Part shown: in pieces, positions 1 through 40,220 of the stretch
How positions within the stretch are numbered: the stretch's first letter is position 1
How the letters are laid out: every line of letters begins with the position of its first letter
DNA from: Patescibacteria group bacterium
GTDB taxonomy: Bacteria > Patescibacteriota > WWE3 > UBA101185 > UBA10185
Direction: 5' to 3'
Assembly: GCA_016926555.1 (NCBI GenBank)
Contig: JAFGOI010000004.1
Span: forward strand, 128,776-168,995
Length of the DNA: 40,220 bases
Program-made: the position numbers and the translations under genes
Notes under the pieces: generated by a model
The model's input: the letters and a program-made list of their open reading frames with translations, nothing else
Told to the model about the DNA's origin: nothing
The model's database searches: none

Positions 1-684
1 TTATTCTGTTGATGAGAAATCGTGCTTCCCAAGAAATTTCCTGCCTAGGTTTTTTGTTTTGATGGATACCAGAAAATGATGAGATGGCCATTTTAGAAAA
101 CCATATGGTATATTTTCGCTTATCCATCTTAGATCAATATAGTTCCACACACCTTCTATGATAATTCTTGCCCCATATTTTTCTAAGTAATTTTTCATGC
201 TCTTAAGAGTTTGGGGATTTTCAATTGGCTGGTCTTTAAAGCCAAAAAGTTTCATTAGGGGTTTTCTTATTAATTCTAAGCCATAGGGTAGAGCAGCATG
301 TACAATGATTATTTGGATTTCCGAAACTCTTACCATCTCGGATATAGCTTTTTCGATATCTTCTATGTGCTCGAGCACTCCATTACTGAGCGAGATTTCA
401 AATTCATCATCTTTAAATGGAAGCTTCTGGATGTCTGCTTTAACCAAGTTTTTAATACCTCTTTTTCTGGCTCTTTCCAATGCTACTTCGGAAAAATCCA
501 CACCTACTGTATCAGGTGAAAAAGTTTCTATTGAGCCGTAACCGCATCCAAGATCCACACTTTTTTTGCCCTTAAGCAAGGATCCAATTACTTTGTAATA
601 TTCTATTTCTTCCATGAATACGTCTTTGTTTTCTTGATCAAACCAGTCCTTGTACTCTTTTTCGCTCTGTGAGGTTGATTTCAT
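1..684 (-). CDS. Class I SAM-dependent methyltransferase (Methyltransf_11-like)
   Basis: ORF 227 aa with SAM motif VDLGCGYGSIE, acidic VDFS, and LSNGVLEHIEDIEKAISEMVRV post-motifs; stop TAA at 3..1. Confidence 0.85.
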   Translation of the reverse strand: MKSTSQSEKEYKDWFDQENKDVFMEEIEYYKVIGSLLKGKKSVDLGCGYGSIETFSPDTVGVDFSEVALERARKRGIKNLVKADIQKLPFKDDEFEISLSNGVLEHIEDIEKAISEMVRVSEIQIIIVHAALPYGLELIRKPLMKLFGFKDQPIENPQTLKSMKNYLEKYGARIIIEGVWNYIDLRWISENIPYGFLKWPSHHFLVSIKTKNLGRKFLGKHDFSSTE

Positions 685-780
685 AATGGACAGTCTATCA
701 GTACTTAGTTGTTTTTGGCAATTATGTATAATACTATAAGCGGATTTACTGATGAAATACTGCTCCCATGTAAACAGATT

Positions 781-1998
781 ATGGTAGATAGGAAGATTAA
801 AATCGGGTTGTTTATGGCTCCTCCCCTGACTAATGGTGCAGGGGCAGGGGAGTATTTTATGAATCTCGCCCGCGATTTTGCTGAGAAGGGGGCTGATGTA
901 GAGGTTGTTACACTTGACAGAAGTTTCTTTAAACTGTTGGCGCGTTTGTTAAGGATATTTTACAGGCTAGATTTTTTGGGAAAGTCTATTAAAAATAGAA
1001 AGGATTTAGAGACAGAGAAGTCTGTTTTAATGGCATTAGGTGGGGCCAAGTGGAAAATGGTTTCGGTAGGGGAGTTAAAGAGCGCGCTGAGTAAGTACGA
1101 TGTTATATACACAAAGAACGAAGTACTGGAACTTATTTTTGTTAAATTAATAGGTTACAGAAATCTTCCGCCTGTTATTGTAGGGGTTCATACGCCGTTG
1201 TGTTACCCCGTTGTAAAAACCGTACAAGAGAAACTTCACAACTTCATATACACAGGATTTATTTATAAATTTCTACTGTTTGGGTGCGCGTTTGTTCATC
1301 TTTCAAATGCTTTTACGAAACAACTGGTTGATAGAAAATTCGGAGTGCCCACGAAATTTATATATTACCCCTTTTCAGTAGAAGAGATTTCAGGTAAAGC
1401 GAAGGAAACTAAAAGCGGCTTCAGATTTTCCGAGGGCAAGGTTAAGATTATTTTTCTTGCACGTATGACTGAGCAGAAAGGGATCGATATTTTAGTAAAT
1501 GTAATTGATCGTCTTAGCAAGGATAAAAATCTAACAGAAAAAATTGAGATTAACATTTTTGGAAAGGGAGCATTGGAGCATCTAGCTGCCGATTTAGATG
1601 CGCGATACAAATTTGTGAATTACTGTGGGTATGTAGAACATTCACAAATACCGAATATATTAAGTAAGCATGATCTATTCATAACAACCGCGCAGTGGGA
1701 GACTTTACCATTTAATGTGTTGGAAGCTCAGTCTATGGGCCTTCCCGCAGTTGCATTTGATATACCGGGGCCAAACGATATCATTATTCATGGTAAAACC
1801 GGGTACCTAGCACAATCAGAGGATGAGTTTTTGGATTACTTAAAAGTACTAGTCATGAATTTTACTAAGTTCGACAAAGAAGAAATTGTAAACGGCGTAG
1901 TTAAAAGATTTAGTTCGGATAAAATATATGCGGAATTATATGACATGTTCATAGGCTGCATAAATTTGAAAAGATCAGATAAATATTTCAAAAGATAG
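781..1998 (+). CDS. Glycosyltransferase family 4 (GT-B)
   Basis: ORF 709..1998; first native-looking start is ATG 781 (MVDRKIKIGLFMAPPLTNGAGAGEYFMNLARDFAEKG). C-terminal GT4 signature FLARMTEQKGIDIL...ETLPFNVLEAQSMGLPAVAFDIPGPNDII. Confidence 0.88.
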   Translation: MVDRKIKIGLFMAPPLTNGAGAGEYFMNLARDFAEKGADVEVVTLDRSFFKLLARLLRIFYRLDFLGKSIKNRKDLETEKSVLMALGGAKWKMVSVGELKSALSKYDVIYTKNEVLELIFVKLIGYRNLPPVIVGVHTPLCYPVVKTVQEKLHNFIYTGFIYKFLLFGCAFVHLSNAFTKQLVDRKFGVPTKFIYYPFSVEEISGKAKETKSGFRFSEGKVKIIFLARMTEQKGIDILVNVIDRLSKDKNLTEKIEINIFGKGALEHLAADLDARYKFVNYCGYVEHSQIPNILSKHDLFITTAQWETLPFNVLEAQSMGLPAVAFDIPGPNDIIIHGKTGYLAQSEDEFLDYLKVLVMNFTKFDKEEIVNGVVKRFSSDKIYAELYDMFIGCINLKRSDKYFKR

Positions 1999-2005
1999 GT
2001 AAGTT

Positions 2006-5000
2006 ATGCGGAAACTAATTAAAGACCATTGGATATTAATAGTAATCTTCCTACTGACATTATATGCACTCTGCCCCTATTTTGAGAGTGATCTGATTAT
2101 AGGGATGGGCGAGTCGGCATTCTCTATAAATCCGGCTATTATGCAGTTGCAATATTCTTGGAATGATAGATATGGTTTTTCTAATACCTATCAGCCACAC
2201 TTAATCCTATTCGGTTTTGTATGGGGTTTATTAAGCGTTTTTTCAGAGGTTATTCATCCGTCTGTCATATTAGTATTTTTGTCTTTTGTCATTTCAGGTG
2301 CATCGTTATATTTACTCCTAATTGATGTGTTTGGAAGTAAAAATAAAAGTATTTTTCTGCCAGCATGTCTTTTGTATACATTTAATATTTTTAGAATCTG
2401 TGTGGGTTACTCAAATCCTGTAGTAGCGAATGTTTTTATGAGTATGCCACTATTTTTATTGGTTTATAGAAGAATGTTGTTATATAAGAAGTGGATTTAT
2501 GTTGTGATGTTGAGTTTGTTATCAGTTTTGTTTTCATCAATTAACGGGAATTTGGCTTTGGGGTTAGTTAACTATTTTTTACTGCTGCTCTATTTAATTT
2601 TTTACCTTCTGTATAGGAAAAACGTGGATGTTAAAAAGCTGGTGGTTCTCCATTTTGGATGTCTGTTACTAGGAGTAGCTTTAAATTTTTACTGGGTCGC
2701 TCCTGTGTATGAATTTTATACCCAAGTATACAGTGTCTCTGAGGGAAACTTTTGGAATGTAATAGGTGCGGGCAAAATATACGACAACTTTCGGTTTATG
2801 GGGTTTTGGGCTTTTCTTAGTGGATATGGCGGGAAGAAATATTTTCCCTTTTCACAAAATTACTATAAACTGCCACTTCTGTTGTCTTCCTACATCGTCG
2901 TTGTTGTGACCTTTTATCACTTTTTGGTTCGAAAGTTTTCTAAGAAGAATAGAAAGTACGTTAGAGCTTTTATTGTATTTTTTGCAGCGATAGCGTTTGT
3001 TATGGTTGTCGGTGCTAAGGGACCCTTAAGTTTTGTTTACACATTTTTGTACGAACATGTCCCGCTTGTAAAAGCATATAGAGAACCATACACAAAGTTT
3101 ATGCCCATGTTTATTCTCGCCAGTTGCTTAAGTTTGGTGTTGTCCGTAGAGTATATTGTTAGTCTACTTGAGGGCAAGTTTCTGAAAAAAGTGTTTCCAT
3201 CAATGATTAGTTTGTTGGTTTTGTTGAATGCGTACCCGGTTTTTACGCGACAAATAATCCATAAAAAAAGGTGGGTACAAGGCCCCGCAGGGCATGTTGT
3301 AGTTATTCCAGATTACTGGAAATCGGCCAAAAGATACATAGAAAAAATACCGTATGATGAAAAAATAACAATATCGCCGTATAATCCCTACGTTTTAAAG
3401 AGTAACTGGGAATATGGGGTTAACGCATCCGGAAGCGTAGCAGACTATATAGTGGATAGTTCTTTTATAAAAAGCTGGATTTCACCCAAGTCACCTGTTG
3501 CCTATTTAGTAGAGGATGTATATGAGGCATATATACCGCATGGATTTAGTTTGGGAAAATATTTGGGGTTACTTAATTCCAGGCAAGTATTTCAGCTGAA
3601 TGATACAGAGTGGAGGTACAATTCCAAAATTGATTCTCCTTCTGAGAGTAAAAAATTGCTGAAAGATCATGGCTTTTCAGAGGAAAGGAGTTTTGGATAT
3701 TATGATGAGGCTTATCTTGAGAAGTTGCAAAATGAAGAGGAGGAAGATATATCCCTAAAAAATGCATTGTATGTAGAGCTATACAAAGAGCCTGTTTTAA
3801 TCCTGTTCAAATCCAAAGAAGATTCCTACATACCCCATTTTTATGTACCAAAGCGAACTGTATGTTCGGTTGATGGTGACAACACTCTTTTAAATTTAGT
3901 TGCACTGGAAAACGATCAGGAAATCAGGACGCAGTACATTATGAAGCCTTTTTTCGAGGGAATAGCGGTTCCCAGTGAAATTACCGATACATTATTGGCT
4001 GAATCGCAAGCGGAATATTACTTTGGGGAGAAGATTGATCATAATGAATTTGAGTTAGATACACTTAAGTGGCCGATAAACTGGGATTGGCCGGATCCAG
4101 AGAACAATCCGGAGCAAAAATTCATGTATGCTTTGGTAAAGCTAAAGGAGAGGCTGCTAATTCTTATCGAGACCGATCCCGTATTAAAAATTGATAAATC
4201 GTCCTGGTTAGCCGCGAAAAGGGTTTCGGAGATGAGCAAATATGAGATTTCAACGGAGACCAAGAGCAGGTTGTTCAAAGACTATAAAAAGTTGATTACT
4301 GATGCTATTAAATTAACTAAGGATATAGATAAGCAATTGGAGTCAGGACGAATTGGAGAGGAGGAATATTGGAAAATTCTCGAAAGAATGTATGTTTATC
4401 TTGCGCGGTCGGTTTTAGAACTGGATACAGCTGGGGTGAAGGAAGCGGATATGCAGGAGGTATATAGGATTGCTTCGGATTATGTTACATGGATAAAAAG
4501 CAAAATTGAAAACAACGCTAATCTTCTAGATTATGCTTTTAATGTGGATTCCGGCGGGAAATATGAACTCTTTGGAAATCTTGACGGTGACAGTTGGAAG
4601 TATATCGATTCTGTAGAATTGGCAAGGAATGAACCGATTGATATGTCTAAATATATTGCGGAGGGCTTTGGGCTCATTGAGAGCAAGGCTGATTTTGGTG
4701 AAGACACAATTGCGAGATTAGTGAAAGTGGATAACTGGGTGCCGGGGAGTAAATACAGACTGTCGTTTGATTATGTTGCAAAGAATAGCGCTGTTGAGGT
4801 GAAAGTATTGGAAGATCATTACGACTATAGTGGTTTATCCCTTGGTGAATCAGTCGACTGGAACAGTATTCTCATGAGCCGAGAGGAAAATGTTGAGAGA
4901 AAACTGGTATACAAGGAAGAAGTATTGGGTCTACAAATGTGTATAGAGAGGTCTAAAAGTTCGTATAAGTTATCTAATAAGTGTCGCTCTAGATATGATC

Positions 5001-5716
5001 TTACGGTTGAAGCAAATACAGGATCCATAAATGGCTATTTTGTTATAGAAATACCTATAGAAGCCTCCGTAAGGTCACATACTGAAGTAGAGAATATTCG
5101 TGTTTACAAGGAGAGCAAACCTCAGTTTGTGCTAAAGAAAGTAGGAAGCGAAGTCAAAGATGTGAATATTCCTCAAATATCATTCACCAAAATCAACCCC
5201 ACTCAATATTTTTTGAGAGTAAAAGGAGCTTCAGAAAAATACAATTTGGTATTCTCTGAAAATTACGATCCAAAGTGGCAGGTGTTCCTATTAGACGATT
5301 TTATGAGTGAATCTAGCGGATCTATTTTGAGTAGATTTTTAAAGTTGTTGGTATCGAAAATTAAAAAGGAGGAATTATGTTTTGATGATTATTTTAAAAA
5401 TGAGATCGCAAGTTATTTTGATGGAGATATAGTTGAATACGCCCGTAATAATGAGTTTCTGGGGTCTTATTCCTTTACAAATGTAGGAAGAAAAGCTATT
5501 TCCCTTGATAAGCATTATCTTGCTAATGGGTATGCGAATGCGTGGGAAATTAAGCCAGAGGATACAAATTTTTTGGAGGATTATAATCTGATAATTGAAT
5601 ACAAACCGCAGAGCAGATATGTGTTGGCGATATTTATTTCGGTTATATTAACATGTTCCAGTGTTGTATATTTAATTGGTTATATGATTTTTAAGGTGTA
5701 TAAAAACCGTAGATGA
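2006..5716 (+). CDS. Very large multi-TM membrane protein, GT-C/YfhO/AftD-like, with long extracytoplasmic C-terminal region
   Basis: 1236 aa; many hydrophobic helices in the N-terminal half, YREPYTKF motif, C-terminal VFSENYDPKWQV...YLANGYANAWEI motif and terminal TM. Confidence 0.75.
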   Translation: MRKLIKDHWILIVIFLLTLYALCPYFESDLIIGMGESAFSINPAIMQLQYSWNDRYGFSNTYQPHLILFGFVWGLLSVFSEVIHPSVILVFLSFVISGASLYLLLIDVFGSKNKSIFLPACLLYTFNIFRICVGYSNPVVANVFMSMPLFLLVYRRMLLYKKWIYVVMLSLLSVLFSSINGNLALGLVNYFLLLLYLIFYLLYRKNVDVKKLVVLHFGCLLLGVALNFYWVAPVYEFYTQVYSVSEGNFWNVIGAGKIYDNFRFMGFWAFLSGYGGKKYFPFSQNYYKLPLLLSSYIVVVVTFYHFLVRKFSKKNRKYVRAFIVFFAAIAFVMVVGAKGPLSFVYTFLYEHVPLVKAYREPYTKFMPMFILASCLSLVLSVEYIVSLLEGKFLKKVFPSMISLLVLLNAYPVFTRQIIHKKRWVQGPAGHVVVIPDYWKSAKRYIEKIPYDEKITISPYNPYVLKSNWEYGVNASGSVADYIVDSSFIKSWISPKSPVAYLVEDVYEAYIPHGFSLGKYLGLLNSRQVFQLNDTEWRYNSKIDSPSESKKLLKDHGFSEERSFGYYDEAYLEKLQNEEEEDISLKNALYVELYKEPVLILFKSKEDSYIPHFYVPKRTVCSVDGDNTLLNLVALENDQEIRTQYIMKPFFEGIAVPSEITDTLLAESQAEYYFGEKIDHNEFELDTLKWPINWDWPDPENNPEQKFMYALVKLKERLLILIETDPVLKIDKSSWLAAKRVSEMSKYEISTETKSRLFKDYKKLITDAIKLTKDIDKQLESGRIGEEEYWKILERMYVYLARSVLELDTAGVKEADMQEVYRIASDYVTWIKSKIENNANLLDYAFNVDSGGKYELFGNLDGDSWKYIDSVELARNEPIDMSKYIAEGFGLIESKADFGEDTIARLVKVDNWVPGSKYRLSFDYVAKNSAVEVKVLEDHYDYSGLSLGESVDWNSILMSREENVERKLVYKEEVLGLQMCIERSKSSYKLSNKCRSRYDLTVEANTGSINGYFVIEIPIEASVRSHTEVENIRVYKESKPQFVLKKVGSEVKDVNIPQISFTKINPTQYFLRVKGASEKYNLVFSENYDPKWQVFLLDDFMSESSGSILSRFLKLLVSKIKKEELCFDDYFKNEIASYFDGDIVEYARNNEFLGSYSFTNVGRKAISLDKHYLANGYANAWEIKPEDTNFLEDYNLIIEYKPQSRYVLAIFISVILTCSSVVYLIGYMIFKVYKNRR

Positions 5717-6042
5717 TTATGTTCAGGTTGTGTGGTTTTCTGTCTAAGTATAAAAAAATATTGAGCATTATGTTGCTCCTTGCTTTTTTAGTTGATCTCA
5801 TATTTTTACCTAAAGTTGATGAAATAATGAGTCTGGTTCTCTTTATATTGTTTGTGTTTAATTTGCGATTTTATGATATTAAGAAATATATTCTTTCTAG
5901 ATTATTTGTAGTTAGTATGATTATGATACCAGTATTTCGTGCAGTTAAACTCGAGGTAGTTACGGAGAAGTTGGCTGTGTGGTCCTTTATGTTTTTTATA
6001 ATCTATAGCTGTATGTATTTAGTCGAGGCCAGACGTGTTTAA
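5713..6042 (+). CDS. Small multi-TM membrane protein of unknown function
   Basis: 109 aa, strongly hydrophobic; ATGA overlap with upstream stop and 8-nt overlap with downstream start suggest translational coupling. Confidence 0.65.
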   Translation: MIMFRLCGFLSKYKKILSIMLLLAFLVDLIFLPKVDEIMSLVLFILFVFNLRFYDIKKYILSRLFVVSMIMIPVFRAVKLEVVTEKLAVWSFMFFIIYSCMYLVEARRV

Positions 6043-8494
6043 TAAAGATGTATTAAAAAAGATTGATAAGGAAACCGTAGTATCAGTATTAATTATGATA
6101 GCTTTTTCCTTAGTGCCGCTTATCTGGTTTAGGGGAAACTATCTTATCGGGTTTGGGGATGTCCATAAAAGTATAGATTTTGTGACTTTTCTAAAAACCT
6201 TAAAAAATCCCTGGGATGGGTACAGGAATACTGGTTTCTACAATTTTAATATGGCGGTGCTTTTTCCATCTTCTATTATTATGTTTCCTTTGTATTGGCT
6301 GGGATTTAGCTCTCTTAATATCGAAAAAATCTGGATGGTTGTGTCAACATTCTTTCCTATGTTTTTTATGTTTTTGTTTTTATCAGAGTATTGGGAAAAT
6401 AAAACGTCAAAATATGTAAGTGCTGCTGTTTCGATTTTTTATGTTTATAACCCATTGACGATGTTGTCCCCTATTAATTTGGCCACGTCTAAGTATCCTG
6501 TATTTTTAACTTTGCCATTAGCATGTTATTTGGTTTTCCGGATATTTAACTCCACACTGTGGGTGCGGAAGATAAGACTAGGTATTCTATTGGCTGTTTC
6601 ATCTATATTAATATCCGGATCTATTTCGAATCCGGCTGAGCTGGCACCGTTTGTTGTAATAGTGACGACTTTTCTAGTCTACAATTTATTGGTTACGAAG
6701 GAAAAAATAAAGCACGCAGTTTTGATTTCAGGCGTTTTGGTCTTAACAACGGCTGTATGTATGTGGGTTTTGTCCAGCACATTTTATAACCAATTCATGA
6801 GGAGAGATGTATTTACGGGTCAGTTGGAAACATTTTCAGCCGGAGGGACATACATTTTTGATGCGCTAAGGTTGTTTGGGTTTTGGGCGCTAAACCACTC
6901 TTTTGGTCCTGTACCCTACTATTCGTATGCAGCACACTTTTATTCTCTTTCCGGTATTTTAAGTACGTATCTAATACCAGTTTTGGTTTTTATACCGTTG
7001 TTTCTGTTACACCACAAGAGAAAGGATAAGCTGAAACTACTTGTTTCGATGGGATTGGTATTTATCGGGTTGTTTTTAGTTAAAGGTTCAAACAGTCCTT
7101 TTGGTGCTTGGTATAAGATGATGTTTGACAGGTTTAGTGTTTTTAAAGTTTTCAGAGAACCATACGCTAAGTTTAGTTTGATAAGCTTGTTTTCTTACGC
7201 GGTCGCAATAACATATACTCTTTTTTTCCTAAATGAGAAACTCAAAGGGAAAATAAAACACTCAGTAGAAATTTTATCTATTGCTTTCCTTGTTTTAACG
7301 GTGTCAATAGCTTATCCATTGTTTAATGGTGACCTGCTCAGCGACTTTACATTTGGCAGGATAAAACAAAGCAGAGTAATTGTACCCGATTATTGGAAAG
7401 AATTGCGGAAGTATACAGAAGAAGTAGAAATTGAAGATAGAATATTAACCATGCCCCATACTTGGTACTACGCGAAGAGCTTTATCTGGCCGAGCGGCTA
7501 TGTGGGAAGGCCTTATGAGATATTTGTGGATGGGAATACTATTTCTAGAAGAGAGACTAATCCTTTAACACACGGAGATGAGTTGATAAATACTATGTAC
7601 AACGCAGTGAATCACTACAATGAATCTCATGAGGAAAAATATTTTAATATATTTGTTAACCTTGCCCAGATTCTAGATGTGTCTCATATTCTTCAGATGA
7701 ATGATTTTGACAGGCTCAACTATGAGGACGAGACTTTTATGTTTCACCTTTGGGGCCGAGATGAAATGGACAGATTTTATTCGGAGCTCAGTTCCCATTA
7801 CGAGAAAATAAAGTCTTTTGGGTTTCTCACACCAGAATATCTTATGAGTATACCTCACATTTTAGGCGGGCCTAATATTTATCGAGTGGAAGGGACTGCT
7901 ACAACTGAAGATTATATGAGTGAGTATTCTAACCAGGAGACATTACAGTTATACAAAATCAAAGATGAAAAAAGTTTGGGTAAAATATACTCACCAAATT
8001 ACATAGTAAAAACAGGAAATAGGGATAACCTAATCGCTTTGTTGGCATCGAAAGATTTTACAGGTTTAAAGCCGCTGTATTTAGAAGAAACAATTGAAGA
8101 TGCTTTTGAAGATCAAAACATTGAGATCGATTACCAGAAAATTAGTGATAGCAGGTATAAGCTGGATATTAGGAACATGCCCAAAAATCCGTTTTTTGTT
8201 ATATTTAATGAGAGCTTTGATGCGGGTTGGAAAATAGGTGAAAAATGCGGATTTTTTGGGTGCAGCAAAACTCACTCTTCCACTCATTTTATTTCAAACC
8301 ACTATGGTAATGGCTGGGTTCTATATCCAAAGGAAACCCAAACTGAGTTGTATATTGTCCACGATTCTGAGTATAGATTTAAAATTGGTGTAATAATTTC
8401 ATTCTTGGCGTTATTTAGTTGCTTATTGTTATATATAAAGGCGGATAAGGTTGCGCTCTCGCTGCCTAAAGGTGTAAAAAATAAAAAGAAATGA
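6035..8494 (+). CDS. Large multi-TM membrane protein, GT-C/YfhO-like (paralogue of 2006..5716)
   Basis: 819 aa; shares FGFWA..., VFREPYAKF, VPDYWKELRKY, FVIFNESFDAGWKI and NHYGNGWVLYP motifs with the 1236-aa protein. Confidence 0.75.
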   Translation: MFNKDVLKKIDKETVVSVLIMIAFSLVPLIWFRGNYLIGFGDVHKSIDFVTFLKTLKNPWDGYRNTGFYNFNMAVLFPSSIIMFPLYWLGFSSLNIEKIWMVVSTFFPMFFMFLFLSEYWENKTSKYVSAAVSIFYVYNPLTMLSPINLATSKYPVFLTLPLACYLVFRIFNSTLWVRKIRLGILLAVSSILISGSISNPAELAPFVVIVTTFLVYNLLVTKEKIKHAVLISGVLVLTTAVCMWVLSSTFYNQFMRRDVFTGQLETFSAGGTYIFDALRLFGFWALNHSFGPVPYYSYAAHFYSLSGILSTYLIPVLVFIPLFLLHHKRKDKLKLLVSMGLVFIGLFLVKGSNSPFGAWYKMMFDRFSVFKVFREPYAKFSLISLFSYAVAITYTLFFLNEKLKGKIKHSVEILSIAFLVLTVSIAYPLFNGDLLSDFTFGRIKQSRVIVPDYWKELRKYTEEVEIEDRILTMPHTWYYAKSFIWPSGYVGRPYEIFVDGNTISRRETNPLTHGDELINTMYNAVNHYNESHEEKYFNIFVNLAQILDVSHILQMNDFDRLNYEDETFMFHLWGRDEMDRFYSELSSHYEKIKSFGFLTPEYLMSIPHILGGPNIYRVEGTATTEDYMSEYSNQETLQLYKIKDEKSLGKIYSPNYIVKTGNRDNLIALLASKDFTGLKPLYLEETIEDAFEDQNIEIDYQKISDSRYKLDIRNMPKNPFFVIFNESFDAGWKIGEKCGFFGCSKTHSSTHFISNHYGNGWVLYPKETQTELYIVHDSEYRFKIGVIISFLALFSCLLLYIKADKVALSLPKGVKNKKK

Positions 8495-8712
8495 TTAAAA
8501 CTTTGAAAGTGTCATCAATAATTTTTGCGTGTTTAGGTTTTTTCTTTTTGCTCGTTAGTGTTTTGTCAGGCTTGAATTATCCGGACTATTGGCAGGCTAT
8601 TCAAGATAGTACAGCGAGTATTGATAATATTTCGAAGAGTGTTTATGTATTCTTTTTGTTATCTTTCTCTTCTTATATTCTCGGTGACTATTTCGAGAAT
8701 TTCTCGGAGTAA
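8491..8712 (+). CDS. Short hydrophobic ORF; either a small membrane protein or the N-terminal part of the following GT-C gene
   Basis: 73 aa, two hydrophobic stretches, ATGA overlap with upstream gene; in frame with 8722..10332 and separated only by TAA 8710..8712. Confidence 0.45.
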   Translation: MIKTLKVSSIIFACLGFFFLLVSVLSGLNYPDYWQAIQDSTASIDNISKSVYVFFLLSFSSYILGDYFENFSE

Positions 8713-8721
8713 ATTACAATA

Positions 8722-10332
8722 GTGTATATGAAAATTTTTGGCGGATTAGATGATCAGATTATTTTGCTCATATGGTCAAAATTGTCACATAAACCATTCG
8801 TTTTAAGTGAGAGTCATTTACTTAAGTGTCAGGGATATGGTGCGATTTTTCAGGGTCTCATGCATCCCTTTGACACAACACGGCCTCTCCACGAACTTAT
8901 GGTTTCTTTTCTGTTGTCACTTGGGAATGTCCGCACCTTCAACGTTATACTCTTTGTGGTATTACTACTGAATTTTGTATTAAGTTTTAGTTACTTTAAA
9001 AAATATAAGTTTGGTCTCATTTATTCGCTGATTTTTTCCCTTTCCTCCTATATGTGGGTCCATCTGGTTCATTTATCTTTGTTGTCTATATGGTTAATAC
9101 CTTTGTTTATGAGTTTATATGAACGGCTTTGGGGGAAGTTTGAAGTTAGAAAAATTTTGATAATGGGTCTTTATATATCTTTGGCAGTTCTATTTTCAAA
9201 TTATTTAGGATTTTTTGTTCTTGTTTTGTTTGTTGTGCTTACATTATCTAGAATTTTGGCAGAGAGGATCTTCTTGAAAGAATTCAAGATATCCCACGTA
9301 GAAAATCTAGCTGGGACATTGCTTATATCTTTTGTCGCAGTAGTGTTGATTTTGTCACCGTATTTGCAGTCTACCTACCTGAGTTCCAAAGAGAGGAGTG
9401 TTCAGTTTGGGTTGGACCGGAAGATGACCCGTACATATGAGGACTTTTTCTACTTTAGTTCCAGACCGTGGTATTTCTTTCTTCCGTCGGTAAAAAATCC
9501 GGTATTTGGAATGTATTCCCAGCGCATTTATGATCGCATAGAAGAAACTAATTACTTTCTTGCGGATGATTACCAGTGGAGCGAGCATTCGGCTAATTAC
9601 TTTGGTTTGGCGTTGTTAATTTTCTCAGTTTATGTTTTTATTCTCGTTTTTTTAAAAGGTAATAATAATGCCAAGACCGATTTGGCGTCACTTTTAATTA
9701 CTTTAGCAGTCTTAGTATCTGTTATGATGCCCCCGTATTTTACAGTTTCTGGAGTAAAAATATTTACGCCGGGATTTTTAGTGTACAGGTTATTCCCAAT
9801 GTTTCGGTCTACAGTGAGATTGAGTATTATTGTTCTTTTCTGTTTATTAGTGTCTTTGGCTAAAGGAGTAGAGTATATTTGTGCGAACGGTCTGTTAAAT
9901 TTAAAATTGTTGCGTACCGTTTTGATTTTTGTAGCTGTATTTACCTTAGTTGAGACATATGTTCCGGTCGATGTATTGGAATTGAACGAACCGTCACAAG
10001 TATATAAATATATTAACGATAATACTGATTTGACCGCGGTTATTGCGGTGTATCCCTATCAAGAAACCCGGGAGGCGTTGTATTGGATTGATATACACAG
10101 ACGGTGCTTAATAAATATAAGAGGACTTAGAACTTCCAGTTTTAATTCAGAAACCTTTACGCATAATATTTCTAGTGAAGAGGGACGTTTGGATTTAGTG
10201 GCAGCTGGTGTAGACTATTTAGTTGTGATGAAATATCCTGAGAGTCAGAAGTTGGCGGCCGATTTGGACGCTGACCCCAATTTTTCTCTTGTGATTGAAC
10301 TGGAGGACTCGTATCTATACGAAATTAAATAA
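8722..10332 (+). CDS. Multi-TM membrane protein, YfhO/GT-C-like
   Basis: 536 aa; GGLDDQIILLIWSKL...HPFDTTRPLHELM loop followed by many TM helices; HLVHLSLLSIWLIPLFMSLYERL is typical of this family. Confidence 0.7.
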   Translation: MYMKIFGGLDDQIILLIWSKLSHKPFVLSESHLLKCQGYGAIFQGLMHPFDTTRPLHELMVSFLLSLGNVRTFNVILFVVLLLNFVLSFSYFKKYKFGLIYSLIFSLSSYMWVHLVHLSLLSIWLIPLFMSLYERLWGKFEVRKILIMGLYISLAVLFSNYLGFFVLVLFVVLTLSRILAERIFLKEFKISHVENLAGTLLISFVAVVLILSPYLQSTYLSSKERSVQFGLDRKMTRTYEDFFYFSSRPWYFFLPSVKNPVFGMYSQRIYDRIEETNYFLADDYQWSEHSANYFGLALLIFSVYVFILVFLKGNNNAKTDLASLLITLAVLVSVMMPPYFTVSGVKIFTPGFLVYRLFPMFRSTVRLSIIVLFCLLVSLAKGVEYICANGLLNLKLLRTVLIFVAVFTLVETYVPVDVLELNEPSQVYKYINDNTDLTAVIAVYPYQETREALYWIDIHRRCLINIRGLRTSSFNSETFTHNISSEEGRLDLVAAGVDYLVVMKYPESQKLAADLDADPNFSLVIELEDSYLYEIK

Positions 10333-10334
10333 AT

Positions 10335-10775
10335 ATGGATCTTTTTTATGATGAAATAGGGCATTTACTAGTATATTTTATTGCGGTGCTGGTAATTTAT
10401 GTATTAGGAAGGGACTACTTTTCCAGAAAAAATGTGTTTGTAGGTCTTGCTACGGCCTTTTTTATAGATGTCGACCATCTGTTTGATTATTTCCTATATT
10501 ACGGATTAAGGTTTAATGTATTTGATTTTTTTAGCGGGAGTTATTTTCGCGCAGCAAATAGGGTAGTTGTTCCTTTCCATAGTTGGGAAATAGCAGGATT
10601 AATAGGGTTTATTTGGATGCTGGCAAAAGATAAGAAGAAATATAGCTGGGTGCTATTTTTGGCTGTTGGTTATTTGGTGCATCTTAGCTTTGATGTCTTT
10701 TCTAACGGTTTCCACTGGTATACATATTTCTTATTTCTTAGGATAAGTGAGGGATTTCCGCTAGACTTGTTTTAA
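10335..10775 (+). CDS. Membrane-bound metal-dependent hydrolase-like protein (YdjM/DUF457-like)
   Basis: 146 aa; hydrophobic with spaced H/D residues: DEIGHLL, IDVDHLFDY, PFHSWE, VHLSFDVFSNGFHW. Confidence 0.55.
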   Translation: MDLFYDEIGHLLVYFIAVLVIYVLGRDYFSRKNVFVGLATAFFIDVDHLFDYFLYYGLRFNVFDFFSGSYFRAANRVVVPFHSWEIAGLIGFIWMLAKDKKKYSWVLFLAVGYLVHLSFDVFSNGFHWYTYFLFLRISEGFPLDLF

Positions 10776-10818
10776 TATCCAATTTCAGACGAATACTCAG
10801 GTATAATTGCACTATCTT

Positions 10819-12237
10819 ATGAAAATGTTTTGGAAAATTACGTTGTTTTCTTTTCTTGTATATTTGCTTTCGTGGATATTTGTTTATTTAACAGGAATAA
10901 ATACTCACGCTCTTCAGTCTGAAGATACGATCCCTGCGGCTTTTCTCCCTATCTCAATAATTAAAAGAGGCACGGTATATCTCGATGAGTTTTATCCGAT
11001 GTTAATAAATAAATATCCGCATCCAGATGATAGGAGTTATGATAAGGGGCTTGTCCCGTTTTATCTTAGAAAAGTGGAAGACCCCGGGGAGTGCATATCG
11101 CAGGTATCTGCCGAAAGGGTTTGTACTAGCGAAATTCACTATGTCTCGGCCTTTCCTTTAATTACGCCCATATTAGCTATTCCCATATATTTATTTCCAG
11201 TTCTGTTTAAAATGTCAGTAACTTGGGAATTAGTGTATTTCTTAAGTCACATATCCGCTGCGTGGATAATGGCTTTCGCAGGTGGTCTTTTGTATGTATT
11301 ACTCGTAAATGAGTTTTCTCTTGGCGGGAAAAAATCTTTGCTTTTAACAGGTGTTTATCTTTTTGCCACTATAAACTATCCAATGATGTCTCAGAGTTTG
11401 TGGCAGCATGGTACCGTTCAACTGTTTTTTATACTCACGCTAATATCTCTATATAGAAAAAATTATTTTTGGGCTTCATTTTCTTTTTGTATGGCTATCC
11501 TCGCTAGACCTACAGCAATATTTATTAGTCCAATTATTGGGTGTATGTTTTTGTATCAGATTTTGAGTGAAAGTAAGTCTGCGAGATGCAGGTCTATTGT
11601 ATCAGTATTCCTAGGGGCAGTAATTCCCGCTGTGTTTTTCTTGTTTTATAACCAACTCTTCTATAGAGGTATATCAAATCAAGGTTATTATGACCACTTC
11701 ATGAAAAGCTGGTTGTCTAAATTTCCTGAGGGTTTTATAGGAACTTGGATTTCTCCAAGTAAAGGTATACTTGTGTATTCTCCTGTGTTTATATTCTCTT
11801 TTGTCTCAATGTACTTTTATTTTAAGAATTTGGAATTTAGGACAGACAATAGGTATGGATTTTACTCAGCAATTGTACTGCTGCATACACTTGTGCTCAG
11901 TAAATGGAAACATTGGTATGGGGGATATTCCTACGGTTATAGGATGTCCTCGGATGTACTTCCGTTTCTAGTTTTGTTATTAGTTCCATATGTCAGATCT
12001 GAGTACTTCGTTAAGCACAAAAGAGTATTTATGAGTTTAGTTATATTATCAGTATTCATCCAACTTGGGGGGATAGTGTTCTTTGATAGTATTTGGCATT
12101 CTGCCTATGATAAGGGATTTGAGGATACCTCATGGCTCTGGTCAATTAAGGATTCGGAATTTATGTTCAATATTAGGCGTATATTGGTAAAAATTGGTAT
12201 TATGCATAAAGCCTGTCCTAAATGTCTGCCTAGTTAA
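10819..12237 (+). CDS. Multi-TM GT-C/PMT-like membrane protein
   Basis: Likely start ATG 10819 (MKMFWKITLF); SEDTIPAAFLPISIIKRGTVYLDEFY loop, HYVSAFPLITPILAIP, LWQHGTVQLFFI...ARPTAIF. Confidence 0.65.
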   Translation: MKMFWKITLFSFLVYLLSWIFVYLTGINTHALQSEDTIPAAFLPISIIKRGTVYLDEFYPMLINKYPHPDDRSYDKGLVPFYLRKVEDPGECISQVSAERVCTSEIHYVSAFPLITPILAIPIYLFPVLFKMSVTWELVYFLSHISAAWIMAFAGGLLYVLLVNEFSLGGKKSLLLTGVYLFATINYPMMSQSLWQHGTVQLFFILTLISLYRKNYFWASFSFCMAILARPTAIFISPIIGCMFLYQILSESKSARCRSIVSVFLGAVIPAVFFLFYNQLFYRGISNQGYYDHFMKSWLSKFPEGFIGTWISPSKGILVYSPVFIFSFVSMYFYFKNLEFRTDNRYGFYSAIVLLHTLVLSKWKHWYGGYSYGYRMSSDVLPFLVLLLVPYVRSEYFVKHKRVFMSLVILSVFIQLGGIVFFDSIWHSAYDKGFEDTSWLWSIKDSEFMFNIRRILVKIGIMHKACPKCLPS

Positions 12238-12291
12238 AAAGTTATCATATACTCTATAATTAGATAGGGAGTATATCCTTGGTTATTAGTT

Positions 12292-13512
12292 ATGGAAAAG
12301 AAAAAGAAGAAGTCAAAAAGTTCCGAGAAGTTATTAAATATTATATGCTTATCAAATCAGCTTTGGGATTTCGAGAACTGGACAAATAAAAAACATGTTA
12401 TGTATAGATTGGCACAAAGCGGACATACTGTACTATTTTGTGATCCTCCTATAAACACCGGATTCGTTTTTTTCAAGTACGCCAAAAAAGGGTATTGGGG
12501 TGTATTAAGACTGCTAATAAGGTTAAAACGGGATACCTCATCAGCTTATATATACACTCCTCTTAATATAATTCCATTTGAAAGAATTACGTCTTTTTTC
12601 CATGCTTTTTATATCCAGTTTCTAAGTAAATTTTTGTTCAGGAAAGAACGGAACACAGTCTTATGGATATACGACGTCGAAATTCCCTATCTAGATACTT
12701 ATCTTAATGTTATAAAGAGAGATTATGTAGTATACGATTGCGTCGATAATTACGAGGCTTTTCCAAGGTACAATACGAAGGAAAAGAAGGAGAAGATTCG
12801 CGATGTTGAAAGAAAGCTGGCGGAGCGGGCGGATGTGGTATTTGCGACAGCGCCCGGGCTTGTGGATAAAATAAAGAGGTATAGCAAGAGTGTTCACTAT
12901 ACACCTAATGTCGGTGATTATGAGAGGTTTAAAGATTCGAGAAAGAATAAATATACGTTACCTGCTGATATAGCATCTATACCGAGTCCGCGAGTTGGTT
13001 TTGTGGGGGCGCTTGATAAATATAAGTTCGATTTTGATCTGATGGCCAAAGCCGCGCGCGACTATCCTGATTATTCATTCGTGTTAATAGGGCAAGTAGC
13101 GTTGAAGGACAAATCATTGAGTCTGAGCGAGCTCGGTCTAGATCTTCCTAACGTGTATTTCTTGGGCTCTAAACCTTATGAAGAAGTTTCTTCATATTAT
13201 GCGGGATTCGATGCCTATATTATTCCTTACGTATTAAATGATTATACTGTAAGCGGTTGTTTCCCCGTGAAATTTCACGACGCCCTTGCTGCGGGATTAC
13301 CCACGGTGGTGACAAATTTGCCCGCTTACGCGCCCTTTAGAGATGTTTGTTATATCGCAAGGAATTACTCCGAATTTTCGGCAATGGTTAAGACCGCTTT
13401 GGATGATGATACTATAAGTAAAGTAAAAGAGAGACAAAAAATAGCAAGTGAAAATAGTTGGGATCGAAAAGTAGCTAATATGTTGGACATTATTCTTAAG
13501 TTGGGCAACTAA
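12292..13512 (+). CDS. Glycosyltransferase, GT-B fold (TuaH-like)
   Basis: 406 aa; DFENWTNKKHVMYRLAQSGHTVLFCDPP N-terminus, IYDCVDNYEAFP, PSPRVGFVGALDKYKFDF, LPTVVTNLPAY. Confidence 0.85.
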   Translation: MEKKKKKSKSSEKLLNIICLSNQLWDFENWTNKKHVMYRLAQSGHTVLFCDPPINTGFVFFKYAKKGYWGVLRLLIRLKRDTSSAYIYTPLNIIPFERITSFFHAFYIQFLSKFLFRKERNTVLWIYDVEIPYLDTYLNVIKRDYVVYDCVDNYEAFPRYNTKEKKEKIRDVERKLAERADVVFATAPGLVDKIKRYSKSVHYTPNVGDYERFKDSRKNKYTLPADIASIPSPRVGFVGALDKYKFDFDLMAKAARDYPDYSFVLIGQVALKDKSLSLSELGLDLPNVYFLGSKPYEEVSSYYAGFDAYIIPYVLNDYTVSGCFPVKFHDALAAGLPTVVTNLPAYAPFRDVCYIARNYSEFSAMVKTALDDDTISKVKERQKIASENSWDRKVANMLDIILKLGN

Positions 13513-13513
13513 C

Positions 13514-14686
13514 ATGAAAATTGTTTATGTATTAAACTCAGGCAAACCCGGGGGAATGGAAAAACATGTCTTTGATTTGGCTGTGGGTATGAAATCAAGG
13601 GGGCACAATGTGTTTGTATGGTGTCCCTTTGGTCCTATTGTGGATTGGTTTACCAGGGAGGAGATACCTGTAATTCCCAGGGAAATTAAGTCGGATTTGG
13701 ACGTTTTTTATATTAAGGACTTAGTTACTTTTCTAAATATTGAAAAGTGCGATGTTATTCATGCCCATGAACTTAAAGCGGTAGTGAATTCATTAATTGC
13801 TGCATCTATAGTTGGAACTGAGGTGCGTGTATCACACACGCATACACCCATAACTGAATGGCGAGTAGGCTTTTTTAATAAGGTTGCCAACATCGCTGTG
13901 GACACATTTATGATAAATGTCTTTGGAACGACGGAGATAGCATTGACTGATTCCAGGAAGAGACTAAAAAGAGCGGAGGGGATTAGAGAGTATAAATTAC
14001 AGGTTATACCAAATGGCCTTGATACCACCGAATTTAAAGTAAGTTCTAAAGATAAGAAAACTTTTCGCAAAGATATACTTTCGAGATTTGGAATTGATAA
14101 TAAATCCCATGTGTTTGGAAATATTAGTAGAATGAGCAAGGAGAAAGGGCACACTATTTTATTAAGAGCTTTTGTAAATCTAGTCAAGAACCATCCAAAG
14201 AAGTGCGGTAATTGTTACTTACTTTTGGTTGGCGGAGGTGAACTTGAGGAGGAATTAAGAAGTGAAGTTGAACTCTCAGGTTGCTCGGACAGAATAGTGA
14301 TTACAGGCGTGGTTCCCCGGGAGGATCTGGTTAAGTATTATTCCGCTTTTGATACATTTGTTTTCCCAACTTTGGCAGAAGGGTTTGGGTATGTTCTAAC
14401 TGAGGCTATGTACATGGAGCTGCCGGTTATTTGCTCAGATCTGGAAGTGTTGCATGAAGTTGGAGGAGATTGTGTAATTTATTTCCCGGTTAAAAATGTG
14501 GAAGAATTGGAGAAATGCATGTACAAGCTATTTGCAGAGGACGATGTCGGAAGAAATATTGGTGAAAAAGCTAAAAAACGAGTAGAGTCCAGATTTTCAC
14601 TGGAAAAGTTTTTGGATGAATATGAAAATTTGTATAAAAAGCTTCTTAGTGGATATAAAGAGAATAGAATGAGAAATAAAAAATGA
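13514..14686 (+). CDS. Glycosyltransferase family 4
   Basis: 390 aa; GKPGGMEKHVFDLAVGMKSRGHNVFVW, VIPNGLDT, ISRMSKEKGHTILLRAF, FPTLAEGFGYVLTEAMYMELPVICSDLEVLHEV. Confidence 0.92.
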   Translation: MKIVYVLNSGKPGGMEKHVFDLAVGMKSRGHNVFVWCPFGPIVDWFTREEIPVIPREIKSDLDVFYIKDLVTFLNIEKCDVIHAHELKAVVNSLIAASIVGTEVRVSHTHTPITEWRVGFFNKVANIAVDTFMINVFGTTEIALTDSRKRLKRAEGIREYKLQVIPNGLDTTEFKVSSKDKKTFRKDILSRFGIDNKSHVFGNISRMSKEKGHTILLRAFVNLVKNHPKKCGNCYLLLVGGGELEEELRSEVELSGCSDRIVITGVVPREDLVKYYSAFDTFVFPTLAEGFGYVLTEAMYMELPVICSDLEVLHEVGGDCVIYFPVKNVEELEKCMYKLFAEDDVGRNIGEKAKKRVESRFSLEKFLDEYENLYKKLLSGYKENRMRNKK

Positions 14687-15813
14687 GAGTATTAATGCTG
14701 GGGAGATTAAAATTATTAGAAGGAAGCGGTGGAGATAGAATTCAGATACTAAATACCGCCAAAGAACTTAGAAATTTAGGTATCGAAGTTGATGTAAAAG
14801 ATTCGTTCAAGTTTGATCCTACTGATTATGATCTGGTTCATATATTTCAATTGGATTGGACACCCGAATGTAACATTTATTCAAGAACTGTAAAAAAAGC
14901 TGGGAAACCAATTGTTTTTTCACCCATTCACCATAATATTTCTGAACTTAAGCGATTTGATGATGAGTATGCTTTTGATTTTAGGAGAATATCAAAAATA
15001 TTATTTAGAAACCAATATCATAGGGACACATTTAAAGATTTTTACAGGATGCTGTTTGATTGGTCTAGAGTCCGTCCCGTTATGAGAAGTATACTTAATG
15101 GTTTAAAATCGATGCATATCGAGACTCTTCGTAATGCAGATATAATTCTTGTGCAAACTGCCCTGGAGGCCGCGGATCTCAAAGATAACTTTGGAGTTGA
15201 TATTAAGTGGGAAATTGTGCCCAATGGTGTGGGTGAAAACTTTTTAAAGAATAATGGTTACAACAACCCCTTTGATTTTTCAGATTATCTTATATGCGTT
15301 GGGCGGATTGAACCCAGGAAGAACCAGCTCAAGATAATAAAAGCTGTTAAGAGGTTGAGGAATGAGGGGGGCGTCTCGCCAGACCTTGTTTTAATTGGGA
15401 AAAAGAACTGGTTGAAGCATCTGGAATATACTTCCTATTTTGATGTTGAGTTGAAGAGAAATAAATGGATCAAACATATAGAAAGTGTGCCCTATGAGAA
15501 AATACCATCATATTACCACTATTCTAAAGTTGGTGTATCTGCGAGCTGGTTTGAAACAACCGGGTTAACTAGCTTAGAAGCATTATATTGTGGCGCGAAT
15601 GCTGTGGCGTCTGGCAAGAGGGCTATGGAGTATTTAGGAAAGCTCGCATCATATTGTGACCCGGGAGATGATGAGTCGATTTACCAGGCTATTAAAAATG
15701 AATACCACTCTCCCCGTCCAGCTGTGGGTAATGAGATGAAAAATCTTTATACTTGGAAAAACGCAGCGGAAAAGACATTGAATGTTTATAGAAGGTTACT
15801 AAATCATGATTGA
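14683..15813 (+). CDS. Glycosyltransferase, GT-B fold
   Basis: 376 aa; GGDRIQILNTAKELRNLGIEV, VPNGVGENF, VGRIEPRKNQLKIIKAVK, SWFETTGLTSLEALYCGANAV; ATGA overlap with upstream gene. Confidence 0.85.
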   Translation: MRVLMLGRLKLLEGSGGDRIQILNTAKELRNLGIEVDVKDSFKFDPTDYDLVHIFQLDWTPECNIYSRTVKKAGKPIVFSPIHHNISELKRFDDEYAFDFRRISKILFRNQYHRDTFKDFYRMLFDWSRVRPVMRSILNGLKSMHIETLRNADIILVQTALEAADLKDNFGVDIKWEIVPNGVGENFLKNNGYNNPFDFSDYLICVGRIEPRKNQLKIIKAVKRLRNEGGVSPDLVLIGKKNWLKHLEYTSYFDVELKRNKWIKHIESVPYEKIPSYYHYSKVGVSASWFETTGLTSLEALYCGANAVASGKRAMEYLGKLASYCDPGDDESIYQAIKNEYHSPRPAVGNEMKNLYTWKNAAEKTLNVYRRLLNHD

Positions 15814-18787
15814 ACTCGGAATTATATTATTAATATTTGTTCTTTCGTACGTTATTATACTAAAGGATTTCAGATTTTCCCTATATATTTTGTTAGTACT
15901 GTCTGCTTTGCTGCATAAAGAACTGTTTAGCTTTTACCGCTGGGATCTCATGCCTGTTAGAGCCTTTATGCTAGCTGTGTTTTGCGCGGGAATTACAAAA
16001 TGGTATTTCTGGTTAATGCAGGGTAGAGATCAAAGAAAGCTTAAAGACCTTTTTAGTAATCCCTTCCTTATATTGATGAGTTTATTATGGTTTTTTAGAG
16101 GACTCTCGATTCTCTTTACGAAAAATGTGCAGGCCAGCCTTTTACTTTTTGGTTTTTTCACAACAGTGTTATTTCTAATGTTTTTTATATACCACGCCTT
16201 TAAAAAGGATAGAAAAGGGGTACTTAAGTATGTAGATTTCTATATACTAATACTGTTCGTTCTAAGCCTATTTGGGTATTTTCAGTATTTATTGTATTCA
16301 AAAACAGGAGTCATAATAGGAGCGTTGTGGAATATTCCCGGAAATATACCTAGAGTAGGGGCTACCTTTTGGGACGTCAATCACTATGGTTCATTAATCG
16401 CGGGTATTTTACCCGTTTTGGGGGTTTTGGCATTAGGGAAAATTCCCATAAAGAAAAGAATTTATTATGCTATTGCGTTTGTTTCACTGTTAATAACTTT
16501 AGTTCTAACGAATTCCCGAACATCCTGGATGATAGCTTTCTTTTCATTCTTGTTTTTTATAACTTTGATTTTAGTGAGAAAATACGGCGCTAAAGGTATT
16601 TTATATATGGCCGCGGTATTTTTGTTTTTGTTAGCACCAGTTTTGAGAGAGTATTCGGATAAATCCAGCCCCTTTAGGGCTAGAATAAAGCAGTTTTTTC
16701 ACTACAGAATTGACTCATTTGATTCTCACTTAATGCTTCTCACGGGAGCTTATCAAATTTTCGAGAAGTATCCGCTACTGGGAGGTGGTTATGGAGGCTT
16801 CTTTGAACACTTTAGTAAAACCGGTATTGCGCCTATATATTTTGGAAGGGATCCCGCTGCGCTAAACACGAGAGTTCCTGCGCACACAATTTGGGGTGAG
16901 TTAATTGCTGAAACAGGTATTATAGGTTTGAGCATATTTCTGTTACTGATTTTGTTTATAGTTGGCACACTGTATTTTTCCTTTATGAAGCTGAATGAGT
17001 GGCGGGACTACGTTGTACCGGCTGCGATGCTGTCAGTAATTTTGGGGTGGCTTATCGCGGGGGTGTTTTATTCTTACAACACCGAATTCTTCTGGATTAT
17101 ATTCTGCCTATACTTTTGCTACGGGGTATCGATACTGGGAGAAAAATACCAGCTAAAAAACATTTTGAGCAGGGTTTTCCGTTCCAGAACCTTTTATAGG
17201 GCTACGTTAGTTGTTGTTGGCGCGGTAGTAATTTTTGTCGGATTAGGGAGAAATCATTTAGTACCTTGGGACGAAGCCATTTACGCGAAAGTCGCGAAAA
17301 ATATGGTAGTAAAAAACGAGTATTTAACTCAGTATTGGTGGTCAAATAGAGTATGGTATGAGAAACCGCCATTATACATGTGGATAGTTTCCCTAATCAT
17401 GCGGGTAATAGGAGTTAATAGTCTATCTGTAAGGCTGCCTAGTGCGATATTTGGGTTATTGACCGTATTTTTGGTTTATCAGTTTGGTAAGAAGCTGTTT
17501 AACAAAACGGTGGGTTATATTGCTGGGTTGGTGTTACTTACAACAATACATTTCGTTTACTATTCAAGAACGTCCATGTTGGATATTACAGCGACGTATT
17601 TTATTACACTGAGCGTGTATCTTTACTATTGTGCAAAGCAAGAAGAAAATCGGGCAAAGCTGTACTGGATTTTATCCGGGCTGTCCCTTGGCTTGGGTGT
17701 TATGACTAAGGGAGTAGTAGGATTAATTCCGATTGGTATAATTTCCCTTTACGAGATTTATTTGTTTGTTGTACATAAGCAAAAAGTAACCAAGAAGTTA
17801 CTACGTTACTATCTTTCTTTTTTGGGCAGTTCTATTGCTATTGCACTTCCCTGGCACTTATATATGTATCATAAATTCGGATCAAGCTTCTTGAATAATT
17901 ACATTGGGTATCATGTGATTCAAAGGGTAGTCTCGGATATAGAAAATAAAGGAAAGCCGTTTTACTGGTATTTCGTTGTGCTAAAAGTAAGTATGAGATT
18001 ATGGTTTCTTGCGTTTCTTGGTGCAATTCCGTACTCAATATATTGGACATACAAAAAAAACAAACAGCATGCATTACTTATTATATGGAGTGTATTTATA
18101 ATGGCGTTCTTTTCTATATCTAGATCTAAGCTTGTATGGTATATAATTCCGATTTATCCTGTTGTTGCTATACTAGTGGGAATATTTATTGAGAGAGTGC
18201 TTAACTTTGTAATGAGAAAATATAAGCCGTTGGATAATATTACGTTTAAATTGCTATTTTTATACTTTTTTACTGTGTTTATGCTTATGTATTTTTTCTA
18301 TAACAGGCATTTGGTTTATACATCAGATTTAACAGGTTCACAAGCCAAACTTTTAATGTTTAAAGATGAGAAATTTGGTGTCGATCAAAAATTATATGTT
18401 GATAGGATAGAACTTCCTCTAGTTCTTTTTTATACTGACGGGCCTTTTAGTATTATTGATTTTAATCCCTTCGCGGGAAGATATCCAGTTGTGCCCTATG
18501 ATGAGCAATTAGTGATTCTTGGTAAACGGGGTAGATTTTCGGAAAATTACCCGGTGATTAAAAAAACTCCTGATATAGCCGCGGAAGATGGAGACTGGAT
18601 TCTTTGGTCATATGAGTCTGATTATGAACTGGACCAAGAGAGGTTGGAATTTCTGGAGAATGAGATTAATAAGGGTATGGAAAGACCGCAAACATACGCG
18701 GAAATCCAGAGTATAAATAAACTCCAACAGAAAAAGCGGGACTTAGAGAAAGAAATAGACAGAAAATTAAGTTTAATTTCGCCATGA
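15806..18787 (+). CDS. Fusion protein: N-terminal O-antigen ligase/polymerase (Wzy_C-like) + C-terminal GT39/ArnT-PMT-like glycosyltransferase
   Basis: 993 aa continuous ORF. N-half: LVLTNSRTSWMIAF, YPLLGGGYGGFFEHF, PAHTIWGELIAETGIIGL. C-half from ~aa 460: HLVPWDEAIYAKVAKNM, WYEKPPLYMWIVSLIMRVIGVNSLSVRLPSA, SRTSMLDITATYFITL. Confidence 0.85.
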   Translation: MIELGIILLIFVLSYVIILKDFRFSLYILLVLSALLHKELFSFYRWDLMPVRAFMLAVFCAGITKWYFWLMQGRDQRKLKDLFSNPFLILMSLLWFFRGLSILFTKNVQASLLLFGFFTTVLFLMFFIYHAFKKDRKGVLKYVDFYILILFVLSLFGYFQYLLYSKTGVIIGALWNIPGNIPRVGATFWDVNHYGSLIAGILPVLGVLALGKIPIKKRIYYAIAFVSLLITLVLTNSRTSWMIAFFSFLFFITLILVRKYGAKGILYMAAVFLFLLAPVLREYSDKSSPFRARIKQFFHYRIDSFDSHLMLLTGAYQIFEKYPLLGGGYGGFFEHFSKTGIAPIYFGRDPAALNTRVPAHTIWGELIAETGIIGLSIFLLLILFIVGTLYFSFMKLNEWRDYVVPAAMLSVILGWLIAGVFYSYNTEFFWIIFCLYFCYGVSILGEKYQLKNILSRVFRSRTFYRATLVVVGAVVIFVGLGRNHLVPWDEAIYAKVAKNMVVKNEYLTQYWWSNRVWYEKPPLYMWIVSLIMRVIGVNSLSVRLPSAIFGLLTVFLVYQFGKKLFNKTVGYIAGLVLLTTIHFVYYSRTSMLDITATYFITLSVYLYYCAKQEENRAKLYWILSGLSLGLGVMTKGVVGLIPIGIISLYEIYLFVVHKQKVTKKLLRYYLSFLGSSIAIALPWHLYMYHKFGSSFLNNYIGYHVIQRVVSDIENKGKPFYWYFVVLKVSMRLWFLAFLGAIPYSIYWTYKKNKQHALLIIWSVFIMAFFSISRSKLVWYIIPIYPVVAILVGIFIERVLNFVMRKYKPLDNITFKLLFLYFFTVFMLMYFFYNRHLVYTSDLTGSQAKLLMFKDEKFGVDQKLYVDRIELPLVLFYTDGPFSIIDFNPFAGRYPVVPYDEQLVILGKRGRFSENYPVIKKTPDIAAEDGDWILWSYESDYELDQERLEFLENEINKGMERPQTYAEIQSINKLQQKKRDLEKEIDRKLSLISP

Positions 18788-19941
18788 AGCCAAAAAGAAG
18801 TGTTATAGGAGTTGATGCTCGTTTTTATGGAGAAGCTGGTCCGGGCCGTTATGCAAAAGCAATTGTCGAACATCTTGAGAGAGTAGATAAAAATAACATA
18901 TACAGGGTTTTTTTAAGAGATAAGGGATTTTCGGAATATAGGCCAAATAATCAAAATTTCCAAAAGATCCGAGCAAACTATAAATGGTATTCCTGGGAGG
19001 AACAGACGCTGTTTCTAGCCCTCTTATTAAAGGAGAAACTAGATCTGTTATATGTGCCCCATTTTAACATTCCTGTTTTATATCCCGGAAAAATTGTTAC
19101 AGCGATTCCGGATATCATAATGCATACATACAGTACGGAAAAGGGCACAACCCTTCCAAAAGCATATTTTAGATTTAAGAAAGTGATATATAGGTTAGTT
19201 GTTCACTGGGCTGTGTTGCGATCAAAGAAAGTAATTGTTCCTTCAAAGGCAGTAGTAAGTGATTTTATGAAAGTTTTTAGAAATATAACTGAGGATAAAT
19301 ACGTTCTAGCCTATGAAGGTGTAGATCCAGTGCTATTAGAGTCTAATCTGAAAGCTGATGCTGTATTAAGAAAATATAATATAGGGAAACCTTATCTTAT
19401 ATATATAAGTAGTATGTATGAACATAAGAATGTTCCCAGGCTGATTGAAGCGTATGAAATGCTTATGGAGGATAAATCATTTGAGGGACAGTTGGTGTTA
19501 GTTGGGAAAAAAGATAAGTTTTCGGAAGAAATTCAGAGAATAGTAACAAACAAAAAGCTAGATGGAAAAATAATTATGCCAGGTATGCAGAATTACGTTA
19601 GTGACGAGGAATTAGTCCTATTGAGAAAAGAAGCCTTAGGATATGTGTTTCCTTCTCTGAAGGAAGGATTTAGTCTAACTCCTCTGGAGGCTCAGGCAGT
19701 GGGTTTACCGTGTTTAATTTCCGATATTGATGTCCATAGAGAAATATATGCGGATAGTGTCCAGTATTTTGACCCTGGAGATGTTCCGGATATTAGAGAT
19801 AAAATGAGGGAATTTGTTAATAATAAATCCCTGCGTGAAGAATTGGTTATAAAGGGTAGAAAAACCGTAGAGAAGTATGATTGGGAAAATACTGCTTGGA
19901 TTACATACAGTACTTTTCAAAAATATTTATCTACCGAATAA
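18784..19941 (+). CDS. Glycosyltransferase family 4
   Basis: 385 aa; GVDARFYGEAGPGRYAKAIVEHLE, YISSMYEHKNVPRLIEAYEML, FPSLKEGFSLTPLEAQAVGLPCLISDIDVHREIY. Confidence 0.92.
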   Translation: MKPKRSVIGVDARFYGEAGPGRYAKAIVEHLERVDKNNIYRVFLRDKGFSEYRPNNQNFQKIRANYKWYSWEEQTLFLALLLKEKLDLLYVPHFNIPVLYPGKIVTAIPDIIMHTYSTEKGTTLPKAYFRFKKVIYRLVVHWAVLRSKKVIVPSKAVVSDFMKVFRNITEDKYVLAYEGVDPVLLESNLKADAVLRKYNIGKPYLIYISSMYEHKNVPRLIEAYEMLMEDKSFEGQLVLVGKKDKFSEEIQRIVTNKKLDGKIIMPGMQNYVSDEELVLLRKEALGYVFPSLKEGFSLTPLEAQAVGLPCLISDIDVHREIYADSVQYFDPGDVPDIRDKMREFVNNKSLREELVIKGRKTVEKYDWENTAWITYSTFQKYLSTE

Positions 19942-21070
19942 CTAGATTTTTCATTATTTCCAATATTTTCTCCGCACTATTTTCCCATGTGAAGGATCGG
20001 GCGTACTGTTTTGCTTTATTCATAATATTTTTGTTTGGTTTATTTATAAATAAGTCAGTTAGACTTTTTTTGATACTTTCGGGCTCTTTTGGATTAATAA
20101 AGATAGGATAGTATGATCCAACTTCTCTATAAGCAGGTATATCAGAAACAATTGCTGGTATTTCGCATGCTAGTGCCTCAAGCAGAGGCAACCCGAATCC
20201 TTCTTCCAGAGAGGTGCTAATATAAGCTTCCGCCCCAGAGTATAGAATTGGCAGATCTTTATCTGGTACTCTGCCAAGGAATTGCACACTGTCCTCAATA
20301 CCGAATCTTTTGGGGGCTTCCAGTACTTCTTTGTAGTTCCAGCCATTTTTTCCTGCAATGAGTAGTTTTAAATCAGGAAATGCCGAATTTTCCTTAATAA
20401 ACATGCTAAATCCCTCAATCATGGCTATGTAGTTCTTTCTAGGTTGAATAGTAGAAACAGCGATAATGTAGGGGTCATTCCGGATTTTATACTTTCCGCG
20501 TATTTTGCCCACTTCGTTTGACCGGCGTTTATAAAATTCTTCTCCGACACCTTCGTATACAATAGTTATCTTGTTTTTATCTATGCCCCTCCAATTTTCT
20601 TTTAATATGGCCTCTTTAGTTGCGTTGGAGGGAACAATAACAGAATCGGCTTTTTGGCATACATATCTTTGAGGCCAGTAAATAAACTTCTTTTTAATTG
20701 GGTTTTCGTATTCTTTTGAATACTTATATTCAAGCCCATGTATCATACCGATGGTTTTCAATGAACTCTTTCTAAAAATCGGCAGCGTGTGTACTGATGA
20801 GAAAAATACATCTATTGGATATTTCACCAGTTCGAGTGCCAACCCGACCTGTGTCCAAGAAATATCACTTGAAACGATCTTGTAAGAAAAATGCGGATTA
20901 TCTCCCTTTATACTATTAAATAAATCCTTATCAGGTTTCTGGTTTACATAAACAACATACTCGTTATCATGGTCAATTTTAGCTAGAGCTGTAAATATAT
21001 TTATAGTGTATTTTTCCGGTCCTGCAGGATTGTTTATAGAAATCCTTTGTCCATTTAGTCCTATTTTCAT
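19931..21070 (-). CDS. Glycosyltransferase family 4
   Basis: Native start likely ATG at 21070 (MKIGLNGQRISINNPAGPEKYTINIF); VSTIQPRKNYIAMIEGF, STSLEEGFGLPLLEALACEIPAIVSDIPAYREVG. Confidence 0.92.
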   Translation of the reverse strand: MKIGLNGQRISINNPAGPEKYTINIFTALAKIDHDNEYVVYVNQKPDKDLFNSIKGDNPHFSYKIVSSDISWTQVGLALELVKYPIDVFFSSVHTLPIFRKSSLKTIGMIHGLEYKYSKEYENPIKKKFIYWPQRYVCQKADSVIVPSNATKEAILKENWRGIDKNKITIVYEGVGEEFYKRRSNEVGKIRGKYKIRNDPYIIAVSTIQPRKNYIAMIEGFSMFIKENSAFPDLKLLIAGKNGWNYKEVLEAPKRFGIEDSVQFLGRVPDKDLPILYSGAEAYISTSLEEGFGLPLLEALACEIPAIVSDIPAYREVGSYYPIFINPKEPESIKKSLTDLFINKPNKNIMNKAKQYARSFTWENSAEKILEIMKNLVIR

Positions 21071-21093
21071 TAATCTAATTATATAATGTGAAT
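21071..21093. promoter_or_regulatory. Bidirectional promoter with palindromic -10 (ATTATATAAT)
   Basis: Palindrome 21078..21087 gives TATAAT on both strands; ATG 6 nt downstream on + (21094) and 7 nt downstream on - (21070). Confidence 0.6.
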
Positions 21094-22200
21094 ATGAAAC
21101 TGGCTTTAGTTTGTGATGACTTAATACAGTTTGGCGGACAAGAGCGTTTAGTTGAGGCATTGATTGATATGTTTCCGCAGGCGCCGTTATATACGACACT
21201 AGTTTCGAAAGAATGGGAAAAAAGACTAAAAGCCGAAAACACTGATTTCCGAACTTCCTTCATACAGCGTTTCCCGCTCAAGGAGAAGCTGAATCGCCTC
21301 TATGCATCTTTGCTGCTGCATATATTTTCGTTTGAGAGTTTTGATTTATCCGATTATGACGTTGTTCTTTCTGTTTCTTCCAGGTTTGCGCATAATGTTA
21401 TTACTCAACCAGGTACACGCCATATTTGTTATATGAACTCACCTGGGAGGATGTTTTGGGAGCCGGACTCGTACTTTGAAAATGAGTTTTCGCAATCAGA
21501 GTTCATGAACAAACTTGTGCAAATTATATTAACCCCTGTTCTTGCCCATATAAGAGTGAGTGATTTTGCCGCCGCACAAAGAGTTGATAAGTTTGTCGCA
21601 AACTCAAAGACATCGCAGGGCAGAATCAAGAAGTACTATTCTCGGGATTCGGAGGTGATATATCCGTTTATAGATGTGAATAAGTACCATGTACTTAAAG
21701 CAGAGAAGGGAAATTACTTTGTTGTCTTAGCGAGGTTGGTGCCGTGGAAACAGATTGATGTAGCTATAAAAGCTTGTAACCGGCTTAAGTATTACCTAAA
21801 GATTATCGGTGATGGACCGGATAAAAAGAGATTGATGCGTATGGCCGGTGAAACGGTTGAATTTACAGGGTATGTTTCAGAAAAAGAAAAAATAGAGCTG
21901 TTGTCTGGGTGCAAAGCCTTAATAAATACTCAGTACGAAGACTTTGGTATAGTGCCGCTTGAAGCAATGGCCTGTGGAAAGCCGGTGATTGCATATGGCA
22001 AAGGCGGTGTGTTAGAAACTGTGGTTGATGGGGAAACCGGCGCGTTTTTTCGCCAGCAGACTTCAAATAGTTTGATAGAAGTGTTAAAGGATTTTAATGC
22101 GGATTCCTATTCTTCCGAAGAGTGTGTTAAACAAGCATCCAAATTTGACATTAAGTTTTTTCAAGATAAAATCAGGAAGCTCATAAATACTATAGATTAA
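21094..22200 (+). CDS. Glycosyltransferase family 4 (WbaZ-like mannosyltransferase type)
   Basis: ATG 21094 (MKLALVCDDLIQFGGQERLVEALIDMFP); MNSPGRMFWEPDSYF, VVLARLVPWKQIDVAIKACN, YEDFGIVPLEAMACGKPVIAYGKGGVLETV. Confidence 0.9.
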   Translation: MKLALVCDDLIQFGGQERLVEALIDMFPQAPLYTTLVSKEWEKRLKAENTDFRTSFIQRFPLKEKLNRLYASLLLHIFSFESFDLSDYDVVLSVSSRFAHNVITQPGTRHICYMNSPGRMFWEPDSYFENEFSQSEFMNKLVQIILTPVLAHIRVSDFAAAQRVDKFVANSKTSQGRIKKYYSRDSEVIYPFIDVNKYHVLKAEKGNYFVVLARLVPWKQIDVAIKACNRLKYYLKIIGDGPDKKRLMRMAGETVEFTGYVSEKEKIELLSGCKALINTQYEDFGIVPLEAMACGKPVIAYGKGGVLETVVDGETGAFFRQQTSNSLIEVLKDFNADSYSSEECVKQASKFDIKFFQDKIRKLINTID

Positions 22201-22232
22201 AAAATGTAGTGTATACTTATAGGCACAAATTT

Positions 22233-22874
22233 ATGGATACATATGATATCTTTAAGAGAATCATTGATATTGCAGGTTCCATTGTTGGTATTATTATTTT
22301 CAGCCCCATTATGCTAGTGGCTGCAATATGGATAAAGCTTGTTTCTTCGGACGGTCCAATACTTGCGGATATACCACATCGTGTGGGGAAAAATCAGAGG
22401 CCCTTTAGGTTTTATAAATTCCGTTCAATGATCCCGAATGCGCATGAGTATCTAGTTAACAATAAGGAACTATATAAGAAGTACGTTGATAACAATTATA
22501 AGCTCCGAGAAGAAGACGATCCCAGGATAATAAAAGGGGGGGCTTTTATGCGTAAGTACAGTATCGATGAACTCCCCCAGTTTTTTAATGTTTTTAAAGG
22601 CGATATGAGTATGGTTGGGCCAAGAGCGTATTACTTCTACGAGATTGAGGAACAGTCTAAAAGATATAAGCAAGCTCCCGGGTATATTAGAGAAGTGCTA
22701 ACTGCGAAGCCGGGAATAACCGGTACTTGGCAAGTGAGCGGGAGGTCCGAGGTTGCATTTCTTGAAAGAATAAAGATGGATGCCAAATATGCAAAAAAGC
22801 GTTCAATATTGTATGATTTGTTAGTAATTTTAAAAACACCCTATGTGGTGTTGACTGGAAAAGGAGCTTATTAA
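22233..22874 (+). CDS. Monotopic sugar-phosphate transferase (bacterial sugar transferase, initiating PGT)
   Basis: KRIIDIAGSIVGIIIFSPIMLVAAIWIKL re-entrant helix, FRFYKFRSMIPNA, IDELPQFFNVFKGDMSMVGPRAYYF, KPGITGTWQVSGRSE. Confidence 0.93.
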   Translation: MDTYDIFKRIIDIAGSIVGIIIFSPIMLVAAIWIKLVSSDGPILADIPHRVGKNQRPFRFYKFRSMIPNAHEYLVNNKELYKKYVDNNYKLREEDDPRIIKGGAFMRKYSIDELPQFFNVFKGDMSMVGPRAYYFYEIEEQSKRYKQAPGYIREVLTAKPGITGTWQVSGRSEVAFLERIKMDAKYAKKRSILYDLLVILKTPYVVLTGKGAY

Positions 22875-22876
22875 AC

Positions 22877-24868
22877 ATGGACCATGCCCAGTTCTGGACG
22901 GTAAAGGATAAAAGGGAATCTATACTAGACAAAATCAATAAGTCTTCTGACCCATTAGGGGAAAATATTATGAACAATAACGATAAAAATAAAAAAATCA
23001 TTAAAGGATTAGGCATTACGGGGATTGTGTTGGTTGTAATCGCACTTATAGTTGCCGGTTTATCATATAAATTTGTAATAAAACCTGCCTATGCGTTAAT
23101 GGCGTCCGCGAACGTTTTGAAAAAGGATACAGCTGATATAGCCGACTCTCTCAAAAACAGAGATTTGGTTACGTTAGAAGAAACTCTGCAGAGAACTGAA
23201 AAAGACTTAACTGATATCAAAAATGAAAGGGAAGATAGTTTCGGCTGGGTGAAAGATATGAACATGTTTAGAGTGAATGAATTTTATGCTGACAGTGAAA
23301 GGTTTATCAACGCAGGATTCTACGCAGTAGATGCTATACGAGAAGTTTCGAATGTAGTAACTCCATTTGCCGATGCGGCAGGATTAAAAGTGTCGGCTGA
23401 TCAGGAAGTAGTGGAAACGGAAGGCTTGATGGAGGCGTTCCAGGGCTGGATTTCCATAATGCCTGAGGTAGCGAATCAGATGGATGGTGTGATTGAGAAA
23501 GTAGCTAAAGTAGGGGAGGAATTGGAGCCTATCGATGTGAGTAAATATCCCGAAGAATTCAAAGGTATTGCCGTGAGGGACAATGTAAAGTTTGTGAAAA
23601 ATACACTTTCAAAAGCGAACGACTATGCCCCGGATGTAAAACAGGCATTACTAATATTACCTAGAGTGCTTGGTGTGGGGGCCGAGCAAGAACTTAGATA
23701 TATGATTATTATGCAAAATGATAAAGAACTACGACCAACCGGGGGTTTTATGACCAATTACGCGACGTTTAAGATGTTTAATGCCGAATTAAAGTCGGAT
23801 TTCACGTCAAAGGATATGTACAGTGTGGATGATACGCTTGACTTGATCGATGCAGCCTATGATTTTCCAGATCCGCCGGAAGCGTACATGAAATATCTCA
23901 AAGTGGAGAGGTGGTATGCGCGTGATATGAACGCGTCCCCTGATTTTGTTCAGTCGATGGATCAATTCCTTGAGTATTACAACATAGCGGGTCAACTTGC
24001 CCCAGCGGTACATAAATCCGTTGACGGAATTTTCTCAATGGATACTTATGTTGTCGAAGAACTTCTCCGAGCTACAGGTCCTGTTACAGTTAACGGAATA
24101 ACTTATACAGAAGATAATGTTGTGCTAGAACTTGAGAAGATAGCTTCTCTGGAGTTGAGAGAACAGCTTCACAGGAAAAAAGTATTAGGAGATTTGATGG
24201 AATCTATGCTTATAAACGTATTTGAGTCTGATAAGAATCTTTGGCCGAAGTTAATTGATAAAGCTATAGATCTGGCTGTGAGGAAGCATATACAAGTGTA
24301 TTTATTTGATGAAGAAGCCCAGGCATTAGTTGAAAAATACGATTTCGGGGGCAGAATAGACAAAGAAGTCGAGGGTGATTACGCGGCAGTTATATCTACC
24401 AACCTGGGGGGAGATAAGACGAACTGGTTTGTTAAGAAAGATGTGACACATGTACTTGAGAAGGAAGGTAATTCATTGATGAGAACAGTGAAAATTAAGT
24501 ACTCCTATATTGAACCTAACGGGGATTATGGTCCCTTTATCAAGAGGTTTAGAGATTGGGTGAGAGTGTATGTTCCCGCAGGGTCGCAAGTTGTATCTGT
24601 TGAAGGTTCCGAGGATGAATCAGTAAACGCAATTGATGAATATTTGAATAAATTCTATATGACTGGGTTTCTGGAACTTGGTCCCGGAGAAGAAAAGGAA
24701 CTTGTATTTAAGTACAGACTGCCTTCCAGTGTGGTTAAAGGTGATGAATATGTTCTAAAACTGCAAAAGCAGTCCGGAATTGATAGAGAAATGCACACTG
24801 TAAAGGTAAATGATAAAACAGTAGAAGTTGATCTATACAGGGATACCGAAGTTAAAATAAAGCTGTGA
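22877..24868 (+). CDS. DUF4012 domain protein, N-terminal TM anchor
   Basis: 663 aa; YMIIMQNDKELRPTGGFMTNYATFKM and LDQFLEYYNIAG...VDGIFSMDTYVVEELLRATGPVTVNG resemble DUF4012; single N-terminal TM. Confidence 0.82.
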   Translation: MDHAQFWTVKDKRESILDKINKSSDPLGENIMNNNDKNKKIIKGLGITGIVLVVIALIVAGLSYKFVIKPAYALMASANVLKKDTADIADSLKNRDLVTLEETLQRTEKDLTDIKNEREDSFGWVKDMNMFRVNEFYADSERFINAGFYAVDAIREVSNVVTPFADAAGLKVSADQEVVETEGLMEAFQGWISIMPEVANQMDGVIEKVAKVGEELEPIDVSKYPEEFKGIAVRDNVKFVKNTLSKANDYAPDVKQALLILPRVLGVGAEQELRYMIIMQNDKELRPTGGFMTNYATFKMFNAELKSDFTSKDMYSVDDTLDLIDAAYDFPDPPEAYMKYLKVERWYARDMNASPDFVQSMDQFLEYYNIAGQLAPAVHKSVDGIFSMDTYVVEELLRATGPVTVNGITYTEDNVVLELEKIASLELREQLHRKKVLGDLMESMLINVFESDKNLWPKLIDKAIDLAVRKHIQVYLFDEEAQALVEKYDFGGRIDKEVEGDYAAVISTNLGGDKTNWFVKKDVTHVLEKEGNSLMRTVKIKYSYIEPNGDYGPFIKRFRDWVRVYVPAGSQVVSVEGSEDESVNAIDEYLNKFYMTGFLELGPGEEKELVFKYRLPSSVVKGDEYVLKLQKQSGIDREMHTVKVNDKTVEVDLYRDTEVKIKL

Positions 24869-25497
24869 GGAAATACAATACTCAAGCAGTTGTACTTAAG
24901 AGCATTAATTATAGAGATTCAGATAGAATATACACTCTTCTTACGAAAGATTATGGTAAATTATCTGCGATTGCGCGTGGTGTAAGAAAGATATCGTCTC
25001 GTCGAAGTGGGAACCTGGATTCCTTAAATTGTGTAAAAGTTAAAATATCTGAGAATGCTTCCGGTTACAGACATATAGATGAAGTAAGTACACTAAATTC
25101 ATATGGCAGTTTAAAATCAAATTATCACAGTCTTATAGCTGCCTATTATGTTGCAGAACTGGTTTATAAATCTCTAGAGGAAGATTCCTCCGCTCAGGAT
25201 GTGTACAACTTGGTTATTAAAACATTAAATTCACTAGAAAAGGACATGTATTTTCCCAAACTAATTGTGGCTAGATTTGAGTTGGCGCTGTTAAAACTTC
25301 TTGGGTATGATGTGAATTACTTATCAAGTCCGGTGTCAAAGGAAGATAAGGATACTTTATCTTTGTTGAGAAGTACTGCTTGGGGTGATTTAGATGATAA
25401 TTCGGTAAATAGAGTTGAGGTGCTAATAAAATCTTATGTCTACACTTTTTTGGCTGATCAGATGAAGAGTCTGGAAATTATGAGACTCTCTTCTTGA
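24865..25497 (+). CDS. recO: DNA repair protein RecO
   Basis: 210 aa; GTG start overlapping upstream TGA; TQAVVLKSINYRDSDRIYTLLTKDYGKLSAIARGVRKISSRRSGNLDSLNCVKV is typical RecO OB-fold. Confidence 0.88.
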   Translation: MRKYNTQAVVLKSINYRDSDRIYTLLTKDYGKLSAIARGVRKISSRRSGNLDSLNCVKVKISENASGYRHIDEVSTLNSYGSLKSNYHSLIAAYYVAELVYKSLEEDSSAQDVYNLVIKTLNSLEKDMYFPKLIVARFELALLKLLGYDVNYLSSPVSKEDKDTLSLLRSTAWGDLDDNSVNRVEVLIKSYVYTFLADQMKSLEIMRLSS

Positions 25498-25667
25498 CGC
25501 TTGATTTGCTTTGTGTTAGCTTCAAAGTGTCAATTAAATAGAGCGTTGAAGGGAATTATGGCGCCCCGGAGCTCAAATAAATTAAGCTGTTCTCCCGAGG
25601 ATTTGGGAGGGAAGTAGGGTGGAACCGCCCGAAATGGGTCCCTGCATAAAAGCGGGGATTTTTGTTT
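25489..25667 (+). promoter_or_regulatory. T-box riboswitch leader of glycyl-tRNA synthetase (transcription attenuation type)
   Basis: Conserved T-box AGGGTGGAACCGCC (25616..25629); antiterminator AGGG (25616..25619)/CCCT (25640..25643); competing terminator follows; hairpin CTCCC...GGGAG just upstream as Stem III. 5' boundary and specifier uncertain. Confidence 0.9.
25640..25667 (+). terminator. Intrinsic terminator of the T-box attenuator
   Basis: CCCTGC (25640..25645)-ATAAAA-GCGGGG (25652..25657) hairpin followed by ATTTTTGTTT. Confidence 0.85.
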
Positions 25668-25700
25668 GTGTAAATATTTTGCCTAAAGGAGTTAGGTATT

Positions 25701-27050
25701 ATGTCAAAAGACGATTCCGTAAAAAAAATAGCGTCTTTGTGCAAAAGGCGCGGATTTGTATATCCTTCATCTGACATATATGGCGGGTGGGAAGCAACGT
25801 ATGATTTTGGTCCTTTAGGTGCGGAAATTCTCAGAAACTTGAGGAATCTTTGGTGGGAGTATTTCGTAACTAAACAACCGGATATTGTTGGATTAGATGG
25901 AGCGATAATATCTCATCCACGTGTTTGGGAGGCAAGTGGCCATGTGGAATCTTTCAATGATGTTATGATTGAGGATTTGGTGACGCATGTAAGATATAGG
26001 GCAGATCACATTGTTGAGGAAGCGTTGGGAATAAATGCTGACGGCTCAACTCCCGAGGAATTTGACGATCTAATTGAAAAGAATAATTTGAAAAGTCCTG
26101 ACGGAAATACTTTGTCAAAAGCAAAAAGGTTTAATAGTTTGGTTGATGTTTATGTAGGTACTCTAGAAAATGAGAAAGAAAAAGCCTATTTAAGAGGTGA
26201 AACCTGCCAGCCGATATTCTATAACTATAAACTTGTCAAAGATTCTATGAGAATGAAATTGCCCTTTGGAATCGCGCAGATAGGAAAGGCCTTCAGAAAT
26301 GAAATAAAAGTTGGTCCGTACTTTTTTAGAACGCGGGAATTCGAACAAATGGAGTTGGAAATGTTTTTACATCCATCTGATCATGAGAAATATTTTGAGA
26401 AGTTTAAAGAGATGAGTATGGAATGGCTTAGAAGTTTAGGAATTGACGAGAATAAACTGCGGTTCCGTGAACAGGAATTCAAAGAAAGAGCTCACTACAA
26501 TAAAGTTGCTACAGATATAGAGTATGAATTTTCTTTTGGATGGAAAGAATTTCAAGGTCTTCATTACAGAGGTGATTGGGATCTAAAAAGACATGGGGAA
26601 TTTTCGGGTGAAGATTTTACATATAAAGATGAAGAAAGAAATGAGGACTATATACCGCATATTGTTGAGTATTCTATTGGTCTAAATCGGCTGATGCTTG
26701 TTCTTCTTTTTGACGCTTACAGAGAAGAAGAAGAACGTGTATACCTGAAACTTGATAGGAAGACAGCGCCATATAGAGTTGCTGTGTTTCCCTTAATGAG
26801 AAATAAGCCAAAGTTGGTTGAGAAGGCTCAACAAATATACAGCAGTTTGTTGAAATTAGGTTTCTCGGTTGCTTGGGATGATAGAGGAAATGTTGGTAAG
26901 AGATATTATTCCCAGGATGAAATCGGGACTCCATATTGCGTGACGGTAGATTATCAAACTCTGGAAGATAATACGGTCACTATTAGAGATCGGGATAGTA
27001 TGGAACAGATCAGGGTGAAGGTATCGGATGTTGAGAATGAGATTCTATAA
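25701..27050 (+). CDS. glyS: Glycyl-tRNA synthetase, alpha2 (class II GlyRS) type
   Basis: 449 aa; CKRRGFVYPSSDIYGGWEATYDFGPLG, RTREFEQMELEMF, PHIVEYSIGLNRLML, FSVAWDDRGNVGKRYYSQDEIGTPYCVTVD; SD AAAGGAG upstream. Confidence 0.97.
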   Translation: MSKDDSVKKIASLCKRRGFVYPSSDIYGGWEATYDFGPLGAEILRNLRNLWWEYFVTKQPDIVGLDGAIISHPRVWEASGHVESFNDVMIEDLVTHVRYRADHIVEEALGINADGSTPEEFDDLIEKNNLKSPDGNTLSKAKRFNSLVDVYVGTLENEKEKAYLRGETCQPIFYNYKLVKDSMRMKLPFGIAQIGKAFRNEIKVGPYFFRTREFEQMELEMFLHPSDHEKYFEKFKEMSMEWLRSLGIDENKLRFREQEFKERAHYNKVATDIEYEFSFGWKEFQGLHYRGDWDLKRHGEFSGEDFTYKDEERNEDYIPHIVEYSIGLNRLMLVLLFDAYREEEERVYLKLDRKTAPYRVAVFPLMRNKPKLVEKAQQIYSSLLKLGFSVAWDDRGNVGKRYYSQDEIGTPYCVTVDYQTLEDNTVTIRDRDSMEQIRVKVSDVENEIL

Positions 27051-27071
27051 AATATAGCCAAGATTTGCTAA

Positions 27072-27130
27072 AGTCCAGGAAGTTCTTTCATGCGATTTTC
27101 CCGCATGAATATTACAGAACTTCCCGGACT
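27072..27130. repeat. Long inverted repeat with nested inner hairpin; probable bidirectional terminator of convergent genes
   Basis: AGTCCAGGAAGTTCT (27072..27086) vs AGAACTTCCCGGACT (27116..27130), 14/15 pairs; inner TTCATGC/GCATGAA 7/7. Confidence 0.75.
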
Positions 27131-27131
27131 C

Positions 27132-27323
27132 GGTTTTAGGGGCTTTTGCTATTTGGGGCGGAATTTTCCGCACCTACATAGCAAACACGCCCCTGAACCA
27201 TTGATGTGGTCTTGCCGGCCGTGCCCGCACCGGCAAGTTTCCTGGTCGAACCTTTTTCTTTTCTGTGTTTGGGCCCAAGCATAGGCCCAATGACCCGGCT
27301 CTACTTGAGCCGGACTTTTTTTT
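27132..27323 (+). other. Consecutive hairpins, last followed by T8 (structured RNA candidate or structured antisense of the CxCGH ORF)
   Basis: GGTTTTAGGGGC/GCCCCTGAACC with nested TTTGCTAT/ATAGCAAA and GCGGA/TCCGC; TTGCCGG/CCGGCAA; TTGGGCC/GGCCCAA; CCGGCTC/GAGCCGG then ACTTTTTTTT. Confidence 0.5.
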
Positions 27324-27331
27324 GTTGCCAT
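27149..27331 (-). CDS. Small CxCGH zinc-ribbon-like protein
   Basis: 60 aa MATKKSPAQVEPGHWAYAWAQTQKRKRFDQETCRCGHGRQDHINGSGACLLCRCGKFRPK with CxCGHxxxDHxxGxGxCxxCxCxxF pattern; SD AAAGGAGAG 4 nt before ATG; candidate -10 TATAAT at 27380..27375 on minus strand. Confidence 0.65.
   Translation of the reverse strand: MATKKSPAQVEPGHWAYAWAQTQKRKRFDQETCRCGHGRQDHINGSGACLLCRCGKFRPK
27295..27323 (+). terminator. Intrinsic terminator on + strand, overlapping 5' end of the minus-strand ORF
   Basis: CCGGCTC-tactt-GAGCCGG perfect 7-bp stem followed by ACTTTTTTTT. Confidence 0.7.
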
Positions 27332-27502
27332 TTTTCTCTCCTTTCCCTGTGTGCTCGTTTGCAGTTTGTGTCCGATTATAAAGTAAATTTTTGTTTTCGT
27401 ATATCTATTAAGGCTTTACCTGAGTTCAAGTTTGTCTGCTCATTATGTTTCCATGACCAATAATATTTCTCTTCGCGGTCGCACCTTCGGGTTTTATTGG
27501 CG

Positions 27503-27560
27503 TTGACATTGGATACTTTCTGGTGTTTATTGGTAGTGCGATGGTGATAAATGGTGATCG
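27503..27560 (+). promoter_or_regulatory. mraZ promoter with candidate MraZ-binding direct repeats
   Basis: TTGACA at 27503..27508; TGGTG/TGGTA/TGGTG/TGGTG at 27521, 27531, 27542, 27552 (spacing 10, 11, 10). Confidence 0.6.
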
Positions 27561-27581
27561 CCAATCTGCCCTTTAAAAAAT

Positions 27582-27995
27582 ATGAAAATGTTTCTTGGAC
27601 AATACAACCCGATAATTACTGACGGATCTCGGATAGTTTTACCGAAAAAACATAGGGAACAGATTCCCGGGGATCAGGTAATTTTATCTCGCGGTTTTGA
27701 GAGCTGTATTTTGGTATACGACAAAAGCGATTGGCAAGACAAAGCTCAGAAGCAGGTTGAAAACTTGAAGGAGTTCAAGACCAGTGATCTTGAGAGATAC
27801 TTGTATACGTCAGCGGTGGAAGTCTCGATTGATGTTCAAGGAAGACTTGTGATTCCCTCTGAGTTGAAAGACTATGCAGGTATAGAAAAGGCAACCTCAG
27901 TGATTGGAGTGGGAGATCACATAGAAATATGGAGCAAACAGACTTGGGAAGATCGCTTTGAAAAGATTACGGAGGAACTAATTGCCCAATTGTAG
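27582..27995 (+). CDS. mraZ: Transcriptional regulator MraZ
   Basis: 137 aa; two SpoVT-AbrB-like repeats (DGSRIVLPKKHREQIPGDQVILSRGFESCILVY ... DVQGRLVIPSELKDYAGIEKATSVIGVGDHIEIW); upstream of rsmH. Confidence 0.95.
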   Translation: MKMFLGQYNPIITDGSRIVLPKKHREQIPGDQVILSRGFESCILVYDKSDWQDKAQKQVENLKEFKTSDLERYLYTSAVEVSIDVQGRLVIPSELKDYAGIEKATSVIGVGDHIEIWSKQTWEDRFEKITEELIAQL

Positions 27996-27997
27996 AA

Positions 27998-28879
27998 ATG
28001 GAGTACCACAAGCCAGTATTATTAAGTGAAGTAATAGCACATTTAAAACCTGAAAGAGGAAAAAAGTTTATAGATGCAACGCTGGGTGACGGGGGGCACA
28101 CTGTCGAATTATTAAAATGTGGGGCTGAAGTTCTGGGAATAGACTATAACGAGCAAAGTTTAGAACGGGCTATTTCGAGAGTTGATGGGGAGGGATTAGG
28201 TGCACAATTTACGAGTGTTCTTGGAAATTTTAAGAACATTGACAAAATAGCGGAAGATAATAACTTCAAAAACGTGGATGGCGTTTTGTATGACCTAGGT
28301 TTTAGTTCATATCAAATGGATGAGTCAGGAATCGGGATGTCATTCCAAAAGGATGAACCTCTTGATATGCGTTTAGATAAGTCATTAGGTGTTACAGCGG
28401 CGGATTTAGTAAACGCCTTATCAGAAAAAGAATTGGCAAAGCTTATTTACGAATATTCTGATGAGAGGTTCGCGAAGAAGTTTGCTAAGGCTATAGTGAA
28501 AAGTCGTAATTTGGAGAAGATTCAAACAACTAAACAATTAGCGGAAGTTTTAGTTGGTGCATCTTCTTCAGCGTACGAACATGGAAGAATTCATCCGGCC
28601 ACCCGAACTTTCATGGCGCTTCGTATAGCTGTAAATGACGAACTTGAAAATCTGAGAATATCACTGCCTCGGGCTGCGCACACACTGTCGTCTGGTGGCT
28701 TTTTGATAGTAATAACCTTCCATTCATTGGAAGACAAACTGGCCAAGGAGTTTGGCCATAGTGCGCAGCCCATTATAAAAGAAGTAAATCAGAGACCCAT
28801 TACCCCTTCGGAAGAAGAGGTGACGGCAAACATACGTGCAAGAAGCGCTAAGATGCGTGTTTATGTTAAAGAAAACTAA
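27998..28879 (+). CDS. rsmH: 16S rRNA (cytosine(1402)-N(4))-methyltransferase RsmH
   Basis: EYHKPVLLSEVIAHLKPERGKKFIDATLGDGGHT, DGVLYDLGFSSYQMD, RTFMALRIAVNDELENL, ITFHSLEDKLAKEF. Confidence 0.97.
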   Translation: MEYHKPVLLSEVIAHLKPERGKKFIDATLGDGGHTVELLKCGAEVLGIDYNEQSLERAISRVDGEGLGAQFTSVLGNFKNIDKIAEDNNFKNVDGVLYDLGFSSYQMDESGIGMSFQKDEPLDMRLDKSLGVTAADLVNALSEKELAKLIYEYSDERFAKKFAKAIVKSRNLEKIQTTKQLAEVLVGASSSAYEHGRIHPATRTFMALRIAVNDELENLRISLPRAAHTLSSGGFLIVITFHSLEDKLAKEFGHSAQPIIKEVNQRPITPSEEEVTANIRARSAKMRVYVKEN

Positions 28880-29225
28880 ATGCTTAAAAGTAAATATAGA
28901 TAGCGGGAGGAGTTTTAAGGTTCTATTTATACTATCTTTCATACTATTTACAGGGTGTATTGTGGGTCGTTTGTACTGTTCTAGCAGTATGGCAGTGAAA
29001 AACCAGGAATTACAGCAGTATTATTCAAGAAAAGCTACTCTGGAAAAGACTCTGTCTCTATTAGAATTTGAGAGTTCAAGTATTTCGTCAATAAAAGCTT
29101 TAGAGGAAAGGGCCAAAAACATGGGTTTTGTGACGTTAGCAGAATCGGTATCACTTCTGGATACAAGTGGAGCGGATCAATTTGCTTCCCTAAATATGTC
29201 GTCTGACTTTAACTTAGGGAGGTAA
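28863..29225 (+). CDS. FtsL-like small bitopic septum protein
   Basis: Start ATG 28863 overlapping rsmH end; single TM then coiled-coil-like region; position between rsmH and ftsI. Confidence 0.65.
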   Translation: MLKKTKCLKVNIDSGRSFKVLFILSFILFTGCIVGRLYCSSSMAVKNQELQQYYSRKATLEKTLSLLEFESSSISSIKALEERAKNMGFVTLAESVSLLDTSGADQFASLNMSSDFNLGR

Positions 29226-29229
29226 TTGA

Positions 29230-31002
29230 ATGCAAAGAGAAACACTTCCTACTTCTCGTATAAAAATAATATTGCTGGGATTTTATTTGATTTACCTCCT
29301 GGTTGTATTTCGTCTAATAAAATTGCAGTTAATTGATCATAAGAAGTACACTTCGGATGCAGAAAATCAGTACGGCAACCTTCAAATTATCAATCCAAAA
29401 AGAGGGAATATATACTCGTCAGAAGGTTTTGTACTGGCGGGAACCAGTACACATTATTTGTTGTATGCGGAGCCGAAAAAGGTTGTGAACCGGTATGATA
29501 CTGCGAGAAGAGTTGCGGAAGTTCTTTCTTCAGGTGGCGTAGAATATGAAAAATATGAGGATTATTACAGGGACAAAATTAATAATTCCCTTAATTTAGA
29601 TCTTTTATGGGTTGTATTGGAAAGAAATATTAGCCCTGTTAAAAAGGAAGAAATTGAAGGGCTTGAAATAAAAGGTCTGGGATTTGAAGAAGAACCTGCC
29701 CGTTACTATCCTGAGGGGTCACTAGCCGCGCATGTTTTAGGATATGTAGCTCAGAACGAGTCTGGTGAAAAAACTGGGTATTATGGGGTTGAAGGTATGT
29801 TGAACGAGGATCTGAAGGGGAAACCAGGTCGAGTAATTCAGGATGTAGATGCTATGGGTATTCCGATTCTTTCTGGTAAATATAAAAAGGTAGATCCAAT
29901 TCAGGGAAGGGATGTTTACTTGACTATTGACAGATCTATTCAGTATATCGTTGAAAAGAAGATAAAAGAAGGGGTTGAAAAGTATAATGCCTTGTCCGGG
30001 TCCGTTATAGTGATGAACCCGTTTACGGGGGATGTGTTGGCTATGGCAAACTTTCCAACTTATTCTCCGGGTAACTTCCTGGAGGAGGAGACGCATCTAC
30101 CTGATTCCGATAGGAAAAATATCGAGAGGGTCAACTTTTCTGTTTCACGTACTTTTGAGCCGGGATCCGTTATTAAACCGGTTACGATAGCGGCCGGTAT
30201 CGATTTGCACCTGATTAACCCAAACACAACGTTTTATGATAACGGACCTGTGCAGTATTCCGACTATACAATAGATAATTGGGATGGAAAACATCATGGC
30301 GCGCAAACAGTAATACAGTTGCTTCAAAAATCTAATAACATAGGTGCAGCGTGGGTTGGGCATCAAGTGGGGTCGAAAAATCTACATGATTATATGGATG
30401 CCTTTGGCTTGGGGAGGATTACTGAGATAGAACTGGAGGGTGAGAATACGGGGATACTACATGATTATAAGGATTGGACTGATATTGATTTGGCTACTAT
30501 ATCATTTGGTCAAGGTATATCGGCTACTTCTCTTCAGGTTTTAAATGCTTTTAATGTGATTGCGAATGGAGGTTATTTATTGCAGCCAAGAATAATTAAG
30601 GAGATCCATGAAGTTGATGACGTGATAGAAATTCCAACAAAAAATCTGGGCAGAGTTATTAATACTGAAACATCCGCAACTATGATAAAACTTTTGGAGG
30701 AGGCTGCGTCTGGTGGCGAAGCAAAGTACTTTATTCTCAAAAATTATAGGATTGCAGGGAAAACGGGTACAGCTCAGATACCGGATGAAAAGGGAGGATA
30801 CTACGAAGATAAAACTAATGCAACGTTTGTTGGTTTCGTGGCTAGATCCAAGAAGTTCAGTATGATAGTAAATCTTCAAGAACCAAAGGCATCTATATAC
30901 GCTTCGGAGACGGCCGTTCCACTTTGGATGGAGATTACTCAGGAACTTGTTAAATCGTTTGGGCTTCCTCCCGATCGTGCGGATCTTGAGAATCTGGAGT
31001 AA
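29230..31002 (+). CDS. ftsI: Peptidoglycan transpeptidase FtsI/PBP2-type penicillin-binding protein
   Basis: 590 aa; N-terminal TM, FEPGSVIKPVTIA (SxxK), KSNNIG (SxN), AGKTGTAQIP (KTG). Confidence 0.95.
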   Translation: MQRETLPTSRIKIILLGFYLIYLLVVFRLIKLQLIDHKKYTSDAENQYGNLQIINPKRGNIYSSEGFVLAGTSTHYLLYAEPKKVVNRYDTARRVAEVLSSGGVEYEKYEDYYRDKINNSLNLDLLWVVLERNISPVKKEEIEGLEIKGLGFEEEPARYYPEGSLAAHVLGYVAQNESGEKTGYYGVEGMLNEDLKGKPGRVIQDVDAMGIPILSGKYKKVDPIQGRDVYLTIDRSIQYIVEKKIKEGVEKYNALSGSVIVMNPFTGDVLAMANFPTYSPGNFLEEETHLPDSDRKNIERVNFSVSRTFEPGSVIKPVTIAAGIDLHLINPNTTFYDNGPVQYSDYTIDNWDGKHHGAQTVIQLLQKSNNIGAAWVGHQVGSKNLHDYMDAFGLGRITEIELEGENTGILHDYKDWTDIDLATISFGQGISATSLQVLNAFNVIANGGYLLQPRIIKEIHEVDDVIEIPTKNLGRVINTETSATMIKLLEEAASGGEAKYFILKNYRIAGKTGTAQIPDEKGGYYEDKTNATFVGFVARSKKFSMIVNLQEPKASIYASETAVPLWMEITQELVKSFGLPPDRADLENLE

Positions 31003-31097
31003 GGTGGTAGAGTTATCTCGCGATAATCCCGGTTTTTCCTGTTTTAAGTAGAATATACTTTGTGTTTCCGGTTGCTAAATAAGTTACGTTGTGTTTG

Positions 31098-31454
31098 ATG
31101 AATAATAAAAAGGTAGGATCGGTTGGAGAAAAAATCGCGGTTATTTATCTGCGGAAAAAAGGATATGAGGTGTTAAAAAGGAATTGGTACTGCCATTGGG
31201 GAGAAATAGATATTGTGTGTTTTCATCCTAAAAGAGGATATGTTTTTACTGAGGTTAAGTATGTACGAGACAGCAGATTTATCTTACCCGAGGATTTGTT
31301 CACGCATAAAAAGATTCAGCATCTACTAAGAACGATTGATTTTTTCCTGGAAGGGTATAAGAAAATAGATAAGTGGTGTCTGGATTTAATTTGTATACGA
31401 GGGGTCTATGGGGACATTAAAATAAGACATTATAGAGATGTGGGAATTACTTAA
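31098..31454 (+). CDS. YraN/UPF0102 family endonuclease-like protein
   Basis: Start ATG 31098; GSVGEKIAVIYLRKKGYEVLKRNWYCHWGEIDIVCFHPKRGYVFTEVKYV (GEIDIV ... EVK nuclease-like motif). Confidence 0.85.
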   Translation: MNNKKVGSVGEKIAVIYLRKKGYEVLKRNWYCHWGEIDIVCFHPKRGYVFTEVKYVRDSRFILPEDLFTHKKIQHLLRTIDFFLEGYKKIDKWCLDLICIRGVYGDIKIRHYRDVGIT

Positions 31455-32554
31455 TTCAGCATTTCCGATCCAACTCCGATCCCATTCTGTGGTTCTGTTG
31501 AAATACCTTCAGATTCAGTCAATTTTTCCTCACTTACGAATGTTCCGTTGAGTTTGGCCTCTATATCCAAGTGAAGCTTCTCAAAGCTGTCTTCCCTTGG
31601 AACAAATACCCATGCATGATACGGGCTGTCTGGATACATACCAGGATGGTATAGATAGTCTTCTCCGACTACAAAAGATTCAATTTCGTATTTGTCTCTG
31701 TCCTTATAAAAGTCCCAGAGATAATATACATCATCGATATTTAAAGAGGTTTCCATGTGTTGAACTACTGTATCGTAAAATTCAGAGATGTCCATAGGTG
31801 AAAATTGACTGCTTTCCTGGCTTACCCCATCGACTATACCTTCTAGTAATAAATGCTGTCTTTTTGCGCGCATCAAGTCACTTCCTTCTCCGTTTGTACC
31901 CTTTCTTGACCTTGCGAAGATTAAGGCTCTCTCGCCTGGCATCAACTCATATCCCTGTGTAAATGAGACAGTCATTATGTCTGTATCCTCGAAATTAGGG
32001 AAGCTGTAATCGCTAAAAGTTCTCTCAACTTCAACGGGTACTCCGCCGAAAGCGTCTACTAGCCATATGAACCCATCAAAGTCTGTTTTTATAAATCCGT
32101 CTATTTTTTGTCCAGTTATCTTTTCAAAGGCATCTTGTAATATTTCATAACCAAGTGCTGTATGCAGTGCGTTTATTTTATTTCCATTAATCCAGAGATC
32201 TCTTGGTACGGAAGTCAATAAAATTCTGTTTGTATTTATGTTTGCAGACACTAAGATTAGAGTGTCTGTATTAAATCCTAATTGACCGCTTGTTCTTCTA
32301 GTTATACTTGTGTCAGTCCCAATTAGGAGTATATTTATTACGTCTCCAAATAGTTCTCTTTGTTCACTGAATTTTCCAAATGCGTTGCGGGCCATCTTTC
32401 CGAATGGGTTTAAACTGCCATTTTCATCAGTGAGTATAGGTGTTAATAAAGTACTGCCTTCTTTAGGATATAAGACCCATTTTTTGATTGAAATGTATGC
32501 TATTGTGCAGGTAATCCCAAGCAAAAATGCCGATATTAAAAGTTTTTTATGCAT
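31451..32554 (-). CDS. LytR-CpsA-Psr (LCP) family protein
   Basis: 367 aa; N-terminal TM, NILLIGTDTSI, DTLILVSANINTNRILLTSVPRDLWI, GGVPVEVERTFSD, YELMPGERALIFARSRKGTNGEGSDLMRAKRQ. Confidence 0.93.
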   Translation of the reverse strand: MHKKLLISAFLLGITCTIAYISIKKWVLYPKEGSTLLTPILTDENGSLNPFGKMARNAFGKFSEQRELFGDVINILLIGTDTSITRRTSGQLGFNTDTLILVSANINTNRILLTSVPRDLWINGNKINALHTALGYEILQDAFEKITGQKIDGFIKTDFDGFIWLVDAFGGVPVEVERTFSDYSFPNFEDTDIMTVSFTQGYELMPGERALIFARSRKGTNGEGSDLMRAKRQHLLLEGIVDGVSQESSQFSPMDISEFYDTVVQHMETSLNIDDVYYLWDFYKDRDKYEIESFVVGEDYLYHPGMYPDSPYHAWVFVPREDSFEKLHLDIEAKLNGTFVSEEKLTESEGISTEPQNGIGVGSEMLN

Positions 32555-32638
32555 TTCTTTATGCTAACTTACCTTTGTAGCTTATTCAAGCTAAACTTGT
32601 GTATTGAATACTAATATGGTTTTGTGTAATACTAAGGC
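32555..32638. promoter_or_regulatory. Divergent leaderless-type promoters for the LCP gene (-) and response regulator (+)
   Basis: +: TTGAAT 32604..32609, 17-nt spacer, TAATAC 32627..32632, 6 nt, ATG 32639. -: TTGAAT 32589..32584, 17-nt spacer, TAGCAT 32566..32561, 6 nt, ATG 32554. Confidence 0.6.
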
Positions 32639-33043
32639 ATGTCGAAAAAAATTCTATTTGTCGAAGATGACACTGGTTTTTATAGTATATTTTCCGCTGC
32701 GCTGGAAATGACTGGGTATGTTGTCATTCATGTTGCAGACGGTTCCCAAGCTTTACAAAGAGCAATTGATGAAGTTCCTGATCTAGTTCTTCTTGATATC
32801 ATTCTTCCGGGCATGAGTGGATTAGAAATATTAAAACTTTTGAAAGAAACAGAGGAAACTAAACATGTGAAGGTAATTATGCTTACGAATTTTGGAACAG
32901 ATGATAATGTTAAACGCGCTATGGAACTTGGTGCGGATGATTATTTAATGAAGTATAATGTGGTTCCCTCTGAGCTTCCTAACAAAGTTGCTTCGATATT
33001 AGGAGATGGGGGCGAAACCAGTATTAAAGTAACAAGCAGTTAA
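32639..33043 (+). CDS. Single-domain response regulator (REC)
   Basis: 134 aa; ILFVEDDTGF, DLVLLDIILPGMSGLE, IMLTNFG, GADDYLMKY; no output domain. Confidence 0.93.
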   Translation: MSKKILFVEDDTGFYSIFSAALEMTGYVVIHVADGSQALQRAIDEVPDLVLLDIILPGMSGLEILKLLKETEETKHVKVIMLTNFGTDDNVKRAMELGADDYLMKYNVVPSELPNKVASILGDGGETSIKVTSS

Positions 33044-33047
33044 AAAT

Positions 33048-33881
33048 ATGTTTCTAAGTACAGTGCTGCCCATTTTATTAGTAGTTCTTGTTTTAGTGCT
33101 CATATATGATAATTTTCAAAAATCAAAGCAGCTAAGTCATATAGTTGACGAAATTGCGCGTGTTAAAAGGGAGGAGGAGGTAAATGAACGTGTTCAGAGG
33201 AGTAGGGATGAATATACTGCAATGATTGTGCACGAGCTACGTTCACCACTTTCGGTTATAAAAGGTGCATCGGATCTGGTTTTGAAGGAGGCCGGCAAGC
33301 TGTCGGCAGAGCAGATTGAGACGTTATTAAGCCAGATACGTTCATCTTCAGAGGGTTTGCTAAAGATAGTGAATGACATTCTTGATGTATCAAAGATGGA
33401 GGCAGGCAAATTCAGTGTTGATAAATCTCCGGAAGATTTAAATACGCTGCTCAAAGATGAATGTGCTTATTACTCTTCTCTGGCGGAAGTAAGAGGGCTT
33501 GAACTGGTTCGTGAGTTGGATGGATCCATTCCGAGAGTAAGTATAGATGCGGATAGACTAAAACAAGTGATGAACAACCTCATTTCAAACTCTATTAAAT
33601 ATACACCCCCAGGGGGCAAGATAACTGTTTCTTCCAGCTTTAAGGGCAACTTTATTGAGGTTTCTATTCGTGACACAGGTATTGGTGTCAGTGATACTGA
33701 TAAACCATTGCTGTTTCATAAATTTGCACAGCCAAATAATCACGAGAAAATGGAGGGAGAAAGTACAGGTCTTGGTCTAGTTATATCAAAAGGCATTATC
33801 GAGGCACATGGGGGGTCTATTTGGTATGAGGCTAATAATCCTAAGGGTGCAAAGTTTACGTTTAAACTACCTATTACTTAG
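33048..33881 (+). CDS. Sensor histidine kinase (HisKA-HATPase_c) with N-terminal TM
   Basis: 277 aa; MIVHELRSPLSVIKGASDLV H-box, LKQVMNNLISNSIKYTPPGG N-box, VSIRDTGIGVS G1, ESTGLGLVISKGIIEAHGG G2. Confidence 0.95.
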   Translation: MFLSTVLPILLVVLVLVLIYDNFQKSKQLSHIVDEIARVKREEEVNERVQRSRDEYTAMIVHELRSPLSVIKGASDLVLKEAGKLSAEQIETLLSQIRSSSEGLLKIVNDILDVSKMEAGKFSVDKSPEDLNTLLKDECAYYSSLAEVRGLELVRELDGSIPRVSIDADRLKQVMNNLISNSIKYTPPGGKITVSSSFKGNFIEVSIRDTGIGVSDTDKPLLFHKFAQPNNHEKMEGESTGLGLVISKGIIEAHGGSIWYEANNPKGAKFTFKLPIT

Positions 33882-33949
33882 GTGTCAATGCATAGAATGA
33901 GCAACGGTTATTAGTATTATTGTTTATTGATATGTTATAAAATATCTTT

Positions 33950-36319
33950 ATGAATAAAAAAACTGCCCAAATCCTTTGGTTCAAGGACATACGTAAAAAT
34001 GATATTCCGACAGTAGGAGGTAAGGGAGCGAATTTGGGCGAAATGATCCACGCGAAGATTCCTGTTCCAAACGGCTTTGTAGTAACTGCGAATGCATATT
34101 ATGAGTTTTTAAGTGCCTCCTCCCTAAAGAGTAAAATAACACATGAGTTGTCAGGCTTGGACAGAGAAGATTCAAAGAAGCTTCAGGAAGCATCAAGAAA
34201 TATTAAGACGGCAGTGTTGGCAGCAAAATTATCAGGCAGTCTAGCTGAAGAGATTAAGAAGTATTATCACGAATTGTCCGGTGAAACGGATCGGTATGTC
34301 GCTGTTAGATCTTCTGCTACTGCGGAGGATCTTCCGGATGCCTCGTTTGCGGGTCAACAGGAAACCTACTTGAATGTTAAAGGTTGGAAAGATGTAGTCA
34401 AGAACGTCCAGAAATGTTGGGCGTCTTTATTTGAAGCTAGAGCGATTTTCTATCGGGAGGAACATGGATATTCACATTTTAAAGTTGGAATTGCTGTTCC
34501 GGTTCAGTTGATGGTTCAGTCCGAAGTTTCGGGGATTTTGTTTACCGTCAATCCTCTTACAAATAACAGGAACGAGGTATCTATAGAAGCTGGTTACGGA
34601 CTTGGGCAGACTATAGTCTCCGGTGAAGTGACGCCGGATCAATATATAGTTAATAAAAAGTCAGGAAAGATAACTTCACGATATGTGGCTAGTCAGACAT
34701 GGCAGCTGACCTTGGCTGGAAAAACTCCTATCTCTCGCAAGTATCAGCAGGAGCAGAAGCTGAAAAATAAATACATTATTGAGCTGGCTGATATAGGGAT
34801 GCGGGTAGAAAAACATTACGGCCATCCCCAGGATATTGAATGGGCAATGGAGGATAATAAACTGTTTATTGTCCAATCCAGGCCTGTTACAACGTTAGAT
34901 AAAGAGATAGATTCCCATCTTGAAGTAGATCCCAAGAAAGCGGCTAAATTTATTTTGGAAGGATTGGGGGCTTCTCCCGGAGTGTCTGTCGGTAATGTAC
35001 GAATAATAAAGAGTCCCAAGTATATCAGCCTTGTTAAAGAGGGAGAAGTTTTGGTAGCTGAAATGACCAACCCTGACTATGTGCCGGCTATGAAGAGAGC
35101 TAGTGCGATAGTAACTGATTTGGGGGGAAGAACTAGCCACGCGGCTATCGTTAGCAGAGAATTAGGAATTCCCGCAGTTGTGGGTACAACAAACGCGACT
35201 AAAATTCTTGCGAATGAGGAAGAAATTACTGTAGATGGTGCGGCAGGAAGAATTTATGAGGGTGATATGACGGTTACTAAGGAAGATGAAGTGTCCAGTA
35301 TCGATTTATCTCAAATTAAGACTGCTACGAAGGTGTATTCGAATCTGGCTGAGCCGGAATTGGCGAGAGAAATGTCTCAAAGAAATGTCGACGGTGTTGG
35401 TTTATTGCGAGCGGAATTCATGATAGCCGGAATTGGCAAACATCCGAGGAAGTTTATTGAGGACAAAAAGAGGAAGGAATTTATTAATAAATTGGCAGAA
35501 GGTTTGGAGAGTTTTGCTGCGGCTTTTAATCCACGACCTGTTGTGTACAGGTTTACGGATTTTAGAACAAACGAGTTTGCCAATCTTGTGGGTGGTAAGA
35601 AGTACGAAAATGAAGAACCAAATCCCATGATTGGATTTAGAGGGGTTTCCAGATATTTAGAAGACGATGACGTTTTTGAAATGGAAATCGAAGCGATAAA
35701 GCTTGTTAGGAATAAAAAAGGCTACAAAAATCTCTGGGTTATGATGCCCTTTGTGAGAACTGTTGAACAAATGAGAGACGTTAAAAAGCTTATGGCGTCT
35801 TATGGGTTAAGAAGAAGCGGTACATTCCAGTTATGGATGATGGTGGAGATACCCTCTAATGTTATTTTACTGGATGAGTTTATTGATGAGGGAATTGATG
35901 GTGTTTCTATTGGAACGAATGATTTAACGATGTTAACCCTTGGAGTTGATAGAGATAATGAAAAGGTTGCGAATGTATATAGTGAAATGAATCCCGCTAT
36001 TCTCAAGTCGTTGGAAAAAATAGTAACAACCTGTAAAAGACGGCATATAACGTGTTCAATTTGCGGGCAGGCGCCTTCAGTGTACCCTGAACTTGTGGAA
36101 ATGTTGGTGGAGTGGGGTATAACCTCGGTTTCATTGAGTCCTGATGTGATAGATAAAACCCGGCTGATAATTTACGAATCCGAAAGGAAGGTTTTACATA
36201 GAGGTAATCCGAAGAAAAGTAAGGAAAGAGCCGTAGAGAAGAGCGAATCAAAGAAGAAAGCTAAGAAATCATCAAAAAGGAAATCTGAAAAACTTGAGAA
36301 GATTAGTACAATTGCATAA
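33950..36319 (+). CDS. ppsA: Phosphoenolpyruvate synthase (pyruvate, water dikinase)
   Basis: 789 aa; IPTVGGKGANLGEMIHAKIPVPNGFVVTANAYYEFL, AVRSSATAEDLPDASFAGQQETYLNV, VTDLGGRTSHAAIVSRELGIPAVVGT, SIGTNDLTMLTLGVDRDN, CSICGQAPS; Lys-rich C-terminal tail. Confidence 0.96.
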   Translation: MNKKTAQILWFKDIRKNDIPTVGGKGANLGEMIHAKIPVPNGFVVTANAYYEFLSASSLKSKITHELSGLDREDSKKLQEASRNIKTAVLAAKLSGSLAEEIKKYYHELSGETDRYVAVRSSATAEDLPDASFAGQQETYLNVKGWKDVVKNVQKCWASLFEARAIFYREEHGYSHFKVGIAVPVQLMVQSEVSGILFTVNPLTNNRNEVSIEAGYGLGQTIVSGEVTPDQYIVNKKSGKITSRYVASQTWQLTLAGKTPISRKYQQEQKLKNKYIIELADIGMRVEKHYGHPQDIEWAMEDNKLFIVQSRPVTTLDKEIDSHLEVDPKKAAKFILEGLGASPGVSVGNVRIIKSPKYISLVKEGEVLVAEMTNPDYVPAMKRASAIVTDLGGRTSHAAIVSRELGIPAVVGTTNATKILANEEEITVDGAAGRIYEGDMTVTKEDEVSSIDLSQIKTATKVYSNLAEPELAREMSQRNVDGVGLLRAEFMIAGIGKHPRKFIEDKKRKEFINKLAEGLESFAAAFNPRPVVYRFTDFRTNEFANLVGGKKYENEEPNPMIGFRGVSRYLEDDDVFEMEIEAIKLVRNKKGYKNLWVMMPFVRTVEQMRDVKKLMASYGLRRSGTFQLWMMVEIPSNVILLDEFIDEGIDGVSIGTNDLTMLTLGVDRDNEKVANVYSEMNPAILKSLEKIVTTCKRRHITCSICGQAPSVYPELVEMLVEWGITSVSLSPDVIDKTRLIIYESERKVLHRGNPKKSKERAVEKSESKKKAKKSSKRKSEKLEKISTIA

Positions 36320-36324
36320 ACAAT

Positions 36325-37548
36325 ATGGCAACAATTGAATCTATAAAAAGCCACAGAATTATAAATTCTAGAGGTGATTGGACTATTTATACAGAAGTTT
36401 TTCTGGATGATGGATCTGTTGGTATGCAGTCAGTACCGGCAGGAGCCTCTACCGGGGAAATGGAAGCTATATGCATTTCTGCTGGTCAAGCTGCGGTTAT
36501 GGTGAGTACTACGATAGCGGAACTGTTAAGCGGAGAAGATGCATACAACCAAGGTATGATAGACCAACTGATGATTGAGAAAGATGGATCCGCTACAAAG
36601 GCGAATTTGGGAGGTAATAGTATTTTGTCTGTTTCTTTAGCTGTGTGCAAGGCTGCTGCAAAATCGATGGGATTAGAGTTGTATCAGTATATTCGGCATC
36701 TATACAACGGAGAGGATATAACAAAAGAAGACATTATTTTTCCCGGCCCTCTGTTTAATATGCTAAATGGCGGAAAACATGCACATAACGGATTATCTTT
36801 TCAGGAGTTTATGGTTATACCAGCCCAGGGCTTGCCAATTAATAAAACTCTTGAAATGGGTGTTGACATAAATAGAAGCTTAAAAGCACTCCTTGAGAAA
36901 GAAGGCTATTCAAGTGCGGTTGGTGATGAAGGTGGATTTGCGCCCGGAAATTTCACCACCAGAAAAGCTTTAGATTATCTTAGAAAAGCTATATCGGAAC
37001 ATTATGTGGTGGGGAGGGAAGTGTTTTTAGGTATAGATGCAGCTGCGGGGTCTTTTTATAATGATGGAAAGTATTTAATACCTGAGGAAGAGTTAACGTT
37101 AACTTCTAATGAACTGATTGAGTACTATAAAAGTATTCTTGGCAATTACGAAATAATTTACCTTGAAGATGGAATGTATGAGAAGGATTATGAAGGATGG
37201 AAGGAGTTGTCCAAAAACTACTCAAACAGGATCATGATAGTGGCTGACGATTTGGTAGTTACAAACGCTAAGATTCTAGAAAAAGCTATAAAAGAGAATC
37301 TGGCAAATGCAGTAATAGTAAAACCTAATCAAATTGGTACATTGAGTGAAACACTGGATTTTGTTAGAACGGCGAAAAATAATGGAATGACAGTGATTGT
37401 TTCACATAGAAGTGGTGAAACTGCTGAAGATACATTTATAGCGGATCTTTCAATTGGGGTAGGGGCGGACTTTATCAAATCCGGTGCGCCTGTTAGAGGG
37501 GAAAGAGTTGCGAAGTATAACAGATTGCTTCAGATAATGTATGGATGA
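36325..37548 (+). CDS. eno: Enolase
   Basis: 407 aa; PAGASTGEMEA, NGGKHAHNGLSFQEFMVIP, VGDEGGFAPG, IYLEDGM, VADDLVVTN, VKPNQIGTLSETL, VSHRSGETAEDTFIADLSIG, IKSGAPVRGERVAKYNRLL. Confidence 0.95.
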   Translation: MATIESIKSHRIINSRGDWTIYTEVFLDDGSVGMQSVPAGASTGEMEAICISAGQAAVMVSTTIAELLSGEDAYNQGMIDQLMIEKDGSATKANLGGNSILSVSLAVCKAAAKSMGLELYQYIRHLYNGEDITKEDIIFPGPLFNMLNGGKHAHNGLSFQEFMVIPAQGLPINKTLEMGVDINRSLKALLEKEGYSSAVGDEGGFAPGNFTTRKALDYLRKAISEHYVVGREVFLGIDAAAGSFYNDGKYLIPEEELTLTSNELIEYYKSILGNYEIIYLEDGMYEKDYEGWKELSKNYSNRIMIVADDLVVTNAKILEKAIKENLANAVIVKPNQIGTLSETLDFVRTAKNNGMTVIVSHRSGETAEDTFIADLSIGVGADFIKSGAPVRGERVAKYNRLLQIMYG

Positions 37549-37562
37549 ACTTGGGCTAAGGA

Positions 37563-38174
37563 TTAACTCTTTAGCTTAAGAAGCTTTTTTAGTATTCCCA
37601 AGATAATTAGAGCTAGAAGAAGTATGCCTAGTACTAAAAGACCTGTTTTTACCCCGGAAGATAAATTGTATGTGTTAAGTCCTGCCATACCGAGCATATA
37701 GTCCAGTTCAGAGGGGGGTTCCCCGTTTAATATTTCTAGTGCGTCACCTGCGTGCTTGAGGAAAATATACTGGGTGTCGCGTTTTTCTATTATTCCGTAT
37801 ATCTTCACTTCCAAGTCCTTCTTGAGCAAAACCGGTCTGCTGCCGGTAACAAGAGGTGAGTCGGTATTATATTTTATTTTTACAGTGTCTCCTTGTGATA
37901 TATCTCTTGAGCTTTTTTCGATCCTGGATACCACTAATTCAAAGTACGAAAAGTTAGTTGGGCCTGAAGGAAGCGGATTTTTCACGGATTTCACTGTTCC
38001 ATAAAGTATCTCAGTTGAAGTTATTTGTAGTTTGCCTTTGAAGTCCAGTATTTCATCTTCATCGTCTACTTTTCTTGTTTCCATGCCGTATGCAAATTGT
38101 GAGAAAACCAGTGAGATTAGTAAAATAAATAAGGGGAGCTTATAGGAAGTTTTTTTTCTTTTACTTAATGACAT
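37563..38174 (-). CDS. Secreted/membrane protein of unknown function
   Basis: 203 aa; N-terminal signal/TM, beta-rich middle region, C-terminal TM (GLLVLGILLLALIILGILKKLL); overlaps upstream PGM-like gene by 14 nt. Confidence 0.6.
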   Translation of the reverse strand: MSLSKRKKTSYKLPLFILLISLVFSQFAYGMETRKVDDEDEILDFKGKLQITSTEILYGTVKSVKNPLPSGPTNFSYFELVVSRIEKSSRDISQGDTVKIKYNTDSPLVTGSRPVLLKKDLEVKIYGIIEKRDTQYIFLKHAGDALEILNGEPPSELDYMLGMAGLNTYNLSSGVKTGLLVLGILLLALIILGILKKLLKLKS

Positions 38175-38898
38175 ACGCCAAATAATCCTTTCCTAGAGGA
38201 GTTTCTAAATGTGCTGTTTCGTAATCACTTATGTTTTCAAAATATTTTCGAAATCCTCTTATAGAATTTCCGTGGCATGAAACAGCCACGTTAACTTTGT
38301 TTTTTTTCATTAATGGTAGTATTTCGTCACAAAAATCCGCTACTCTTTCACATACCATTTTTATACTCTCTCCATTGGGAGGAGCTATATCAAATGATCT
38401 TCTAACTTCCAATAATTTATCGGGATTTTCCATCTGCATTTCTAGTTTGCTTTGGCCTTGGTAATCTCCGTAGAACCGTTCTTTTATACGTTCATCTGGA
38501 AGTATTTCGAGATTTTTTGCTTGTTCATTTTTTGACATCGCCAGTTTTATTGTTTTAAGAGCTCTTTGTTGCGGAGATGAAATAAGCATTTGGATTTTTT
38601 TGTCTTTCAACTTTTCAGCAAGGATTAAAGCCCCTTTTTCCCCCCCTTCAGTTAACGGGGCCACTCTCCATCCGCTAAAAATAAAGTTTGCGTTGTCTAC
38701 GCTTTGACCATGTCTGAAAATATATAAAGTTGGTTGAGTATCTGACTCCTCTTTGGGCATTGGATCTACATGTTTATAACTAAGCAGTTCAATAGCTTCT
38801 TTTATTCTTTCTTTGGTGTAGTTCTTCCCTTCTTTTTTAAAGAGGTTATAGAAATGATCAATCTTTTGATCTAGAGTCATTTGAGTCACATCGGGCAT
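38161..38898 (-). CDS. Histidine phosphatase family / 2,3-BPG-dependent phosphoglycerate mutase-like, with N-terminal extension
   Basis: 245 aa; LYIFRHGQSVDN...FSGWRVAPLTEGG, ERFYGDYQGQSKLE, RRSFDIAPPNGESI, VAVSCHGNSIRGFRKYFENIS. Confidence 0.85.
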   Translation of the reverse strand: MPDVTQMTLDQKIDHFYNLFKKEGKNYTKERIKEAIELLSYKHVDPMPKEESDTQPTLYIFRHGQSVDNANFIFSGWRVAPLTEGGEKGALILAEKLKDKKIQMLISSPQQRALKTIKLAMSKNEQAKNLEILPDERIKERFYGDYQGQSKLEMQMENPDKLLEVRRSFDIAPPNGESIKMVCERVADFCDEILPLMKKNKVNVAVSCHGNSIRGFRKYFENISDYETAHLETPLGKDYLAYVIK

Positions 38899-38925
38899 AC
38901 TACATTAAGGATAGCATAAGAAAGT

Positions 38926-39573
38926 TTATTTGGTCCTGTTTTTACTTCTTTTAATATATCCGTATATAAGGGTTGCAGCGATTGAACCAACGAGTAGTAT
39001 TTGTATTACTGATTCGGTGCTTTCTAAACCTTCAGATACTGATTTGGATGCTGCAAGTCCTGTGTACCCCAGGTATAAAAATATGAGATTTCTTGCTATA
39101 CATCCGATAAAAGTTGCGAGCAGGTATGATTTAAGGTTTATTTTAAGTATTCCGCAAGCTATGGAAACTAAGGCTGTGGACATAACAGGAATTGCCCTTA
39201 ATATTGCGATTGTCGCCTCATCTTTCCATGTGCCGTCGAATCTTTTACCCAGTTTTTCTATATCTTTTTTAGTTACGCCAAAGAATCTGCCGAATTTATT
39301 AAGTATTAGATCTTCCGCTTTGTAAGAAATAAAATATACTATCCACGAGCCAAAGGTTTTTCCTATAGATCCTAATAGTGCTAAAAACAAAATGTAACTG
39401 AGAGGCGCGTTTTGAGCTTTGGTTATGGATCCTGTCATTGTCATTATGAGAGGAGACGGAATTGGTGCGATAATTTCTTCAGTAATTGTACCTACAATAG
39501 TAAATAGTTCGAGGGGCACTTTTGTAGCTAGGTTTTCTAAGTATGCAATTATCGATCCTATAACTCCGCTCAT
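38926..39573 (-). CDS. DedA/VTT-domain (SNARE-associated) membrane protein
   Basis: Start likely ATG 39573; VGTITEEIIAPIPSPLIM, FLALLGSIGKTFGSWIVYFISYKAED, ILRAIPVMSTALVSIACGILKINLKSYLLATFIGCIARN. Confidence 0.83.
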   Translation of the reverse strand: MSGVIGSIIAYLENLATKVPLELFTIVGTITEEIIAPIPSPLIMTMTGSITKAQNAPLSYILFLALLGSIGKTFGSWIVYFISYKAEDLILNKFGRFFGVTKKDIEKLGKRFDGTWKDEATIAILRAIPVMSTALVSIACGILKINLKSYLLATFIGCIARNLIFLYLGYTGLAASKSVSEGLESTESVIQILLVGSIAATLIYGYIKRSKNRTK

Positions 39574-39643
39574 AATAGACAAATTTCAGTTTACGCTATG
39601 AATTGGTGCGTGTAAATTAAATTGGTGCTGCGTATACTGTTTT

Positions 39644-40220
39644 TTAGTTATATCTTCTGATGATTCCGGTTACTTTTCCCTGTATAGTCAAGTTATCCGC
39701 ATCCACGTAAATTGGATCCATCTCGGAATTAGCTGGTTGCAGTCTGATTTGGTCTCTTTCTCTGTAGAACTTTTTTAATGTTGCGAACTCGTTTTCAATC
39801 AAGGCGACCACTGTGTCTCCGTCTTCGGCCGTTTCCTGCTGTTGGATTACTACAAAGTCACCATCAAAAATACCATCCTCTATCATGGAATCTCCCCTGA
39901 CTTGTAAGACATAACATCTTTTACTGTTTGAAACCATATCCGATGCTACGGTTACTGTGTCCATCGGATTTTCTATAGCGTCTATCGGTTCTCCTGCGGC
40001 TATGAAGCCGATGAGAGGCAACGCAATGTTGTTTAAATCGGTATTATACCTTTCATCGACAATTTCAATACCTCTTACTGATCCGTTGTACCTTTTTATT
40101 ACATCTTTCTTCTCAAGTGCCTGAAGATGTTCATGTACAGTTGCAAGTGAAGACAGGCCCATTGCATCCGCAATTTCTTGCAGAGTAGGGGAATAGCCGT
40201 TCACTTGTATATATTGAGAA
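39644..40220 (-). CDS. lexA: LexA repressor (5' end truncated by window edge)
   Basis: Winged-helix (GYSPTLQEIADAMGLSSLATVHEHLQALEKKDVIKR), AAGEP cleavage motif, GDSMIEDGIFDGD Ser, TLKKF Lys. Frame stays open past the listed 40204 start, reading SQYIQVNGYSPT, so the gene continues outside the window. Confidence 0.94.
   Translation of the reverse strand, partial: SQYIQVNGYSPTLQEIADAMGLSSLATVHEHLQALEKKDVIKRYNGSVRGIEIVDERYNTDLNNIALPLIGFIAAGEPIDAIENPMDTVTVASDMVSNSKRCYVLQVRGDSMIEDGIFDGDFVVIQQQETAEDGDTVVALIENEFATLKKFYRERDQIRLQPANSEMDPIYVDADNLTIQGKVTGIIRRYN

Follow-up and report, generated by a model that had tools for sequence, protein, structure and literature searches.

Tiny C/H-rich proteins of phages are usually small binding adaptors, and proteins from phage-like settings are among the closest counterparts of a 60-aa open reading frame (MATKKSPAQVEPGHWAYAWAQTQKRKRFDQETCRCGHGRQDHINGSGACLLCRCGKFRPK) that lies on the minus strand between glyS and mraZ in a 40,220-nucleotide stretch of a Patescibacteria genome (the window). 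These counterparts comprise a protein of the Streptomonospora phage-plasmid phiM2 (WP_131103008.1), gp51 of the mycobacteriophage Fruitloop, a 44-aa deltaproteobacterial ORF (L090) on a phage-like contig, where it adjoins DUF1064 and Dam genes, and, weakly, phrog_6114. They have the CGHxxxDH..C..C.C core and the accessory or phage setting in common with the 60-aa ORF, but there is little likeness beyond the module; the loop and the protein are longer in gp51, and the phiM2 protein is missing the first Cys. The second set consists of seven proteins from Thorarchaeota (L083-L089), for which no family name was found. These agree with the 60-aa ORF in all of the C/H spacing, the G before the second C group, the F past the last C and their short, stand-alone form, but differ from it in being archaeal, in their length of 45-49 aa, and in carrying the module near the N-terminus without a long basic arm.

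The module was delineated by a search of 264 Gb of genomes with a pattern in which the codons for C and H, and for two of the G residues, were set at the spacing seen in the ORF. This pattern, CxCGHx4Hx4GxCx2CxC, occurs at 11 places, and few chance matches are expected since it carries ~43 bits against a search space of ~39 bits by simple arithmetic. At ten of these places (seven in Thorarchaeota, one in a deltaproteobacterium and two in Streptomyces) the same module sits in short ORFs or heads longer ones; the eleventh (L080) looks like a chance match. The seven C/H positions with fixed spacing are present in the 60-aa ORF by construction of the pattern. An aromatic residue was not demanded by it, and all ten relatives have an F or Y three residues past the last C, the position taken by F57 in the 60-aa ORF. 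Stand-alone copies are 44-49 aa long, each with its own ATG, which in the Thorarchaeota is mostly preceded by GAGGTGAAAAA. Most differences among the Thorarchaeota copies fall on third codon positions, and dN is smaller than dS in each pairwise comparison. As a separate observation, the leader AGAGGTGAAAAA before the ATG is mostly common to these seven loci, and the surrounding sequence has a mild fold excess (z -1.6 to -4.3).

Further copies were recovered in phiM2, Fruitloop gp51 and one ORF of the same phylum. A HMM built without the window ranked the 60-aa ORF first of 4887 open frames (next best 0.42) with an E-value of 2.8e-10, which is optimistic because its members had been gathered by the pattern or by searches derived from this ORF. 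Within the phylum, a strict DNA motif pattern with the terminal F found only this locus in 382 genomes, and the module profile found, in 117 genomes, only the 60-aa ORF and one ORF already in the profile. Protein searches yielded neither a full-length homologue nor a family. No significant full-length match was found in GTDB genomes, 96 relatives, phages and plasmids; the best Pfam hit (0.25) is below the cut-off, NCBIfam gave none, and PHROG returned only phrog_6114, which is not significant (E 0.08). A match to RhynO was rejected as it lies on the wrong strand. The 60-aa ORF thus joins a scattered, apparently unnamed class of C/H-rich modules that is partly phage-borne.

The 60-aa ORF and the hairpin island

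The minus-strand ORF, its Shine-Dalgarno sequence and the upstream TATAAT, all described in the earlier note, are present (Table 1). The TATAAT is not among the sites given by a promoter scan, which returned no consensus promoter for the minus-strand ORF. No codon-position signal is seen in the ORF (GC 0.52/0.54/0.52) and its codon usage differs from that of the host, a test that is rendered uninformative by the foreign composition of the sequence. The AlphaFold2 model of the protein is of too low a quality (pLDDT 59) for comparison with known folds.

Table 1. Coordinates of the features in the glyS-mraZ region of the window and at the two other loci bearing the tag
Feature	Position	Strand	Remarks
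glyS	25701..27050	+	Left border of slot
Hairpin 1	27072-27091/27111-27130, inner 27087-27094/27102-27109		Lies where glyS and the small gene converge
Hairpin 2	27135-27143/27189-27197, inner 27145-27157/27173-27185		Nested stems; spans stop codon of the small gene
60-aa ORF	27331..27149	-	ATG start; putative zinc ligands among C33, C35, H37, H42, C49, C52, C54
Hairpin 3	27211-27218/27230-27237		Within ORF
Hairpin 4	27269-27275/27284-27290		Within ORF
Hairpin 5	27295-27301/27307-27313, then T8 27316-27323	+	Terminator-like; within 5' end of the small gene
Shine-Dalgarno AAAGGAG	27344..27338	-	6 nt 5' of ATG
TATAAT, possible -10 box	27380..27375	-	43 nt 5' of ATG; without -35 box
Tag GAGTTCAAGTTTG	27422..27434	+	One of three copies in genome
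mraZ promoter/operator region TTCGGGTTTT..TTGACA..repeated TGGTG	27486..27555	+	Conserved in relatives; right border of slot
mraZ	27582..27995	+	
SH3-like gene	L093:15910-16650 (C7:55910-56650)		246 aa, secreted, GC ~58%; tag ~290 nt upstream
51-aa gene	L094:3185-3340		Hydrophobic, strong Shine-Dalgarno; hairpin with 17-nt arms ~5 nt after stop
51-aa gene with hairpin	L094:3185-3405 (C7:63185-63405)		GAGTTCAAGTTTGAA ~30 nt upstream, adjoining likely transcription start

The ORF overlaps an island of hairpins (27060-27331), the existence of which is confirmed: all five of the hairpins listed in the earlier note were recovered, their positions agreeing with those given there exactly or to a few bases, as was the T8 run that follows the last of them on the plus strand. 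The island folds with z-scores of -9.4 on the plus and -10.2 on the minus strand relative to dinucleotide shuffles, none of which was as low. Among 1754 windows of 272 nt, sampled from 240 kb of stretches of the same genome, it is the top-ranking fold (GC-corrected z -5.9). The excess is uneven, being concentrated in 27061-27200, which contains hairpins 1 and 2 (z -12.5 on the minus strand). The coding part alone has a z-score of about -3.5 to -3.7, and it is more folded than versions with permuted codons in which the protein and the codons were kept fixed (z -2.9). The pairing proposed between the two ends of the island (AAAGTCC with GGACTTT) does exist; it is at chance level, with ~2 such 7-base pairs expected in 272 nt by arithmetic, and three other long-range pairings of the 7-base type are listed within 27060-27331.

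The glyS-mraZ gap as a cargo slot

The genes glyS and mraZ are adjacent throughout the family; the gap between them can be as short as 43 bases and exceeds 1200 bases at its longest. About half of the family genomes carry unrelated ORFs in this gap, each led by a Shine-Dalgarno sequence, often on the minus strand and with a hairpin just after glyS, and other relatives leave the gap empty. In one genome (L026) the cargo is a GH43 glycosidase; most of the cargo ORFs match nothing. The unrelated ORFs and the variable length of the gap therefore mark it as a slot for cargo. Three of the relatives (L025, L032 and L038) have gap proteins of ~104 aa that apparently form a related group.

The 60-aa gene resembles the cargo of the relatives (L020-L038) in position, strong Shine-Dalgarno sequence, the frequent minus orientation and the hairpin beside glyS, with hairpin 1 occupying the place of the relatives' hairpin between the convergent ends. 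It differs from them in that their proteins are unrelated and lack the C/H module, and in its fold excess, which reaches -8.1 at the window locus as against z-scores of about 0 to -4.9 in the relatives. Two observations concern the neighborhood of the slot. The TGGTG boxes of the mraZ promoter, spaced 10 nt apart (ATGGTGATAAATGGTGA) and conserved across the family, are likely to be the MraZ operator, and a strong fold (z -5.9) lies at 28671-28853 of the window, inside a mraW-like gene after mraZ. Nothing useful was found in the literature about the slot, about small zinc proteins or about cassettes of this group of bacteria.

Three hairpin-rich accessory genes and a common tag

The strongest local hairpins in the 240-kb sample are clustered, with seven of the eight strongest places falling at three loci, namely the 60-aa gene, a gene for a SH3-like protein and a gene for a 51-aa protein, the last two having been located through the next strongest folds of the sample. 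The SH3-like gene, which is absent from the 26 family genomes, has hairpins in its leader (with a 19-bp stem), in its body and at its 3' end. Each of the three loci carries one copy of the 13-base tag GAGTTCAAGTTTG, and these are the only three copies in the 872-kb genome, also when one mismatch is allowed; ~0.03 exact copies would be expected from the base counts, and none was found in the 26 family genomes. The placement of the tag varies: at two of the loci it precedes the gene on the gene's own strand, by ~30 or ~290 nt, and in the window it lies on the opposite strand, ~90 nt upstream. It might be a recombination scar, a site for a regulator or something else. Comparison of the wider surroundings of the tag gave no significant similarity except for one marginal pair. 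An origin of the tag from a tRNA was discarded, there being no tRNA at the three loci, as was a tag-like sequence in one relative (G022), in which only the Shine-Dalgarno region recurs.

Protein gene, RNA or cassette

The earlier note had offered three models for the island without choosing among them, and its reading is partly supported: the protein gene prevails, and the plus-strand non-coding RNA is left without support. According to the latter model, the region 27072-27321 would be a structured RNA or a long 3'UTR of glyS ending in the hairpin and T8, with the minus-strand ORF being coincidental. The very strong fold and the compact row of hairpins closing on a plus-strand terminator-like site are what such an RNA might look like, but the minus strand folds as strongly, and the G-U pairs do not favour the plus strand (four favour it and five the minus strand). 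The T8 run is accounted for as the antisense of the AAA lysine codons in MATKKS, the start of the small protein. No Rfam family was matched at the gathering score, the glyS-mraZ gap has no plus-strand promoter-like site, and searches found neither a second copy of the hairpin DNA in the same genome nor a DNA relative of the locus, nor a counterpart of the plus-strand fold at the same place in the relatives; a 22-base match within the genome was rejected as a copy, being the MATKKS start of another protein gene. Coding homologues of the module do exist, as conserved short proteins in which its relatives are carried, and they therefore support the minus-strand protein model; a module of five Cys and two His with natural relatives would be an unlikely accident. 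Hence we regard a plus-strand RNA with a coincidental ORF as highly improbable. The protein gene might still be regulated by an antisense transcript reading through from glyS to near 27321. The sole plus-strand terminator-like candidate after glyS is 27295-27323, ~245 nt past that gene and in the 5' end of the small gene, and glyS transcripts may run on into the small gene because hairpin 1 has no U-run. Yet terminator-like sites are found at about their expected number (two against 1.2), the T-run is forced by the lysine codons, and the relatives have their hairpin directly after glyS. With nothing positive in favour of a dual-function or antisense-regulated gene, this arrangement seems to us decidedly unlikely.

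The variable slot, the foreign composition and the long palindrome right after the stop codon, here and at the two other accessory genes with the common tag, could also point to a gene cassette or the remnant of a mobile element, in which the palindromes would be integron- or transposon-like recombination sites and the ORF the cargo. Against this, neither a recombinase nor terminal repeats are seen, and the three palindromes are mutually unlike, with no significant similarity beyond the tag. In particular, an integron cassette was rejected on the palindrome ends, read by eye, which lack the attC core sites (RYYYAAC..GTTRRRY); hairpin 1 ends in AAAGTCC..GGACTC. We consider a recombination cassette of this type unlikely, if somewhat less so than antisense control. 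A more speculative proposition, to which we give only slight credence, is that the three tag-marked, hairpin-saturated genes represent cassettes of a new type in small-genome bacteria, each with a single gene and either mobile or under common regulation, with the palindromes around and inside the gene helping to move or control it.

The explanation that we favor, and hold to be quite likely, is that the locus is an accessory and probably horizontally acquired minus-strand gene in the glyS-mraZ slot, which codes for a probably zinc-binding adaptor protein and has a hairpin 3' end. The small gene would be transcribed toward glyS, and its strong Shine-Dalgarno sequence would drive translation into the 60-aa protein, predicted to consist of a basic N-terminal arm and a single compact C/H-rich module (C33, C35, H37, H42, C49, C52, C54). 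The composition of this module suggests that it most likely binds zinc, and the protein most likely serves as a small adaptor of the phage or mobile-element type, with nucleic acid or another protein as its predicted partner. Hairpins 1 and 2 would form the 3' end of the mRNA, where they may keep the convergent glyS apart, in the manner of a terminator or insulator, and probably end or protect the message; no U-run follows hairpin 1 in the minus direction. Hairpins 3-5, which lie in the coding sequence with its milder excess, may in part be a by-product of foreign GC-rich sequence.

With this analysis, a hairpin island that could be read in several ways receives a definite protein-coding assignment and a place among tiny C/H-rich proteins that are scattered over archaea, bacteria and phages. 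In this lineage, moreover, the gap between glyS and mraZ proves to be a slot for cargo. The part most worth following is the private tag at the three hairpin-rich accessory genes, which offers a specific lead on how accessory genes may be gained or controlled in very small genomes.
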